Positions 1-64,000 of a DNA stretch of 64,000 nucleotides are shown piece by piece; within the stretch, counting starts at the first letter, position 1; each line of letters opens with the position of its first letter. The translations under genes were made by a program, and so were the position numbers. The notes beneath the pieces are model-generated. The model was not told the origin of the DNA and did no database searches. It saw only the letters and a program-made list of their open reading frames with translations. The stretch comes from Microbispora bryophytorum (GTDB lineage: Bacteria > Actinomycetota > Actinomycetes > Streptosporangiales > Streptosporangiaceae). Where the stretch lies: positions 124,001-188,000 of the forward strand of contig NZ_VIRL01000003.1 of assembly GCF_006874465.1 (NCBI RefSeq), written 5' to 3'.

Positions 1-1150
1 GCACCCGCAGCCGGACCCGGAAACCGTGCTCGGTCTCGCCTGCCTCCAGCGTGCCGCCCAGGAGTTCGGCGCGTTCGCGCATACCCACGAGACCGTATCC
101 TCCTCCCGGCGTCCCCGGCGCGTCACTCGGGGGGTTGACGACCTCCAGCTCGCACGTCCGGTCGCCGAATCTCAGCCGTACGGTGGCGGGGGAGCCCGGA
201 GCGTGCCGCCGCACGTTGGTGACGGCCTCCTGGGCGGTGCGGATCATCGCCAGCTCGGTTTCGGGCGGCAGCCGGCGTTCGTGACCGGAGACGACGACGG
301 CGCACTCCCTGCCGGTCGCGTCGCGGAACTCCCCGGCGAGCGCGTCCAGTGCGGCGGGCAGCGGCTGGGCGTCGTCGCGGAGCGCGGCGACGGCTCTGCG
401 TGCCTCGTCGAGGCCCTGCTTGGCCAGCTCACGGGCGCGTTCGACCCGGTCGAGGGCCTCCTGCGACCGGTCGGCGCGCAGCAGCAGCCGGGCGCCCTCC
501 AGATGCACGATCTGCGCCGACAGGGAGTGCGCGAGGATGTCGTGGATCTCCCTGGCGATCCGGGCGCGCTCGGCCAGCACGGCCTCGCCCGCCTGGGCGG
601 CGGTGGCGGCCCTGCGCTGCTTGATGGCGTAGGCGACCGCGAAGACCACGCAGATCGAGACGCACAGGCTGAGGTCGCGCTGCTGCGCCTCGGGGGAGAC
701 CGGCGGCAGCAGTCCCATGGCGCTCGATCCCAGGCCCGCCAGGGCCAGCAGCAGGAGCGGCAGCGACCATCTCAGCGGATGCCGTACGGCCGCGGCCCCA
801 ACGGCGAACATGAGCACGGCGACGGCCGGGCTGCTGTCGGAGACCATGTCGAGGGCGATGGCCGCCACGATGGTGAGCCCGATGAGGACGGCCTCCGCCG
901 GTCCGTCGTTCCAGCGTCCCGGCAGGATCGGCCGCAGCCGGATGACGACCATGAGGGACAGCGTCACGGCGATCGCGGCGGTCAGCGCGGTGATGGCGAG
1001 CCTATCGCCGGTCAGGCCGAACCCCGGCGGGCCGGTCGCCTGCCCGCCGACCAGCAGGGCGATCACGGCCAGCCGCAGGAACGCGCCGGCGATCGCGTTC
1101 CTGCGGCTGGACTCTCGGCCGGCCTGGACATATCCGTCACGACTGGGCAC
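1..1150 (-). CDS. NarL-family sensor histidine kinase, 3' end cut by window edge
   Basis: This is a membrane histidine kinase of the DesK/NarL type, expected to sense at the membrane and phosphorylate a LuxR-type response regulator. About five hydrophobic segments occupy residues 20-160. The dimerisation helix carries REIHDILAHSL with phospho-acceptor His at about residue 203. The ATPase N-box QEAVTNVRRH has its Asn near residue 312, and a glycine box (GYGLVGMRER) follows. The start is GTG at 1150, because an in-frame TAA lies at 1160-1162. That TAA is the stop of the upstream membrane protein gene, so the two genes are probably co-transcribed 9 bases apart. The last residues and any partner regulator lie outside the window. 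Confidence 0.9.
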   Translation of the reverse strand, partial: MPSRDGYVQAGRESSRRNAIAGAFLRLAVIALLVGGQATGPPGFGLTGDRLAITALTAAIAVTLSLMVVIRLRPILPGRWNDGPAEAVLIGLTIVAAIALDMVSDSSPAVAVLMFAVGAAAVRHPLRWSLPLLLLALAGLGSSAMGLLPPVSPEAQQRDLSLCVSICVVFAVAYAIKQRRAATAAQAGEAVLAERARIAREIHDILAHSLSAQIVHLEGARLLLRADRSQEALDRVERARELAKQGLDEARRAVAALRDDAQPLPAALDALAGEFRDATGRECAVVVSGHERRLPPETELAMIRTAQEAVTNVRRHAPGSPATVRLRFGDRTCELEVVNPPSDAPGTPGGGYGLVGMRERAELLGGTLEAGETEHGFRVRLRV

Positions 1151-1159
1151 GTCCCGACG

Positions 1160-1648
1160 TTAGCGGGCCGTCTGGATACCCGATGCGGGGCTGGTGGGCA
1201 GGGCGTTCGCCCGCCGGGCGACGACGAGGAACTGCACACCGAGGGTCACCCCGACGAACAGGAGCACGGAGCTCTGCGACGAGGCGAGGCCGAGGAAGGA
1301 GGTCAGGGCCATCATCGCGACCCGGACGGCGATGGAGCCCACCCAGGCGATGAGGGTCGGGACGCCGCCCTGCGCCCACGCCACGCCGTGCTGGTCGCGC
1401 CACACGCGCGTCGTCATGGCCCGCAGCACGCCGAGACCCGCGGCCAGGAGGAGTTCCGCGACGAGCACCGCGATGCTCAGGGACGCGTGACCGGCGTCGA
1501 CGAGCCCGCCGCCGCCGAGGCCGGCCAGGATCATCACTGCGGCGATGATCAACACCACGGGCCTGGCGACGGGCCTCGGCCTCATCTGCCGGTAGATCAC
1601 GACGGCGACGACGACGAGGGTGAGGGCGACGATCTGTGTGGTTTCCAT
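1160..1648 (-). CDS. DUF1453/CcdC-like integral membrane protein
   Basis: This 162-residue protein has about five hydrophobic helices. A short basic loop (YRQMRPRP) follows the first helix, which resembles the DUF1453 (CcdC-like) family. Its biochemical role is unknown. It sits immediately upstream of, and in the same frame as, a NarL-type histidine kinase. Such proteins are recurrent partners of these kinases in actinomycetes, so a role in signal input or in the regulated output is an inference. The start is ATG at 1648. A strong inverted repeat lies 58 bases upstream and may carry the control of this operon. Confidence 0.7.
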   Translation of the reverse strand: METTQIVALTLVVVAVVIYRQMRPRPVARPVVLIIAAVMILAGLGGGGLVDAGHASLSIAVLVAELLLAAGLGVLRAMTTRVWRDQHGVAWAQGGVPTLIAWVGSIAVRVAMMALTSFLGLASSQSSVLLFVGVTLGVQFLVVARRANALPTSPASGIQTAR

Positions 1649-1705
1649 GCGCTCGACGGTAGGAATATCGGGCGCGCACCGGATCGGCGCGAGGGTGGAA
1701 AACCG

Positions 1706-1730
1706 GGGTGGAGATCAGCGATCTCCACCC
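1706..1730. promoter_or_regulatory. 25-bp palindrome with repeated GGTGGA half-sites
   Basis: An 11-bp perfect inverted repeat (GGGTGGAGATC at 1706-1716, GATCTCCACCC at 1720-1730) has a 3-base loop. Further GGGTGGA copies lie at about 1694 and 1732. It falls between the stop of the PIG-L gene and the start of the DUF1453-kinase operon, both on the minus strand. It could end the first transcript or be the operator for the second; repeated half-sites favour an operator. No T-run follows it. Confidence 0.45.
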
Positions 1731-1757
1731 GGGGGTGGAGGACCCGGTCCGCCCGGC

Positions 1758-2504
1758 TCAGGCGGTGATCACCCGCTGGAACGCCTCCGCGTACGAGCCC
1801 TCGGGGAGGCCCGCGGCGGCGGCGTGACCGGAGAGCATGCCCCTGATCATGCCGTCCAGGTCGGGGATGTGCGAGGTCTGGCTCTCGTGCGCGCGCAGCG
1901 CGGCGATCTTGCGGTCCACGGTCGAGGTGACGTCGACGTAGTGGTCGGGGGTCATTCCGCCGGTGAGCCACACCTCGCGGACGGTCCAGGCCTCCAGGCC
2001 CTCGTCGGCGAGTAGTTCGGGGAAGGCGTAGGGATTGCGGGCGTCGGGGTAGACGGCGTCGAGGGTGGCGCCGCCGACCGCGCGGTGGTCGGGGTGGCTC
2101 GGGCTGATCCGCGCGTAGTTGCGCTCGGGGGTCGAGGTGATGACCAGGTCCGGCCGCGCCTGGCGGATCACCCGGGCGATGTCCCGCCGCAGGCCGAGCG
2201 TCTGCTCGACCGCACCGTCCTGGTAGCCGAGGAAGCGCAGGTCGCTCACGCCCACGCACTTGGCCGCGGCCGTCTGCTCGGTCCGGCGCAGCGCCGCCAT
2301 GCCGCCGTTGTCCACCGCACGGTCGAACCCGCCCGCGTCGCCATCCGTGACCAGGCAGTACGCCACCTCGGCCCCCGCCTCGGTCAAGCGGGCGACCGTC
2401 CCCGCCGCGCCGAAGTCGATGTCGTCGGGGTGTGCGACGACCATCAGCACCTTCTTGAATTCCGCCTCGTCCAGCACGAGCAGCCCCTCCTCATGGTTCG
2501 GCAC
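1758..2504 (-). CDS. PIG-L family zinc-dependent deacetylase (LmbE-like)
   Basis: This 248-residue enzyme belongs to the PIG-L/LmbE superfamily, which removes acetyl groups from N-acetylglucosamine-type sugars (MshB in mycothiol synthesis) or cleaves mycothiol conjugates (Mca). The metal-binding motif AHPDD lies near residue 22, and a second metal region SPSHPDHRAVG lies near residue 135. The start is GTG at 2504, preceded by AAGGTG; an ATG two bases upstream is in another frame. It is divergent from pcrA. The exact substrate cannot be told from sequence. The short length and isolated position fit a general PIG-L deacetylase better than MshB. Confidence 0.8.
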   Translation of the reverse strand: MPNHEEGLLVLDEAEFKKVLMVVAHPDDIDFGAAGTVARLTEAGAEVAYCLVTDGDAGGFDRAVDNGGMAALRRTEQTAAAKCVGVSDLRFLGYQDGAVEQTLGLRRDIARVIRQARPDLVITSTPERNYARISPSHPDHRAVGGATLDAVYPDARNPYAFPELLADEGLEAWTVREVWLTGGMTPDHYVDVTSTVDRKIAALRAHESQTSHIPDLDGMIRGMLSGHAAAAGLPEGSYAEAFQRVITA

Positions 2505-2560
2505 ATCACCTTAAACGTGACTTGCCGGGCGAGTGGGCTCCGGATGTCGGCGCGCGGTCA

Positions 2561-2566
2561 TAACCT
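2561..2566 (+). promoter_or_regulatory. Predicted -10 box of pcrA, leaderless arrangement
   Basis: TAACCT matches the actinobacterial TANNNT -10 consensus and ends 7 bases before the GTG at 2574. Transcription would therefore begin at the start codon. An AAGGAG in the same stretch stands only one base from the GTG, too close for a normal ribosome site. Confidence 0.45.
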
Positions 2567-2573
2567 AAGGAGA

Positions 2574-4817
2574 GTGTCCACCCGAGCCGCCACTCATCCG
2601 TTGCTCGACGGCCTCAACCCGCAACAGCGGGACGCCGTCATCCACCAGGGCAGTCCGCTCCTGATCGTCGCCGGGGCCGGCTCCGGGAAGACCAGGGTGC
2701 TGACGCACCGCATCGCCTACCTGCTGGCGGAGCGTGACGTCCAGCCGGGGGAGATCCTCGCGATCACCTTCACCAACAAGGCCGCCCGGGAGATGAAGGA
2801 GCGGGTCGACAAGCTCATCGGGCCGCGGTCCAGGGCCATGTGGGTCATGACGTTCCACAGCGCCTGCGTGCGGATCCTGCGGCGCGAGGCGAAGCGGCTG
2901 GGTTTCTCCTCCAGCTTCTCGATCTACGACCAGGCCGACTCCCAGCGGCTCATGGCGATGGTCTGCCGTGAGCTCGATCTCGACCCCAAGCGCTACCCCC
3001 CGCGGTCCTTCTCGGCCCAGGTCAGCAACTTCAAGAACGAGCTGATCGACTACGAGACGGCGGCCGACCGGGCCTCGACCCATCTGGAGCGGACGCTCGC
3101 CGAGGCGTACCGCACCTACCAGCGGCGGCTCACCGAGGCCGGCGCGATGGACTTCGACGACCTGATCATGCTGACGGTCACGCTGCTCCAGCTCTTCCCC
3201 GACGTGGCCGAGCACTACCGGCGGCGGTTCCGGCACGTGATGGTCGACGAGTACCAGGACACCAACCACGCGCAGTACACGCTGATCCGCGAGCTGGTCG
3301 GGCGGCCCGAGGTGCGCACCGTCGACGGCGACGTGGTGCGGGAGGGCGTCGAGCCCTCCGAGCTGGTGGTCGTCGGCGACGCCGACCAGTCGATCTACGC
3401 CTTCCGCGGCGCGACGATCCGCAACATCCTGGAGTTCGAGCGCGACTATCCGGACGCGCGGACGATCCTGCTGGAGCAGAACTACCGCTCCACCCAGACG
3501 ATTCTGAACGCCGCCAACTCGGTCATCTCTCGCAACGAGGGCCGCAAGCCGAAGAACCTGTGGTCCGACCAGGGCGCGGGCGCCAAGATCATCGGCTATG
3601 CGGCCGACAACGAGCACGACGAGGCCATGTTCGTCGCGCAGGAGGTCGACCGGCTCGGCGACGACCACGGCGTCGCCCCCGGCCAGGTGGCGATCTTCTA
3701 CCGCACGAACGCCGCCTCCCGCGTGTTCGAGGAGATCTTCATCCGCACGGGCCTGCCGTACAAGGTCGTGGGCGGGGTGCGGTTCTACGAGCGCAAGGAG
3801 GTCAAGGACCTGCTCGCCTACCTGCGGGTCCTGGCCAACCCGAGCGACACGGTGTCGCTGCGGCGCATCCTCAACGTGCCCAAGCGCGGCATCGGCGACC
3901 GCGCCGAGGCGATGGTCGAGGCGTTCGCCAACCGGGAGCGCATCGCCTTCTGGGATGCGCTGCGCCGGGCCGACGAGGCGCCGGGGGTGGCCACCCGCTC
4001 GCTGAACGCGATCCGTGACTTCGTCGCGTTACTCGACGAGTTGCGCGCCAAGGAGCTTCCGCTGTCCGACCTGGCGGAGGAGGTGCTGAGCTCCACCGGC
4101 TACCGGACGGAGCTGGAGACCTCGGGCGACCCGCAGGACGAGAGCCGGCTGGAGAACCTCAACGAGCTGATCTCGGTGGCCGCCGAGTTCGAGGAGGCGA
4201 ACCCGGAGGGCACGCTCGTCGACTTCCTGGAGCAGGTCTCGCTGGTCGCCGACGCCGACCAGATCCCCGAGGGCGACGACAGCGGCGGCGTGGTCACGCT
4301 GATGACCCTGCACACCGCCAAGGGCCTGGAGTTCCCCGTGGTCTTCCTCACGGGCATGGAGGACGGCGTCTTCCCGCACATGCGCTCGCTGAGCGACCCG
4401 AAGGAGCTGGAGGAGGAGCGCAGGCTGGCGTACGTCGGCATCACCCGGGCCAAGGAACGGCTCTACCTGTCCAGGTCGGCGGTCCGCTCGGCGTGGGGCG
4501 CGCCGTCGTTCAACCCCGCCTCGCGCTTCCTGTCCGAGGTGCCGGGCGACCTGGTCGAGTGGCGCGGCGACCCGGGCAAGACCGCCTGGTCCGCCGCGAC
4601 CTCCCGCCCGGCGGCCCGTACGGCTCCCGCGCAGAAGACGGGTGGCCGGCAGGTCCCGAACCTGTCGCCGGGCGACCGGGTCACCCACGACACGTTCGGG
4701 CTCGGCACCGTGGTGGCCGTGGACGGTCAGGCCGAGAAGACGCGCGTGAAGATCGACTTCGGCAGTGAGGGCGAGAAGACCCTGCTGCTCGCCTACGCCC
4801 CGATCGACAAGCTCTGA
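2574..4817 (+). CDS. pcrA: ATP-dependent DNA helicase PcrA (UvrD/Rep family)
   Basis: This superfamily 1A 3'-5' helicase acts in nucleotide excision repair, replication restart and RNA polymerase release. Walker A GAGSGKT lies near residue 35 and the Walker B region DEYQDTN near residue 225. GDADQSIYAFRGA, LEQNYRST, TAKGLEFPVVFLTGMEDG and VGITRAKERLYL follow in the expected order. The C-terminus (GDRVTHDTFGLGTVVAV onwards) is the Tudor-like RNA polymerase-binding domain of PcrA. From GTG 2574 the protein has 747 residues, normal for the family. An in-frame ATG at 2544 would add ten residues. The open frame continues upstream to 2085, but that part is antisense to the deacetylase gene and does not resemble PcrA. 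Confidence 0.93.
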   Translation: MSTRAATHPLLDGLNPQQRDAVIHQGSPLLIVAGAGSGKTRVLTHRIAYLLAERDVQPGEILAITFTNKAAREMKERVDKLIGPRSRAMWVMTFHSACVRILRREAKRLGFSSSFSIYDQADSQRLMAMVCRELDLDPKRYPPRSFSAQVSNFKNELIDYETAADRASTHLERTLAEAYRTYQRRLTEAGAMDFDDLIMLTVTLLQLFPDVAEHYRRRFRHVMVDEYQDTNHAQYTLIRELVGRPEVRTVDGDVVREGVEPSELVVVGDADQSIYAFRGATIRNILEFERDYPDARTILLEQNYRSTQTILNAANSVISRNEGRKPKNLWSDQGAGAKIIGYAADNEHDEAMFVAQEVDRLGDDHGVAPGQVAIFYRTNAASRVFEEIFIRTGLPYKVVGGVRFYERKEVKDLLAYLRVLANPSDTVSLRRILNVPKRGIGDRAEAMVEAFANRERIAFWDALRRADEAPGVATRSLNAIRDFVALLDELRAKELPLSDLAEEVLSSTGYRTELETSGDPQDESRLENLNELISVAAEFEEANPEGTLVDFLEQVSLVADADQIPEGDDSGGVVTLMTLHTAKGLEFPVVFLTGMEDGVFPHMRSLSDPKELEEERRLAYVGITRAKERLYLSRSAVRSAWGAPSFNPASRFLSEVPGDLVEWRGDPGKTAWSAATSRPAARTAPAQKTGGRQVPNLSPGDRVTHDTFGLGTVVAVDGQAEKTRVKIDFGSEGEKTLLLAYAPIDKL

Positions 4818-4900
4818 GCCGCTGCTGCCCGGCGCCCGTGCTCCTGGGGTGTACGAGGCGGCGGCGATTGGTTGGGCGGCCGGGCGGGAAACCCGCTCCG

Positions 4901-4933
4901 GCCGCCACCTGTGCCCGGCCCCCGGGTGGCGGT
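4901..4933. terminator. Hairpin between convergent pcrA and secreted-protein gene
   Basis: CCGCCACC at 4902-4909 pairs with GGTGGCGG at 4925-4932, extendable to 10 bp with G-T pairs around a 14-base loop. It lies between two converging genes and has no T-tract, which is common for actinomycete terminators. It may serve both directions. Confidence 0.5.
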
Positions 4934-5018
4934 CACCCTGGAACCGGCCGCCTCTGCCTCACACCTCGCGGGGGGCTCGGCAGCGCGGTGTCACCCGTGC
5001 GCGGGTGGCCGACGCGAC

Positions 5019-5906
5019 TCAGTCGCCCAGATCGATGGTGTCCGGCATGTCGGGCACGCTGCCGAGAAGGTCGGCCATGCTCGCGACCTGGCTCTTCGGC
5101 GGCGCCTTGACCGTGACCCTCGAACCCCAGCCGACGAACGAGACGGCGCTGCTCGCGTCGACCTCCATGGTCATCTTCTCGTACTTGAGTTTCAGCGTCA
5201 GGGTCGTCTGGACCTTCCGTATGAGCTGGTCGCCGCCCACCCACATCTTCCAGGCGACCACGGTCTTGGCCTCGGAGGCGGTCAGGCCCTTCTTCAGGCT
5301 CGGCTCAACCGCGGCGAGCTGCTTCAGCGTGATCGCGCCCCGGTAGAGCGTGGTCCTCGCGCCGTTGACGACGCCGCCCGCGCCCTTGGCCTTCGTGGTC
5401 GCGAGCACCGCCTTCAGGGTGCGCGCGTCCAGCGGGTTGACGGGCACGCCGTTGCTCCCCAGCACGTCGGCCGGGTTTTTCCCGGGCGTGCGCAGCCACT
5501 TCTTGCCTTCGGGGAACAGGCTGGAGAAGACGCCGCCGGTGACGTAGGCCGTACGGCCGACGGTGATGGTCCGGGTGGGCTTGTCGGCGCCCTCGAGATC
5601 CTCGTCGAGCAGGGCGCCGTAATTGATTCTCCCCGTCACGTCGGATCCGGTGACACCGGAGCGGCCGAACGCGAGGCGGCCCTTGGCGCTGGACTTGACC
5701 GTGGCAATGCCACCGACGTCGATCGTCTCCGAGGACGTGAACCGGACGCCACGGCCGGGGACGAATGCCTTTTTGAGCGCGGCCGTGGGGTCCAGGGGCC
5801 GGGCCTGGCTGTCGGTGGTGGTGTGAGCGTGCGCGGGGGCGGCGACGGCGGGCGCCACGAGCGCGGCCGTCGCGGCGCACGCCAGCGCCATGAGTGCTCG
5901 CTTCAA
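5019..5906 (-). CDS. Secreted LolA/LppX-like protein of unknown function
   Basis: This exported protein has 295 residues. A classical signal peptide (basic start, hydrophobic core, cleavage near APAHA) covers residues 1-27. The rest has the alternating polar and hydrophobic pattern of LppX/LprG-type beta-sheet proteins that hold lipids, but it has no lipobox Cys, so it would be released or only loosely held. The start is taken as TTG at 5906 because GGGAGG sits 6 bases upstream; a longer frame to 5996 lacks a ribosome site. It is monocistronic and converges on pcrA. The family assignment is a weak resemblance, while the secretion signal is clear. Confidence 0.6.
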   Translation of the reverse strand: MKRALMALACAATAALVAPAVAAPAHAHTTTDSQARPLDPTAALKKAFVPGRGVRFTSSETIDVGGIATVKSSAKGRLAFGRSGVTGSDVTGRINYGALLDEDLEGADKPTRTITVGRTAYVTGGVFSSLFPEGKKWLRTPGKNPADVLGSNGVPVNPLDARTLKAVLATTKAKGAGGVVNGARTTLYRGAITLKQLAAVEPSLKKGLTASEAKTVVAWKMWVGGDQLIRKVQTTLTLKLKYEKMTMEVDASSAVSFVGWGSRVTVKAPPKSQVASMADLLGSVPDMPDTIDLGD

Positions 5907-6223
5907 GGTGATTCCTCCCGTAAGTGCCCTCGTGATCATGAGGGCAGCCGGGGAATCTTCTCCAAAAATGATCACAAGGGTGTCACGAAAATCCACATTT
6001 CCTGTGAGTTTTCATTTTGTAATCCGAGATGCGGGCTGATTGTCATTCGCTGCGAAAGTTCGGATGTGTTCCGATCGAACGTGGGCACGGTGATCCGTCA
6101 GGAGAGGCGGGCTCGTGAACGGTCTGCGGGAGCGGCCGGCGGGCGGCCGATGCGGGGCCGTTCCACGGTCCGGACCCGGGCGGCGGTTACGCTTCGGGCA
6201 GCGGGCACCGTAAGGAGGTCTTC

Positions 6224-6625
6224 ATGGCAGGCAGGATTCGGGTCGTCGTCGCGAAGCCGGGGCTCGACGGGCACGACCGCGGGGTCAAGGTGGTGGCGCG
6301 GGCGCTGCGCGACGCGGGCATGGAGGTCATCTACACCGGCCTGCACCAGACGCCGGAGCAGATCGTCCGTACGGCGATCCAGGAGGACGCGGCGGCGATC
6401 GGGCTGTCCATCCTGTCCGGCGCCCACATGACGCTGTTCGCCCGGCTCTTCGAAGTGCTGCGTGAGGAGGGCGCCGAGGACATCGTCGTGTTCGGCGGTG
6501 GCATCATCCCCGAGGCCGACATTCCCGAACTGGCCACGATGGGGGTCGCGAGGATTTTCACGCCCGGATCCACGACACAGGAGATCGTGGAATGGGTCCG
6601 TTCGGCGGTTCCCGCCATCGTTTAG
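6224..6625 (+). CDS. Stand-alone cobalamin-binding domain (methylmalonyl-CoA mutase small domain)
   Basis: This 133-residue protein is a B12-binding Rossmann-like domain of the acyl-CoA mutase family. [10 protein letters not shown] near residue 12 is the DxHxxG motif whose His ligates cobalt from below. SILSGAH near residue 64 and FGGGIIP near residue 88 are the other corrinoid contacts. It would pair with a separate catalytic subunit, as in two-protein methylmalonyl- or isobutyryl-CoA mutases, but no large subunit is encoded in this window. The start is ATG with GGAGG 6 bases upstream. It lies just before sucC, the enzyme that consumes the succinyl-CoA such a mutase makes. Confidence 0.87.
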
Positions 6626-6710
6626 GCAATTTGCCCAACACTGCCGTACTCCTGGATTGTTGGCAAGGCTCCAGCGGGACCCGGCGACGCGCGCACGCTC
6701 GTACGGGGAC

Positions 6711-6716
6711 TAGGCT
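6711..6716 (+). promoter_or_regulatory. Candidate -10 box for sucCD
   Basis: TAGGCT fits TANNNT and would start a leader of about 60 bases before the GTG of sucC. No clear -35 is visible. The region between the B12-domain gene and sucC (6626-6782) otherwise holds only a short palindrome at the preceding stop codon. Confidence 0.35.
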
Positions 6717-6782
6717 TCATGCGCGGAAACGCCGGGCGGGACGACGGCGCCCGGCCTCGGACATCAAAAGGGACGGACCCTC

Positions 6783-7964
6783 GTGGACCTGTTCGAACAT
6801 CAGGCGAAGGAGCTCTTCGCGGAGTACGGCATCCCGGTGCCGCGCGGAATCGTCGCGCACACCGTGGAGGAGGCGCGGGCGGCTGCGGAGCAGCTCACCG
6901 GACGCGTTGTCGTCAAGGCCCAGGTCAAGACCGGCGGGCGCGGCAAGGCCGGCGGCGTGAAGGTGGCCGACGACGTCGCCGACGCGCAGGCGAAGGCGAC
7001 GCAGATCCTCGGCATGGACATCAAGGGCCACACGGTCCACAAGGTCCTGATTGAGGAGGCCAGCCAGATCGCGGAGGAGTACTACTTCTCCTTCCTCCTC
7101 GACCGTGCCAACCGCACCTTCCTCGCCATCTGCTCCGCCTCCGGCGGCATGGACATCGAGGAGGTCGCGCACACCGCGCCGGAGAAGGTGGCGAAGGTGC
7201 CGGTCAGCCCGCTGACGGGCGTCGACCGCGCCAGGGCCCGCGAGATCGCGGTGGCGGGCGGCCTGCCGCAGCAGGCGCTGGACGGCGCCGCCGAGCTGAT
7301 CGAGAAGCTCTGGGCCGTCTTCGTCGACGAGGACGCCTCGCTCGTCGAGGTCAACCCGATGATCCTGTCGGCCGACGGTCAGGTGAAGGCGCTCGACGGC
7401 AAGGTCACCCTCGACGAGAACGCGGACTTCCGCCAGGCGGAGCACGCCGCGTACGTCGACAAGGCCGCAGAGGACCCGCTGGAGGCCCGGGCCAAGGAGA
7501 AGCACCTCAACTACGTCAAGCTGGACGGCAACGTCGGCATCATCGGCAACGGCGCGGGCCTGGTCATGTCCACGCTCGACGTCGTGGCGTACGCGGGTGA
7601 GGAGTTCCCCGGCCAGCCCAAGCCGGCCAACTTCCTCGACATCGGCGGCGGCGCCTCGGCCGAGGTCATGGCGAACGGCCTGGAGATCATCCTGTCCGAC
7701 CCGTCGGTGAAGTCGGTCTTCGTGAACGTCTTCGGCGGCATCACCGCCTGCGACGCGGTCGCCAACGGCATCGTCTCGGCCTTCCAGCTTCTGCAGGGCC
7801 GGGGCGAGGAAGTGACCCACCCGCTGGTCGTCCGCCTGGACGGCAACAACGCCGCCCTGGGGCGGCAGATTCTGGCCGACGCCGCGCTCCCGCGGGTCGA
7901 GCTTGTCGACACCATGGACGAAGCGGCCAAGCGCGCCGCCGAGCTCGCCGCGGTAGGTGCGTAA
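6783..7964 (+). CDS. sucC: Succinyl-CoA ligase [ADP-forming] subunit beta
   Basis: This is the ATP-grasp subunit of succinyl-CoA synthetase, which links succinyl-CoA cleavage to nucleoside triphosphate formation in the TCA cycle. It has 393 residues, normal for bacterial SucC. The N-terminal ATP-grasp begins at [30 protein letters not shown] near residue 190 carries Mg-binding residues, and the C-terminal CoA-ligase fold includes [12 protein letters not shown] and NFLDIGGGA. The start is GTG 6783. Its stop codon overlaps the sucD ATG by one base, so the two are translationally coupled. Confidence 0.97.
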
Positions 7965-8836
7965 TGGCTATCTGGCTCACCGAGAACAGCAAGATCATCG
8001 TGCAGGGCATGACCGGCGGTGAGGGCACCAAGCACACCCGCCGCATGCTCGCCGCCGGTGTCAAGGTCGTGGGCGGCGTGAACGCCCGCAAGGCCGGCAT
8101 CACGCACGAGGGCCTGCCGGTCTTCGGCACGGTCAAGGAGGCCATGGAGCAGACGGGCGCCGACGTGTCCGTCGTCTTCGTGCCCCCGGCCGCCACCAAG
8201 GCCGCCGTCCGCGAGGCCATCGACGCCGAGATCCCGCTGTGCGTGGTCATCACCGAGGGCGTGCCGGTCCACGACACGACCGAGTTCTGGGCGTACGCCG
8301 TCTCCAAGGGCAACAAGACCCGCATCATCGGCCCGAACTGCCCCGGTATCGCCTCGCCGGGCGCCTCCAACGCGGGCATCATCCCGGCCGACATCACCAC
8401 CAAGGGCCGCGTCGGCCTGGTGTCGAAGTCCGGCACGCTGACCTACCAGCTCATGTACGAGCTGCGTGACATCGGCTTCTCCACCTGCGTCGGCATCGGC
8501 GGCGACCCGGTCATCGGCACGACGCACATCGACGCCCTCCAGGCGTTCCAGGAGGACCCGGAGACCGACGCGATCGTGATGATCGGCGAGATCGGCGGCG
8601 ACGCCGAGGAGCGCGCCGCGGCCTACATCGACGAGCACGTGACCAAGCCGGTTGTCGCCTACGTCGCCGGGTTCACCGCGCCCGAGGGCAAGACCATGGG
8701 CCACGCCGGCGCGATCGTGTCCGGCTCCGCCGGCACCGCCCAGGCCAAGAAGGAGGCCTTGGAGAAGGTCGGCGTCCGCGTGGGCCGCACGCCCAGCGAG
8801 ACCGCCCGCCTGATGCGCGACATCATGTCCTCGTGA
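7964..8836 (+). CDS. sucD: Succinyl-CoA ligase subunit alpha
   Basis: This 290-residue CoA-binding subunit carries the catalytic phosphohistidine. Visible marks are the N-terminal CoA-binding fold ([18 protein letters not shown]), the conserved GPNCPGI near residue 125, and [10 protein letters not shown] near residue 245, which holds the active His. It forms a heterotetramer with SucC. The TGA stop lies inside the left arm of the inverted repeat element that follows (8832-9080), so the repeat abuts or has replaced the original end of the gene. The C-terminus (RLMRDIMSS) still looks complete. Confidence 0.97.
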
Positions 8837-9080
8837 TCTTGTAGTTTGTCGCAGGCGGCCCCTTTGGCCTGCGCCACCATCGTTGGTGATCATGCAGTCG
8901 CCGGGCGATCGGCGCTCCTGCCAGCGGTTCCGTCATTCGTGACCTTGCACTTTCCGATGAAGTGCAAGGTCACGATGCGTATGAGCCCAGGTCGCAGAGG
9001 TGTCCGCGATTTTTCTGCAAGATCACGGATGCTCCGTGTCCAGCTCGGGCGGCTGATGCGCAACAAACTACAAGATCACG
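8832..9080. repeat. Palindromic repeat element bounded by 18-bp inverted repeats
   Basis: The arm at 8832-8849 (CGTGATCTTGTAGTTTGT) is repeated exactly in inverse orientation at 9063-9080. Related pieces of the same word (GTGACCTTGCA, TGCAAGATCACGG) recur inside the element. The interior also holds a perfect 16-bp stem at 8937-8975. The element fills most of the gap 8837-9147, and no gene is visible in it. The layout is like a MITE or composite REP element, but no target-site duplication is apparent. Confidence 0.7.
8937..8975 (+). terminator. 16-bp perfect stem-loop after sucCD
   Basis: TCGTGACCTTGCACTT (8937-8952) pairs perfectly with 8960-8975 around a 7-base loop. It is about 100 bases past the sucD stop and upstream of the DUF6350 gene. 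The stem is strong enough to end the sucCD transcript, although no T-run follows. It is nested inside the larger inverted repeat element. Confidence 0.55.
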
Positions 9081-9147
9081 GCGATTTTGGGGGGTGGGCG
9101 GCGTGGCGACGTGGAAGGAGACGGCGGGGCTGGGATGATGCGGTAGC

Positions 9148-10809
9148 GTGACGGGCCTTCTCGATCAATTCAGGACCGCTCCCCGCGCCGTGCTCGGCCG
9201 CATGGGCGGCGGCGACGACGAGGAGACCCGCCGGCCGCTTCCCGTCTCCGGCATGCTGGCCGCGGTCGGGACGCTCGGCGTCGGCCTCGCCGTGCTCACC
9301 ACGCTCACGCTCATCGGCTGGATGGCCGCGCCTCGCGGGCCGTTCGGCGAGGGCCTGCCCGGCGTCTTCCGCACGGCCTGCCAGCTCTGGCTCGCGGCCC
9401 ACCACGCCGGTTTCGCGATCCCCGGCGGCCGGGTGGGCCTGCTGCCCATCGGCCTGATGATCCTGCCGGGGGTGCTGCTCTACCGGGCGGGCCTGTGGAT
9501 GGCGCGGGACGCCGACCTGCGGGTGCGGATGCCGGCCCGGCTGCCCAAGGGCACGCCGCGCGACCTTGAGAACGCCCGGCGCCGCGCCCAGCTCGTGCTC
9601 ATCGCCCAAGCCGGCATCTCACTGGCCGCGCCGTACGCGCTGCTCGCCGGGGTGATCGCCCTCGTCTCCGGCAACGAGATCATGCAGCCGTTCCTGGGGG
9701 AGGCGCTGGTCAGCCACCTGCTGCTGGCCTTCGTCACCGGCTCGGTGGCCACCGCCCGCACGATCGGGCCATGGCGGTCGATGCTGCGCCTGCTGCCGGA
9801 GCGGCCGCGGTCGCTCGTGGTCGGCACGGCCGTCGCGACCTCGCTGATGCTCGTGGCCGGGGCCGTGCTGGTCCTCGGGGCGGTGGTGGTCGACTTCGCC
9901 CGGATCCAGCAGATGTCGGAGGTCCTCAGCCCCGGAGTTGTCGGCGGACTGCTGCTCCTGCTCCTGGAGGTCCTCTACTTCTTCAACGCCGTCATCTGGG
10001 GCATGGCCTACATCTCGGGGCCCGGTTTCGCCGTGGGCGTCGGGACGCTGGTCGCGCCCACCGGGGTCAAGCTGAGCGCGGTGCCCATGCTGCCGCTGCT
10101 GGGCGCCCTGCCGTCGCCCGGCGCCGCGCCCACCTGGGTCATGGGCGTGATCGCGGTGCCGTTCGCGGCCGGGGCGGTCGCCGGCGTGGTGACGGCCCGC
10201 GTCGCGCCGACTCCGTCGATCGAGGCCGCGCCGCTGTGGGGGTTCGTCTGCGGGATCACCTCCGGCCTCGTCGCGGGAACGCTCGCCGCGCTGTCGGGCG
10301 GCCCGCTCGGCGGGGCGGGCCTGGCCGCTGTGGGGCCCTCTCCCTGGGAGGTGGCGCTGTCGGTCACGCTCGAGGTCGGCGTGGCCGCCGGCATCTCGGC
10401 CGGCATCGCCAACTGGTGGCTGATCTCCCGGCGGCCGGCCACCCCGCCCGAGCCGGTGCGGAAGGCCGGCGCCGCGATCGCCAAGGCGGCCGGGCGGGTG
10501 CGGCCCGCCCGCGGCGCCCACCTGCCTGGCCACTGGCTGGACGCCACCGAGGCCGACACCCAGCCGATCCCGGTCATCAGGGACGACTGGACCGACGAGC
10601 ACGCCGCGGCGGCGGCGGAGACCTTCGACGACATGGGCGCGCGGCAGGCCGGCGCCACTCCTCCGGCAGCCGGCATCCCGCGCGGACCGGCCGCGAAGCG
10701 TCGTGCCCCGAGCCCCCCGCCGAAGCCGCGCAAGGACATCGTCGACGAGAGCGACGACCGCGGGGGTCACGTCATCTACGTCGATCCCTACGTCTGGGAC
10801 CGCGACTGA
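9148..10809 (+). CDS. DUF6350 polytopic membrane protein
   Basis: This 553-residue protein has about ten transmembrane helices (residues 30-435) and a proline-rich cytoplasmic tail of roughly 115 residues. It matches the actinobacterial DUF6350 family, which characteristically lies between sucCD and purN. Members are sometimes called cell-division membrane proteins, but the function is not established. The start is GTG 9148. The 3' end overlaps the convergent MerR gene by 22 bases. No operon partner is evident. Confidence 0.8.
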   Translation: MTGLLDQFRTAPRAVLGRMGGGDDEETRRPLPVSGMLAAVGTLGVGLAVLTTLTLIGWMAAPRGPFGEGLPGVFRTACQLWLAAHHAGFAIPGGRVGLLPIGLMILPGVLLYRAGLWMARDADLRVRMPARLPKGTPRDLENARRRAQLVLIAQAGISLAAPYALLAGVIALVSGNEIMQPFLGEALVSHLLLAFVTGSVATARTIGPWRSMLRLLPERPRSLVVGTAVATSLMLVAGAVLVLGAVVVDFARIQQMSEVLSPGVVGGLLLLLLEVLYFFNAVIWGMAYISGPGFAVGVGTLVAPTGVKLSAVPMLPLLGALPSPGAAPTWVMGVIAVPFAAGAVAGVVTARVAPTPSIEAAPLWGFVCGITSGLVAGTLAALSGGPLGGAGLAAVGPSPWEVALSVTLEVGVAAGISAGIANWWLISRRPATPPEPVRKAGAAIAKAAGRVRPARGAHLPGHWLDATEADTQPIPVIRDDWTDEHAAAAAETFDDMGARQAGATPPAAGIPRGPAAKRRAPSPPPKPRKDIVDESDDRGGHVIYVDPYVWDRD

Positions 10810-11207
10810 GCCCGCGAAGGAGGCTCGGCGACGGCCGAGGCGAGGCGGTCGCGCAGGTCCGTCAGGCGGGCGATCTCGGCGTCCAGGACGGCGATCCGGC
10901 GTTGCACGATGCCGCTTCCGCCGCCGCTTTCGCCTCCGCCGCCGCCGGAGCAGCCGGGGCTGCCGTACGGCGGGAGCGTGTCGCCCTCCAGCAGGTCCAG
11001 GCGGTCGGCGCAGCGGGCGACGTCCTCGATGGTCAGGCCGAGGGCGAGCAACTGGCGCACCAGGCGGATGCGGGCGATGTCCCGCGGACCGTACTCCCGC
11101 TGGCCCGACGAGGTACGCGGAGGCGGCAGGAGCAACCCACGCTGCTCGTACAGGCGCAACGCGCGTGGCGTGGTCCCGGCCGCCGCCGCGGCGTCGCCGA
11201 TCCGCAT
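10788..11207 (-). CDS. MerR-family transcriptional regulator
   Basis: This 139-residue regulator has an N-terminal MerR winged helix (MRIGDAAAAAGTTPRALRLY, then GQREYGPRDIARI) and a C-terminal coiled coil of about 30 residues. Between them lies a Gly/Ser-rich stretch near residues 85-97. A single Cys near residue 85 (SPGCSGG) is the only visible candidate for redox or metal sensing. It is the second gene of a minus-strand pair, 19 bases after the oxidoreductase. The promoter upstream of that pair has the MerR-type layout, so autoregulated control of the oxidoreductase is likely. Confidence 0.88.
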   Translation of the reverse strand: MRIGDAAAAAGTTPRALRLYEQRGLLLPPPRTSSGQREYGPRDIARIRLVRQLLALGLTIEDVARCADRLDLLEGDTLPPYGSPGCSGGGGGESGGGSGIVQRRIAVLDAEIARLTDLRDRLASAVAEPPSRAQSRSQT

Positions 11208-11226
11208 GAGCCCTCCTGTGCCGTCC

Positions 11227-12258
11227 TCAGACTTCTACGACGACCGTTCCCATGTGCCGCCCCTCGAACAACTCACGTAACGCCCGCGGCGCGTGTTCGA
11301 TGCCCGTGATCCGCGTGTGCGGGAAGACGACGGCGCCCGAGCGGAGCCAGGCGCCGAAACGCTCCGTCCACTCCGCGTGGATCTCGTCGCCGACGCCGGT
11401 GAGGCCGCGGAGGGTGATGTTCCTGGCGATGAGCTGGAAGGCGTCCAGCTCCACCGGGGCCGTCGTGCCGCCGGACGCGGCCGACAGCTGCGTGGCCAGG
11501 GTGCCGACCACGACGATGCGGGCACCGGGCCGCGCCGCGGCCACCGCCGCCTGAAGCTGCTCGCCGCCGACCGTGTCGACGACCACATCGACGCCGCCGG
11601 GCGCCGCCTCGGCGAGCCGCCCGCCGATCGGGCTCCCGTCGCGGAGCACCACCGCGTCATAGCCGAGCTCGGCGGTCATCCGCTCGGCCTTCGCCGGGGA
11701 GCCGGTGGTGCCGATCACGCGTGCCGCGCCCAGCAGCCGGGCGATCTGGCCGGTGAGCGACCCGACGCCTCCGGCGCCCCCGGTGACGAGCACCGTCTCG
11801 CCCGCGCGCAGGCGGGCGATCCGGGTCAGGGCGGCGTACGCGGTGGCGCCCGACGCCAGATGCGCGGCCGGATCGGGCAGGGCGTCCCCCAGCGGCGCGG
11901 ACACGGGGACCACGGCGTACTCACGCCACCCCTGGAAGTGCGCGACCAGGTCGCCCGGCCGCAGCCCGCCGTCATCCGTGCCCCTGACGAAGGGGGCCGT
12001 GACGACCTCGCCGACGGCCGGGCCGAACAGCGCGTCTCCGGGACGAAGCGGTGGGAAGGGCGTGCCTGGCACGCCACCGGCGATCAGCGTGCGCAGCGAG
12101 GGGAAGACCTGGAACCAGCGGTTGCGCACCAGGACCTCACCGGCCCCCGGCACGGGCAGCGGGACCTCGGCCACGGTCAGGTGCTCTGGGCCGGGAAGGC
12201 CGGACGGAACCTCGGCGAGCCGGATCTCCCGTGCGGTGTGCGGCAGGGTTCGGGGCAT
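11227..12258 (-). CDS. Zinc-less NAD(P)-dependent MDR oxidoreductase
   Basis: This 343-residue enzyme belongs to the medium-chain reductase superfamily (prostaglandin/alkenal reductase or quinone oxidoreductase type). An N-terminal GroES-like fold is followed by a Rossmann domain with VTGGAGGVGSLTGQIARLLGA near residue 155 for NADP binding. No zinc-binding cysteines are present. The start is ATG 12258, with GGGAG 8 bases upstream; a longer open frame to 12381 would run through the promoter. It probably reduces reactive alkenals or quinones, and a MerR regulator follows in the same operon. Confidence 0.85.
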   Translation of the reverse strand: MPRTLPHTAREIRLAEVPSGLPGPEHLTVAEVPLPVPGAGEVLVRNRWFQVFPSLRTLIAGGVPGTPFPPLRPGDALFGPAVGEVVTAPFVRGTDDGGLRPGDLVAHFQGWREYAVVPVSAPLGDALPDPAAHLASGATAYAALTRIARLRAGETVLVTGGAGGVGSLTGQIARLLGAARVIGTTGSPAKAERMTAELGYDAVVLRDGSPIGGRLAEAAPGGVDVVVDTVGGEQLQAAVAAARPGARIVVVGTLATQLSAASGGTTAPVELDAFQLIARNITLRGLTGVGDEIHAEWTERFGAWLRSGAVVFPHTRITGIEHAPRALRELFEGRHMGTVVVEV

Positions 12259-12322
12259 GGGGAACTCCCACGGTGTCAAGGGGAATAGTGTCGGAGGGGA
12301 ACGGTGCCGGAGGGGAACCGTT

Positions 12323-12341
12323 CGTGCGGCGCAGCCGCACG
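12323..12341 (-). promoter_or_regulatory. Hairpin at the 5' end of the oxidoreductase-merR leader
   Basis: CGTGCGGC (12323-12330) pairs with GCCGCACG (12334-12341) around a 3-base loop. It would form at the very start of the leader RNA made from the promoter at 12351-12381. It may stabilise the transcript or affect early elongation. Confidence 0.4.
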
Positions 12342-12350
12342 GCCCCGCGA

Positions 12351-12381
12351 CGCTAACCCCTGACCCGTGCGTCAGAGGCAA
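12351..12381 (-). promoter_or_regulatory. MerR-type promoter with 19-bp spacer and central operator
   Basis: On the minus strand a -35 TTGCCT (12381-12376) and a -10 TTAGCG (12356-12351) are separated by 19 bp instead of 17. The spacer carries the dyad CCTCTGAC-6-GTCAGGGG, with one mismatch. This over-long spacer with a central operator is the hallmark of promoters that MerR proteins activate by untwisting DNA. The likely regulator is encoded in the same transcript. Confidence 0.72.
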
Positions 12382-12433
12382 GACCGTGGGAGCCGTCCGC
12401 GACGGCGCGGACGGCTCCCATGCGGTCGTGCGT

Positions 12434-12838
12434 TCAGGCGGGGGCCGGGACGCCCTGGGGCCAGGCCACGCCCATCTTCTGCTCGAACGCCCGCATCAGC
12501 TGCTCGGAGCAGTCCTGCTGGGCCGCCACCGTGCCCGCGCCCTTGCGGCACTCGTTGTACGCGGTGAGCTCGTCGGAGAAGTAGAGCTGGAACCCGGTGG
12601 TCACGATCCCCAGGACGAAGGCGAGCGACGAGAGCACGACGGCCCCGGTCGCCATCCCGATCCCGCGTCGTTCGCGGTTGAGCAGGCGCAGGTCACGGAT
12701 CGCGATGACGACCGCGAACAGCGACAGCGCCAGCCCGGCCGCCGGCAGCATCAGTGTGAAGACGAGCGCCATGAGGGCGAGCACGAGGGCCCTGCGCCCT
12801 CCGGTCGCAGGGGTCGGCGTCTGTAGGGGTGGTGTCAC
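12434..12838 (-). CDS. Small DUF4190-like membrane protein
   Basis: This 134-residue protein has two or three transmembrane helices separated by a basic loop (RDLRLLNRERRG), which resembles DUF4190-type proteins. The C-terminal third (DELTAYNECRKGAGTVAAQQDC onwards) is outside the helices and carries two Cys that could pair. The start is taken as GTG 12838; the frame is open to 12940, but the extra 34 residues do not look like a membrane-protein start. It is divergent from purN. Function unknown. Confidence 0.6.
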   Translation of the reverse strand: MTPPLQTPTPATGGRRALVLALMALVFTLMLPAAGLALSLFAVVIAIRDLRLLNRERRGIGMATGAVVLSSLAFVLGIVTTGFQLYFSDELTAYNECRKGAGTVAAQQDCSEQLMRAFEQKMGVAWPQGVPAPA

Positions 12839-12992
12839 GGTCTTCTCGCCTCGCGTTCCGCATAACCCGTCGTAAGTCGTGATGGCCGGCGCCCGATACG
12901 CTTTAGCTGCGTTGAGGGACGGCCCTCCACGCTCGACCACTCTCTAAGGAACCATCTCCCGGCAATCACCTGCAAAACGAAGGCAGCTTACG

Positions 12993-13008
12993 AAGGAGTT
13001 CCGCTCTG
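12993..13008 (+). promoter_or_regulatory. purN: Ribosome site that sets a CTG start for purN
   Basis: AAGGAG at 12993-12998 is followed by 7 bases and then CTG at 13006. No ATG, GTG or TTG lies in frame between this site and the glycine loop of PurN, so the site supports CTG initiation. Confidence 0.6.
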
Positions 13009-13662
13009 TCCGTCCGGCTCGTCGTCCTCGTCTCGGGTTCGGGGACCAACCTACAAGCGCTGCTGGACGCGGCGGCAGACGACGCGTTCGGCGCGTCCGT
13101 CGTGGCCGTCGGGGCCGACCGTACCGGCATCGAGGGCCTTGCCCGGGCCGAGCGCGCCGGCGTCCCCACGTTCGTCGAGAGCGTGGGCGACCACCCCACC
13201 CGGGAAGAGTGGGACGAGAGGCTGGCCGGGCGCGTCGCCGAGCACAAGCCCGATCTGGTGGTCTCCGCCGGGTTCATGAAGATCCTCGGCCCTCGCATGC
13301 TGAGCGCGTTCCCCGTCGTCAACACCCATCCGGCGCTGCTGCCCGCCTTCCCCGGGGCGCACGCCGTGCGCGACGCCCTCGCGTACGGCGTCCGCGTCAC
13401 CGGTTGCACGGTCCACCTCGTCGACGCCGGCGTGGACACGGGCCCGGTGATCGCCCAGGAGGCGGTGCCCGTACGGGAGGGGGACGACGAGGAGTCGCTG
13501 CACGAGCGAATCAAGACGGTCGAGCGGCGTCTCCTCGTCGAGACCGTGGGCCGCATGGCCCGCGAGGGCTGGACCCTGACCGGGCGGACTGTGCGCCTGG
13601 GGACGGGACGAGTCGCAGGACAGGCCGCAGAAGGCCGGACACCAGGAAGGATCACGAAGTGA
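13006..13662 (+). CDS. purN: Phosphoribosylglycinamide formyltransferase
   Basis: PurN makes FGAR from GAR with 10-formyl-THF in step 3 of purine synthesis. The phosphate-binding loop [11 protein letters not shown] is at residues 8-18. [20 protein letters not shown] near residue 106 carries the catalytic Asn and His, and [13 protein letters not shown] near residue 140 holds the catalytic Asp. The first ATG (13102) would delete the phosphate loop. The only start with a ribosome site is CTG 13006, giving 218 residues. Its end overlaps purH by 4 bases (GTGA), so the two are coupled. Loss of an original GTG by mutation or sequencing error is possible. Confidence 0.93.
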
Positions 13663-15200
13663 CCCGCATCGCCATCCGCCGTGCGCTGATCACCGTTTAC
13701 GACAAGACGGGTCTCGAAGACCTGGCGCGGGGGCTCGAAGCCGCGGGCGTGGAGATCGTGTCGACCGGCGGCACCGCCGCCGCGATCGCCTCCTACGGCG
13801 TGCCGGTCACGAAGGTGGAGTCGCTCACCGGATTCCCCGAGTGCCTGGACGGACGGGTGAAGACCCTCCACCCGCGCGTCCACGCCGGGCTGCTCGCCGA
13901 CGGCGCCAACTCCTCCCACGTCAAGCAGCTGGAGGAGCTGGAGATCGAGCCGTTCCAGCTCGCGGTGGTGAACCTTTATCCGTTCGCCGCCACGGTCGCC
14001 TCCGGCGCCTCCGACGCCGAGTGCGTCGAGCAGATCGACATCGGCGGGCCCGCGATGATCCGCGCCGCCGCCAAGAACCACGGCACGGTGGCCGTGGTCG
14101 TCGACCCTTCGGCGTACGGCGAGGTGCTCGCCGCGGTCGCCGAGGGCGGCTTCTCGCTGACCGAGCGCAGGAGGCTGGCCGCCACGGCGTACGCGCACAC
14201 CGCCTCCTACGACGTCGCGGTCGCGTCCTGGTTCGCGAACGTGTACGCGCCCGAGGGCGACTGGCCGTCCTTCATGGGCGCGGCGTGGAAGCGCAAGACC
14301 GCCCTGCGGTACGGCGAGAACCCGCACCAGGGAGCGGCCCTCTACACCGGCGGCGAGGACGGCCTGGCCAACGCCGAGCAGCTCCACGGCAAGGAGATGT
14401 CCTACAACAACTACGTGGACGCCGACGCCGCCTGGCGCGCCGCCTGGGACTTCGCCGAGCCGTGCGTGGCCATCATCAAGCACGCCAACCCCTGCGGGAT
14501 CGCGGTGGGCGCCGACGTGGTCGAGGCGCACCGCAAGGCGCACGAGTGCGACCCGGTCTCCGCGTACGGCGGGGTGATCGCGGTCAACCGCGAGGTGACC
14601 CGCGAGCTGGCCGAGCAGATCGCACCGATCTTCACGGAGGTGGTGGTCGCGCCGTCGTTCGCGGCGGACGCCCTCGACGTGCTCCGGGAGAAGAAGAACA
14701 TCCGCCTGCTCGCCTGCCCGCAGGGGCCGTCGAACGCCGCGGAGTTCCGCCGCGTCGACGGCGGCCTGCTCGTGCAGACGGTGGACCGGGCGGACGCGCC
14801 GGGCGACGACCCGTCCGCGTGGGAGCTCAAGGCCGGAGAGGCGGCCTCGCCCGAGGTGCTGGCCGACCTGGCCTTCGCCTGGCGGGCCTGCCGCTCGGTG
14901 AAGTCCAACGCGATCCTGCTCGCCTCCGGCGGCGCGACCGTCGGCGTCGGCATGGGCCAGGTCAACCGGGTGGACTCGGCCCGGCTGGCGGTCTCCCGGG
15001 CCGGTGAGCGCGCGACCGGGTCGGTCGGCGCCTCCGACGCGTACTTCCCGTTCCCCGACGGCCTGCAGGTGCTGGCGGAGGCCGGGGTGAAGGCGATCGT
15101 CGAGCCGGGCGGCTCGATCCGCGACGAACTGGTCGTCGAGGCGGCGAAGGAAGCGGGCATCACGCTCTACTTCACCGGCACCCGGCACTTCTTCCACTGA
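13659..15200 (+). CDS. purH: Bifunctional AICAR formyltransferase / IMP cyclohydrolase
   Basis: PurH performs the last two steps of IMP synthesis. The N-terminal MGS-like cyclohydrolase domain runs from [20 protein letters not shown] to about residue 200. The C-terminal AICAR transformylase domain contains [13 protein letters not shown] near residue 220 and [13 protein letters not shown] near residue 270, whose Lys-His pair is catalytic. [20 protein letters not shown] lies near the end. It has 513 residues, typical for the family. The GTG start overlaps the purN stop. The frame stays open far upstream inside purN, but that part is unrelated. Confidence 0.96.
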
Positions 15201-15269
15201 TCGAGAAGTCCGACGTACCGCCATGGAGGGGCGGCTGTCGGGATGGATGGGATGAAAAAGGCACGATCA

Positions 15270-15290
15270 CCCCTAGGGGGCGGTTAGCCT
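15270..15290 (+). promoter_or_regulatory. Palindrome and -10 candidate upstream of the 55-residue gene
   Basis: CCCCTAGGGG (15270-15279) is a perfect 10-bp palindrome directly before TAGCCT (15285-15290), a TANNNT -10 candidate. Transcription would begin about 30 bases before the ATG at 15327 and could run on into folD. Confidence 0.35.
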
Positions 15291-15326
15291 GAAGCGCCCA
15301 CCCCATCCTCCCCACGGAGTCCCTCC

Positions 15327-15494
15327 ATGCCCTTTGACATGATCATGAGCTCCTTCGCGACGATGAACGGCGTGTGGAACAGCCCCATCGCGCTGCTGCC
15401 CGTCGTCGCGCTGGCCGCCTACTTCGGTTGGCGCATCGTGGAGTTCATTCCCTTCACCCGCCGGATCATCGAGCGGCGCGAGGGGGGACGGTAA
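15327..15494 (+). CDS. 55-residue single-pass membrane protein between purH and folD
   Basis: This is a small gene with ATG at 15327, TAA at 15492 and a CGGAG ribosome site 8 bases upstream. The product has one predicted transmembrane helix (about residues 20-40, PIALLPVVALAAYFGWRI) followed by a very basic tail (RRIIERREGGR). The topology suggests the C-terminus is in the cytoplasm. Codon use has the strong third-position G/C of a real gene. It lies 38 bases before folD and is probably co-transcribed. No family was recognised and the function is unknown. Confidence 0.62.
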   Translation: MPFDMIMSSFATMNGVWNSPIALLPVVALAAYFGWRIVEFIPFTRRIIERREGGR

Positions 15495-15532
15495 AGCACT
15501 CGGAATGACCACCTGGAAGGACAGGGAGAGCC

Positions 15533-16378
15533 ATGACCGCGCGGCTTCTGGACGGCAAGGCGACCGCCGCCAAGATCAAGAGTGAGCTGGCGGAGAGGGT
15601 GAAGACCCTGGCCGGCCGGGGTGTCACCCCCGGCCTGGGCACGATCCTCGTCGGTGAGGATCCGGGCAGCCAGATCTACGTCGCGGGCAAGCACCGCGAC
15701 TGTGCGGAGGTCGGCATCACCTCCATCCGCAAGGACCTTCCGGACAGCGCCACCCAGGCGGAGGTGGAGGCCGCGGTCGACGAGCTGAACGCCGACCCGG
15801 CCTGCACGGGCTACATCGTCCAGTTGCCGCTGCCGCGCCACCTGGACACTCAGGCGCTCATCGAGCGCATGGACCCGGCCAAGGACGCGGACGGCCTCCA
15901 CCCGGTCAACCTGGGCAGGCTCGTCCACATGGTCGACGCCCCGCTGCCGTGCACCCCGCGCGGCATCGTGGTCCTCCTCCAGGAGTACGGCGTGCCGCTC
16001 AAGGGCGCCGAGGTCGTCGTGGTCGGCCGGGGCATCACCGTGGGCCGGCCGCTGGGCCTGCTGCTCACCCGCCGCGCGGAGAACGCCACCGTCACGCTCT
16101 GCCACACCGGCACCCAGGACCTGGCGTCCCACGTGCGCCGGGCGGACATCGTCGTCGCCGCGGCCGGGGTGCCCCACCTCGTGACCGCCGACATGGTCAA
16201 GCCCGGCGCGGCCGTGCTCGACGTGGGCGTCTCCAGGGTCGACGGGAAGCTCACCGGTGACGTGGCCCCCGACGTACGCGAGGTCGCGGGCTTCGTCGCC
16301 CCCAACCCCGGCGGGGTGGGGCCGATGACCCGGGCCATGCTGCTGGCCAACGTCGTCGAGGCCGCCGAGCGGGCCTGA
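15533..16378 (+). CDS. folD: Methylene-THF dehydrogenase / methenyl-THF cyclohydrolase
   Basis: This 281-residue enzyme interconverts methylene-, methenyl- and 10-formyl-THF with NADP, supplying PurN and Pur[10 protein letters not shown] near residue 48 contains the catalytic Lys. [31 protein letters not shown] (the NADP site, near residue 160) and [14 protein letters not shown] are all present. The start is ATG with GGGAG upstream. The stop codon is part of an 18-bp tandem duplication (16370-16405). The last 529 bases lie opposite an open extension of the convergent esterase gene. Confidence 0.97.
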
Positions 16379-17595
16379 TCCACCGACCGGGCCTGATCCG
16401 CCGACCGGCGGGATCTCCCGGCGTTCTCCCCGCGCATGGGGACGCCCCCGTGCCGGGACGGCGCCTGCGCGGGCGCGTGCAGTTGCTGGGCGAGCCAGGG
16501 CAGGGCCTGGGGGAGCTCCCTGTTCCAGGTGGCGAAGTTGTGGCCCCCGCTCGGCAGGATCAGGGAGGACACCCGCATGGGCGCCCTGACCGCCGCAGTG
16601 AACTCCGTCGTCGCCCGGTAGCCGGACTCGCCCTGACGGCTGCTCGCCACCAGGACGGACACCGGCGGGGCCGGCAGGTTGGCCAGCCGCCACATCAGGT
16701 CGTTCTCGTCCTGGAGTCGCCGGTTCCCGCCGAACAGGTCGCCCGTGGTCACGTCCACCAGAGCGTGGAAATATCCGGACAGGGACACCGCGGCCGAGAA
16801 CGTGTCGGGGTGCCGCATGGTCAGCTTGAGTGCGCAGTAACCTCCGGTCGAGTCGCCGAGAATGCCCCAGTTGGCGGCTCCGGTGCCGACCCGGAACGCC
16901 GCGGTCACCGCCCGCGGTACGTCCGCCGTGAAGTACGTCTCGACCTGCGGCCCACCCGGCACGTCCACGCACTCGGTGTCCCGGGGCGGCGCGATCGTGG
17001 GGCGCATGAGCACCAGGACGGTCGGGCCGATCTCGTGGGTGAGGATCGAGGTCGCCGCGCGTGTGGGCAGGTCGAGCCGGCTGACCAGGTTCTCCTCGTC
17101 GCCCGGATAGCCGGTCAGGCCGAGGATCACGGGGAAGCGCCGCCCGGCGTACCTCGGGTCGAAATACTGCGGCGGCAGGTACACGTACGCCGGCGAGCTC
17201 AGTCCTGTCCTCGCCCCGGCGATCGTCACCTGCTCCAGGCGCCCCGCGGGCAGGCCGGCCTTCGGCCTGGTGACCCGCACCGGCCTGCTGTCGAGCACCC
17301 GGACGAGGCCACCGCCGGCCGCCGTACCCGCCGGGTCCGCCATGATCGCCGGCGCGTCGGTCGCGTTCGTCCCCAGCAGGTCGCCCCACGAGCCGAAGAA
17401 TCCGAAGTACGCGTTGACCACGACGGCGATCGCGAGCACCAGCAGGGCCTGGTCCGCGACCAGCACGCCTGCCCGCACGGCGATGGAGCGCCAGGACGGC
17501 CCGCTCAGCCGGGGCCACAGCCAGACCGTCGCGACCAGCCCGCCGACGGCGAGCGCGACGAACAGGACCTGCACGTGCGCCGTTGTGAGCCCCAA
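15850..17595 (-). CDS. Membrane-anchored alpha/beta-hydrolase esterase with antisense-extended tail
   Basis: Residues 1-70 hold two membrane helices. Residues 95-370 are an esterase-D/mycolyltransferase-like alpha/beta hydrolase with nucleophile elbow GDSTGG (Ser about 249) and His at about 352 (GGHNFATW). This build is typical of actinomycete cell-envelope esterases. The normal domain ends near 16490, but no stop occurs in this frame until 15850, so the frame runs 529 bases opposite the end of folD. That 200-residue tail is Arg/Ser/Thr-rich and looks non-functional. Either the true stop was lost or a frameshift lies near 16400-16500. The start is ATG 17595, divergent from the lysyltransferase gene. 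Confidence 0.65.
16370..16405. repeat. 18-bp tandem duplication over the folD stop codon
   Basis: CGGGCCTGATCC-A/G-CCGAC occurs twice in direct succession (16370-16387 and 16388-16405) with one base difference. The first copy contains the folD stop TGA, and the second repeats an in-frame TGA. On the other strand the unit adds six residues (RS-A/V-DQA) to the tail of the esterase frame without creating a stop. Confidence 0.8.
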
Positions 17596-17707
17596 ATCCG
17601 GCCTCTCCTAAAGTCCCCCGTAGTGCCGGTTCATGCAAAGGTACCCGCCAGGCGTAAGAGAGCGGTTAAGGATCGCGATCCGTGTCCGCGGAGCGAACAT
17701 CGCCACC

Positions 17708-17713
17708 TAAGGT
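17708..17713 (+). promoter_or_regulatory. Predicted -10 box of the lysyltransferase gene, leaderless arrangement
   Basis: TAAGGT (TANNNT) ends 7 bases before the GTG at 17721, so the transcript would start at or beside the start codon. This spacing is the same as that seen at pcrA. Confidence 0.45.
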
Positions 17714-17720
17714 CTCGTCC

Positions 17721-19553
17721 GTGAGCCGTCGGACACACATCTCCCGCAACGGGATAGCGCGTCCATGGGTGCCCGCAGCGGCAGCGTACGCCGCGCTGAT
17801 CATCGGCATCCTGGACATCGTCAAGGGCGTGTTCCCGCGCCTGCGCGGAAGCAGGATCAGCGAGATCGCGAGCGTCCTGCCGGGCAGCGTCACCACGCTC
17901 GCCGAGACGGCGTCGCTGCTGGTCGGGATCTTGCTGATCATGCTTGCCCACGCTCTCAGGCGGCGGAAGGCGCGGGCGTGGCGCGCGGTCGTGGTGCTGC
18001 TGACGGTGAGCGTCGTGCTCGAGGCGCTGCACCGGCGCCCGGTCGCCGCGTCGGTGTCGCTGCTCCTGTGTGTGGTGCTGCTGGTCAACAGACGGGAGTT
18101 CTACGCCCTGTCCGACCCGCGCTCGCGCTGGCGGGCGCTGTGGAACCTGCTGGTGCTCGGCGCGTTCGACGTCGTGATCGGGTGGATCCTCATCGCCGCG
18201 TACCATCAGACGATCGCCGACCACCCCGGCTTCGGCGACCAGTTGTGGCACGTCGTGCTCGGCCTGGTAGGCCTGGAGGGGCCGGTCGCGTTCACGTCCG
18301 AGCGCGCCGGCGACCTGGTCTACTTCTCACTCGCCGGGCTCGGCGCGCTCACCGCCGTCACCACGATCTACCTGGCCCTCCGGCCGGAACGGCCGGTCGC
18401 GGCGCTCACCGAGGACGACGAGCGGCGTCTGCGGGCCCTGCTCGACCGGTACGGCCGGCAGGACTCGCTCGGATACTTCGCGCTCCGCCGGGACAAGAGC
18501 GTGATCTTCTCGCCCAGTGGCAAGGCCGCCGTGGCCTACCGGGTCGTCGCCGGGGTGATGCTGGCCAGCGGCGACCCGATCGGCGATCCGGAGGCGTGGC
18601 CCGGCGCGATCAGGCGGTTCCTGGAGGAGGCCAGGCGGCACGCGTGGGTCCCCGCCGTCATCGGGTGCGGCGAGACCGGCGGCGAGGTGTGGACCAGAGA
18701 GGGCGGACTCGACGCGCTGGAGATCGGGGACGAGGCCGTCGTGGAGGTGGCCGGTTTCACACTGGAAGGCCGGGCCATGCGCAACGTGCGCCAGATGGTC
18801 AAGCGGGTGGAGCGGCTCGGCTACACCTGCCGGGTGCGGCGGACGGGCGACCTGAGCGAGGCGGACCGCGAGCGTATCCGCAACGCGGCCGACTTCTGGA
18901 GAGGCACCGAGACCGAGCGGGGTTTCTCGATGGCGCTCGGCCGGTTCGGCGACCCCGCCGACGCCGGCTGCCTGGTGGTCACCGCCCACCGGGCCGCGCC
19001 CGAGGGCGAGGAGCCGCCGGGCGGGGACATCCGGGCCGTCCTGCATTTCGTGCCCTGGGGAGCCGACGGGATCTCCCTCGACCTCATGCGGCGCGACCGC
19101 GACGCCGACCCCGGGCTCAACGAACTGCTGATCGTCCGGGCTCTGCAGGCCGCGCCGGAGTTCGGCGTGGCCAGGGTGTCGCTGAATTTCGCGATGTTCC
19201 GCTCCGCGCTGGCGCGGGGGGAGCGGCTGGGGGCGGGGCCGGTGCTGCGCGCCTGGCGCGGCGTCCTCGTCTTCCTGTCCCGCTGGTTCCAGATCGAGTC
19301 GTTGTACCGCTTCAACGCCAAGTTCAGCCCGCTGTGGGTGCCGAGGTTCCTGGTCTACCCGACCGCGCGCGACCTGCCGCGCATCGGCGTCTCCGCGCTC
19401 CGGGCGGAGGCGTTCCTCACGCTGCCGGGCCTGGGCCGGGGGAACGGCCCGTTCCAGCGGTGGCGCCGCCCGCAGGCCGTCCCCGACGCGGTCACCGGCG
19501 GCAGACGCCGGGGAGGTCGCAGAGCTTGGCGGCCATCGTCCGGGCGTCCGTGA
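17721..19553 (+). CDS. MprF/LysX-like phosphatidylglycerol lysyltransferase domain protein
   Basis: This 610-residue membrane protein has five or six N-terminal helices (residues 15-215) and a cytoplasmic GNAT-like DUF2156 domain (about 235-570). MprF enzymes of this kind attach an aminoacyl group to phosphatidylglycerol and lower the negative surface charge. DSLGYFALRRDKSVIFSPSGKA and SLNFAMFRSAL are typical of the family. No lysyl-tRNA synthetase domain is fused, unlike mycobacterial LysX. The start GTG 17721 is preferred over GTG 17682 because a -10 box stands 7 bases before it. The 3' end overlaps the next convergent gene by 62 bases. Confidence 0.82.
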   Translation: MSRRTHISRNGIARPWVPAAAAYAALIIGILDIVKGVFPRLRGSRISEIASVLPGSVTTLAETASLLVGILLIMLAHALRRRKARAWRAVVVLLTVSVVLEALHRRPVAASVSLLLCVVLLVNRREFYALSDPRSRWRALWNLLVLGAFDVVIGWILIAAYHQTIADHPGFGDQLWHVVLGLVGLEGPVAFTSERAGDLVYFSLAGLGALTAVTTIYLALRPERPVAALTEDDERRLRALLDRYGRQDSLGYFALRRDKSVIFSPSGKAAVAYRVVAGVMLASGDPIGDPEAWPGAIRRFLEEARRHAWVPAVIGCGETGGEVWTREGGLDALEIGDEAVVEVAGFTLEGRAMRNVRQMVKRVERLGYTCRVRRTGDLSEADRERIRNAADFWRGTETERGFSMALGRFGDPADAGCLVVTAHRAAPEGEEPPGGDIRAVLHFVPWGADGISLDLMRRDRDADPGLNELLIVRALQAAPEFGVARVSLNFAMFRSALARGERLGAGPVLRAWRGVLVFLSRWFQIESLYRFNAKFSPLWVPRFLVYPTARDLPRIGVSALRAEAFLTLPGLGRGNGPFQRWRRPQAVPDAVTGGRRRGGRRAWRPSSGRP

Positions 19554-20166
19554 TCAGCGGGCGGAACTGGGAGACCGGAAGGCTCTTGGTCACCAGGCCG
19601 GTCCTGACGTAGACCGCCACCGCGCTCCCCTTGCGGACGATGACGGTGCGGGAGCGGTTCTCGAAGAAGAAGCCGCCGACCCGGAGGGCCTCGTCGCCGA
19701 CGTTGGTGCTCTTCCACCTGTACGAGTGACGGTTCGCGCCGCGGCCTCTCGCGGCGCACTCGGCCAGGTCGGCGCGTACGGACTTCATCGCGGCCTTCGC
19801 GGCCCGCTCCGACGGGTAGAGCACGACCTGCTCGCTGCGGTAGACGGTCTCCGCCACATAGGTGAACGTACGGCTCGCGCTGCGGCCGTCGCGGGCGGTC
19901 CTGCGTCCGCACGGGTTCACCTCAAGGGGCCTCTTCCGGCTGTCGGTGAGCTTCAGGTGCTCCCATGGCCGGTGCGGGCCGTTCACCTTGGCCTCGTTCA
20001 GCAGGAACCCCTTGGGCAGCCCGGCCGGAGCGGACGCCTGGCTCGCGTCCGCCGCCGTGGCCGTCACGCGCGCCACCGGCGCCGCTTTCGCCTGACTCGC
20101 GCCCGTCACCGTAGCCATCACCGTCGCCACGGCGACCGCCGCCACGGAGGTCAGAACCCTGCGCAT
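19492..20166 (-). CDS. Secreted protein of unknown function, PknH sensor-like
   Basis: This 224-residue exported protein has a signal peptide of about 30 residues (MRRVLTSVAAVAVATVMATV, cleavage near SQAKA). The mature part has four or five Cys and a region SERAAKAAMKSVRADLAECA that resembles the PknH-type extracellular sensor fold found in many actinomycete secreted proteins. The start ATG 20166 has AAGGGAG 7 bases upstream; an upstream extension to 20244 is polar and would bury the signal peptide. It converges on the lysyltransferase gene with a 62-base overlap. The family call is tentative. Confidence 0.55.
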   Translation of the reverse strand: MRRVLTSVAAVAVATVMATVTGASQAKAAPVARVTATAADASQASAPAGLPKGFLLNEAKVNGPHRPWEHLKLTDSRKRPLEVNPCGRRTARDGRSASRTFTYVAETVYRSEQVVLYPSERAAKAAMKSVRADLAECAARGRGANRHSYRWKSTNVGDEALRVGGFFFENRSRTVIVRKGSAVAVYVRTGLVTKSLPVSQFRPLITDARTMAAKLCDLPGVCRR

Positions 20167-20253
20167 CGCATGCTCCCTTGCCGATCGGTCGACGTCCCGT
20201 TCGACGGGGCCTTCGCGGATTTTGTTCTGCACGTTGTCTGGCATGTCGCCCCG

Positions 20254-20508
20254 TCAGCGCCTGTTCGCCAGGTCGCGAGCCTCGCGTTGCAGCCGATCGG
20301 CCTCGTCGAGAAGCCGAGCCGCCACCGTGCCGCAGCGCGTTCTCCAGGTTCCGATCTCACCGCGTACCCGGTCGGTCAACGGGCCCGACCACTCCATAGT
20401 GGCGGCCATACCGTTCACGCTGTCGACCAGTTTTTCCACGTCGTGGGCTAATTCCCGAAGTTTGGCGGCCCTGCTTTCGAGTTCCTGCACCTCGGGCGGA
20501 GACGACAC
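20254..20508 (-). CDS. WXG100-like small helical protein
   Basis: This 84-residue protein is almost entirely helical. Residues 5-37 and 45-82 form two amphipathic helices around a turn containing EWSGPLTD. This size and hairpin layout are those of WXG100/ESAT-6-like substrates or partner proteins of type VII secretion, although the turn reads W-S-G rather than W-x-G. The start is GTG 20508 with GAGGAG upstream. It is divergent, by 57 bases, from a 469-residue secreted-effector-like gene. A partner role for that protein is inferred from the arrangement only. Confidence 0.55.
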   Translation of the reverse strand: MSSPPEVQELESRAAKLRELAHDVEKLVDSVNGMAATMEWSGPLTDRVRGEIGTWRTRCGTVAARLLDEADRLQREARDLANRR

Positions 20509-20551
20509 CTTTTCTCCTCTCGGAGCGCTTTATCAGAGGATAAGTTACAGG

Positions 20552-20557
20552 TAGGCT
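20552..20557 (+). promoter_or_regulatory. Predicted -10 box of the type VII-like cassette, leaderless arrangement
   Basis: TAGGCT (TANNNT) ends 8 bases before the ATG at 20566 in the short divergent region. No ribosome site is visible before this ATG, so a leaderless message is likely. Confidence 0.45.
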
Positions 20558-20565
20558 CCCGCCGC

Positions 20566-21975
20566 ATGGGGGAAGGCGTGACGCGGAGCTTCAGGCCAGA
20601 AGAGCTTGAACGTCTGGCCGGCCTTATGGACGACCTGAACAGGTCGGCAGATGAGGTTTTTAAGCGTGCCTGGCCCCTGCAGGCGTCCCAATTCGTCACA
20701 CCGCTGGGGGAAATGCCGGGCTGGGGGAGTGACACGGCCAAGGAGTTGAGGCGGCGGGCGGCGATTGGACGACTGCAGACCGGCGACCCGTTCGCCGGGC
20801 TCGCGTGGGCCGGTTTTCCACCGCTGGAAATCGTCGCGAATGGCAACAAGATCGACCCGGCGACTCTCATCTCCGTCAACTCGGTCGCGGACTGGGCGAA
20901 CAAGACCGGAAATTCGGATTTCCAGCGCAAGCCCGAAGAGTCGCTGGACGACTACCTCACGCGATTGAAGGCCGCCGCCGTCGCGCACGCCATTCCGGCC
21001 CTCGAACCGCACGAGGCGACGGTCGCCAACATCCTCAAAATCGTGGGCGATGTCCGCGGAGTCACCACGGCGGCCCCAATCGTCACCACCCAAGCCGTGT
21101 CCCTCAGCCGCGTGCTGTTCCACAACAACGTCCTGAGACCGGCAGTCAACCCACTGCTGGCGAAGGCCAAGGAAAGCACGCTGGTCAAGGAGAGCAGCGT
21201 GGTCAACGCAAGCCCGCGACTCCAGGCTCTCGTGAAGAACCTCGCGCTGGCCCCGAGATCCGTCACCGCACCGGGTACCGGCCTCGCCGGTCTCACTCGC
21301 CGGCTCTTCATGAAAAGCAAGCTCTATCGCGATTACGTGACCTTGCTTCCTCACCACGTGGAGTTGGACGCCGCTGGCCGAGCTGTGGAAGCCGGACGAG
21401 CCCTCGTTGGTGTCCGGGCGAACAACCTCCTCAACCGAGCCTTCGGGAACAATCAGCTAGCCGCGCTGCTGGGCGGCAAAACCCACGCGGGTGAGGAGGT
21501 GAAGGCCTCTGGTCAGGCCAGTCTGCTCAAAGTCTGGAAGGCCACCGGGAACTCGCAGAAGATGGAGATCGCTGCGAGGACTCTGAAGGTGGAGCCCGCT
21601 GCTTTGACACGGATGGGGGCTGTCGTCCGGACCGCCGGTTTCCTTCGTTTGGGCAACCTGGCAGGGCAAATCGTCGCCACCGGCTACAGCGCCGCCAACG
21701 TCATCTCACAGGGCGATCCCAGAGACGCCTTCAAGCGCAACGGCGCCGGTTATGTCGCGGATGTTGCCGAGGTGGGATTCAACGCCTCACTCACCGCCGC
21801 GTTGGTCTGTCCTAATCCCGTCACCATCGGCGCTACCGTCATCACCGGTTCCGTCTATCTCGGCGCGAAGGTCGTTGAACACTGGGACGACATCGAGGCC
21901 GGTGCGAAGAAGGCGAGCAAGGCGATCGGCGACGGAGCCAAGAAAGTTCTCTCCAGTCTCAACCCGTTCGACTAG
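20566..21975 (+). CDS. Large type VII-like secreted protein, no toxin domain recognised
   Basis: This 469-residue protein comes from an unrecognised family. The N-terminal 60 residues are helical, with a W-rich turn (GEMPGWGSDTAKELRRRAAI) like that of LXG/WXG proteins. The middle is Ala/Leu-rich helix. Residues 400-445 include a Gly/Ala hydrophobic stretch (ASLTAALVCPNPVTIGATVI). The end (EAGAKKASKAIGDGAKKVLSSLNPF) is a cationic amphipathic helix of the type that closes many polymorphic-toxin carriers. No catalytic motif is visible. It probably forms an operon with the next two genes, 17 and 7 bases apart. GTG 20578 is an alternative start. Confidence 0.55.
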   Translation: MGEGVTRSFRPEELERLAGLMDDLNRSADEVFKRAWPLQASQFVTPLGEMPGWGSDTAKELRRRAAIGRLQTGDPFAGLAWAGFPPLEIVANGNKIDPATLISVNSVADWANKTGNSDFQRKPEESLDDYLTRLKAAAVAHAIPALEPHEATVANILKIVGDVRGVTTAAPIVTTQAVSLSRVLFHNNVLRPAVNPLLAKAKESTLVKESSVVNASPRLQALVKNLALAPRSVTAPGTGLAGLTRRLFMKSKLYRDYVTLLPHHVELDAAGRAVEAGRALVGVRANNLLNRAFGNNQLAALLGGKTHAGEEVKASGQASLLKVWKATGNSQKMEIAARTLKVEPAALTRMGAVVRTAGFLRLGNLAGQIVATGYSAANVISQGDPRDAFKRNGAGYVADVAEVGFNASLTAALVCPNPVTIGATVITGSVYLGAKVVEHWDDIEAGAKKASKAIGDGAKKVLSSLNPFD

Positions 21976-21992
21976 CGCAGGGGAGAGCGACG

Positions 21993-22823
21993 ATGCCGTC
22001 CTTCGACAGCGGACGTGACCGATACCGGTTCGGTCCCGAGCACTTGGGAGTCCTGGGGTGCCTGTACGAAGGGAAACGGGTCACGAGCGACCTGGTGAAG
22101 GCGCGGCAGGAGTTGCAGGCGATCGGCGTGATCAGTGACGACGACGTCGTCATCCCCGAACTCGCCCGCCTGACGGACGCCCTCGCCGAGCCGATCGTGC
22201 TCGTCCAGATCGAGACCACCGGCGGCCAGGGGATGACGAACCACGGCGCGGTCATCGGGAACGACGCCTGCTACGTGTACGAGGGGTGGCCGGGCGAACC
22301 GGAGTCCGAGTTTGTCCGCACCGATCCCAGCACTCTGGTCTGGTCGCTGGCACGCGTCGTGGGCTTGCGCGACAGGGATGCCAACCCACCCGCGGTCGCG
22401 GTCGTCACGACGACGATCGGCGTGGTGGACGCCGGATTCGTGGCACTGTCCGAAGCGGACACCGGCGACGTGGAGGAGGCCGCCGAGCAGTTGCGCGCAG
22501 TGCTAGCCGTGGAGGGCGGGCTTGCCGATCCCGAACTGACGGTCTTCACGCACCTTCTGCTCCAGCTCAACGGCAACTGGCGGATGACCGTGGCGTGGAA
22601 CAACCGGGAGAGCGGAGGCACCGACGTTCGCGGCATCACGGTGCTGGATTGCGGCCCTCTCGGATATTGGCTGCGTGAGCGTCCCGCAGAGCCGATCCTG
22701 CCGGGGACGGTGACCTCAGACAGCGAATTCAGGCTCGTGTTCACCGAGACGCCACGTGTCTGGGAGCTGATCAGTCAGCTCCTGCCCGGCGTCGAGGAAC
22801 TGCCTATTTCCGTCGAGCGGTGA
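21993..22823 (+). CDS. EspG-like putative type VII secretion chaperone
   Basis: This 276-residue protein has the general layout of EspG/ESX-associated chaperones. An N-terminal segment (ARQELQAIGVISDDDVVIPELARLTDALAEP) precedes beta strands. A C-terminal region has a repeated strand pattern ending in VWELISQLLPGVEEL. The likeness is a pattern match and not a secure family call. In mycobacteria EspG binds WXG/PE-PPE substrates in the cytoplasm before export. It starts at ATG 21993 with GGGGAG upstream, 17 bases after the secreted-protein gene, and is followed 7 bases later by a 190-residue gene. Confidence 0.45.
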   Translation: MPSFDSGRDRYRFGPEHLGVLGCLYEGKRVTSDLVKARQELQAIGVISDDDVVIPELARLTDALAEPIVLVQIETTGGQGMTNHGAVIGNDACYVYEGWPGEPESEFVRTDPSTLVWSLARVVGLRDRDANPPAVAVVTTTIGVVDAGFVALSEADTGDVEEAAEQLRAVLAVEGGLADPELTVFTHLLLQLNGNWRMTVAWNNRESGGTDVRGITVLDCGPLGYWLRERPAEPILPGTVTSDSEFRLVFTETPRVWELISQLLPGVEELPISVER

Positions 22824-22830
22824 GGGTGAC

Positions 22831-23403
22831 ATGCCAGAGTTCACGTTTGATCTTGTGCTGCAACGGCCTGCTGACCGCCGGGAGCAGGAAGCAATCTTCC
22901 TGGTCCTTGTCGGTACTGCGAGTCCGTACGGGGAGGTATCTCTTACGATCTCCAGGTTTCCCAGAGAGGCCACCCTCCTCGCGAAGGGGTTGCCGAAGGC
23001 GTCGCTTTCTCATCCGGACCTCCTTAGACAGGGATACATCCCGATCGACGCCGAAACGCGCCTGGTTGTAGGCGGAGCCACCGCCAGCCTCGCCCGAAAC
23101 CGGCGTGCTCTACGCAGGGAGGATCGCGGCTTCAGCATCAAACTGGGGGAACGCGACTACACCTACCTGTTCGGTTCAAGAGGGGAAGAGTTGCGCGAGA
23201 GCGCACGTGGCCCTCTGGTGAGGCTGTCCAGTGTGGACCCCACGGGGCAGAAGTTCGCATTGACCGTCCTATCGGACGCCGACGCTACGGATCTCGCCTT
23301 GGCCATCGTCCTTCAGGGTGCCGACACGAGTGGGCTGAGCATCACGGGAGCGATCATGTCCGGGGTCACGTCGTTCTTCAACGGTGGGTACGGTGACCGA
23401 TGA
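22831..23403 (+). CDS. Conserved-looking protein of unknown function, last gene of the cassette
   Basis: This 190-residue protein is unrecognised. It looks mainly beta-stranded, with a run of short strands (FSIKLGERDYTYLF, PLVRLSSVD, FALTVLSDADATDLALAIVL) ending in a helix of the kind seen in small beta-barrel proteins. It has no signal peptide and no membrane segment. It begins 7 bases after the EspG-like gene and is surely co-transcribed. By position it could be an immunity or accessory factor of the secreted protein, but no sequence feature proves this. Confidence 0.5.
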   Translation: MPEFTFDLVLQRPADRREQEAIFLVLVGTASPYGEVSLTISRFPREATLLAKGLPKASLSHPDLLRQGYIPIDAETRLVVGGATASLARNRRALRREDRGFSIKLGERDYTYLFGSRGEELRESARGPLVRLSSVDPTGQKFALTVLSDADATDLALAIVLQGADTSGLSITGAIMSGVTSFFNGGYGDR

Positions 23404-23427
23404 ATCACCACGGCTCCGGACGCCTCT

Positions 23428-23463
23428 CCGGCCGCCCGCGCCGATGGCCTGTGGTGCGGCCGG
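23428..23463. terminator. Hairpin after the type VII-like cassette
   Basis: CCGGCCGC (23428-23435) pairs with GCGGCCGG (23456-23463) across a 20-base loop, soon after the stop of the 190-residue gene. It sits between converging genes. The rest of the 23404-23646 gap shows no gene. Confidence 0.4.
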
Positions 23464-23646
23464 CGCCGCCGGTCAACGAGCGGTCGATGCGCTGATCTTT
23501 CTCGCTTGGCTGTCTCCGTCTCCGTTACCGGTTGGTGGGGGGTGAGGACGCCCCGCGGCTGTATACGCCTGTGGACCGTTCGGAACGCTCCACCGGCCGC
23601 GGGGGGTGGGACGGCTTGCGCCCTCGGCGGCCGGTGTGCCGCTGGT

Positions 23647-24303
23647 TCAGGACGCCCGGCGGCCCGCGCTGGTGCGAGGCTGCGGTTCCGGCTCGGCCGG
23701 CCCGGTTCCCCGCTGTGGCGGCACGACCGGCGTGGGCCGCACCAGGCCGAGGGCGACGACCTCGTTGGCGAGCCGGGTGCGCCGGTTGGTGCCTTCCGGG
23801 ATGCGGAACTTCTGGTAAAGCCGCAGCAGATGCTGCTTGACGGCCGCCTCGGTCACCACGAGGTCGTCGGCGATCTCCCGGGCCGTCGCGGGCGCCACGA
23901 ACGCCTCGTCGGACAGCGCGGGACGGCACAGCGAGGTGAGGACGTCGACCTCCCGGCGGGTGAGCTCCGGCGCGGCGGCCCGGCGCAGCTCGACCTCGGG
24001 GGCGAGGTCCTCCCGCGGGATCCCGCCCACCCGGGCCCGCGCGGCTCCGAAGGAGACGACGTCGCCGTCGTCCAGCACCCTCCTGGCGATCGGCCTGCCG
24101 TTCACCCGGGTGCCGTTGCGGGACAGGCCCAGGTCCACGACGTACAGGTAGGGCCCGCGACGGACGAATTCGGCGTGCAGCCGTGACACGCTCGGATCCG
24201 TCAGCCGGATGTCCACGCCTCGGCCGCGGCCGATCGTGGTGACGTCGGGGCGCAGCGGCACCACCTCGCCGCTGTCCTCGATCCGTATGAACGGCCCCTC
24301 CAC
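23647..24303 (-). CDS. FHA domain fused to a C-terminal helix-turn-helix
   Basis: This 218-residue protein has a forkhead-associated domain (residues 5-95) with the phosphothreonine-binding marks TIGRGRGVDIRL, SVSRLHAEF and SRNGTRVNG. A helix-turn-helix region (about 110-190) contains LTRREVDVL, ATAREIADDLVVTEAAVKQHLLRLYQKF and RTRLANE, like LuxR-type DNA-binding domains. It therefore should bind a phosphorylated partner of a Ser/Thr kinase and also bind DNA. The gene is divergent from citrate synthase, 181 bases away, which makes that gene a natural first target; this is inference. Confidence 0.85.
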   Translation of the reverse strand: MEGPFIRIEDSGEVVPLRPDVTTIGRGRGVDIRLTDPSVSRLHAEFVRRGPYLYVVDLGLSRNGTRVNGRPIARRVLDDGDVVSFGAARARVGGIPREDLAPEVELRRAAAPELTRREVDVLTSLCRPALSDEAFVAPATAREIADDLVVTEAAVKQHLLRLYQKFRIPEGTNRRTRLANEVVALGLVRPTPVVPPQRGTGPAEPEPQPRTSAGRRAS

Positions 24304-24484
24304 GGCAGTTCCTCCCCAGGTAGCCCGCCGTTACTTTCCCTATAGCTGCGGCTTACCCACCCGTGGCGAGGGGGAATCGCCTTTGCCGTGAGCAGAATCA
24401 ATCGTGAAATTGGTCTGGACCTTTGAGGGGCGCTTTACCTGCTCACGGGTAGACTTCGGGCGGAGATAAGCGGAGGAAACACTT

Positions 24485-25606
24485 ATGGCGGACAAGCCCA
24501 CCAAAGGCCTCGCCGATGTCGTCGCCGCGTCCACAGCGCTCAGCGACATCGACGGCACGGCCGGCCGTCTCTCCTACCGGGGATACGACATCCACGAGCT
24601 GGCCGGCCACGCCACCTTCGAGGAGGTGGCCCACCTGCTCCAGCGCGGCACGCTGCCGACCCGCCGGCAACTCGCGGACTACGGCGCGGAGCTGGCCGAA
24701 GGCCGCACCCTGGGCGCACTCGTCGAGAGCGACATCTCCGAGCTCGCCGGGAAGCAGGGGCCTATGGAGGCGCTGCGCACCCTGGTCTCACTGGCCGCGG
24801 CCGACGACCCGGACAAGGACTCCAACGCCGCCGACGCCAACCGCCGCAAGGCCGCCAGGCTCACGGCGCAGCAGCCGGTCCTGGTCGCCCGCTACCACGC
24901 GGCCAGGACGGGAGCGGACATCCCGGCGCCCGATCCCGAGCTGAGCACCGCCGCGAACTTCCTGCTGCAGATCACCGGCCGCCGCCCCGAGCGGCGCGAG
25001 GTCGAGATCTTCGACACCTGCCTGGTGCTGCACGCCGACCACACGATGAACGCGTCCACCTTCGCCGCCCGCGTGTGCGCCGCGACGCTGTCTGACATGC
25101 ACTCGGCGATCGTCGCCGCCGTCGGCACGCTCAAGGGCCCCCTCCACGGTGGGGCGAACGAGCAGGTCATGCGTACGCTGGAAGCGCTGGACCCACGCGG
25201 GGTCGCGCAGGCCGTACGGGACAAGCTGGCGGCGGGCGAGAAGATCATGGGATTCGGGCACCGCGTCTACAAGACCGAGGACCCCCGTGCGACGCATCTG
25301 CGGCGGATGTCGCAGGAGCTGGCCGAGGCCTCGGGCGACGACACCTACTACCGGATGTCGCGGGAGATGGAGGAGGTCGTCTTCGCGGACAAGCACCTGT
25401 ACCCGAACGTCGACTTCTACGCGGCGACCGTCTACCACTACCTCGGCATCCCGACGGACCTGTTCACGCCCGTGTTCTCGGTCAGCCGGATGTCTGGATG
25501 GACCGCCCACGTGATCGAGCAGCACGCCGACAACCGGCTGATCCGGCCGGACAGCGAGTACATCGGCGAGCGTGACCAGAAGTGGGTGCCCATCGACGAG
25601 CGTTGA
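24485..25606 (+). CDS. Citrate synthase (short actinobacterial/archaeal type)
   Basis: This enzyme condenses oxaloacetate and acetyl-CoA to citrate. At 373 residues it belongs to the short citrate/2-methylcitrate synthase group. Active-site marks are LHGGANEQV near residue 221, GFGHRVYK near residue 258 and NVDFYAATVYHYLGIP near residue 310 (Asp). The start is ATG with GGAGG upstream, and TAGACT about 30 bases further up is a possible -10 box. Sequence alone does not exclude methylcitrate synthase, but no prp genes are nearby. The 3' end runs into the predicted guide of the following TnpB element. Confidence 0.9.
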   Translation: MADKPTKGLADVVAASTALSDIDGTAGRLSYRGYDIHELAGHATFEEVAHLLQRGTLPTRRQLADYGAELAEGRTLGALVESDISELAGKQGPMEALRTLVSLAAADDPDKDSNAADANRRKAARLTAQQPVLVARYHAARTGADIPAPDPELSTAANFLLQITGRRPERREVEIFDTCLVLHADHTMNASTFAARVCAATLSDMHSAIVAAVGTLKGPLHGGANEQVMRTLEALDPRGVAQAVRDKLAAGEKIMGFGHRVYKTEDPRATHLRRMSQELAEASGDDTYYRMSREMEEVVFADKHLYPNVDFYAATVYHYLGIPTDLFTPVFSVSRMSGWTAHVIEQHADNRLIRPDSEYIGERDQKWVPIDER

Positions 25607-25624
25607 AACAGGCATGGGAGAGAC

Positions 25625-25760
25625 TTGACTCCTTCCCCGCCTAAGGGCGGGGGATTCCACCCCTCGCGGGCTGGGTTTCCTGCTTCACCGCCGACCGCCG
25701 AAGGGAGGACCCTTGCGGACTCACGTCAGCTCCACAGGCAGACACCGCTCGACCAGCGGC
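25625..25760 (-). ncRNA. Predicted omega RNA (reRNA) of the TnpB element
   Basis: TnpB nucleases use an RNA made from the 3' end of their own gene plus the right end of the element. Here the stem CCCCGCC/GGCGGGG (25635-25641 and 25646-25652) contains the tnpB stop codon at its loop and is followed by AAGGAGTCAA. This matches the layout of the ISDra2 omega RNA, which ends in TTCAA. The guide would begin at 25624 and run down to about 25605, into the citrate synthase stop. The 5' limit is approximate. Confidence 0.5.
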
Positions 25761-26843
25761 CAGGATGTTCTTGGCGGCGTTGACGTCCCGGTCGTGCCGG
25801 GTGCCGCAGTCCGGGCACGACCAGTGCCGGGTGGACAGGGAGAGTGCGGCGAGCAGGTGCCCGCACGCCGAGCACGTCTTGGACGACGGATACCAGCGGT
25901 CGATCACGACCAGACGCCGGCCGTACCGCTGGGTTTTGTATTCGAGCTGGCGGCGGAACTCCCCCCACCCGGCATCAGAGATCGCCCGGGCGAGGTGCCG
26001 GTTGCGGACCATGCCTTTGACGTTGAGGTCTTCGATCACGATCAGGTCGTGGTCGCGGACCAGGCGGGTAGATGTGCGGTGCAGGAAGTCGGCGCGGGCG
26101 TCGCGGACCTTGGTGTGGGCGCGGGCGACCTTCGCCTTGGCCTTGGCCCGGTTGTTGGACCCGCGCTGCTTGCGGGCCATGCGCCGCTGGTAGCGGGCCA
26201 GGTTCCTCGCCTTGCGCTCCAGATGGCGTGGGTTGGTGACCTTCTGTCCGGTCGAAAGCACGGCGAAATCGGTCACGCCCAGGTCGATGCCGGCCGACGC
26301 CCCGCCTGTGGGCAGCGGCTCGGGTTCGGCGGCTTCCTCCATGGCCAGGGAGGCGTACCAGCGGCCGTCGACATCGCGGGTGATGGTCACCATGGTCGGG
26401 TTGATCGTCGCAGGGTCCACGGCGGGCCAGGACCACACAAACTCGAGCGGGTGGTCCATCTTCGCGAGGAACAGTCGCCCGTCGCGCCAGCGGAACGCCG
26501 AGCGGGTGTAGGTCGCCGACTGGCGGCCGTGGCGGGACTTGAACCGCGGGTATTTGGCGCGTCCGGCGAAGAAGTTCGCGAACGCCGTGTGCTGGTGCCG
26601 CAACGCCTGCTGCAACGGGACGCTGGAGACCTCGTACAGGAAGTCGTGGCCGCCGTCGCGTTTCAACTCGGTCAGGTACCGGTCCGATTGCGCGTAAGAG
26701 GTTGTCTCACTTTCGTTGCGGTAGCGGGCCTGCCGCCATGCCAGGACCGTGTTCCAGACCAGGCGTACGCAGCCGAACGTGCGGTTCAACACCGCAGCTT
26801 GTTCGGTGGTGGGGTACACCCGCACCTTGTAGGCCGTACGCAT
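25641..26843 (-). CDS. tnpB: TnpB RNA-guided nuclease (OrfB of IS605 family)
   Basis: This is a complete 400-residue TnpB. The N-terminal helix-turn-helix/WED region starts MRTAYKVRVYPTTEQ. The RuvC-like nuclease triad is intact: Asp about 187 (GIDLGVTDFA), Glu about 271 (VIEDLNV) and Asp about 353 (RDVNAAKNI). A zinc ribbon with four Cys (CSACG and CPDCG) lies between the last two. TnpB cuts DNA matching the guide of its omega RNA and helps the element persist. The ATG start has no strong ribosome site. The last codons overlap the predicted omega RNA, and the stop is in its terminal hairpin. Confidence 0.93.
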   Translation of the reverse strand: MRTAYKVRVYPTTEQAAVLNRTFGCVRLVWNTVLAWRQARYRNESETTSYAQSDRYLTELKRDGGHDFLYEVSSVPLQQALRHQHTAFANFFAGRAKYPRFKSRHGRQSATYTRSAFRWRDGRLFLAKMDHPLEFVWSWPAVDPATINPTMVTITRDVDGRWYASLAMEEAAEPEPLPTGGASAGIDLGVTDFAVLSTGQKVTNPRHLERKARNLARYQRRMARKQRGSNNRAKAKAKVARAHTKVRDARADFLHRTSTRLVRDHDLIVIEDLNVKGMVRNRHLARAISDAGWGEFRRQLEYKTQRYGRRLVVIDRWYPSSKTCSACGHLLAALSLSTRHWSCPDCGTRHDRDVNAAKNILAAGRAVSACGADVSPQGSSLRRSAVKQETQPARGGIPRP

Positions 26844-26961
26844 GTTCGGAATTTACTGTCCCCTTGTTTGCTTGGTCAGCGAAAGGAGCAAAGTCGTGAG
26901 TGCTTCGCGCGCTGGGCTGTCACGGCTTCGCCGGGTCACCCGTGATGTGGTCCGGATTCCT

Positions 26962-26981
26962 CCCGGCCCTGAAGGACCGGG
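26962..26981 (-). repeat. Second omega-RNA-like terminal hairpin upstream of tnpB
   Basis: CCCGGCCC (26962-26969) faces GGACCGGG (26974-26981) with one mismatch and a TGAA loop. Read on the minus strand it ends in GGGAGGAATCC, resembling the right-end hairpin of TnpB elements. No tnpB remnant is visible next to it. It could be the true left end of the IS or a relic of another copy. Confidence 0.35.
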
Positions 26982-26999
26982 CTTCCTCCGGAGGCTGCG

Positions 27000-27284
27000 G
27001 TGAGAACGAGCGAGAGCACGGCCTGGGGGCCGTACCTGCTGGTGGTGGCGGCTGCGGCCGCCGGGCTGGGTGTGATCGGCCTGGGTGCGCCGGTGTCCGC
27101 GGGCGGTGCGATCATGGGATTCGGCTTTCTCGCCGGATCCCTGGTCCGGGTGACGGTCTCCGAACGGCGGGCGGGCGCGCTCGCGGTGCGCAGCAGACGG
27201 ATGGACGCGCTCACGCTGGCGGCGTTCGGCGCGGCGCTCGTCATCGGCTCGCTGCTCATGCTGCTGCGGCTGCACGACTCGTAG
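27000..27284 (+). CDS. DUF3017 small membrane protein
   Basis: This 94-residue protein has two or three transmembrane helices with a basic loop ([20 protein letters not shown]) between the second and third. It matches the DUF3017 family of actinobacteria. The start is GTG 27000 with GGAGG at 26990-26994. In related genomes this gene follows folD directly, whereas here it lies 10.6 kb away, immediately beside a TnpB element. Its ribosome site lies beside the IS-like hairpin. Function unknown; it precedes icd. Confidence 0.8.
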
Positions 27285-27322
27285 GAACACGACCTCGTCG
27301 CGGACTTACCACACCCGTCCGA

Positions 27323-27328
27323 TAGCCT
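27323..27328 (+). promoter_or_regulatory. icd: Candidate -10 box for icd
   Basis: TAGCCT in GATAGCCT fits TANNNT and would begin a leader of about 55 bases. AGAAGGGG before the ATG is the likely ribosome site. Confidence 0.4.
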
Positions 27329-27390
27329 CAACGGCCAGTGAGCCTCAAAAAGGACGTGCTGGCCAGTTAATCAGAAGGGGAACCCCACGC

Positions 27391-28608
27391 ATGCCCAAGA
27401 TCAAGGTAGCGGGCCCGGTCGTCGAGCTCGACGGCGACGAGATGACCCGGATCATCTGGCAGTTCATCAAGGACCAGCTGATCCTTCCCTACCTCGACGT
27501 CGACCTGAAGTACTACGACCTCGGCATTGAGCACCGCGACGCCACCGACGACCAGGTCACGATCGACGCCGCCAACGCCATCAAGCAGTACGGCGTGGGC
27601 GTGAAGTGCGCGACGATCACGCCGGACGAGGCCCGCGTCGAGGAGTTCGGCCTGAAGAAGATGTGGAAGTCCCCGAACGGGACGATCCGCAACATCCTCG
27701 GCGGTGTCATCTTCCGCGAGCCGATCATCATGTCGAACATCCCGCGGCTCGTGCCCGGCTGGACCAAGCCGATCGTCGTCGGCCGTCACGCCTTCGGCGA
27801 CCAGTACCGCGCCACCGACCTGAAGATCCCCGGCGAGGGCACGCTGACGCTGACGTTCACGCCGAAGGACGGCAGCGAGCCGATCGAGCTCAACGTCTTC
27901 GACTTCCCCGGTTCCGGCGTGGCCCTGGCGATGTACAACCTGGACGAGTCGATCCGCGACTTCGCCCGCGCCTCCATGCGGTACGGCCTCAACCGCGGCT
28001 ACCCGGTCTACCTGTCGACCAAGAACACGATCCTCAAGGCGTACGACGGCCGGTTCAAGGACATCTTCGCCGAGGTCTACGAGACCGAGTTCAAGGCGGA
28101 CTTCGAGGCCGCCGGGATCATCTACGAGCACCGCCTGATCGACGACATGGTGGCCGCCTCCCTGAAGTGGGAGGGCGGATACGTCTGGGCCTGCAAGAAC
28201 TACGACGGCGACGTCCAGTCGGACACGGTGGCGCAGGGCTTCGGCTCGCTCGGCCTCATGACCAGCGTGCTCATGACCCCCGACGGCCGCACCGTCGAGG
28301 CCGAGGCGGCGCACGGCACGGTGACGCGCCACTTCCGCCAGCACCAGCAGGGCAAGCCGACCTCCACCAACCCGATCGCCTCGATCTTCGCGTGGACCCG
28401 CGGCCTGCAGCACCGCGGCAAGCTCGACAACCAGCCCGAGGTCATCGACTTCGCCGAGAAGCTGGAGCAGGTCTGCGTCGAGACCGTCGAGGGCGGTCAG
28501 ATGACCAAGGACCTCGCGCTTCTGGTCGGCGGCGACGCCGAGTGGCTGACCACGCAGGACTTCCTCGCGGCGCTCGACGAGAACCTCAAGAAGAAGATGG
28601 CGCTGTAA
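27391..28608 (+). CDS. icd: NADP-dependent isocitrate dehydrogenase, homodimeric type
   Basis: This enzyme oxidatively decarboxylates isocitrate to 2-oxoglutarate. At 405 residues it belongs to the eukaryote-like dimeric NADP-IDH group. [19 protein letters not shown] starts the fold, SPNGTIRN near residue 94 binds isocitrate, and the cofactor region [20 protein letters not shown] lies near residue 310. It runs in parallel with the citrate synthase and sucCD genes elsewhere in the window. A strong hairpin terminator follows. Confidence 0.96.
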
Positions 28609-28638
28609 CACCGCTTCACCGGAACACCGCTTCACCGG
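28607..28638. repeat. 16-bp tandem duplication at the icd stop codon
   Basis: AACACCGCTTCACCGG occurs twice in succession (28607-28622 and 28623-28638). The first copy begins within the TAA stop of icd. It separates the gene from its terminator hairpin. Confidence 0.85.
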
Positions 28639-28641
28639 CAG

Positions 28642-28674
28642 GGGGCCGCCCGGACGTTTCCGGACGGCCCCTTT
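28642..28674 (+). terminator. Rho-independent terminator of icd
   Basis: A 13-bp stem (28642-28654 with 28659-28671, one C-A mismatch) has a 4-base loop and is followed by TTTC. It lies 34 bases after the icd stop and is the clearest classical terminator in the window. Confidence 0.85.
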
Positions 28675-28816
28675 CCCGTGACTCCGGGGTAGGGGCCGCT
28701 CGCTCCTTTGTCACGGTTTCCTGACGTCACGGCGCGGTATCGGGCCGCGGAACCGTCACACCGGGGCCGTAAAGTTCTGGGTGGCCGGATACTTTTGCCG
28801 AATCGTGGGGAACGGG

Positions 28817-30907
<2,091 letters not shown>

Positions 30908-30928
30908 GGCCTCCGCCGGGCGGGTGGG

Positions 30929-31465
30929 TCAGGCCCGGCGTTCGAGCTGGGCCATGGCGTCGTTCACCCACTGCAGCGTGGTGCGGGTGTGCCGGATGCC
31001 GAGGTCCAGGGCGAGATCGCCGAACCTGACCCCGGACGTCCCCTCCGGGACGGGGGAGGCGTGTTTGGCCGCCCAGAGGGCCTCCAGCTCGGCCAGCTTC
31101 CGTTCCGCGTATGTCTTCAGCCGTTCCAGCACGGCCAGCGCCTCGCCGGGGTCGAGCAGCGGGAGCAGGAACGCCTGCAACGCGATCTCGCTGCGGGCCG
31201 GACCCGTGGGGTCGTGCCCGATCAGCCAGGCGCGCAGCTCCGCGCGGCCCTCCGGCGTGATCGAGTAGATCTTGCGCCCCCGCGCTCCCTCTGCCTCCAC
31301 CGTGACCAGCCCGTCGGCGGTCATCTTCGCCAGCTCGGGATAGATCTGGCTGTGCCCCGCCTGCCAGGCGTGGGCCACGGACCGCTCGAACCCTTTGGTC
31401 AGGTCGTAGCCGCTCGCCGAGCCGTAGGCCGACAGCACACCGAGAAGAGCCATGCGCAGGGACAT
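30929..31465 (-). CDS. PadR-family transcriptional repressor
   Basis: This 178-residue regulator has the PadR winged helix (MALLGVLSAYGSASGYDLTKGFERS, then QIYPELAKMTADGLV) and a C-terminal Vir-like helical dimerisation domain (about 90-178). It is divergent from a DHA2 drug transporter and should repress it until a ligand binds. The start is ATG 31465. TATAGT ends 7 bases before it, a leaderless arrangement, and GGAGG is only one base away from the ATG. Two copies of an ACATGTCA-type operator lie in the divergent region. Confidence 0.9.
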   Translation of the reverse strand: MSLRMALLGVLSAYGSASGYDLTKGFERSVAHAWQAGHSQIYPELAKMTADGLVTVEAEGARGRKIYSITPEGRAELRAWLIGHDPTGPARSEIALQAFLLPLLDPGEALAVLERLKTYAERKLAELEALWAAKHASPVPEGTSGVRFGDLALDLGIRHTRTTLQWVNDAMAQLERRA

Positions 31466-31472
31466 GCCTCCA

Positions 31473-31478
31473 ACTATA
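31473..31478 (-). promoter_or_regulatory. Predicted -10 box of padR, leaderless arrangement
   Basis: On the minus strand TATAGT lies 7 bases before the padR ATG. The adjacent operator (31488-31511) covers the -35 region, so PadR could repress itself. Confidence 0.45.
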
Positions 31479-31487
31479 CCTCCGGAT

Positions 31488-31511
31488 TGACATGTCAGAA
31501 CTTACATGTCA
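31488..31511. promoter_or_regulatory. PadR operator, two ACATGTCA sites
   Basis: TGACATGTCA (31488-31497) is a perfect 10-bp palindrome. A second copy, TTACATGTCA (31502-31511), follows with a 14-bp centre-to-centre distance. The pair lies between padR and the MFS gene. It resembles the ATGT-ACAT operators of known PadR proteins. Confidence 0.65.
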
Positions 31512-31521
31512 CCTTCGACAC

Positions 31522-32949
31522 ATGCGATCCAGAAACGGACTCCTCCTGTTCGCCGTGCTCGGCGGCATGTTCCTGGCGATGCTCGACCAGACGATCGTCG
31601 GTACCGCGCTGCCGAGGATCACCACCGAGCTGGGCGGCACCGGCCTCTACACCTGGGTGGTGACCGCCTATCTCCTCACCTCGACCGTTACGGTCCCGCT
31701 CTACGGCCGGCTCTCCGACGCGTACGGGCGAAAGCCGCTCCTGCTGGTCGGGGTGGTCCTTTTCCTGCTGGGCTCGATCCTGTCCGGGGCGGCGCAGAGC
31801 ATGGGGCAGCTCATCGCCTTCCGCGGCGTGCAGGGGCTCGGCGCGGGCGCGCTGCTGCCGCTGTCGCTGGCGCTGGTGATCGATCTGTTCCCGCCGGAGC
31901 GCGGCGGGAAGGTGCAGGGCGCCCTCGGCGGCGTCATGGCGCTGAGCTACATCGCCGGGCCGTTCCTCGGCGGCCTGTTCACCGACCACGCGAGCTGGCG
32001 CTGGGCCTTCTACGTGAACGTCCCGATCGGCGCCGTCCTCGTGGCCATCATCGTGTGGCGGCTGCCGCACCGGCCGGGGCACGGAGGGGCGCGGCCCGAC
32101 TATCCCGGCATCGCCGTGTTCAGCGCCGCGATCAGCGCCCTGCTCGTCGGCCTGACCGAGAAGGGGATCGACGGCCACACCTGGACGAGCGGGCCGGTGG
32201 CCGGGCCGCTCGGCGCGGCGCTCGCGCTGCTCGTGGTGTTCGTCCTCGTCGAGCGGCGGGCCGCCGAGCCGATCGTGCCGCTCCACCTGTTCTCGAACGG
32301 CACGTACTCGCTGGTCAACGTCGCGTCGTTCTTCACGGCGTTCTGCATGTACGCCGGGGTGGTCTTCCTGCCCCGCTACTTCCAGGAGGCGCACGGCCTG
32401 AGCGCGACCTCCTCGGGGCTGCACATCTACCCGCTGATGCTGGCGATGGTCGTGGGCAGCGCGGTCACCGGCGCCCTCATCTCGCGTACGCGCCGCTACA
32501 AGCCGTGGCTGGTGATCGCGCCGGTCTTCCTCGTCGCGGGCACGGCGCTGTGCGCGAACCTCGAGGTCGGCACCTCGACGCCGCTGCTCGCCGCATGGAT
32601 GGCGCTGATCGGGCTCGGCATGGGGCCCATGCTGTCCGGCCTCACCGTGGCGATCCAGACATCCGTCCCGCCCCGGTATATCGGCACGGCCAGCGCGAAC
32701 CTGACGTTCTTCCGGCAGATCGGCGGCTCGGTCGCGCTGGCCGTCGCCGGCACGGCGTACACGTCGGTGGTGACGCGGGAGGCGCCCGTGCACGGCATGC
32801 CCGCGGCTCACGCCGCCGCGACCGCGACCGTCATCCCCTGGCTGGGGGTCGTGGGCGCGGTCGTCGCCCTCCTCGCGCTCACCCTGCTGCCGCGGGGCGA
32901 TGCGCGGCTCGGCGGGCCCGCACCGCAGCGGGACCTCGTCGCCGCGTGA
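31522..32949 (+). CDS. DHA2-family MFS drug exporter (14 TMS)
   Basis: This proton-driven multidrug exporter has about 14 membrane helices. Motif A (GRLSDAYGRKPLLL) follows helix 2, and motif C-like GPFLGGLFTDHASWRWAFYVNVPIG lies around helix 5. From ATG 31522 it has 475 residues, and the first helix follows after six residues as usual. An in-frame ATG at 31492 lies inside the PadR operator and would add ten residues; neither start has a ribosome site. It is divergent from padR, its likely repressor. The substrate is unknown. Confidence 0.88.
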   Translation: MRSRNGLLLFAVLGGMFLAMLDQTIVGTALPRITTELGGTGLYTWVVTAYLLTSTVTVPLYGRLSDAYGRKPLLLVGVVLFLLGSILSGAAQSMGQLIAFRGVQGLGAGALLPLSLALVIDLFPPERGGKVQGALGGVMALSYIAGPFLGGLFTDHASWRWAFYVNVPIGAVLVAIIVWRLPHRPGHGGARPDYPGIAVFSAAISALLVGLTEKGIDGHTWTSGPVAGPLGAALALLVVFVLVERRAAEPIVPLHLFSNGTYSLVNVASFFTAFCMYAGVVFLPRYFQEAHGLSATSSGLHIYPLMLAMVVGSAVTGALISRTRRYKPWLVIAPVFLVAGTALCANLEVGTSTPLLAAWMALIGLGMGPMLSGLTVAIQTSVPPRYIGTASANLTFFRQIGGSVALAVAGTAYTSVVTREAPVHGMPAAHAAATATVIPWLGVVGAVVALLALTLLPRGDARLGGPAPQRDLVAA

Positions 32950-33067
32950 GACGGGCGCGAGACGGGCGTGAAGCGGTGCGTCAGCGGCGCTGCGAGCGGC
33001 GTGTCGGACGGTGCGCGGGGCCCGTCCGACACGATTGAATTGATCTCAAGCGTTCGGGGGAGCGGCA

Positions 33068-33943
33068 GTGGGTCGTAGGGTCGTCACGGGTTTGGTCTGT
33101 GTGTTCGTCGCCGGAGCGCCGCAACCGGCGCTCGCCGCCTCCGGGGAGCCTCCCCGGCCGGCGCCGGTGAAGGAGCCGTTGGAAAATCAATGGGGCACGG
33201 CCGACCTGAAGGTCGGCATCACCGCCTCGCCGAAGGTGGCGCAACCGGGGCAGCCGTTGACCTACCACGTCACCGTGCACAACAAGGGCCCGGGGGACGC
33301 CGTGCTGCCGACGCTGCGGGTCGCGCTGCCGAAGGACTTCCAGATCGTCAACGTGGGCGTGGCGGAGTGCGAGCCCGGCCGGGCGCGCAACCGGGTCGTC
33401 TGCCACTCGTCCGACGACGTCCTGCCCGGCGGCTCGGGCGACATGACGATCACGGGAGTGATCGCGCCGGGCGCGCACGGTCCGCTGCGGGCGCGCGCCG
33501 ACCTGTCCTCCGAGGTGCTCGACCAGGACGAGACCGACAACACGGCCGAGGCGGTGAACAAGGTCGACGAGGGGGCCGACCTGGCGATGCGGTTCCGCTC
33601 CTCGACCAAATTCATCCGCCCGGGCCACTGGTTCTCCGTGCGGGCGGAGGTGCGCAACCGGGGGCCGCGCGTCGTGCGGGACGCCTACGTGTTCTTCCAG
33701 CCGCGCCAGGCCCGGCTGGAGTCCGCCCGGGGTGGGCGCTGCCGGGGGAACCGCCAGTTCGTGGGGTGCTCGCTGCCGCCGATCAGGTCGGGGTCGCGCG
33801 GGCTGCTCGAACTCGTGTTCCGGGTGCCGTCCCGGGCCTCGCACGCCGTGGCGACGATGGCCACCGTCTACTCGCGCCGCTACGGCGACCGCCGCCCGGC
33901 CAACAACAAGGCGAGCGTACGGGTGGCTCTGCGCCGGGCCTGA
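33068..33943 (+). CDS. Secreted protein with two DUF11/CARDB-type Ig-like repeats
   Basis: This 291-residue exported protein has a signal peptide ending near LAAS (residue 25) and two Ig-like modules. Module one (about 46-165) reads ADLKVGITASPKVAQPGQPLTYHVTVHNKGPGDA, and module two (about 170-290) repeats ADLAMRFRSSTKFIRPGHWFSVRAEVRNRGPR. Each has a Cys pair. Such modules are usually stalks or adhesion spacers, but here they stand alone with no anchor. The start is GTG 33068 with GGGGGAG upstream. It converges on galE, and its function is unknown. Confidence 0.72.
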   Translation: MGRRVVTGLVCVFVAGAPQPALAASGEPPRPAPVKEPLENQWGTADLKVGITASPKVAQPGQPLTYHVTVHNKGPGDAVLPTLRVALPKDFQIVNVGVAECEPGRARNRVVCHSSDDVLPGGSGDMTITGVIAPGAHGPLRARADLSSEVLDQDETDNTAEAVNKVDEGADLAMRFRSSTKFIRPGHWFSVRAEVRNRGPRVVRDAYVFFQPRQARLESARGGRCRGNRQFVGCSLPPIRSGSRGLLELVFRVPSRASHAVATMATVYSRRYGDRRPANNKASVRVALRRA

Positions 33944-33991
33944 CCCGGCGGCGCGCCGTCGGCCGGGCCGCCGGGTCACACATGCGTCGGG

Positions 33992-34086
33992 AGTCCGGCC
34001 GGGGATGGGAAGTCCAGCCGGGGACCGGCAGTCCGCCGGGCATCGAGATCCCGGCCGGTGATCGAGAGCCCGGCCGGGGGAGCCCG
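33992..34086. repeat. Degenerate 17-19 bp GCCGG tandem repeats
   Basis: Five imperfect units of the type GTCC-GCCGGGGA occur in series between the convergent secreted-protein gene and galE. They can form several alternative hairpins and may end both transcripts. No gene is visible in 33944-34100. Confidence 0.5.
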
Positions 34087-34100
34087 CGGGGGAGCGGGGT

Positions 34101-35054
34101 TCAGGCGGGCTTCGCGGAGGCGGTCCAGGCGTCGGCGACCATGTCCCGCAGCGTCGCGTGAGCCGGCTTCCAGCCCAGCTCGCGCTGGATCTTCTCCGAC
34201 GACGCCACCAGCACGGCCGGATCGCCGGGACGGCGCGCCGCGACGGTGGTCGGGATGGGGTGCCCGGTCACCTCGCGGCAGACGTCCACGACCTCCTTGA
34301 CCGAGAAGCCCGCGCCGCTGCCGAGGTTGTAGATCCGGTGCTCACCGGGCGTGCAGGCGTCGAGGGCGAGCAGGTGCGCGCGGGCGAGGTCGGCGACGTG
34401 GACGTAGTCGCGGACGCAGGTGCCGTCCGGCGTGGGGTAGTCGGTGCCGAAGACGCTGACCGACTCGCGCTCGCCCAGAGCCACCTTCAGGACGTTGGGG
34501 ATCAGATGGGTCTCGACCGTGTGCCGCTCGCGGAACGCGCCGTACGCCCCGGCAACGTTGAAGTAGCGCAGGCTGACCGCGCCGAGGCCGTACAGCCCGG
34601 CGAAGGCGGTGAGCGCGGTGTCCACGGCGAGTTTGGACGCGCCGTAGGGGTTGCCCGGGCGGGTCGGGTCGGTCTCCAGGATGGGAGTGCGCTCCGGCTC
34701 GCCGTAGGTGGCGGCGGTGGAGGAGAACACGATCCGGTTCACCCCGGTCCGACGCATGGCGTCGAGCAGCGCGAGCGTGCCGCCGAGATTGTGCGACCAG
34801 TACAGCCCCGGCTTCTCGACCGACTCGCCCACCAGCGACTTGGCCGCGAAGTGCAGCACGGCGTCATAGCCGTCGGCGAGCACGCCCTCGGCCTTGATGA
34901 TCGACGCCTGCACGAACGAGGCCCCGGGCGGCACCGCGTCGGCGTGCCCGGTCGACAGGTCGTCGAGCACCGTGACCTCGTGCCCCTCCTCCAGGAGTTG
35001 CGCCGCCACGACGCTGCCGATGTACCCGGCTCCACCAGTAACCAGCAGCTTCAC
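34101..35054 (-). CDS. galE: UDP-glucose 4-epimerase
   Basis: This extended short-chain dehydrogenase interconverts UDP-glucose and UDP-galactose using bound NAD. It has 317 residues. The Rossmann motif [10 protein letters not shown] is at residues 5-14. SSTAAT near residue 122 and YGASK near residue 147 form the Ser-Tyr-Lys centre. YFNVAGA and a conserved C-terminal substrate loop ([18 protein letters not shown]) are characteristic of GalE. It stands alone, divergent from the CBS-domain protein. Other UDP-sugar epimerases of the same fold cannot be fully excluded. Confidence 0.92.
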
Positions 35055-35212
35055 TGTTTACTCCTGTTCAAATCTGTTGGATTATGTACGTCCAGGGCCT
35101 AGCTTACGCGGTTCCCAGGAGGAGCGGGTTAAATGCCACCAGTACCGCAATCTCAGCAAGCCGCGGGGGATTGCGACGACCGGCCTGGCCTGCCTGACAC
35201 CCGAACGGACTG

Positions 35213-36532
35213 ATGACGTTGAGCAACGTCGCGGTGACCATCGCCCTGGTCCTGATATTCATCCTGATCGGCGGCTTCTTCGCCGCGGCCGAGATGGCGA
35301 TGGTCTCGCTGCGGGAGAGCCAGATCCGCCGCCTGAGCCGCGACGAGGGACGCCGCGGCGCGCGGGTGCAGAAGCTCGCCCGCGACCCCAACCGCTTCCT
35401 GTCGGCCATCCAGGTCGGGGTGACCGTGGCGACCGTGCTGTCGGCCGCGCTCGGCGCCGACGCGCTGGGCCCGCGGTTCGCCCCGGTCCTTGAGCAGTGG
35501 GGCCTGCGGCCGAGCGCGGCCGCGTCCGTCGCGTTCGTGGCCGTCACGCTGGCCATCTCGTACGTGACCCTGGTGCTCGGTGAGCTGGCGCCCAAGCGGC
35601 TCGGCCGGCAACGGGCGGAGAACCTGTCGCTCGCGACCGCCCCGCTGCTCGACCGGATCGCGACGCTGTCGAGGCCGGTGATCTGGCTGCTGTCCAAGTC
35701 GACCAACGGCGTCGTCCGCCTGCTCGGCGGCAACCCGTCCGCGGACAGGGCGGCCATGACCACCGAGGAGCTGCGCGACATGGTCGTGGGCCACACGGAC
35801 CTCACCCAGGACGAGCGCGACGTGATCGCCGAGGTGTTCGCGGCGGGCAAGCGGCAGCTCAGGGAGGTCATGCTGCCCCGCACGGAGGTCGAGTTCATGG
35901 CGGTGGACACCCCGCTCGCCGAGGCCGCCGTGCTCGCCGCGGCCATGCCGCACTCCCGGTTCCCCGTCTACCGCGACACCTACGACGACGTCATCGGGTT
36001 CGTCCACGTGCGGGATCTGCTCGACCCCGTGCGCACCGGACGGCTGGAGCCGATCAGCGAGGTCGTGCCGATCCGTCCGGTCAAGCTCGTGCCGGCGAGC
36101 AAGCGGGTCCTGGCCACGCTCGCGGAGATGCGCGACGAGGGCCACCACCTCGCCATCGTGGTGGACGAGTACGGCGGCACCGACGGCATCGTGACTCTGG
36201 AGGACCTGGTCGAGGAGCTCGTGGGCGACATCCGCGACGAATACGACGAGAGCGGCGACGCCGTACGCGTGATCGCCGGAGACATGGAGGTCGAGGGGCT
36301 GGTCAACCTCGACGAGTTCCACACGCAGACGGGCGTGCGGCTGCCCAGCGGGCCGTACGAGACCCTGGGCGGATACGTCATGGCATCCCTCGGCCACCTG
36401 CCCCAGAGCGGCGAGGTCGCCGAGGCGCCGGGCGTGAAGCTGACCGTGACGGAGATGGACGGACGCCGCGTCTCCCGTGTCCGCGTCACCCGCAATCCCC
36501 CCGAAAGCACGGCGCCCGTGACCGCCGGCTGA
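35213..36532 (+). CDS. CNNM/HlyC-CorC family membrane protein with CBS pair
   Basis: This 439-residue protein has an N-terminal DUF21 (CNNM) membrane domain of three or four helices (about 5-180). A CBS-domain pair (about 205-330) includes RTEVEFMAVDT and IVVDEYGGTDGIVTLEDLVEELVG. A C-terminal CorC_HlyC domain ends at about 425. Relatives are Mg/Co efflux proteins, and the older name hemolysin is misleading. The start ATG 35213 lacks a good ribosome site. It is divergent from galE and followed 72 bases later by trpS. Confidence 0.87.
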   Translation: MTLSNVAVTIALVLIFILIGGFFAAAEMAMVSLRESQIRRLSRDEGRRGARVQKLARDPNRFLSAIQVGVTVATVLSAALGADALGPRFAPVLEQWGLRPSAAASVAFVAVTLAISYVTLVLGELAPKRLGRQRAENLSLATAPLLDRIATLSRPVIWLLSKSTNGVVRLLGGNPSADRAAMTTEELRDMVVGHTDLTQDERDVIAEVFAAGKRQLREVMLPRTEVEFMAVDTPLAEAAVLAAAMPHSRFPVYRDTYDDVIGFVHVRDLLDPVRTGRLEPISEVVPIRPVKLVPASKRVLATLAEMRDEGHHLAIVVDEYGGTDGIVTLEDLVEELVGDIRDEYDESGDAVRVIAGDMEVEGLVNLDEFHTQTGVRLPSGPYETLGGYVMASLGHLPQSGEVAEAPGVKLTVTEMDGRRVSRVRVTRNPPESTAPVTAG

Positions 36533-36604
36533 GCGGCGGGCGGCTGTGCCCACCCCTGGCCGTGTCTGTCGCGGGCAGCCCGCGACTGCTGACAGAATTG
36601 CCGT

Positions 36605-37621
36605 ATGGCTCTTGCTCGCGTCCTGTCCGGTATCCAGCCCACCGCCGACTCGTTCCACCTGGGCAACTATCTCGGCGCGATCCGTCAGTACGTGGCACTG
36701 CAGGACACCCATGAGGCCTTCTTCTTCATCGCCGACCTGCACGCGCTGACCGTGGCGCCCAAGCCCGAGGAGCTGCGCCGGCGCACCAGGATCGCCGCCG
36801 CCCAGCTGTTCGGCGCGGGGCTCGACCCGGAGCGGGCCGCGGTCTTCGCGCAGAGCCAGGTGCGTGAGCACAGCGAGCTCGCCTGGTACCTGATCTGCCA
36901 GACCGGCATGGGCGAGGCCGGGCGGATGACCCAGTTCAAGGACAAGTCCGCGCGGTACGGCGAGAGTTCGGCCAGCGTCGGCCTGTTCACCTATCCGATC
37001 CTCCAGGCGGCCGACATCCTGATCTACCAGGCCGACCAGGTGCCGGTCGGGGTGGACCAGAAGCAGCACCTGGAGCTCAGCCGCGACCTCGCGCAGCGCT
37101 TCAACAGCCGCTACGGCCAGACGTTCAAGGTGCCGAGCCCGTACATCCTCAAGGAGGTCGAGAAGATCACCGACCTCCAGGACCCGACCGCGAAGATGTC
37201 CAAGTCGTCGTCGAGCCCGCAGGGCATCCTCGACGTGCTGGAAGAGCCGAACGTCCTGCGCAAGAAGATCATGCGAGCGGTGACCGACACCGGTAGCGAC
37301 GTCGTCGCCGACGAGGAGAACAAGCCGGGCGTCACCAACCTGCTGAGGATCCTGTCCGCGCTGACCGGCACGCCGATCCCCGAGCTGGAGACCCGGTTCG
37401 CCGGGCAGGGGTACGGCACCTTCAAGAAGGAGGTCGCCGAGGCCGTCATCGAGACGTTCTCCCCGATCCGGGAGCGTACGGAGAAGCTGCTGGCCGACGA
37501 GGCCGAGCTCGACCGGATGCTGGTCGCGGGCGCCGCACGGGCCCGCAAGGTGGCCCGCGAGACGATGGAGCAGGTCCGCGAGCGCCTCGGCCTGCTGCCC
37601 ACGCCGCCGACCTCCGCGTGA
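36605..37621 (+). CDS. trpS: Tryptophan--tRNA ligase
   Basis: This class Ic aminoacyl-tRNA synthetase charges tRNA-Trp. It has 338 residues. The HIGH-type signature is HLGNYLG near residue 18 and the KMSKS loop is KMSKSSSS near residue 198. DLHALTV and YQADQVPVGVDQKQHLELSRDL are the usual substrate-binding segments. The ATG has no ribosome site; a weak CAGAAT stands 6 bases upstream, so the message may be leaderless. Actinomycetes may carry a second TrpRS elsewhere. Confidence 0.96.
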   Translation: MALARVLSGIQPTADSFHLGNYLGAIRQYVALQDTHEAFFFIADLHALTVAPKPEELRRRTRIAAAQLFGAGLDPERAAVFAQSQVREHSELAWYLICQTGMGEAGRMTQFKDKSARYGESSASVGLFTYPILQAADILIYQADQVPVGVDQKQHLELSRDLAQRFNSRYGQTFKVPSPYILKEVEKITDLQDPTAKMSKSSSSPQGILDVLEEPNVLRKKIMRAVTDTGSDVVADEENKPGVTNLLRILSALTGTPIPELETRFAGQGYGTFKKEVAEAVIETFSPIRERTEKLLADEAELDRMLVAGAARARKVARETMEQVRERLGLLPTPPTSA

Positions 37622-37693
37622 CCCACGCCTGAGACCGCGGCCCCGCCCCGGGCCGTGGTCGCCGCGCATCGAGACGCCTTCTCCGGGTACACC

Positions 37694-38662
37694 ATGCCGA
37701 TGGGGATGGCGATGGTCGACCGGGTCACGCGGCGCGTCGACGAAGTCAAGGCGTGGGGCCGGATGTGGATCGAGCGCGACCGGATCCGCTTTCCCTGGCT
37801 CGACCACCTCATCAGGACCGTCCAGCGCTACCAGGTGCAGTCGGGGGACCGGCTGGCGGGCGCCATCACCTATTTCGCGTTCCTGTCGTTCTTCCCGCTG
37901 ATCGCGCTGGCGTTCGCCCTGTTCGGGTATGTCGTGACGATCCGCCCGGACGCGCTCGCCACGCTCACCGAGGCGATCAACAGCCAGCTTCCCGGGCTCG
38001 CCGGGCAGCTCCACATCGACCAGCTCGCCGGGGCCCGGGCCCGGGCAGGGCTGATCGGCCTGCTCGGCCTGCTGTACGCCGGGCTGGGCGCGATGGACGC
38101 CCTGCGCGGGGCGCTGCGCACGGTCTGGATGACCTGCGAGCCGCCGCTCAACTACTTCGTCGGCAAGCTCCGCGACCTCGTCGCGCTCGTGCTGATGGGC
38201 CTGGCCATGCTGGCCTCGGTGATCGCGAGCGGGTTCGCCACGGGGGCCACGAGCATGGTCGCCGGATGGCTCGGCCTGGGCTCCTCGCCGCTGGCCGGCT
38301 TCGGGGTCTGGCTCGCCGGGATCGCCGCGAGCCTCGTCGCCGACCTGCTGCTCTTCCTGGTCATCCTCGGCTGGCTGGCCAAGCCGCCCCAGCCGTTCTT
38401 CGTCGTGCTCAAGGGCGCCCTGCTGGGCGCGGTCGGCTTCGGCGTGCTGAAGCAGCTCGCGGCGCTGATCCTCTACAGCACCCTGCGCAACCCGGTGTAC
38501 GGCACGTTCGCGGTGGTCGTGGGGCTGCTGCTGTGGATCAACCTGTCGTCCCGGGTGATCCTCTACGCCGCCGCGTGGACGGCGACGGCCACGCTGGGCC
38601 CGCCGCCCGAGCCCACCCCGCTGCCGTCGCCCGCGACCACGCCCACCACAGGCCCCGCCTGA
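37694..38662 (+). CDS. YihY/BrkB-family integral membrane protein
   Basis: This 322-residue protein has six predicted helices. The first follows the signature TYFAFLSFFPLIAL near residue 60, and the C-terminal part (YGTFAVVVGLLLWINLSSRVILYAAAW) is the most typical of the family. YihY proteins are inner-membrane proteins of unsettled function, and the label ribonuclease BN is an old error. Several ATGs are in frame (37694, 37700, 37706, 37712), and the first was chosen. It converges on the carboxypeptidase gene with only 31 bases between them. Confidence 0.85.
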   Translation: MPMGMAMVDRVTRRVDEVKAWGRMWIERDRIRFPWLDHLIRTVQRYQVQSGDRLAGAITYFAFLSFFPLIALAFALFGYVVTIRPDALATLTEAINSQLPGLAGQLHIDQLAGARARAGLIGLLGLLYAGLGAMDALRGALRTVWMTCEPPLNYFVGKLRDLVALVLMGLAMLASVIASGFATGATSMVAGWLGLGSSPLAGFGVWLAGIAASLVADLLLFLVILGWLAKPPQPFFVVLKGALLGAVGFGVLKQLAALILYSTLRNPVYGTFAVVVGLLLWINLSSRVILYAAAWTATATLGPPPEPTPLPSPATTPTTGPA

Positions 38663-38693
38663 CCGAGCATGCCATCCCCGCCCCGCCTGCCCG

Positions 38694-39998
38694 CTAGCCG
38701 TCGGCGTCGCCGGGCGTCCTGCGGCGCCGGCGCAGGCCGTACGCGCCGAGGGCGAGGAGCACGAGGACGCCGCCGCCGATCAGCAGCGGGGTGGTCGCGC
38801 CCGCACCATTGGAGGCGGGGTCCTCTCCGCGCGCCTTGGCCGCGCCCGCGTCGGCCGCACCCGGCGTCGGAGAGGGCCGTACGGCCAGGGGGGAGGAGGA
38901 GGGCTTGGGGTCGGGCGCCGGCCCGACCAGCTGGCCCACGGGGGCCACCTTGCCCCTCGCGGCGAAGCCCCAGTCGAGCAGCTTGGCGACCTCCTCCCAG
39001 AAACCGCCGGGGTGATGCATGATCACGACAAGGATGGTGTGGCCGTCCCGCCGGGCCGCCCCCACGAAGCTGCCCAGAGCCTTGGACGTCCAGCCGTTCT
39101 TGACGCCGAGCATGCCCTTGTAACTTCCGAGCAGCCGGTTGTGGTTGGCCATCTCGTAGTAGGCGGGCGCGGGAGACTCACTGGCCTCGGAGTCGTCATC
39201 GCGCTTCTTCTTCTTTTTCTTCTTCTTGGGGTCGTCCTTGGGCGCGGGGAACTTCGCGACCTTCGTGCTGATGTATTCGCGGAAGTCCGGGAGCGCCAGC
39301 CCGGCCCGCGCGATCAGGGCGAGGTCGTAGGCGGAGCTGCGCTGGCCCGGGGCGTCCAGGCCGTTCGGCGTCTTGGCCACCGTGTCGTACGCCTGGAGCT
39401 TGTGCGCCTCCTTGTTCATGTCGGCGAGCGTCTTCTTCACGCCGCCGTTCGCCTCGGCGAGCGCGACCGCCGCGTCGTTGCCGGAGACCATGAGCAGCGC
39501 CCGCATGAGGTCGTCGATCTTGTAGATCGGCTCGGGGACGATGCCGACGGCGCTGCCCTCCACGTTGGAGGCTTCCTCGCTCGGCTTGACCTTGCGGTTC
39601 TTGTCGAGCTTGGGGATCAGCGTGACGGCCGTCAGCGTCTTGAGCGTGCTCGCGGGCAGGTAGTGCCCGTGGGGGTCCTTGGCCGCGAGCACCGCGCCGG
39701 TGTCGGCGTCGGCCACGACGTACGCGCTGGCCTCGGTCTTGGGCGGGGGTTTGATCCCGGCGGGCCGGATGATCCCGTGTCCGGCGAGCAGGTCTCCGCC
39801 CACGGTGCCGTTGCCCTTGCCGATTCCGGCCACGGCGGTGCCGGCCACCGCGGTGCCGGCAACGGCCGTGCCGGTCTGCCACGGTGTCAGGTCCGGTACG
39901 GTCCCCGCGCCCGCGGCGGGAGGGGCGCCGAACAGCGCCGTCGTCAGCACTCCCGCCGCCGTCACGTCCGCGGCGAGAGCCCGCAGGTTCGTCCCCAT
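38694..39998 (-). CDS. D-alanyl-D-alanine carboxypeptidase (S11) with poly-Lys insert
   Basis: This low-molecular-weight penicillin-binding protein trims the terminal D-Ala of peptidoglycan stems. It has 434 residues: signal peptide (1-32), catalytic domain (about 85-355) and a C-terminal anchor helix with a basic tail (400-434). Active-site motifs are STLK (Ser 117, Lys 120), SGN near 173 and KNG (where many relatives have KTG) near 313. Between SGN and KNG is a charged insert with eight consecutive Lys followed by RDDD. A TAVAG repeat occurs near residue 45. Carboxypeptidase and SCO4848-like genes are neighbours in other actinomycetes too. Confidence 0.9.
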   Translation of the reverse strand: MGTNLRALAADVTAAGVLTTALFGAPPAAGAGTVPDLTPWQTGTAVAGTAVAGTAVAGIGKGNGTVGGDLLAGHGIIRPAGIKPPPKTEASAYVVADADTGAVLAAKDPHGHYLPASTLKTLTAVTLIPKLDKNRKVKPSEEASNVEGSAVGIVPEPIYKIDDLMRALLMVSGNDAAVALAEANGGVKKTLADMNKEAHKLQAYDTVAKTPNGLDAPGQRSSAYDLALIARAGLALPDFREYISTKVAKFPAPKDDPKKKKKKKKRDDDSEASESPAPAYYEMANHNRLLGSYKGMLGVKNGWTSKALGSFVGAARRDGHTILVVIMHHPGGFWEEVAKLLDWGFAARGKVAPVGQLVGPAPDPKPSSSPLAVRPSPTPGAADAGAAKARGEDPASNGAGATTPLLIGGGVLVLLALGAYGLRRRRRTPGDADG

Positions 39999-40092
39999 AG
40001 GTCGCTCAGCCTAGCCTTGACTGCCTTCGCATGAAGCGACATATGCCCCATATGCCACAGGGCCACGCAGGCGGCCGCCCGATACTGTCAGC

Positions 40093-40293
40093 ATGACGAG
40101 ACGTGTATCGATCTTTCTCGTGGCACTCGCCGCTTTCATGATCTTCGAATGGATCAACCTCGGCTTCAACCTCGCCGACGGGCACGAGACTTCCTTCTAC
40201 GTCGTCCACGGCGTACTCATCGCGGTGAACATCCTCCTGGCACTGGCGCTCGGGGCGGTCGGCGTGCGGGGATGGATGAAGGGTAGGGCCTGA
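40093..40293 (+). CDS. SCO4848-family small membrane protein
   Basis: This 66-residue protein has two membrane helices (about 5-25 and 38-60) joined by a short loop with NLADGHETSFYVVHG. It matches the actinobacterial SCO4848-type membrane protein. In Streptomyces coelicolor it likewise lies beside a D-Ala-D-Ala carboxypeptidase and a YihY protein, as here, which strengthens the assignment. It starts at ATG 40093. Function is unknown; a role in envelope maintenance is guessed from its neighbours only. Confidence 0.8.
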   Translation: MTRRVSIFLVALAAFMIFEWINLGFNLADGHETSFYVVHGVLIAVNILLALALGAVGVRGWMKGRA

Positions 40294-40359
40294 TCCTGGA
40301 ACGACCTTGTCCACTGTGACCTGAGTGTCGACAGGGACCGAACGTGATGGAGGCAAGCT

Positions 40360-41532
40360 TTGGCGATCGACTTCAATCCCTCGCGCGGCGCGACCCTCGG
40401 CGTGGAGTGGGAGCTTCAGCTCGTCGACCGGCTTACGCGTCATCTCCGCCAGGACGCGAAGGATGTGCTCGGCGCGGTTCCCGATCTCAGCGAGGGGCCG
40501 CGGCCCAAGGCCATGCACGAGCTCATGCAGTCGCAGGTCGAGATCATCACCGACGTCTGCCACACGGTGGCCGAGGCGGTGCAGGACCTGAAGAAGAGCA
40601 TCGACCGGCTGACCGAGGCCGTCGAGCCGCGCGGCATCGCGCTCGCCTGCACGGGGACCCACGCGATCAGCGACTGGCGTGACGCGGTCTACGCGCCGAG
40701 CCAGCGCTACGTGGAGCTGGTCGAGGACCTGCAGTGGCTCGCCCGGCGGATCCAGACGTTCGGCGTGCACGTCCACGTGGGCGTCAAGGACCGGGACAAG
40801 GTCATCCCGATCGTCAACGCCCTCGCGGCGTACCTGCCGCACTTCCTCGCGCTCACCGCCTCCAGCCCCTACTGGGGAGGGCAGGACACCGGGCTGGCGT
40901 CGAGCCGGGCCATCGTCTTCGGCTCGCTGCCCACGGCCGGGCCGCCGCACCTGCTGGCCGACTGGGCCGAGTTCGAGGAGTACATGGACACGCTGCTGCG
41001 GGCGGGCACGATCCGCAGCATCAAGGAGGTGTGGTGGGACATCCGGCCGCATCCCGACTTCGGCACGATCGAGGTGCGGATGTTCGACGGCATCCCGACG
41101 CCGCGCGAGGTGGGCATGGTGGCCGCGCTGACCCAGTGCCTCGTGCAGCAGTTCGATCAGCAGCTCGACCGGGGGTACACGCTGCCGCATCCGGCGGCGT
41201 GGGTGGTGCGCGACAACAAGTGGCGCGCCACGCGCTACGGCCTCGACGCGGACGTCATCACCGACGACCATGGCTCCACGGCGCCGATGCGAGACGTATT
41301 GTATGAACTTCAGCGTGAACTCGAACCCGTCGCCGAGCGGCTCGGCTGTGCCGACGAACTGGCGGTCGTGACCGAGGTGCTGGAGCAGGGGAGCTCATCC
41401 GAGCGCCAGCGGGCGATCCTCGCCGACGGAGGGACCCTCCAGGACGTGGTCGACGCCACGGTCATCGAGCTCGCCGAGGACAGGTTCGTCACCTCGAACC
41501 CCAACCACGAGATCGGACAATCAGCCACCTGA
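40360..41532 (+). CDS. Carboxylate-amine ligase / glutamate-cysteine ligase, YbdK type
   Basis: This GCS2-family enzyme of 390 residues has weak gamma-glutamyl-cysteine ligase activity in characterised relatives. Visible marks are TLGVEWELQLVD near residue 12, TGTHAISDW near residue 99, VHVHVGVKDRDK near residue 135 and EVWWDIRPHPDFGTIEVRMFD near residue 225. The start is TTG 40360 with ATGGAGG about 7 bases upstream; no ATG gives a full N-terminus. Mycothiol producers lack glutathione, so the true product may be another gamma-glutamyl compound. A hairpin terminator follows at 41651. Confidence 0.88.
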   Translation: MAIDFNPSRGATLGVEWELQLVDRLTRHLRQDAKDVLGAVPDLSEGPRPKAMHELMQSQVEIITDVCHTVAEAVQDLKKSIDRLTEAVEPRGIALACTGTHAISDWRDAVYAPSQRYVELVEDLQWLARRIQTFGVHVHVGVKDRDKVIPIVNALAAYLPHFLALTASSPYWGGQDTGLASSRAIVFGSLPTAGPPHLLADWAEFEEYMDTLLRAGTIRSIKEVWWDIRPHPDFGTIEVRMFDGIPTPREVGMVAALTQCLVQQFDQQLDRGYTLPHPAAWVVRDNKWRATRYGLDADVITDDHGSTAPMRDVLYELQRELEPVAERLGCADELAVVTEVLEQGSSSERQRAILADGGTLQDVVDATVIELAEDRFVTSNPNHEIGQSAT

Positions 41533-41650
41533 CGGGGTAGGCCTGATATATCCGGCAACAGTGCCTCAGTTCTGACAACGTGCGGAGGCCGGTGTAAATA
41601 CTGGGCAATCCGCCGTATCGAAGGGTCGCGGCATGGAAGGATTGTGATTG

Positions 41651-41690
41651 AAGGGTCGGTGGAGGCGAGACTCGCCCGCTTGACCCTTTT
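41651..41690 (+). terminator. Stem-loop with T-run after the YbdK gene
   Basis: AAGGGTC (41651-41657) pairs with GACCCTT (41682-41688). Inside it GGCGAG and CTCGCC form a second stem, and the outer arm runs into TTTT. It is 120 bases past the YbdK stop and upstream of the M20 gene. The rest of 41533-41771 shows no gene. Confidence 0.65.
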
Positions 41691-41771
41691 AGGCTTTTCT
41701 GTGACCTTTTGTGATCATATGGACGATCCGGCGATCCGTGGCGGGACGGCGCGCCGGAGAAGGGAAGACCC

Positions 41772-43013
41772 GTGGCCACCTCATCGAAGCTCGCTACGCC
41801 GGACGCGGCCGTGCCGGGAAGTAACGACCTGGCCGGACAGCTGGCGGAATTCCTTCGCGGGCACAACGATGAGCTGATCGAGTTCCGGCGCGACGTACAC
41901 GCGCACCCGGAGATCGCCTTCAGCGAGCATCGCACGACCGAGAAGATCGCTGAGCGGCTGACGGACGCCGGGCTCACCCCGCGCCCGCTGTCGCGCGGCA
42001 CCGGACTGTGGGTGGACTTCGGCCGGGACGAGGGCCCAACGGTCGCCCTGCGTGCCGACATCGACGCGCTGCCGATGGAGGACGAGAAAGACGTCCCCTA
42101 CCGCTCCACGAACCCGAACGCGTGCCACGCCTGCGGCCACGACGTGCACGCGTCGATAGTCCTCGGCGCTGGGCTGTTCCTGGCGTCGCAGGCCGACGCG
42201 GGCGCGCTCCCCGGCCGGGTCCGGCTGATCTTCCAGCCCGCCGAGGAGGTCGCGGGCGGCGCGCTTGAGGTCATGCGCGACGGCGGCCTCAACGAGGTCG
42301 ACCGCATCTTCGCGGTGCACTGTGACCCGCGCCTCGACGTCGGGCACGTCGGCCTGCGCACCGGCCCGATCACCGGGTCCTGCGACAGCCTGCGCATCAG
42401 CGTCGCGGGCCCGGGCGGGCACACCGCCCGGCCGCACCTGACCGTCGACCTCGTCTATGCGCTCAGCAAGATCGTCACCGAGTTGCCGGCCGCGCTGTCG
42501 CGCCGGGTGGACCCTCGCTCCAGCCTCAGCCTCGTGTGGGGCCAGATCGCCGCGGGCTCGGTGGCCAACGCGATCCCGGACGTCGGGGTCGCCCAGGGCA
42601 CGGTCAGGTCGCTCGACGAGGATGCCTGGCACCAGGCTCCCGACCTGGTCAAGGCCCTGCTCGACTCGGTCGCCGGCGCGTACGGCGTGGACGCCGAGAT
42701 CGACTACCGGCGCGGCACCCCGCCCACGGTGAACGAGGCCACCAGCATCCAGATGCTGCACGACGCGGTCACCCAGATCATCGGCGAGGGGGCGGCCGTG
42801 CCCACGCCGCAGAGCCTCGGCGGCGAGGACTTCTCCTGGTACCTCGAATCGGTGCCCGGCGCGCTCGCCCGGCTGGGGACCCGGCCGCCGGGGGTCGTGG
42901 ACGAGGTCGACATCCACCGGCCGCTGTTCGACGTGGACGAGCGGGCGATCGGGATCGGCGTCAAGGTTCTCGCCGCCACCGCGCTGACCGCGCTGTGGGG
43001 CGGCGCCCGCTGA
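41772..43013 (+). CDS. M20D amidohydrolase (hippurate hydrolase-like)
   Basis: This 413-residue zinc amidohydrolase of peptidase family M20D cleaves N-acyl amino acids or similar amides. Metal-site segments are DVHAHPEIAFSEHRT near residue 38, CHACGHDVHAS near residue 119 (Cys and His ligands), QPAEEVAGGA near residue 157 and GGEDFSWYL near residue 354. The dimerisation lid with GPGGHTARPH lies in the middle. The start is GTG 41772. It precedes the nucleoside uptake genes, but an array of repeats and a promoter-like AT-rich stretch lie between, so co-transcription is uncertain. Confidence 0.9.
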   Translation: MATSSKLATPDAAVPGSNDLAGQLAEFLRGHNDELIEFRRDVHAHPEIAFSEHRTTEKIAERLTDAGLTPRPLSRGTGLWVDFGRDEGPTVALRADIDALPMEDEKDVPYRSTNPNACHACGHDVHASIVLGAGLFLASQADAGALPGRVRLIFQPAEEVAGGALEVMRDGGLNEVDRIFAVHCDPRLDVGHVGLRTGPITGSCDSLRISVAGPGGHTARPHLTVDLVYALSKIVTELPAALSRRVDPRSSLSLVWGQIAAGSVANAIPDVGVAQGTVRSLDEDAWHQAPDLVKALLDSVAGAYGVDAEIDYRRGTPPTVNEATSIQMLHDAVTQIIGEGAAVPTPQSLGGEDFSWYLESVPGALARLGTRPPGVVDEVDIHRPLFDVDERAIGIGVKVLAATALTALWGGAR

Positions 43014-43180
43014 ACAGCCGAACAGACGGCACCGAACAGGCCACGTTGACCAGACGGCGCTGACCAGACTGCGCTGAACAGGCCGCGCTGACCAGACGGC
43101 GCCGAACAGGCCGCGCTGAACGGATGGCGCCACCGAACAACGCCGCGCCGCTGAACGGCGCTGAACCGTACACCGCCCTG
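43011..43180. repeat. Degenerate tandem repeat array of 14/28-bp units
   Basis: Units of the form GAACAGGCC-R-CG-Y-TGACCAGACG begin at 43034, 43076 and 43104, and shorter CGCTGAACAG and CGCTGACCAGAC pieces fill the rest. The M20 stop codon lies in the first unit. The array covers over half of the 326-base gap before the first BMP gene. The remainder (43181-43339) is AT-richer and probably holds the promoter; no gene is visible. Confidence 0.75.
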
Positions 43181-43339
43181 CCCGACGTCTCTCCCCCCGC
43201 GTCCGGAAGATCGGTATCCCTTACTCGCCCATATTGACTCAAAACGGATTAATCGGTCAGGGTCTTTGTCCGGCGTGTTCTCCCACGCGCCCAGCGGGTA
43301 TCGCGGATCGGGGACCACCATTCCGGGTTGGAGGTCCGA

Positions 43340-44368
43340 TTGCGGGCGTTCCGGGCGGTGATGGCGGGTGCCGTCGCCGCCGCCGTGACCGTCGCCGCGG
43401 GATGCGGCGGCGGTGCGGAGACGACGACGCCGCGCTCCCGCCCGCTGCAGGTCGGGCTCGTGTACGACATCGGCGGACGGGGCGACCGGTCCTACAACGA
43501 CGCCGCGGCCGCCGGAGTGGACGAAGCCAAGCGCAACCTGACCGGCCTGCGGGTGCGGGAGGTCGAGGCCGCGCAGGGCGAGCCCGCCGGCCGCAAGGTG
43601 GAGCGGGTGCGGGCGCTCGCCGAGGCGGGCTACGACCCGATCATCGCCGTCGGCTACTCGTACGCGCCGGCGCTGGCGAGCATCGCCCCCAGGTTTCCCC
43701 GGACCCGGTTCGCGATCGTGGACGAGCCGACGGTGTCCGGCCCCAACATCACCAACCTGCTGTTCGCCTCGGAGCAGGGCTCGTTCCTGATGGGCGCGGC
43801 GGCGGCGATGAGGTCGCGCACCGGCGACGTCGGCTTCGTCGGGGGCAACCGGTCGCCGCTGGTCAGGAAGTTCGAAGTCGGCTACGTCCAGGGCGTGAAG
43901 CATGTGAAGCCGCGGGCGCGGATCAGGATCGCCTACCTCGCGGACCCGCACGACCTGAGCGGCTTCGACCGGCCGGACAAGGCGTGCAAGACCGCGCGGC
44001 GCATGTACCGGGCCGGGGCCGACGTGGTCTACCAGGTGGCCGGGGCCTCGGGCGCCGGGGTGTTCCGCGCCGCCGATCAGGCCGATGCGTGGGCCATCGG
44101 CGTCGACTACGACCAGGCCAAGAGCGCCGACCCCGCCGTACGCCACGTGATCCTGACCTCGATGATCAAAAGGATCGACGTCGCGGTCTACGACTACCTC
44201 GCCGGCGTCGCCGATCACACCGTCACCAGCGGCCGGATCGTGTACGACCTGAAGCGCGGCGGCGTCGACTACAGCCTGACCGGCGGCCACATCGCCGACC
44301 TCCATCCGCGCCTGGAGCGGCTCAAGCAGGAGATCATCCACGGCAGGCTCAAGGTTTCCCCAGGCTGA
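43340..44368 (+). CDS. BMP-family nucleoside-binding lipoprotein, first copy
   Basis: This solute-binding lipoprotein of the Bmp/PnrA/Med family captures purine nucleosides outside the membrane for the ABC importer downstream. It has 342 residues, and the lipobox ends in VAAGC with Cys about 22. Typical segments are VGLVYDIGGRGDRSYNDAA, SEQGSFLMGAAAA, VGFVGG and YRAGADVVYQVAGASGAGVF. The start is TTG 43340 with GGAGG 5 bases upstream. It is clearly paralogous to the next gene, and Arg replaces many Lys found there. Two copies suggest different nucleoside preferences. Confidence 0.88.
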   Translation: MRAFRAVMAGAVAAAVTVAAGCGGGAETTTPRSRPLQVGLVYDIGGRGDRSYNDAAAAGVDEAKRNLTGLRVREVEAAQGEPAGRKVERVRALAEAGYDPIIAVGYSYAPALASIAPRFPRTRFAIVDEPTVSGPNITNLLFASEQGSFLMGAAAAMRSRTGDVGFVGGNRSPLVRKFEVGYVQGVKHVKPRARIRIAYLADPHDLSGFDRPDKACKTARRMYRAGADVVYQVAGASGAGVFRAADQADAWAIGVDYDQAKSADPAVRHVILTSMIKRIDVAVYDYLAGVADHTVTSGRIVYDLKRGGVDYSLTGGHIADLHPRLERLKQEIIHGRLKVSPG

Positions 44369-44536
44369 CGCCCCGGTCACGGTGCGGCGTGGGGTGAATA
44401 ACGGACATGTTGCGGACTGGTGTGCGGGTTTGGTCTATGCAGGTCAAACAACTATCTTCCGTGCAGGGTTGCCGTGCGTTCCTGCGTGCGTGCGACGGGA
44501 GTCAGACGGGCGGGGAACGGAAGGGGAGTCACGACC

Positions 44537-45604
44537 TTGCTCCACAATCGAGTTAGCAAACTGGCCGCTGCCACTGTGGGCGGGGCCTTGCTCATGGCCG
44601 CCGCCGCGTGTGGGGGCGGCGACGACACCACCACGACCGGAGCTTCGGCCGGCGCGTCCTCCGCGCCCGCCGCCGCGCAGGTCAAGGTCGGTCTGGCGTA
44701 CGACATCGGTGGCCGCGGCGACGGTTCCTTCAACGACGCGGCCGCGGCCGGCCTGGACAAGGCCGAGTCGGAGCTCAAGGTCGAGAAGAAGGAACTGGAG
44801 GCCACCCAGGGCGAGACCGACGCCCAGAAGGAGGAGCGGCTGCGCCTGCTCGCCTCCGGGGGTTACAACCCGGTCGTCGCGGTGGGCTTCGCCTACTCCG
44901 GCTCCGTGGCGAAGGTCGCCAAGGAGTTCCCCGACGTCAAGTTCGCCATCGTGGACGACGACGCGGCCAAGGGCGACAACATCACGAACCTGATGTTCGC
45001 CGAGGAGCAGGGGTCGTTCCTCGTGGGGGTCGCGGCGGCGCTGAAGTCCGAGAAGGGCAACATCGGCTTCGTGGGCGGCGTCGACGTGCCGCTGATCCAC
45101 AAGTTCGAGGCGGGCTACGAGGCCGGCGCGAAGGCCGTCAAGCCGGACATCAAGATCCAGAGCAAGTACCTCACCCAGCCTCCGGACTTCGGCGGCTTCG
45201 GCGACCCGGCCAAGGGCAAGACGGCCGCGCAGGGCATGTACGACGCCGGTGCGGACGTGGTCTACCAGGCGGCCGGCGGTTCGGGTGCGGGCGTCTTCGA
45301 GGCGGCCAAGGCCGCGAACGCGATGGCGATCGGCGTCGACTCCGACCAGGCGGCGCTCCCGGCGTACGCCGACTTCAAGGACGTGATCATCACCTCGATG
45401 ACCAAGAAGGTCGACGTCGCGGTCTTCGACTTCCTGAAGAACTTCACCACCGGCGCGGTCAAGTCGGGCCCGTCGGTCTACGACCTCAAGGCGGGCGGCG
45501 TGGACTACTCCACGACCGGCGGCAAGATCGACGACATCAAGTCGCAGATCGACGAGTACAAGCAGAAGATCATCAGCGGCGAGATCACGGTCCCGACGTC
45601 CTGA
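44537..45604 (+). CDS. BMP-family nucleoside-binding lipoprotein, second copy
   Basis: This 355-residue lipoprotein is a paralogue of the gene before it, with the same order of motifs: VGLAYDIGGRGDGSFNDAA, EEQGSFLVGVAAA, VGFVGGVDVP and YDAGADVVYQAAGGSGAGVF. The signal sequence ends in AAAAC, with Cys about 25 as lipid anchor. TTG 44537, with GGGGAG 8 bases upstream, is chosen as the start; the open frame to 44420 has no signal-like N-terminus. It is rich in Lys and Asp compared with the first copy. A terminator-like hairpin follows, which should make this lipoprotein more abundant than the ABC proteins. Confidence 0.9.
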   Translation: MLHNRVSKLAAATVGGALLMAAAACGGGDDTTTTGASAGASSAPAAAQVKVGLAYDIGGRGDGSFNDAAAAGLDKAESELKVEKKELEATQGETDAQKEERLRLLASGGYNPVVAVGFAYSGSVAKVAKEFPDVKFAIVDDDAAKGDNITNLMFAEEQGSFLVGVAAALKSEKGNIGFVGGVDVPLIHKFEAGYEAGAKAVKPDIKIQSKYLTQPPDFGGFGDPAKGKTAAQGMYDAGADVVYQAAGGSGAGVFEAAKAANAMAIGVDSDQAALPAYADFKDVIITSMTKKVDVAVFDFLKNFTTGAVKSGPSVYDLKAGGVDYSTTGGKIDDIKSQIDEYKQKIISGEITVPTS

Positions 45605-45618
45605 CCTGCGTAATCGAG

Positions 45619-45648
45619 GGGCCCGGGGGTACCCGCCCCGGGCCCTTT
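45619..45648 (+). terminator. Attenuating terminator between lipoprotein and ABC genes
   Basis: GGGCCCGGGG (45619-45628) pairs perfectly with CCCCGGGCCC (45636-45645) around a 7-base loop and is followed by TTT. It sits 14 bases after the BMP stop and 60 bases before the ATPase start. Partial termination here would give the excess of binding protein usual for ABC importers. Confidence 0.75.
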
Positions 45649-45690
45649 GCTCTACTCTCACTACCACTTGACCGTCACCGGGCACTCCGC

Positions 45691-45708
45691 GAGGAGGAGG
45701 CCGACATT
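45691..45708 (+). promoter_or_regulatory. Strong ribosome site preceding an ATT start codon
   Basis: GAGGAGGAGG (45691-45700) is followed by 5 bases and ATT at 45706. No ATG, GTG, TTG or CTG lies in frame between the previous stop and the start of the ATPase domain, so ATT is the best start at this site. Confidence 0.55.
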
Positions 45709-47241
45709 ACCGCCGCGACCGTTACGGAACCTGCAGTAGAGCTCGCCGGGATCACCAAGAGGTTCCCGGGAGTCGTCGCCAACAGCGACATTCACCTCCG
45801 CGTCGCCAAAGGGCACATCCACGCCATCGTCGGCGAGAACGGCGCGGGGAAGTCCACGCTGATGAAGATCCTGTACGGGATGCAGCGCCCCGACGAGGGC
45901 GAGATCCGCGTCAACGGGTCGCCCGTGGGCTTCCACACCCCCGCCGACGCCATCTCCGCGGGCATCGGCATGGTCCACCAGCACTTCATGCTGGCCGACA
46001 ACCTGACCGTGCTGGAGAACGTGGTCCTGGGCAGCGAGCCGCGCCGCGGCGGCCTCGCCCTCGACTTCGCCGCCGCGCGTAAGAAGATCAAAGAGATCTC
46101 CGACGCGTACGGCCTGGGCGTACGGCCGGACGCGCAGGTCGAGGACCTGGGGGTCGGCGACCGGCAGCGGGTGGAGATCCTGAAGGTGCTCTATCGGGGC
46201 GCCCGCATCCTGATCCTGGACGAGCCGACCGCCGTGCTCGTGCCCCACGAGGTGGACGAGCTGTTCGACAACCTGCGCGGCCTGGTCCGCGAGGGGCTGA
46301 CGATCCTGTTCATCTCCCACAAGCTGGACGAGGTCCTGCGAGTCGCCGACGAGATCACCGTCATCCGGCGGGGGACCACCGTGGCGACCGTGAACCCGAA
46401 GGACGTGACCTCCCGCAAGCTCGCCGAGCTCATGGTCGGCAGCGAGCTGCCCAGCCCCGAGACCCGTGAGTCGACCGTCACCGACGTCGTCGCTCTGTCC
46501 GTACGCGACCTGACCGTGCGCACCGGCGACGGGCGTCCGGTGGTCGAGAACGTGAGCTTCGACATCCACAGGGGCGAGGTCCTCGGCATCGCGGGTGTCG
46601 AGGGCAACGGCCAGGCGGAACTCGTCGAGGCGATCATGGGCATGCGCCCCTGCGAGGCGGGCGCGCTCACGCTCGGCGGGGCCGACATCTCCCAGTGGTC
46701 GACGCTCAGGCGGCGCGCCGGCGGTATCGGCTACATCCCCGAGGACCGCCACCGGCACGGCCTGCTGCTGGAGTCGCCGCTCTGGGAGAACCGCATCCTC
46801 GGCCACCAGACCCGCCGGCCCAACGTCAGGGGCCCGTGGATCGACCGCGCCGGCGCGCGGGCCGACACCCGCCGCATCGTCGAGGAGTACGACGTGCGCA
46901 CGCCCGGCATCGACGTGGACGCGGCCACGCTGTCCGGCGGCAACCAGCAGAAGCTGATCGTGGGACGGGAGATGAGCGGCGACCCCGTGCTGCTCATCGC
47001 CAGCCACCCCACCCGCGGCGTGGACATCGGCGCGCAGGCGGCCATCTGGGACCATCTGCGCACCGCGCGCGCCGCCGGGCTGGCCGTGCTGCTGATCTCC
47101 GCGGACCTCGACGAGCTGATCGGGCTGTCCGACACGCTCAAGGTGATCCTGCGCGGCAGGATCGTCGCCGACGTCGATCCCGCGAACGTGACCCCCGAGC
47201 AACTGGGCTCGGCGATGACCGGCGCCGGGGAGGGCGTATGA
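45706..47241 (+). CDS. Nucleoside ABC transporter ATPase, two ABC domains
   Basis: This 511-residue double ATPase of the sugar/nucleoside importer class powers uptake. The first cassette has GENGAGKST near residue 43, LGVGDRQRVEIL and LILDEPTAVL. The second has the degenerate Walker A GVEGNGQAE usual for this class, and LSGGNQQKLIVGRE. The family N-terminus (AVELAGITKRFPGV) begins ten residues after an ATT that has a perfect ribosome site. Either ATT is used as a start or it is an ATG changed by mutation or sequencing error. The stop overlaps the permease start by four bases (ATGA). Confidence 0.92.
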   Translation: MTAATVTEPAVELAGITKRFPGVVANSDIHLRVAKGHIHAIVGENGAGKSTLMKILYGMQRPDEGEIRVNGSPVGFHTPADAISAGIGMVHQHFMLADNLTVLENVVLGSEPRRGGLALDFAAARKKIKEISDAYGLGVRPDAQVEDLGVGDRQRVEILKVLYRGARILILDEPTAVLVPHEVDELFDNLRGLVREGLTILFISHKLDEVLRVADEITVIRRGTTVATVNPKDVTSRKLAELMVGSELPSPETRESTVTDVVALSVRDLTVRTGDGRPVVENVSFDIHRGEVLGIAGVEGNGQAELVEAIMGMRPCEAGALTLGGADISQWSTLRRRAGGIGYIPEDRHRHGLLLESPLWENRILGHQTRRPNVRGPWIDRAGARADTRRIVEEYDVRTPGIDVDAATLSGGNQQKLIVGREMSGDPVLLIASHPTRGVDIGAQAAIWDHLRTARAAGLAVLLISADLDELIGLSDTLKVILRGRIVADVDPANVTPEQLGSAMTGAGEGV

Positions 47242-48368
47242 ACGGGTTCGTCGACCGGCTGCTCGGCCGGGTGCGCCTCGGCGGCTGGCTCGCCGTCGCC
47301 GCGCCGGTCATCGCGGTCGCCTTCGCGGTGCTGATCACCTCGGTGGTCCTGCTCATCGCGGGCAGCGATCCGGTCGAGGCGTTCACCACCCTCGCGGACT
47401 ACGGCACCCAGCCGCGGTCGATGGCCATGATCCTCAACACGGGGGTCATGTACTACATCTCCGCACTCGCGGTGGCCGTCGGCTTCCGGATGAACCTCTT
47501 CAACATCGGCGTGGACGGTCAGTACCGGCTCGCGGCCGTGGTCGCCGCCGGGCTCGGCGGCGCCGCCGTGGTGCCCGGCGTGCTCAACATCGTCCTCGTG
47601 GTCGTCGTCGCGGTGATCGTCGGCGCCCTGTGGGCCGCGATCGCCGGTCTGCTCCGGGTGTACCGGGGTGTGAGCGAGGTCATCTCGACCATCATGCTGA
47701 ACGCGATCGCCACGGGCCTCGGGTCGTGGCTGGTCAGCGAGCACTTCGGCGTGCTGACCGGCAACGACCTCGGCACCAGGCCGATCCCCGACGACGCGCA
47801 CATGCCGGGCATCCCGCTGATCGCCGGAACGCCGGTGCTGGTCAACGGCTTCATCGTGGTCGCGGTCGTGCTCGGCGTCGCGTACTGGGTCGTGCTCAAC
47901 CGCACCCGGTTCGGCTTCGAGCTGCGGGCGACCGGCAAGTCCGAGTCGGCCGCGGTGGCCAGCGGCGTCAGCGTGAAGAAGATGATCGTCGTCACGATGG
48001 TCATGTCGGGGGCGGTCGCCGGTCTGATCGGCATGCCGGAACTGCTCGGCGCCTCCTACAAGTACAGCAACAACTTCCCGGCCGGTCTCGGCTTCACGGG
48101 CATCGCGATCGCCCTGCTCGGCCGCAACAACCCGGTCGGCATGGCGGTCGGCGCGTTGCTGTGGAGCTTCCTGGACAACTCGTCCAACCAGCTCCAGCTG
48201 CTCGACATCTCCAAGGAGATCGTCCAGATCATGCAGGGCGTCGTCGTGCTGTCCGTGATCATCGCGTACGAGCTGGTCCACCGCTACCGGATCGTCGCGG
48301 AGCAGCGCAGAGTCAGCCGAGAGCTCGCCGCGCCACAGGAGGCGCCGAAGGCGGGGGCGGCGGCATGA
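47238..48368 (+). CDS. Nucleoside ABC transporter permease 1
   Basis: This 376-residue permease of the BPD_transp_2 family (RbsC/NupP-like) has about ten membrane helices. Characteristic segments are AVAVGFRMNLFNIGVDGQY near residue 75 and GFTGIAIALLGRNNPVGMAVGALLWSFL near residue 275, which contacts the ATPase. ATG 47238 overlaps the ATPase stop (ATGA). Its own stop TGA overlaps the ATG of a 21-residue ORF, which in turn overlaps the second permease. The frame is open upstream inside the ATPase gene but unrelated there. Confidence 0.93.
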   Translation: MNGFVDRLLGRVRLGGWLAVAAPVIAVAFAVLITSVVLLIAGSDPVEAFTTLADYGTQPRSMAMILNTGVMYYISALAVAVGFRMNLFNIGVDGQYRLAAVVAAGLGGAAVVPGVLNIVLVVVVAVIVGALWAAIAGLLRVYRGVSEVISTIMLNAIATGLGSWLVSEHFGVLTGNDLGTRPIPDDAHMPGIPLIAGTPVLVNGFIVVAVVLGVAYWVVLNRTRFGFELRATGKSESAAVASGVSVKKMIVVTMVMSGAVAGLIGMPELLGASYKYSNNFPAGLGFTGIAIALLGRNNPVGMAVGALLWSFLDNSSNQLQLLDISKEIVQIMQGVVVLSVIIAYELVHRYRIVAEQRRVSRELAAPQEAPKAGAAA

Positions 48369-48430
48369 GCGAGCGAAGCGCGCGAGACGGCGGACGCGGC
48401 GGGCCGGACGGAATCGAGGAGACGGCATGA
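48365..48430 (+). CDS. 21-codon coupling ORF between the two permeases
   Basis: ATG 48365 overlaps the stop of permease 1 and the TGA at 48428-48430 overlaps the ATG of permease 2, each by an ATGA. The peptide would be 21 residues, polar and charged (MSERSARDGGRGGPDGIEETA less one). GAGGAG near its end is the ribosome site of permease 2. It may serve only to pass ribosomes from one permease gene to the next. Its first half (GAGCGAGCGAAGCGCGCG) looks like a dispersed actinomycete repeat. No function beyond coupling is proposed. Confidence 0.4.
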   Translation: MSERSARDGGRGGPDGIEETA

Positions 48431-49698
48431 CGGCGACGGACCTCCCGGTCGACCGCCCGGTCGAGACACCCCCGGCGCGGCGCCTGCGGCTGTCGGCGCC
48501 GGTGCTCCTGCTCGGCCTGGCCGGGCTCGTGGTGCTGCTGTCGGTCGCGCGGCTGGTGACCGGGGCGAACGACATCACCTCGGCGGGCACGGTCAGCGCC
48601 GCGCTCGGCCTCGCCGTGCCGATCGGGCTCGCCGGTCTCGGCGGCCTCTGGTCGGAGCGGGCCGGGGTGGTCAACATCGGCCTCGAAGGCATGATGGTGC
48701 TCGGCACCTGGTTCGCCGCCTGGGGCGCCCTCCAGTTCCACAGCCCCTGGGCGGGCGTGGTCGCGGGCGCCGTCGGCGGGGCGCTGGGCGCGGCGATCCA
48801 CGCCGTCGCGACCGTGACCTTCGGCGTCGACCACATCATCTCCGGCGTGGCGATCAACATCGTCGGCGTCGGCTTCACCCAGTACCTGTCCCAGCTCGTC
48901 TTCGACGGCATGCCGGGCGGCGGGACGAAGAACTCGCCGCCGCTGCCCAAGATGGGCACGGTGAGCCTGAGTTTCCTCGACGATCCGCTGCGGACGGTCG
49001 AGGCCGGGCACTGGTTCGTGGTGTCGGACTTCGCGGGCGTGCTGCGGGGCATCACCCAGGGCGTGTCCTGGTTCACGATCCTGGCGATCCTGCTGGTCCC
49101 GCTGTCGTTCTACCTCCTGTGGCGCACGCCGTTCGGCCTGCGCCTGCGGGCGTGCGGCGAGCGGCCGGTCGCGGCGGAGTCGCTGGGCGTCAACGTCTAC
49201 CTGTACAAGTGGGCCGCCGTGCTCGTCTCCGGTGTGCTTGCCGGGCTCGGCGGCGCGTTCCTGTCGCTGGTGGCCGCGGGCATCTATCGCGACGGGCAGA
49301 CGGGCGGACGCGGCTACATCGGCCTCGCCGCCATGATCTTCGGCAACTGGCGTCCCGGCGGGCTCGCCGGCGGCGCGGCGCTGTTCGGCTACACCGACGC
49401 GCTCCAGCTCCGGCAGGGCGGCATCTCGGTGCACGCGCTGCTGCTCGTCGTCGCGCTGCTGCTCGCCGCCGTGGCGGTCTACCAGCTCGTACGGCAGCGG
49501 CGCGGGGGCGCGGCACTGATCACCGCGGTCGTGGCGATCGCGGTGTTCGCGGTGTTCGCCGTGACGGACACCGTGCCGGAGCAGTTCACCTCGTTCACCC
49601 CCCATCTGACCACGCTGCTGGTGCTGTCGCTGGCCTCACAACGCCTGCGCATGCCGGCGGCCGACGGCGTCCCGTATCGAAGGGGGCAGGCGAAATGA
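48427..49698 (+). CDS. Nucleoside ABC transporter permease 2
   Basis: This 423-residue partner permease of the same family has eight to ten helices. Typical segments are GLGGLWSERAGVVNIGLEGMMVLG near residue 72 and GGRGYIGLAAMIFGNWRPGGLAGGAALFG near residue 295. The C-terminal extension (about 350-423) has two further helices. It starts at ATG 48427 with GAGGAG upstream and overlaps the cytidine deaminase start by four bases (ATGA). Together with permease 1 it forms the membrane channel of the importer. Confidence 0.93.
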   Translation: MTATDLPVDRPVETPPARRLRLSAPVLLLGLAGLVVLLSVARLVTGANDITSAGTVSAALGLAVPIGLAGLGGLWSERAGVVNIGLEGMMVLGTWFAAWGALQFHSPWAGVVAGAVGGALGAAIHAVATVTFGVDHIISGVAINIVGVGFTQYLSQLVFDGMPGGGTKNSPPLPKMGTVSLSFLDDPLRTVEAGHWFVVSDFAGVLRGITQGVSWFTILAILLVPLSFYLLWRTPFGLRLRACGERPVAAESLGVNVYLYKWAAVLVSGVLAGLGGAFLSLVAAGIYRDGQTGGRGYIGLAAMIFGNWRPGGLAGGAALFGYTDALQLRQGGISVHALLLVVALLLAAVAVYQLVRQRRGGAALITAVVAIAVFAVFAVTDTVPEQFTSFTPHLTTLLVLSLASQRLRMPAADGVPYRRGQAK

Positions 49699-50084
49699 GC
49701 ATCGACTGGGAGGCGCTGCAGGTCGCGGCCCGCGAGGCCATGACCCACGCGTACGCGCCGTATTCGAAGTTTCCCGTGGGAGCCGCGGCCCTCGTCGACG
49801 ACGGCCGGGTCGTGACCGGCTGCAACGTGGAGAACGCGTCGTACGGCGTGGGGTTGTGCGCCGAGTGCGGGCTGGTCTCGGCGCTGTACGCGAGCGGCGG
49901 CGGCAGGCTCGTGGCCTTCACCTGCGTGGACGGCCACGGCGAGCTGCTGATGCCGTGCGGCCGCTGCCGCCAGCTGCTGTTCGAGCACGGCGGGCGGGAC
50001 CTGCTGGTGGAGACGCCCGACGGGCCGATGCGGATGGCCGACTTCCTGCCGTTCGCCTTCGGGCCCGACGATCTGTCGCGATAG
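49695..50084 (+). CDS. cdd: Cytidine deaminase
   Basis: This 129-residue zinc enzyme deaminates cytidine and deoxycytidine to uridine forms. GCNVENASYGVGLCAECGLVSAL holds the first Cys ligand and catalytic Glu (the usual C-A-E), and MPCGRCRQLLFE holds the other two Cys ligands. ATG 49695 overlaps the permease stop (ATGA), which binds it tightly to the uptake operon. The next gene, thymidine phosphorylase, starts 10 bases later. Imported pyrimidine nucleosides would be processed by these two enzymes in turn. Confidence 0.96.
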   Translation: MSIDWEALQVAAREAMTHAYAPYSKFPVGAAALVDDGRVVTGCNVENASYGVGLCAECGLVSALYASGGGRLVAFTCVDGHGELLMPCGRCRQLLFEHGGRDLLVETPDGPMRMADFLPFAFGPDDLSR

Positions 50085-50094
50085 AGGGGGAAGC

Positions 50095-51381
50095 GTGGGG
50101 TTCGACGCGATCGAGGTCATCACCGTCAAGCGCGACCGGGGTGAGCTGCCGACCGCCCAGATCGACTGGGTGATCGACGCGTATACCCGGGGCGAGGTGG
50201 CCGACGAGCAGATGTCGGCGCTGCTGATGGCGATCCTGCTCAACGGCATGAACCGCAGGGAGATCGCGGACTGGACCCAGGCCATGATCAGGTCGGGGGA
50301 GCGGATGGACTGGTCCTCCCTCGACCGGCCCACGGCCGACAAGCACTCCACGGGCGGGGTCGGCGACAAGATCACCTTGCCGCTGGCTCCGCTGGTAGCC
50401 GCCTGCGGCGCGTACGTGCCGCAGCTGTCCGGGCGGGGTCTCGGGCACACCGGCGGCACGCTGGACAAGCTGGAGTCGATCCCCGGCTGGCGGGCGTCGC
50501 TGTCGAACGACGAGATGCTCGCCGTGATCCGCTCGGCCGGGGCGGTCGTCTGCGCGGCGGGCGCGGGTCTCGCGCCCGCCGACAAGAAGCTCTACGCGCT
50601 GCGCGACGTCACCGGCACGGTCGAGTCGATCCCGCTGATCGCCTCCTCGATCATGTCCAAGAAGATCGCCGAGGGCACGGGATCGCTCGTGCTCGACGTG
50701 AAGGCCGGCTCCGGCGCGTTCATGAAGAACGTGGACGACGCGCGGGAGCTGGCGCGGACGATGGTCGAGCTCGGCACCGACGCCGGGGTGCGCACGGTCG
50801 CCCTGCTCACCGCGATGGACCGGCCGCTGGGCCTGAAGGTGGGCAACGCGCTGGAGGTCGAGGAGTCCGTCGAGGTGCTCGCCGGTGGCGGCCCCGCCGA
50901 CGTGGTCGAACTCACCGTACGGCTGGCCAGGGAGATGCTGGAGGCCGCCGCCGTCCCGGGCGCCAGGGACCCGGAGGAGGCGCTGAAGGACGGCTCGGCC
51001 ATGGACGCCTGGCGGCGCATGATCGCCGCCCAGGGCGGCGACCCGGACGCGCCGCTGCCGACGGCCGCCGAGTCGGCCGTGGTCACCGCCCCCGCCTCGG
51101 GCACGCTGCGCACGCTCGACGCGCTCAAGGTCGGGGTGGCCGCCTGGCGGCTCGGGGCCGGCCGCGCCCGCAAGGAGGACCCGGTGTCGGCCGGCGCGGG
51201 CATCGTCCTGCACGCCAAGCCCGGCGAGACGGTGCGCGCCGGAGCCCCGCTGATGACCCTGCACGCCGACGAGGCCGCCAGGTTCGACCGGGCCCTCCAG
51301 GCTCTGGAGGGCGCGTACGAGATCGGCGAGGGGGACGGCGCCGAGCTGCTCCCCCTGGTGATCGACCGCCTCACCGCCTGA
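50095..51381 (+). CDS. deoA: Thymidine (pyrimidine-nucleoside) phosphorylase
   Basis: This 428-residue enzyme cleaves thymidine, deoxyuridine or uridine with phosphate to free base and (deoxy)ribose-1-phosphate. The glycosyl-transferase helical domain is followed by KHSTGGVGDKITLPLAPL near residue 82 (phosphate site), GRGLGHTGGTLDKLES and SIMSKKIAEG. It belongs to the broad pyrimidine phosphorylase family; deoA or pdp specificity cannot be separated by eye. The start is GTG 50095 with GAGGGGGAAG upstream. It ends the nucleoside operon, and an accessory block follows. Confidence 0.92.
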   Translation: MGFDAIEVITVKRDRGELPTAQIDWVIDAYTRGEVADEQMSALLMAILLNGMNRREIADWTQAMIRSGERMDWSSLDRPTADKHSTGGVGDKITLPLAPLVAACGAYVPQLSGRGLGHTGGTLDKLESIPGWRASLSNDEMLAVIRSAGAVVCAAGAGLAPADKKLYALRDVTGTVESIPLIASSIMSKKIAEGTGSLVLDVKAGSGAFMKNVDDARELARTMVELGTDAGVRTVALLTAMDRPLGLKVGNALEVEESVEVLAGGGPADVVELTVRLAREMLEAAAVPGARDPEEALKDGSAMDAWRRMIAAQGGDPDAPLPTAAESAVVTAPASGTLRTLDALKVGVAAWRLGAGRARKEDPVSAGAGIVLHAKPGETVRAGAPLMTLHADEAARFDRALQALEGAYEIGEGDGAELLPLVIDRLTA

Positions 51382-51470
51382 CCGGCCCGGGGCGCGACTT
51401 CGTCCGACCCCGTGGACGGCCGGGACGTGATCTCCTCGAATGGCTGACGCACCTCACCGATGTGCTCGGC

Positions 51471-51514
51471 CACCGAGAGGTCACCGAGAGGTCAGCGGGT
51501 GATCAGCGGGTGAT
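51471..51514. repeat. Two adjacent 11-bp tandem duplications (A-A-B-B)
   Basis: CACCGAGAGGT is doubled at 51471-51492 and CAGCGGGTGAT is doubled immediately after at 51493-51514. The lysE stop codon is in the last pair. Equal 11-bp lengths side by side suggest replication slippage. Confidence 0.85.
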
Positions 51515-52135
51515 CAGCAGTGCGCCCATGCCGACGAACAGGCCGCCGGTGAGCATGTCGAGCCTCTTCCGCAGCCGCCGGTAGCCCCTGGTGATCCACG
51601 GGCTGCCGGCCAGGAACGCGACGGCCGAGAACCAGGCGAACGCCACGGCCAGCATCGCGCCGAGCGTGACCGCCCGCATGGCGAGGTCCGTACGGTGCGG
51701 GAGCAGGCTGGCGAACAGGGCGCCGAAGAAGACGAGGGCCTTGGGGTTGGCGAGGTTGGTCAGCAGCCCGGCGCGCCACTCGCGCAGCCTGCCCGGACCG
51801 TGCATGGCGACGGCCGGCGCCGCGTCGTCGCCGGCCGGGGACGACCGCCTGCGAGCGGCGCGGATGGTCGCCACGCCGAACACGATGAGGAACAGGGCTC
51901 CGGCGACGCGGGCGGCGAAGTAGAGCCACTCGAACCGCTGGACGAGCACGGTGACGCCGAACAGACCGGCGACGGCCCAGACGCCGAGGCCGGTGACGAC
52001 GCCCGCGGCCGCGCGCACGCCGCTGCGCCGCGACCCGCCGGCCGAGTGTCTGAGCACGATGAGGAAGTCGGGGCCCGGGCTCATCACCACCAGGATCCAG
52101 ACGCCGAGCAGGGGAAACAACGGCAGCCACGACAT
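51503..52135 (-). CDS. LysE/RhtB-family amino-acid exporter
   Basis: This 210-residue membrane protein has six helices. The RhtB-type N-terminus (VVMSPGPDFLIVLRHS) and the loop LTNLANPKALVFFGALF near residue 125 identify the LysE translocator superfamily, which exports basic amino acids, threonine, homoserine or similar compounds. The start is ATG 52135 with GGAAGG upstream. It lies downstream of an XRE-cupin regulator on the same strand, as in many bacteria, and that protein is its likely regulator. A G-rich tract lies between them. Confidence 0.88.
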   Translation of the reverse strand: MSWLPLFPLLGVWILVVMSPGPDFLIVLRHSAGGSRRSGVRAAAGVVTGLGVWAVAGLFGVTVLVQRFEWLYFAARVAGALFLIVFGVATIRAARRRSSPAGDDAAPAVAMHGPGRLREWRAGLLTNLANPKALVFFGALFASLLPHRTDLAMRAVTLGAMLAVAFAWFSAVAFLAGSPWITRGYRRLRKRLDMLTGGLFVGMGALLITR

Positions 52136-52196
52136 GGCGGGTCCTTCCTGGCCGGGCTCGGCCGGCCGACGGACGGTTCGGGGCAGGAAAGTCAGA

Positions 52197-52260
52197 GGGC
52201 TGAGGGTTGGGGGCTGAGGGCCGGGGGCGGGGGGCTGGGATAGGAGGGCAGGGATGGGGA
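52197..52260 (+). other. G-rich tract with G-quadruplex potential upstream of lysE
   Basis: At least eight runs of three or more G lie within 64 bases on the plus strand, with loops of one to four bases. This allows several G-quadruplexes. The C-rich strand is the lysE coding side. The tract sits between the end of the XRE gene and lysE. Confidence 0.6.
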
Positions 52261-52273
52261 GACGGCGGCGGGC

Positions 52274-52819
52274 TCAGCCGGCCACGGGCGAGGCGATGAC
52301 GACGGTGACGTCCGCCGGGGCGTCGCCGGTGCGATAGCGGTGCGGGCGGTCGCCCGCGAAGGCCAGCAGGTCACCCGGCCCGAGGAGGCGCGGGTCGTCG
52401 TCCGGCCCGGCCGTGATCTCGCCCGCGGCGACAAGCAGGTGCTCGACCGTGCCGGGCGCGTGCGGGACGCCGTCGAGGTCGGTGTGCGGGGGCACGCGCA
52501 GCCGCCACAGCTCCAGGCTGTGCCCGCTGCCGATCCGGCGCAGCAGTTCGCGTGTCGGCCCGTCGCCGGCGGCGGGCGTCGAGGGCAGGTGGACGGGACC
52601 GGCGTCGGTGTCCCTGGTCAGCAGGTCGGTCAGGGGGATGTGCAGCGCCAGGGCGACGGCCTCCAGCGTCTCGATCGTCGGATTGCCGGTGCCCGCCTCC
52701 AGGCTGGACAGCGTCGCCTTGCCGAGACCGGCCCGGCGGGCGAGCTCGGCCGCGCTCATCCCGCGCTGCGTCCGGCGCAGCCGGATCTGGGCGCCGATCG
52801 CCGCCGCCGTTCCACTCAC
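52274..52819 (-). CDS. XRE-family regulator with C-terminal cupin domain
   Basis: This 181-residue protein has an N-terminal helix-turn-helix (about 8-65: IRLRRTQRGMSAAELARRAGLGKATLSSLEAGTGNP) and a C-terminal cupin (about 95-180, LLGPGDLLAFAGDRPHRY). Such proteins regulate small-molecule transporters or catabolic genes, with the cupin as ligand pocket. The start is GTG 52819. It is upstream of lysE on the same strand. A dyad at 52838-52866 at its own promoter suggests autoregulation. Confidence 0.88.
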   Translation of the reverse strand: MSGTAAAIGAQIRLRRTQRGMSAAELARRAGLGKATLSSLEAGTGNPTIETLEAVALALHIPLTDLLTRDTDAGPVHLPSTPAAGDGPTRELLRRIGSGHSLELWRLRVPPHTDLDGVPHAPGTVEHLLVAAGEITAGPDDDPRLLGPGDLLAFAGDRPHRYRTGDAPADVTVVIASPVAG

Positions 52820-52837
52820 GGCGGCATCTTCAACGGA

Positions 52838-52866
52838 ACCATACGTTCACTATAACGAACGATGGT
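52838..52866. promoter_or_regulatory. Dyad operator at the XRE promoter
   Basis: ACCAT-A-CGTTC on the left and GAACG-ATGGT on the right form an inverted repeat centred in an AT-rich core (ACTATAAC). TATGGT on the minus strand inside it is a possible -10 box for the XRE gene. The site overlaps the last bases of the ArsR gene. Confidence 0.55.
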
Positions 52867-53830
52867 CCGCGTCGCTCGCCGCGAGGGCGTCGCCGAGAGG
52901 CGTGCGGTAGTACAGGACCGACCGCCCCGCCCGTCGACGCCGTACGAGACCGGCGTCGAGGAGCACCTTGAGATGCCGGCCCACCGATCCCAGGCCCTGG
53001 CCGGTCAGCGCCATTAGATGGGTCGTGCTCTTCGGAGCGGCGAGCAGCACGAGCACCCGCGCCCTCGCCGGGCCGAGCAGCCTGCCGAGGGCCTCGGGCA
53101 CCGGCGCCCGGTCCGGCTCGGCCAGCGTTCCCGAGCAGGGGTAGATCAGTGCGTAGTGCCGGCCCGCCGTCCAGGCGGCCCACGCCTGCCGGGGGGTGAC
53201 CGGGACGAACATCAGCCTCGCCCCGCCGATCCGCCTCGGCGGGTAGTCGTAGGTGTTGATCTGCAGCCGATCGCCGCCGAGCCAGCGCATCCCCTTGCGC
53301 ATGTCGTTCAGCGCGGCGGCCCAGCCGCCCTGGCTGACCTGGCCCACGCGGGCGACGATGTCGGCCTCCATGATCCGCCGGCGGCGCGGCCAGTCGGGCA
53401 GCACGGTCCGCGTCCACACCCATTCCAGCAGGCCGGCCGCGCGCTCGGACAGGTCGGGGCGGCGCAGCCGCTCCGGCAACGGGCCGCGCAGCGCCACCTC
53501 GATGTCGGCGTACGCGGTCTCGGGCGGGGTCGCGCGGACGACGGCCAGTTCCTCCTCGAAGGTGGGCTCGCCCTCGCCGGTCGGAGCGGGCGTGAGGAAG
53601 TCGGCGGTCCAATTGCGTCCCCGCGCGGCCCTCAGCAGCAACGCCGTGATCGGGTCGCCGGCCAGGAGGGCCCGGAAGGCGGGCAGGTGGGCGTCGAGCC
53701 ATGCCCGCTCGCCCGGGTGCCCGGCCGACGCCCTCTCCAGGGTGTACAGGCAGGCGGTCGCCTCGGCCAGCGGAGAGATCACGAACCGGCTCTCCGCGAG
53801 AGTGTCGGCGTCGACCAGCCACCAGCCCAT
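52850..53830 (-). CDS. ArsR-type winged-helix regulator with long N-terminal domain
   Basis: This 326-residue protein has a C-terminal ArsR winged helix (about 240-325: ARVLVLLAAPKSTTHLMALTGQGLGSVGRHLKVLLDAGLV). The larger N-terminal domain is of the DUF5937 type found in many actinomycete regulators and lacks metal-binding Cys. The start ATG 53830 has GGGGAGG upstream. It is divergent from an MFS transporter, the likely target. A perfect 7-bp inverted repeat lies right at its start, between the two genes. The inducer is unknown. Confidence 0.85.
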   Translation of the reverse strand: MGWWLVDADTLAESRFVISPLAEATACLYTLERASAGHPGERAWLDAHLPAFRALLAGDPITALLLRAARGRNWTADFLTPAPTGEGEPTFEEELAVVRATPPETAYADIEVALRGPLPERLRRPDLSERAAGLLEWVWTRTVLPDWPRRRRIMEADIVARVGQVSQGGWAAALNDMRKGMRWLGGDRLQINTYDYPPRRIGGARLMFVPVTPRQAWAAWTAGRHYALIYPCSGTLAEPDRAPVPEALGRLLGPARARVLVLLAAPKSTTHLMALTGQGLGSVGRHLKVLLDAGLVRRRRAGRSVLYYRTPLGDALAASDADHRSL

Positions 53831-53850
53831 GTTTCGCCTCCCCGCGAAAC
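53831..53850. promoter_or_regulatory. GTTTCGC-6-GCGAAAC operator between arsR-like and MFS genes
   Basis: A perfect 7-bp inverted repeat (53831-53837 and 53844-53850) begins one base before the regulator's ATG. It overlaps the regulator's ribosome site and sits 38 bases before the MFS gene. It could let the regulator shut both genes. Confidence 0.55.
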
Positions 53851-53888
53851 AATAACGGCGCAGCGCGGCGGTGATCGAGGCTCCCGCC

Positions 53889-55091
53889 ATGCGCACCTAT
53901 CGGGAACTGTTCCGCACCCCTGAATACACGCCCTTGTTCACCCTCGCGTCCGCGCAGGTGGCGGCCTCGACAGTGAGCGGCCTGGCGCTCGGCACGCTCG
54001 TGTACGGGGCGACGGGGTCGCCGCTGCTGTCGGCGCTGAGCATGTTCGGCTCGTCCTTCGCGCAGGTGGTCGGGGCGACGGTGCTGCTGTCGGCCGCCGA
54101 CCGGCTGCCTCCGCGCGCCGCGATGACGGCGCTGGCGCTGGTCCACTGCGCCGGCACCGCCGCGCTCGCCGTGCCCGGGCTGCCGCTGTGGGCGGTGTTC
54201 GCCGTCGTCCTCGGCGTGGGGCTCGCCGCCTCCCTCGGCGGCGGCGTCCGGTTCGGGCTGCTCAACGAGATCCTGCCCAGGGACGGCTACCTGCTCGGCC
54301 GCTCGGTGCTCAGCATGTCGGTCGGCGTGCAGCAGATCATCGGCTTCGTCACCGGAGGCGTGCTCATGACCGCGCTGTCCCCGCGCGGCACCCTGCTCGC
54401 CGGGGCGGGGTTGTACCTCGCCGCCGCGGCCGTCGCCCGGTGGGGGCTCACCGACCGCCCGCCCCGCGCGCAGGGACGGCCCTCGCCCGCGCAGACGTGG
54501 CGGATCAACCGCGCGCTCTGGTCGTCAGGGCTGCGCCGCCGCCTCTACCTGGCTCTGTGGGTGCCGAACGGCCTGATCGTGGGCTGCGAGTCGTTGTACG
54601 TCGCTTACGACTCGCGGCACGCCGGGCCACTGTTCGCCTGCGCCGCCGTCGGGATGCTCACCGGTGACACGCTGATGGGGCGGTTCGTCCCCAAGCGGTG
54701 GCGCGAGCGGTTGGGCGCTCCGCTGCGGCTGCTGCTCGCCGTGCCGTACCTGGTCTTCCTCCTCCACCCGTCCCTGCCGGTCGCGGTCGCCGCCGTCGTG
54801 CTCGCCTCGGCCGGATACTCGGCCAGCCTGCTGCTCCAGGAACGCCTCATGGCCGTCACGCCGGAGGAGATGAGCGGGCAGGCGCTCGGGCTGCAGTCGT
54901 CCGGCATGCTCACCATGCAGGGGGCCGGCGCGGCGGTCGCGGGGGCGGTGGCCCAGTTCACCTCGGCCGCGACCGCGATGGGCGTGATGGCGGTGGCCTC
55001 CGTCGTGGTCACCCTCGCGCTGGCGCCCGGCCTGCGGGCCGGCGTGACGGGGGAGGCCCGCTCCTCCGCGCCTGCCGGGAGGGCGGTGTGA
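53889..55091 (+). CDS. MFS transporter, 12 TMS
   Basis: This 400-residue transporter has about 12 helices in two halves joined by a cytoplasmic loop near residue 195 (PRAQGRPSPAQTWRINRALW). It resembles actinomycete MFS exporters found divergent from DUF5937/ArsR regulators. The start is ATG 53889 (MRTYRELFRTPEY); an upstream ATG at 53871 lacks a ribosome site. No motif tells the substrate. It is followed 72 bases later by a VOC-domain gene on the same strand, which could modify or bind the exported compound. Confidence 0.85.
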   Translation: MRTYRELFRTPEYTPLFTLASAQVAASTVSGLALGTLVYGATGSPLLSALSMFGSSFAQVVGATVLLSAADRLPPRAAMTALALVHCAGTAALAVPGLPLWAVFAVVLGVGLAASLGGGVRFGLLNEILPRDGYLLGRSVLSMSVGVQQIIGFVTGGVLMTALSPRGTLLAGAGLYLAAAAVARWGLTDRPPRAQGRPSPAQTWRINRALWSSGLRRRLYLALWVPNGLIVGCESLYVAYDSRHAGPLFACAAVGMLTGDTLMGRFVPKRWRERLGAPLRLLLAVPYLVFLLHPSLPVAVAAVVLASAGYSASLLLQERLMAVTPEEMSGQALGLQSSGMLTMQGAGAAVAGAVAQFTSAATAMGVMAVASVVVTLALAPGLRAGVTGEARSSAPAGRAV

Positions 55092-55163
55092 TCGGCCGTA
55101 CGAGACGGTGTGCCAGGGTGGTCCTGCCGCGCCGGACCGGCCGGACGCGCAGAGGGGAGAGCC

Positions 55164-55982
55164 ATGTCCGATCAGCGGGGCATCCGGCATGTCGAGATCG
55201 GCGTCGCCGACCTGGCCCGCTCGCTCGGCTTCTACCGCGACCTGCTCGATCTCGCCCCGGCGCAGGGGCCGGTGGGAGGCCCGGGCGTCGCCTGGCTGGC
55301 GGCGGGGTCCGTGCTGCTCAAACTGGTCGAGACGGGCGACGGCGATCTCGGCGGCTGGGTGAACGACGACCTCCAGCGCGGCATCCGGCACATCGGATTC
55401 AAGGTCGGCGACGTCGATCTGCGGGCCGAGCGCGTCCGCGACGCCGGGGTGCCCTTCACGCTGCCGCCGCTCGACGCGGTCGGCGGCGTGCGCATCGCAT
55501 TCTTCCAGGACCCGGACGGCACCCATCTGGAGATCACGGACAACTATTTGCGGTATCACCGGGTCGCCTCACCGGAACTGGCCGAGCGGGAGCGCCTCGC
55601 CGCCCTGAGCAGGCCGCGTACGGCCCCGCCGGTCTTCGACCACGTGGCGGTCACGTCCGCCGGCCTCGACGTCGCGCTGGCCTTCTACCGCGACACACTC
55701 GGCTACGAGGTCGTCGGCCAGATCACGCAGGACCAGGACCCGCGAGGCTTCCTGATCACGTACCTGCTGGCCGGGGACGCGGTCCTGGAGGTGTTCACGT
55801 TCGCCGCCCCCACGACCGCGAGCCCGTGGACCCCCGACCCGTGCCGGAGGGGGTTCCGGCGCGTCGCCCTCGCCGTCGAGGACCCAGAGGAGGCGGCCCT
55901 GCGGCTGACGGAGGCGGGCGCGAGGGTGGCACCCGACGATGTGCTGGTGGACGCGGACGGCGTGCCCCTCACGCTCGTCTGA
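55164..55982 (+). CDS. Two-domain VOC (glyoxalase/bleomycin-resistance fold) protein
   Basis: This 272-residue protein has two vicinal-oxygen-chelate modules. The first (residues 5-130) includes RHVEIGVADLARSLGFYRDLLDL, HIGFKV and FFQDPDGTHLEITD, with a His and Glu in metal-ligand positions. The second (about 150-270) includes FDHVAVTSAGLDVALAFYRDTLGYEV. Members are dioxygenases, lyases, isomerases or drug-binding proteins, so the activity is open. The start is ATG 55164 with AGGGGAGA upstream. It probably forms an operon with the MFS gene before it. Confidence 0.85.
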   Translation: MSDQRGIRHVEIGVADLARSLGFYRDLLDLAPAQGPVGGPGVAWLAAGSVLLKLVETGDGDLGGWVNDDLQRGIRHIGFKVGDVDLRAERVRDAGVPFTLPPLDAVGGVRIAFFQDPDGTHLEITDNYLRYHRVASPELAERERLAALSRPRTAPPVFDHVAVTSAGLDVALAFYRDTLGYEVVGQITQDQDPRGFLITYLLAGDAVLEVFTFAAPTTASPWTPDPCRRGFRRVALAVEDPEEAALRLTEAGARVAPDDVLVDADGVPLTLV

Positions 55983-56087
55983 CTGCGCTGGTCTGACTGT
56001 GCTCATCCGACCCTGCTCGTCCGACCCCGCCGCCTTCCCGGGAGCCGGCGCGTCCGGCCTGCTCGCGCGCCGGCGCGAGGCTCACGA

Positions 56088-56546
56088 TCAGACGGGGCGA
56101 GGCGCCTCATCCGGGACGGGCGGGGCGTAGCCGGCGTTCACCAGGTGGGGGAACAGGTGCGCGGACAGGACGGCCCGGTGGGTGGGGATCGCCTCCGCGT
56201 GCCGTCGCCGGCCCTCCTCGGTGACGTGCACGAACACCCCGCGCCGGTCCGCCTCGCACAGCGCGCGGGTGACGAGTCCCTCGCGTTCCAGGCGGGCGAT
56301 GAGGCGTGACAGGGCGCTCTGGCTGAGGTGGACCTGGTGGGCGAGCTCCTGCACGCGGAACTTGACCGTCCCCGGCTCGGCATGGAGGGACTGGCCCTCC
56401 ACGAGGCGCTCCAGCACCTCGAACTCGCTCAGGCCGAGCCCGTGCTTGTCGCTCAGCTCCCGCTCAAGCACGCACGACACCTCCGCGTGCCGGGCGAGCA
56501 GTTCGCGCCAGGCCATGACCACGAAGCCGGTGTCGATGTCGTTCAT
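56088..56546 (-). CDS. MarR-family transcriptional regulator
   Basis: This 152-residue regulator has the MarR winged helix (LSEFEVLERLVEG, VRVQEL-like helix, VHLSQSALSRLIARLEREGLVTRALCEADRRGVFVHVTEEGRR) and flanking dimer helices. The start ATG 56546 has AAAGGCGG upstream; eleven extra residues to 56579 are unlikely. It is divergent from a DHA2 exporter. An inverted repeat of ATGCATTCA lies in the shared region and is the probable operator. Such repressors usually respond to phenolic or drug-like ligands. Confidence 0.9.
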   Translation of the reverse strand: MNDIDTGFVVMAWRELLARHAEVSCVLERELSDKHGLGLSEFEVLERLVEGQSLHAEPGTVKFRVQELAHQVHLSQSALSRLIARLEREGLVTRALCEADRRGVFVHVTEEGRRRHAEAIPTHRAVLSAHLFPHLVNAGYAPPVPDEAPRPV

Positions 56547-56592
56547 GCGAGACCGCCTTTCTCGTCGCGACCATACCATGCGCGCACATTAG

Positions 56593-56628
56593 ATGCATTC
56601 ACATTATTTGCTTGTGCATTGAATGCAT
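56593..56628. promoter_or_regulatory. MarR operator with ATGCATTCA inverted repeat
   Basis: ATGCATTCA (56593-56601) and TGAATGCAT (56620-56628) are perfect 9-bp inverted arms, 18 bp apart. The stretch is strikingly AT-rich for this genome. The right arm overlaps the -35 region (TTGTGC, 56612-56617) of the exporter promoter, so bound repressor would block it. Confidence 0.65.
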
Positions 56629-56635
56629 GTGCATG

Positions 56636-56641
56636 TAAGTT
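56636..56641 (+). promoter_or_regulatory. Predicted -10 box of the DHA2 exporter, leaderless arrangement
   Basis: TAAGTT (TANNNT) ends 8 bases before the ATG at 56650 and stands 18 bp after TTGTGC. No ribosome site precedes the ATG, so the message probably starts at the start codon. Confidence 0.5.
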
Positions 56642-56649
56642 TCGGTGCC

Positions 56650-58092
56650 ATGACTTCTTCCACTCAGGACGAGCGCTGGGGGGCCCGCCTGTGGGGTGTC
56701 CTCACCGTCCTTTGCGCCGTCGTGTTCCTCGATGCCCTTGACGTGTCGATGGTCGGGGTGGCGCTCCCCTCCATCCAGGCCGATCTCGGAATGTCCACCT
56801 CATCCCTGCAGTGGGTGGTGAGCGGCTACGTGCTGGGATACGGCGGTCTGCTGCTGCTCGGGGGCCGGACCGCCGACCTGCTCGGCCGCCGCCGGGTCTT
56901 CCTGATCGCCCTGGCCGTCTTCGCGGTCGCCTCGCTGCTCGGCGGGCTGATGAGCGACGGGACGCTGCTGATCGCGGCCCGTTTCGTGAAGGGCGTCAGC
57001 GCCGCGTTCACCGCGCCCGCCGCGTTGTCCGTCATCACCACGACGTTCGCCGAGGGGCCCGCCCGCAACCGGGCCCTGAGCATCTTCACCGCCTGCGGTG
57101 CCAGCGGTTTCTCGCTCGGGCTGGTCCTGTCCGGCCTGCTCACCGAGATCGGATGGCGCTGGACGTTCTTCATGCCGGTGCCCGTCGCGATCATCGCTCT
57201 CGTGGCCGGGACGCGGCTGCTCCAGCGGAGCGAGGAGCGCGGCGAGGGCGGCCACGACCTCCTCGGCGCCGCGACCATCACCGCGGCCATGCTGCTCCTG
57301 GTCTTCGCCGTCGTGGAGGCGCCCAAGGTGAGCGTGGTGCGCACCGTGCTGTCGCTCGCCGGGGCCGCCGCCCTGATCGGCCTGTTCGTCTGGCTGGAGC
57401 GCCGGGTGCGGCATCCGCTGGTCCGGCTCGGCATCCTGCGCTCCGCGCCGCTCGCCCGGGCCAACTTCGGTCTGGTCATCCTGTTCGGCTCGTACGTCGG
57501 TTTCCAGTTCGTGGCGATGCAGTACTTCCAGAACCTGCTGGGCTGGAGCGCCCTGGAGACCGCCCTCGCGTTCCTGCCGTCCGGGCTGCTGGTCGCGATC
57601 AGTTCGACCAAGATGGGCGGGTTCGCCGACCGCTTCGGCACCGCGCGGCTGATCGTGGTGGGCTCGGTGGCGCTGCTCGCGGGGTACGCGGTGTTCCTGC
57701 GGGTGGACCTCCACCCCAGCCTGCTCACGATGGTGCTGCCGGGAATGGTCCTGCTGGGCATCGCGTTCGCGCTGTCGTTCCCCTCGCTCAACATCCAGGC
57801 CACCGCGGGGGTGAGCGACGAGGAGCAGGGGCTCGCCTCGGGCCTGCTGAACACCTCCGGCCAGGTCGGCGGAGCCGTGGTGCTGGCGATCGTCACCGCC
57901 GTCCTGACCTCGGGGGCGGGCGGCGGTGACCCGATCGTCCGCTTCCGCGCCGCGATAGTGGTCTCGGCCGGGTTCGCCCTCGTCGGCCTGGCCGTCGCCC
58001 TCACCGGGCTCCGGCCAGGGCGGCGATCCGCGCGGCGATCCGGGCGGCGGCCGGTCGAGGCACGGGAGGAAACGGTGCTGGAGGTGGTCTGA
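56650..58092 (+). CDS. DHA2-family MFS drug exporter
   Basis: This 480-residue exporter of the 14-helix DHA2 group has FLDALDVSMVGVALPSIQADL in helix 1, GGRTADLLGRRRVFL (motif A) after helix 2, and GASGFSLGLVLSGLLTEIGWRWTFFMPVPVA near helix 5. ATG 56650 is chosen because a -10 box stands 8 bases before it; an ATG at 56623 lies inside the operator. The basic Arg-rich tail ([14 protein letters not shown]) is at the C-terminus. It is under likely control of the divergent MarR protein. Confidence 0.9.
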   Translation: MTSSTQDERWGARLWGVLTVLCAVVFLDALDVSMVGVALPSIQADLGMSTSSLQWVVSGYVLGYGGLLLLGGRTADLLGRRRVFLIALAVFAVASLLGGLMSDGTLLIAARFVKGVSAAFTAPAALSVITTTFAEGPARNRALSIFTACGASGFSLGLVLSGLLTEIGWRWTFFMPVPVAIIALVAGTRLLQRSEERGEGGHDLLGAATITAAMLLLVFAVVEAPKVSVVRTVLSLAGAAALIGLFVWLERRVRHPLVRLGILRSAPLARANFGLVILFGSYVGFQFVAMQYFQNLLGWSALETALAFLPSGLLVAISSTKMGGFADRFGTARLIVVGSVALLAGYAVFLRVDLHPSLLTMVLPGMVLLGIAFALSFPSLNIQATAGVSDEEQGLASGLLNTSGQVGGAVVLAIVTAVLTSGAGGGDPIVRFRAAIVVSAGFALVGLAVALTGLRPGRRSARRSGRRPVEAREETVLEVV

Positions 58093-58232
58093 CCCTTCCG
58101 CGGTTCCCCGCCGTCCTCGAATGAGGGGGCGTCCCGGTCGCCGGGGCGCCCCCTGACGCCGTCCGCATGGCCGCCGGAGCCGACGCGGCGCGGTGCGCCG
58201 GACTCCGCGAGGCCGCGCCCGCCCCTGTCCGC

Positions 58233-59111
58233 TCAGCCGAGCGCCGACATGAACGAGGCGACGAGACGGGACCGGTCGCCGGGGAGCGCCCGCCCCCCGT
58301 GGACCATGAACGACGTCGTGGAGGTCTGCGGCACGCCGTGCCCGGCCAGCCACGAGGTCAGCTCCCGGCGGTGGTGGCCGAGGTCGATCCTGATCCGGGT
58401 GTCGGCGTCCCGGGCCAGATCCGTGATGAGGGCGCGGGCAGTCTCGTCGTCCTCCGCGACGATCGGCCCGACGAACAGCCGGTCACCGCTCCGCCAGGCC
58501 GCCCCGTAGCCGGTGAGCGCGCCGTCCCGCTCGGCGACCCTGACCTGCTCGGCGAAGGTGAACAGGCGGGCCAGCAGGCGCGACCGGTCCGCCCCGAAGA
58601 CCTCGACGTCGAGGGCGCACAGCGCGGCCAGGTCCCGCCCGGGCTCGGCCGGCCGCGAGGAGCTCCGGCCGGGACCCGGCCCGCCGTACGGCTCGTCGCC
58701 GGCGTCGAAGCGGCCGGTCCGCGCCTCGATCAGGCCGACCGTCTCGAAGCCCAGCTTCTCGTACAAGGGCCGGCCGTACTCCGTCGCGTACAGGAACAGG
58801 GTCGCGTCGCCGGCCTCCGCCAGGACGTGGCCCAGGAGACGGCGCCCCAGCCCTCGCCCGCCGTAACGGGAGGCGACCAGCATCATGCCGACCGCGGCCG
58901 CCGTCCTGCCGTAGCGGGTGAGCACGACGGTTCCCACGAGTCCGCCGCCGTCCGGGGCGTCGATGCCGAAACCTTCGCCGCTTTCCAGCAGGAGCCGCCA
59001 CTTGCGCTCCTCCCTCGGCCAGGAGCGGTCCTGTGCCAGGTCCATGCAGTGGGGCAGGTCTGCGAGGCCGAGGCGGCGGACGGGCAGGGCGGACGGGTCT
59101 GCTGGCTTCAT
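58233..59111 (-). CDS. GNAT acetyltransferase with second GNAT-like half
   Basis: This 292-residue protein has a typical GNAT domain (residues 5-140) with MMLVASRYGGRGLGRRLLGHVLAEAG as acetyl-CoA loop and FLYATEYGRPLYEKLGFE as conserved C-terminal strand. The second half (about 165-290) resembles the acetyltransferase-18 extension (LTGYGAAWRSGDRLFVGPIVAEDDETA). Acceptor unknown. The start is ATG 59111 with GGGAAAGG upstream, and ATG 59117 is an alternative. It converges on the DHA2 exporter. Confidence 0.85.
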   Translation of the reverse strand: MKPADPSALPVRRLGLADLPHCMDLAQDRSWPREERKWRLLLESGEGFGIDAPDGGGLVGTVVLTRYGRTAAAVGMMLVASRYGGRGLGRRLLGHVLAEAGDATLFLYATEYGRPLYEKLGFETVGLIEARTGRFDAGDEPYGGPGPGRSSSRPAEPGRDLAALCALDVEVFGADRSRLLARLFTFAEQVRVAERDGALTGYGAAWRSGDRLFVGPIVAEDDETARALITDLARDADTRIRIDLGHHRRELTSWLAGHGVPQTSTTSFMVHGGRALPGDRSRLVASFMSALG

Positions 59112-59243
59112 GGGCACCTTTCCCTCGACGGCCCTCCGACGGTAGCGCCCCCGGGTGCCCCGGCCTGTGACGGAACGCCGCCGAAGCGGCGTGGGGATAT
59201 GCGCATATGACGTGATTCCGGATCAACTGACACACTGGGCGGC

Positions 59244-59597
59244 ATGGTCAGGAGGATTGAGGGCCCCACCCGTATTCCGGTGCCGGGTGGCAAGGTCATC
59301 GAGGAGTACGTCGGCCGCGTCAACAGCGGCGACGAGCAGGTCTCCATCGCGCGCATGGTGGCCCCGCCCGGCTGGGAGGAGCCCGCGCAGACCCCGGAGT
59401 TCGCCGAGTACACGCTCGTGCTCAAGGGGTCGGTCGTCGTGGAGCACGCGGGCGGCACGACCGTGGTGGAGGCGGGCCAGGCGTTCGTCAGCGAGCCCGG
59501 CGAGAAGATCCGTTACAGCTCCGGGCCGTCCGGCGCGGAGTACGTGGCCGTCTGCCTGCCCGCGTTCTCCCCGGACACCGCCAACCGCGAGGACTGA
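59244..59597 (+). CDS. Small cupin-domain protein
   Basis: This 117-residue single-domain cupin has the two conserved beta motifs: EYTLVLKGSVVVEHAGGTTVVEAGQAFV (about 52-80) and PSGAEYVAVCLPAF (about 93-106). The metal-site His residues of cupin motif 1 are largely missing, so metal binding is doubtful. The start is ATG 59244. It lies 51 bases before adenosine deaminase on the same strand. Function unknown. Confidence 0.78.
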   Translation: MVRRIEGPTRIPVPGGKVIEEYVGRVNSGDEQVSIARMVAPPGWEEPAQTPEFAEYTLVLKGSVVVEHAGGTTVVEAGQAFVSEPGEKIRYSSGPSGAEYVAVCLPAFSPDTANRED

Positions 59598-59648
59598 GGA
59601 CGGCCAGGCTTAGGATTGCCGGAACAACGACGGCGGCGAGGAGGGCGC

Positions 59649-60737
59649 ATGACCAGGCTGCCCATGCTGGAGGAGATTCGCAGGGCGCCCAAGGTGCTCC
59701 TGCACGACCATCTCGACGGCGGGCTTCGGCCCGGCACGATCGTCGACCTCGCCCGCGAATGCGGCCACACGCTGCCGACGTACGACCCCGATGAGCTGGC
59801 GATCTGGTTCAGGCAGTCCGCGGACTCCGGCTCGCTGGAGCGCTACCTGGAGACGTTCTCGCACACCGTCGGGGTGATGCAGACCCGCGAGGCGCTGGTC
59901 AGGGTGGCCGCGGAGTGCGCAGAGGACCTGGCGGACGACGGCGTGATGTACGCCGAGGTCCGGTACGCACCGGAGCAGCACACCTCCCGTGGCCTGTCGC
60001 TCGACCAGGTCGTGGAGGCCGTGCTCGAAGGCTTCCGGCTCGGCTCGGCCGGGCCCGACGGCAGGCCGCGGATCCGGGTGGGCACCCTGCTCACGGCCAT
60101 GCGCCACCAGGCCCGCTCGATGGAGATCGCCGAGCTCGCCGTACGCTACCGGGACCTCGGCGTGGTCGGGTTCGACATCGCCGGAGCCGAGGCCGGCTAC
60201 CCGCCCACCCGGCACCTGGACGCGTTCGAGTACCTCCAGCGGGAGAACGCCCACTTCACGATCCACGCGGGGGAGGGATTCGGGCTGCCGTCGATCTGGC
60301 AGGCCATCCAGTGGTGCGGCGCCGACCGGCTCGGCCACGGCGTGCGGATCATCGACGACATCACGGTGCCGGACGACGGCGAGGCCAAGCTCGGCAGGCT
60401 GGCGGCGTACGTCCGCGACAAGCGGATCCCGCTGGAGATGTGCCCGACCTCGAACCTGCAGACCGGGGCGGCCCCGTCGATCGCCGAGCATCCGATCGGC
60501 CTGCTGCGCCGCCTGTACTTCCGGGTGACGGTCAACACCGACAACCGGCTGATGAGCGGGACGAGCGTGTCGCAGGAGTTCGCCACGCTGGTCGACGCCT
60601 TCGGCTACGACTGGGACGACCTGCAGTGGTTCACGGTCAACGCGATGAAGTCGGCCTTCATCCCGTTCGACGAACGGCTCGCGCTGATCAACGGCGTGAT
60701 CAAACCCGGCTACGCGCAGATGAAGTGGGGCGCATGA
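59649..60737 (+). CDS. add: Adenosine deaminase
   Basis: This 362-residue zinc amidohydrolase converts adenosine and deoxyadenosine to inosine forms. [12 protein letters not shown] near residue 17 carries two His ligands, [10 protein letters not shown] near residue 206 carries a His ligand and the catalytic Glu, DRLGHGVRI follows, and VNTDNRLMS near residue 300 carries the Asp ligand. The start is ATG 59649 with GAGGAGGG upstream; an open extension to 59616 has no support. Its role fits the nucleoside importer operon, from which it is separated by the 51.4-59.2 kb accessory block. Its stop overlaps the next start (ATGA). Confidence 0.95.
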
Positions 60738-61315
60738 AGCCGCAGGTCTTCCGGTCGAAGGTGGCCTGGCTCCTCGGCTGGGCCTGGATGCTGTTCGCCG
60801 CCTGGAACGTGTGGGACCTGACGGCCCACGGCCGTCTGCCCAGCGCGCTGATCGCGGGCGCGGTGCTCGGCGTCATCACGGCGCTGGTCTTCGTGATGGC
60901 GCTGCGGCCCGCCGTCGTCGCCGAGGAGGGCGGCGTCCGGGTGCGCAACGTGTTCAGGAACGCCTACATCCCGTGGAACGGCGTGGACGACGTGTCCGTG
61001 ACCAACGCCATCATGATCGCGTCCGGGGACACCACCGTGCGCTGCTGGGCGCCCCAGGCGACGGCCCGTGAGCGGGTCAGGGCCGCCGGGCGGGCCGCGA
61101 AGGCGGCCAGGTCGGCGAACAAGGCCGAGCGGGCGGCGGCCGAGGCCGTCGGTGCCCGCACCCATGCCGACTGGGTGGCCGACCAGCTCACGGAGATGAG
61201 CCGGTCCCGCCGGGAGAGCTCCTCCGGCGAGACCGGGGTCACCTGGTCGCCGTCCGCCCTGGCGGCCGTCGCCGCCGCGCTCGCCCTGGTCGTGGCCGCC
61301 TTCGCCCTCTCCTGA
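60734..61315 (+). CDS. PH-domain membrane protein
   Basis: This 193-residue protein has two N-terminal membrane helices (about 8-55). A short bacterial PH-like region (about 60-110, [28 protein letters not shown]) carries the VRNVF-IPW pattern of this family. An Ala/Arg-rich coiled segment (115-150) follows, and a last helix is at the C-terminus. ATG 60734 overlaps the adenosine deaminase stop by four bases, so translation is coupled, although no functional link is obvious. Role unknown. Confidence 0.8.
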
Positions 61316-61383
61316 CCACGGAGAGAGGCCTTGTGCGGCGCTGTGCGGCGCCGAACCCGTAATCGTTTGCCGAGGGGATTCGA

Positions 61384-63561
61384 GTGCGTCTGGCGCGAGT
61401 GATCGTCGTCGTTGTGCTCGCCGCGCTCGCGAGCGTCTACGTGATCGCGGGTGCGCCGATCGCGCTGGCGGTGTTCGGCGTGCAGGTTCTCTACCTGCTC
61501 AAGCTCAGGACGTGGTGGTTGCTCGCCGCGCAGGCCGTCCTCGTCTACACGGCGAGCCTCGCCGGCGGCGTCTCCACCGGGATCCTGGGATTCCTGGCCG
61601 GTTCGCTGCTGCTGACCCCTGCCCATCGTGATACCGCGCGCGTGCTCGCGCCGTTCGTGGTGGCGAGCGCGGCACTGATCGACGCCGCCCGCGGCGGGGC
61701 GACGGCCGACGCGACGATCACCGTGATACTGGTCTCGCTTGTCGTCTTCGGCCTCACCCGGCTCGTGGAGCGCGCGGGCGAGATGCACGCCGCCAGGCTC
61801 TCGCTGGCCGCCGCGGCCGTGGCCGCTGAGCGGCTGCGCCTGGCGGCCGAGCTGAACGACGGCCTCGGACGGAGCCTGGAGGTCATCGTCGAAGGCGGCC
61901 GCCGCGCGCTCGCGGAGCCGGACGGCGCGGCCGAGGTGCTGGCCTCGGTGACCGCGACCGCGCGTGCGGCACTGGCCGACGCCCGCGCCGCCTCCGCGAA
62001 CTACCGCGCCACCTCCCTCGCTCCCGAGTTGGTCACGGCGCGGGCGATGCTCGACGCCGCGGGAATCGCCGTCGAGGTGCGCGGCGGCCACACCGAGCCG
62101 CTCGGCCCCGGCGGGGCGCTGCTGGCGAACGTGCTGCGGGAGGCCGTCACCGACGTCGTACGGCGGGGCACCCCCCGGCTGTGCGTCATCGAGACGAGCG
62201 AGCAGGGAGACGAGCGGGGAAACACCGTGCGGTTGCGGGTCGTCGACGACGGCCACCGCACCGCCGAGGGCCCCGACTTCGACGGGCTCCGGCTGGAGGA
62301 GGCGGGCGGCACCCTGACCACCGGTCTGTCCCCCTCCGGACGTTTCGTGGTGGAGGCGACGCTTCCTCGCGGCCCTTCCACCGAGGCGGCCCCCAGTGAG
62401 GCGGGCGCTGGTGAGGCGGGCGCTGGTGGGACGGGCGCCGGCGACGCTCACGCTCCGGAATTCCCGGCGGGCCGAAGGCGGCGATGGCCCCTGCCGAAGC
62501 TCGCCCACGACGCGTCGTACGCGATGTCGGTCGCGGTGCTCGCGGCCGTCCTCGTGGGCTTCAGCGCCAAGACGCTGCTCCAGCTCGACGGCCCCCTCGC
62601 GATCCCGGCCGCGGCGTGCCTCGCCGTGATCGTCGTCATGCAGCTCCGCTCCGTCAACGGGCGTCACATGGTGGCGCTCACCGTGATGGCGGTGCTCACG
62701 TACGCGCCCATCCCGGTCTTCGGACCCGTCTGGCTCGGAGCGGCGGGCTTCCTCGCCGGGCCGGTCCTGCTCGCGTTTCCATGGCGGGCCGCGTGGCCGA
62801 CGACGGCGGCGATCGTGGCGAGCGTCGCCGCGGCCGGAATGCTGTTCGGCCTGCCGGCCCCCGTCCTCGCCAACAGCACGCTCAGCGCGCTCGTCACCGG
62901 GCTGGTGGTCTACGCCCTGCTCCGCCTGGCCCAGATCGTGAAGGAGCTCCAGGCCGCGAGGGAGAGCCTGGCCCGCTCCGCGATCGTCGAGGAGCGCCTG
63001 CGCGCCGCCCGCGACCTGCACGACCTGCTCGGGCACTCGCTGGCCGCGATCCTCCTCACCTGTGAGCTGGCCCGCCGCCTGAAGTGCCCGCGCGAGCGGA
63101 TCGAGGAGATCGCCGCCATGGCGGAGGGCGCGCGGGCGGACCTGCGCTCGGTGTCGGGCGAGCAACGGGAGCTGTCCCTGGCGGCCGAGGTGGAGTCGGC
63201 GCGCACGGTGCTGTCGGCCGCCGGGATCCGGGTGACCGTGGAGCCGGTCGAGCTGAACCTGCCCGCCGAGGTCGAGACCGTGCTGGGCACCGTGCTCAGG
63301 GAGGCCGTGACGAACGTGCTCAGGCACAGCGAGGCCCGGCACTGCGCGATCACGATGCGCGCCGACGAGCGTGGGCTGCGGCTGCGGGTGCGCAACGACG
63401 GGGTGAGTGCGGGGAAGACGCGGCGGGGGTCGTCCGGCATCGGCAACCTGACCACCCGCCTCGCCGCTCTGGACGGCCGGTTGGCCTCGCACGTCGACGG
63501 CGACCGGTTCACGCTGGACGCCTGCGTGCCGCACCGCGCGCCGGTGCCCGCCCAGATGTAG
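61384..63561 (+). CDS. Tandem-fused NarL-type histidine kinase, first module degenerate
   Basis: This 725-residue protein is built as two kinases in a row. Each half has about four or five membrane helices, a HisKA_3-type helix and an ATPase domain: half one is residues 1-330 and half two is 375-725. In half two the phospho-site is ARDLHDLLGHSL (His about 546), the N-box is REAVTNVLRHS (Asn about 644) and a glycine box follows. In half one the aligned site reads AAELNDGLGRSL (Asn about 158), the N-box reads REAVTDVV (Asp about 257), and the glycine box is lost. It is therefore a pseudokinase joined to an active kinase. The start is GTG 61384. The convergent response regulator next door is the likely partner. 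Confidence 0.9.
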   Translation: MRLARVIVVVVLAALASVYVIAGAPIALAVFGVQVLYLLKLRTWWLLAAQAVLVYTASLAGGVSTGILGFLAGSLLLTPAHRDTARVLAPFVVASAALIDAARGGATADATITVILVSLVVFGLTRLVERAGEMHAARLSLAAAAVAAERLRLAAELNDGLGRSLEVIVEGGRRALAEPDGAAEVLASVTATARAALADARAASANYRATSLAPELVTARAMLDAAGIAVEVRGGHTEPLGPGGALLANVLREAVTDVVRRGTPRLCVIETSEQGDERGNTVRLRVVDDGHRTAEGPDFDGLRLEEAGGTLTTGLSPSGRFVVEATLPRGPSTEAAPSEAGAGEAGAGGTGAGDAHAPEFPAGRRRRWPLPKLAHDASYAMSVAVLAAVLVGFSAKTLLQLDGPLAIPAAACLAVIVVMQLRSVNGRHMVALTVMAVLTYAPIPVFGPVWLGAAGFLAGPVLLAFPWRAAWPTTAAIVASVAAAGMLFGLPAPVLANSTLSALVTGLVVYALLRLAQIVKELQAARESLARSAIVEERLRAARDLHDLLGHSLAAILLTCELARRLKCPRERIEEIAAMAEGARADLRSVSGEQRELSLAAEVESARTVLSAAGIRVTVEPVELNLPAEVETVLGTVLREAVTNVLRHSEARHCAITMRADERGLRLRVRNDGVSAGKTRRGSSGIGNLTTRLAALDGRLASHVDGDRFTLDACVPHRAPVPAQM

Positions 63562-63585
63562 CCGGCCTCCGGATCCAGCCGGCCC

Positions 63586-64000
63586 CTAGATCCAGCCGGC
63601 CTCGGTGGCGATGCGCACGGCGTCGGTCCGGTTGCGGGCGTTGAGCTTGGTGACGATCACGGTGAGGTAGTTGCGCACGGTGCCCGCGGCCAGGTGGAGC
63701 CGCGCGGCGATGTCCGTGGCGTCCGCGCCGGCGGCGGCCAGGCGGAGCACGTCGGCCTCGCGCGGGGTGAGCGGGTTGTCCGCCAGGTCCCAGGCGGTGA
63801 CCGCGAGCGAGGGGTCGAGCACCCGTTCCCCGGCCGCGACCTTGCGGATGGCGGTCACCAGTTCGTCCGGCGGCGCCGTCTTGAGCACGTATCCGGCGAC
63901 ACCCGAGCCGAGAGCGCGGCGCAGGTGCCCCGGCTTGCCGTACGCCGTCAGCATCAGAGCGCGGCAGGCGGGCAGGCGCGTGCGGAGCTCGGCGGCGGCC
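63586..64000 (-). CDS. NarL/LuxR-type response regulator, 5' end outside window
   Basis: This is the C-terminal 137 residues of a response regulator. The tail of the receiver domain includes the conserved Lys region GYVLKTAPPDELVTAIRKVAAGE. The LuxR helix-turn-helix (about the last 65 residues) reads LTPREADVLRLAAAGADATDIAARLHLAAGTVRNYLTVIVTKL. The phospho-acceptor Asp lies beyond the window edge. It converges on the fused kinase gene with 24 bases between them and is probably its partner. Confidence 0.92.
   Translation of the reverse strand, partial: AAAELRTRLPACRALMLTAYGKPGHLRRALGSGVAGYVLKTAPPDELVTAIRKVAAGERVLDPSLAVTAWDLADNPLTPREADVLRLAAAGADATDIAARLHLAAGTVRNYLTVIVTKLNARNRTDAVRIATEAGWI

Follow-up and report, generated by a model that had tools for sequence, protein, structure and literature searches.

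How should a gene be read whose single product carries a sensor histidine kinase twice, once with a complete catalytic set and once without? The gene lies near the end of the window, by which we mean the whole stretch of 64,000 nucleotides of Microbispora bryophytorum DNA that was analysed. It consists of a single uninterrupted open frame on the plus strand, running from a GTG start at 61384 to a stop codon ending at 63561 and encoding 725 aa, in which two halves (A and B) repeat the same plan:

61384..63561, + strand: tandem DesK-like sensor kinase with GTG start, an open frame of 725 aa with HisKA_3 matched twice
61384..61791, + strand: half A membrane region (residues 1-136), modelled by AlphaFold2 with six helices
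61795..62007, + strand: half A pseudo-DHp, residues 138-208, with Asn (N158) instead of the His and Arg (R163) at the phosphatase position
62017..62367, + strand: half A pseudo-CA, residues 212-328, with D257 for the N-box Asn, D-box D289 kept, and neither G2 motif nor G2 helix
62368..62499, + strand: linker between the halves, residues 329-372, dN/dS about 0.94, pLDDT below 50 for residues 331-376
62500..62928, + strand: half B membrane region (residues 373-515), likewise modelled with six helices, with hydropathy peaks
62932..63171, + strand: half B DHp, residues 517-596, with phospho-acceptor H546 (63019-63021) in an HDLLGH motif
63172..63531, + strand: half B CA domain, residues 597-716, with N644, D672, G685 and G687

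The helix count of the half A membrane region is unsure, a plain hydropathy scan at 1.6 giving about three peaks. That two kinases are fused in one chain, as a preliminary description had proposed, is borne out by two HisKA_3 matches in the whole chain (best stretch in Pfam, 537-595), by the single frame and by the alignment of the halves to each other, which BLASTP places at 113/314 identical columns (36%, E 3e-29). Scanned separately, half B scores 36.9 bits against HisKA_3 and half A 23.5 bits at 149-211, just below the Pfam cut-off of 24 bits; half A rises above that cut-off, to 26.3 bits, in a six-frame search of the genome. By sequence search of the PDB each half matches DesK (half A 1.6e-09, half B 8.2e-21). 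No Response_reg match, and hence no receiver domain, was found within the chain at E 0.1, and the 58 HisKA_3 matches in the same genome, judged from their listed coordinates, include no second same-frame pair. A frameshift between two normal genes, which would have spoken against fusion, is not seen: the full chain is present in a continuous frame in 8 of the 15 genomes of the genus, and a remnant persists in a ninth. Two genomes of the genus (G002 and G007) have one TAG inside the match, where the frames reach query residue 723 of 725 and the stop thus sits at the very end.

Half B has everything expected of a working kinase of this type. His546 and the N-box Asn (N644) are retained, as first described, together with the G2 box (G685, G687). 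The phospho-acceptor His followed by Asp that defines a HisKA_3 DHp domain is present as H546-D547 and recurs in all 85 homologues, as do the N, D and G2 boxes of a GHKL CA domain (85/85). Half A lacks the His-Asp pair: N158 replaces the His, D257 replaces the N-box Asn and the G2 box is gone, all as initially noticed, so that only the D box (D289) is left of the three. His occupies this place in none of 86 half As, one of which has a gap. Half A does not possess the residues that define HisKA_3 and is, by sequence, a pseudokinase, presumably inactive.

The losses extend to the phosphatase residue and to the knob for regulator docking. The HDxxxQ/H phosphatase motif exists in an H form, a variant of the Q form. 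Half B carries the H form (H551), the place being held by His in 82, Ser in 2 and Gln in 1 of 85 half Bs; half A has Arg163 there, and Arg is found in 61/85 half As. For DesK-type kinases, PMC5231405 describes the Q form, with Gln193 as the phosphatase residue of DesK and Leu200 inserting into a pocket of the regulator DesR. At H+5, the place of Gln193, half B has His551 and half A has Arg163. The docking knob Leu200 corresponds to H+12. Of 85 half Bs, 84 carry Leu at this position and one carries Ile; among half As the position is taken by Ala (24), Glu (19), Arg (17), Asp (7), Gly (5), by Gln, Val or Lys (3 each) or by a gap (4), and by Leu in 0 of the 81 with a residue there. Within the first DHp helix of half A, the core places are kept (H-1, H+3, H+4, H+7), but the surface places are not. 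The hydropathy of the half A DHp follows that of the half B DHp in register only.

This pattern bears on the possibility that the regulator, phosphorylated or not, is bound by half A, which would then exert feedback on half B in the manner of DivL from Caulobacter, a pseudokinase that became a sensor of phosphorylated regulator (PMC4211667). With the DesK-type knob lost by sequence, and H+8 and H+5 changed too, regulator sensing by half A is disfavoured and we hold it to be quite improbable. Similarly, the pseudo-CA domain (CA-A) might sense nucleotide without turnover and gate half B by the level of ATP or ADP. The D-box Asp is kept in 86/86 half As, the following Gly in 76/86, and CA-A as a whole is well conserved; against this, the N-box Asn and the G2 box are both absent, and we judge such a sensor to be very improbable.

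Could half A simply be decaying sequence, or an artefact of assembling two adjacent genes? In a sample of the bacterial family, matches at E 1e-60 or better occur in 73/250 genomes, at least three of which are other things (a remnant in G009, a twin tandem in G042 and a single kinase in G089). Searches of genus, family and order samples yielded 85 distinct tandem chains of this family, no pair of which is more than 98.5% alike in both halves. H, N, D and G are present in every one of the 85 half Bs, H and N in none of the 85 half As, so that the absence of phospho-acceptor and N-box Asn reported for the first half of the Microbispora chain holds throughout its clade (His or N-box Asn in 0/86 first halves, with one gap at the His place; both in 85/85 second halves). 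Residue, conservation, covariation and palindrome counts for the clade leave out L041, L105, L167, L174, L183-L186, L082, L199 and L089, which are other tandem types, miss the first CA or leave the frame in the second half; the half profiles were built without 14 loci. Across the 96 first halves of all types, the phospho-acceptor position is occupied by N (47), S (31), D (6), H (6), E (2) and by Q, R, G or a gap (1 each), the six His-bearing ones all being other tandem types. Second halves have His in 94/95, the exception being L199, which leaves the frame. Outside the family, the best half A match in a class sample of 394 genomes (3.4e-30) belongs to a frame that yielded a single kinase half.

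In Microbispora, purifying selection acts on half A as it does on half B: among eight sequences of the genus dN/dS is 0.275 for half A and 0.327 for half B, and 0.140 and 0.134 for their respective DHp parts, with 0.94 for the linker. Over 47 chains less than 85% identical in half B, mean pairwise identity is 0.600 for CA-A and 0.578 for CA-B, while DHp-A (0.599) is less conserved than DHp-B (0.711). Decay or artefact could draw on the two adjacent unfused kinases of G022 (L162/L180) and on L089 and L199, where the second half leaves the frame, which we take to be breaks or sequence errors; set against 85 distinct chains with the same fusion, continuous frames and the dN/dS of half A, this explanation is hardly credible, and a frameshift or decay of half A is rejected. 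With its fold kept, its catalytic residues lost and selection still acting, half A has the features of a pseudo-histidine-kinase and, as far as sequence can tell, a maintained one.

What, then, is half A kept for? It is probably the built-in partner of the live second half. Hints of A-B pairing come from the kept core and from some whole-kinase structures that, on an AlphaFold2 model of the full chain of modest confidence, aligned from DHp-A to CA-B: 4biu_B over 133..720 (rmsd 5.0), 6qrj over 144..724 (5.6) and 4bix_B over 133..719 (7.8), ranges that give end points only. Covariation between A and B is weak, clade-driven and unspecific. The chain might instead form an ordinary two-chain dimer, A with A and B with B, in which half A would be an extra membrane sensor and scaffold placed before a homodimeric kinase, with no A:B bundle. 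The complete catalytic set of half B (85/85) suits such an arrangement, the linker modelled at low confidence would permit it, and DesK itself is a dimer of two chains (PMC5231405). Yet this dimer alone leaves the conservation of CA-A (relative to CA-B) unexplained; the hints of A-B packing from structure alignment and covariation are weak. We consider the ordinary dimer possible but rather unlikely.

The surroundings of the gene suggest what the kinase may control. Its neighbours in the window are:

60743..61315, + strand: upstream bacterial PH-domain protein (bPH_6)
63586..64000, - strand: convergent NarL/DesR-type response regulator (Response_reg and GerE), 204 aa overall, of which the C-terminal part lies in the window

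A NarL-type regulator is thus adjacent, as expected of a DesK-DesR-like two-component system. The conserved gene order is kinase, regulator (opposite strand), ATPase and permease. At 72 clade loci (drawn from L065-L130 and L180-L199, each 6.5 kb or longer, minus L105, L130 and L181-L184) a convergent NarL-type regulator occurs in 67, an ABC gene in 65, and the regulator with an ABC ATPase downstream in 61. The 11 incomplete loci include L074, which ends within the regulator gene, L089, which ends with its contig, and L098 and L129, which have neither regulator nor ABC gene in place. By Pfam and NCBIfam the transporter combines a LolD/MacB-like ATPase with an FtsX-type permease, below the NCBIfam cut-offs. 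The 8 genus genomes with the full kinase are also those with a close permease (91-100% identity); among the remaining 7, G001 and G013 have only distant matches near 1e-64 and five have none at 1e-60. At eleven loci with a related transporter but without this kinase, the one side examined contained no match to the regulator and none to the kinase profiles except 19.5 bits at a slice edge. In G009 (L130, contig C1, 3049-7518) the kinase survives as a remnant of 131 codons and the permease as its last 124, separated by a DDE transposase gene (DDE_5) and a helix-turn-helix gene.

The gap between regulator and transporter genes (median 76 bp over 61 gaps, our own and 60 others) contains a CATGA-N5-TCATG palindrome, exact in 31, with one mismatch in 20, two in 9 and three in 1; letter-shuffled gaps reach one mismatch or fewer in 0.1%. 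At the Microbispora locus it lies between the regulator and ABC ATPase genes at contig positions 188221-188235, starting 221 bases beyond the window, and it occurs at 4 places in the genome, against 1 for a reversed control. The palindrome is likely to be the site of the regulator.

On balance we lean towards a built-in asymmetric single-chain kinase, in which a live half B pairs internally with a pseudokinase half A and acts through the regulator on the transporter. The CA domain of half B would phosphorylate H546, from which the convergent NarL-type regulator would receive the phosphate; the most likely target of this regulator is the divergent MacB/FtsX-like ABC transporter, controlled via the palindrome between them. 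Having lost its chemistry, phosphatase residue and docking knob but retained its membrane region and helix-bundle core, half A would have a structural and allosteric role: DHp-A most likely packs on DHp-B of the same chain, replacing the second identical subunit, and a signal sensed by the A membrane region may set half B as kinase or phosphatase. The residues, their conservation, the selection on both halves and the order of the genes are observed; from these we infer the inactivity of half A, the A-B pairing, the direction of control and the transporter as target. If the A:B pair is obligate, half B would work in cis only; if half B works in trans, the A:B pair would be an off state, and chains would have to meet B to B.

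Homologues with two intact halves had been named as evidence against a pseudokinase. Such chains do exist, among those collected only outside the clade of the Microbispora chain, and within that clade the pseudokinase reading holds. H, N and G2 are all intact in each half of L105 and of L174, the latter from another family. L167, L184 and L206 likewise have H and N twice, but Ala replaces the G2 Gly in their second half. The halves of L105 (G042, contig C13, about 2789-5323), both with H, N and G2, are 78% identical, which points to a recent duplication within the chain. Class II tandems (L041, L185, L200-L205, L215) begin with a membrane region and a DHp lacking CA, followed by a full kinase; several have E, D, R or Q instead of the first phospho-acceptor His, which is present in L185, L200 and L202. 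The first half of L186 lacks a CA domain, and that of L183 keeps His with Ser for the N-box Asn. Together with class II, these two suggest that the degenerate half is the first in each stable case, the out-of-frame second halves of L089 and L199 being set aside; this is a pattern rather than a census, as the collection was queried with half A or the whole chain in genus, family and order samples. In G022 (contig C44), the unfused DesK-type kinases L162 and L180 lie side by side and group as sisters in the tree; each has His and the N-box Asn, and one has Ala at the G2 Gly. The pair resembles what could be a fusion precursor. At L210 (G017, contig C401), a pseudo first half and a complete one occupy separate, overlapping frames, either as coupled genes or through a break.

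In trees of chosen representatives (71 and 55 rows), half As form one clade and half Bs another, each at 100, as expected of a single fusion inherited whole. A single origin of all tandem kinases is rejected, p-AU being 0.0007 for a tree that groups the 31 B halves together (55 representatives). Our clade may be independent of the L183/L186 lineage: starred tree branches favour this, while AU tests do not decide it, with 0.066 and 0.116 (55 rows) and 0.221 and 0.434 (45 representatives). A and B may or may not have arisen by duplication inside the chain (p-AU 0.49, 55 rows), and class II may or may not share this fusion in the AU tests on either set. We offer, tentatively and with some doubt, the broader suggestion that in these DesK-type kinases the homodimer was replaced by an obligate live/dead pair, a state that became fixed in one clade and that other tandems approached anew as their first half lost its chemistry.

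Several known systems are comparable. DesK of Bacillus subtilis (HisKA_3 / HPK7, with DesR) is alike in the fold and sequence of both halves, in its multi-pass membrane region and in its NarL-type regulator; it has one kinase per chain and dimerizes from equal chains, whereas the Microbispora chain joins a degenerate and a complete copy. TodS has two kinase modules in one chain, as do other hybrids and as does the Microbispora chain; in a hybrid of this type a receiver domain is expected, whereas our chain has none and one of its modules is degenerate. RetS-GacS, in which one kinase is controlled through another, is comparable in that respect, but is encoded by two separate genes rather than one; the structure 7n0e in our list of structure matches we take to be tied to this pair. 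DivL shares a kinase fold with the His replaced, and is without autokinase activity (PMC4211667); it stands alone as a protein, carries Tyr instead of the His and binds a regulator, whereas half A shares a chain with its partner and no longer has the DesK-type knob. In a 2010 survey (PMC3018481), 96.2% of two-transmitter kinases had receiver domains, and of 15,704 non-hybrid kinases only 2 contained two transmitters; a two-transmitter 'TT' fusion is mentioned for myxobacteria in PMC4603909. Precedents thus exist in the separate pseudokinase DivL and in two-transmitter kinases; what appears new is the joining of a dead and a live half without a receiver. Our search of one open-licence library found no paper describing tandem DesK kinases in which one half is dead.

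How asymmetry turns a histidine kinase dimer from kinase to phosphatase, and whether such a dimer requires two working halves, is usually probed with engineered mixed dimers. Here, evolution would have made a stable mixed pair in one chain, each half of which can be mutated separately, and the unfused, twin and half-degenerate relatives would serve as natural controls. Tandem non-hybrid kinases, rare in the 2010 survey (PMC3018481), form a conserved clade in one actinobacterial family.
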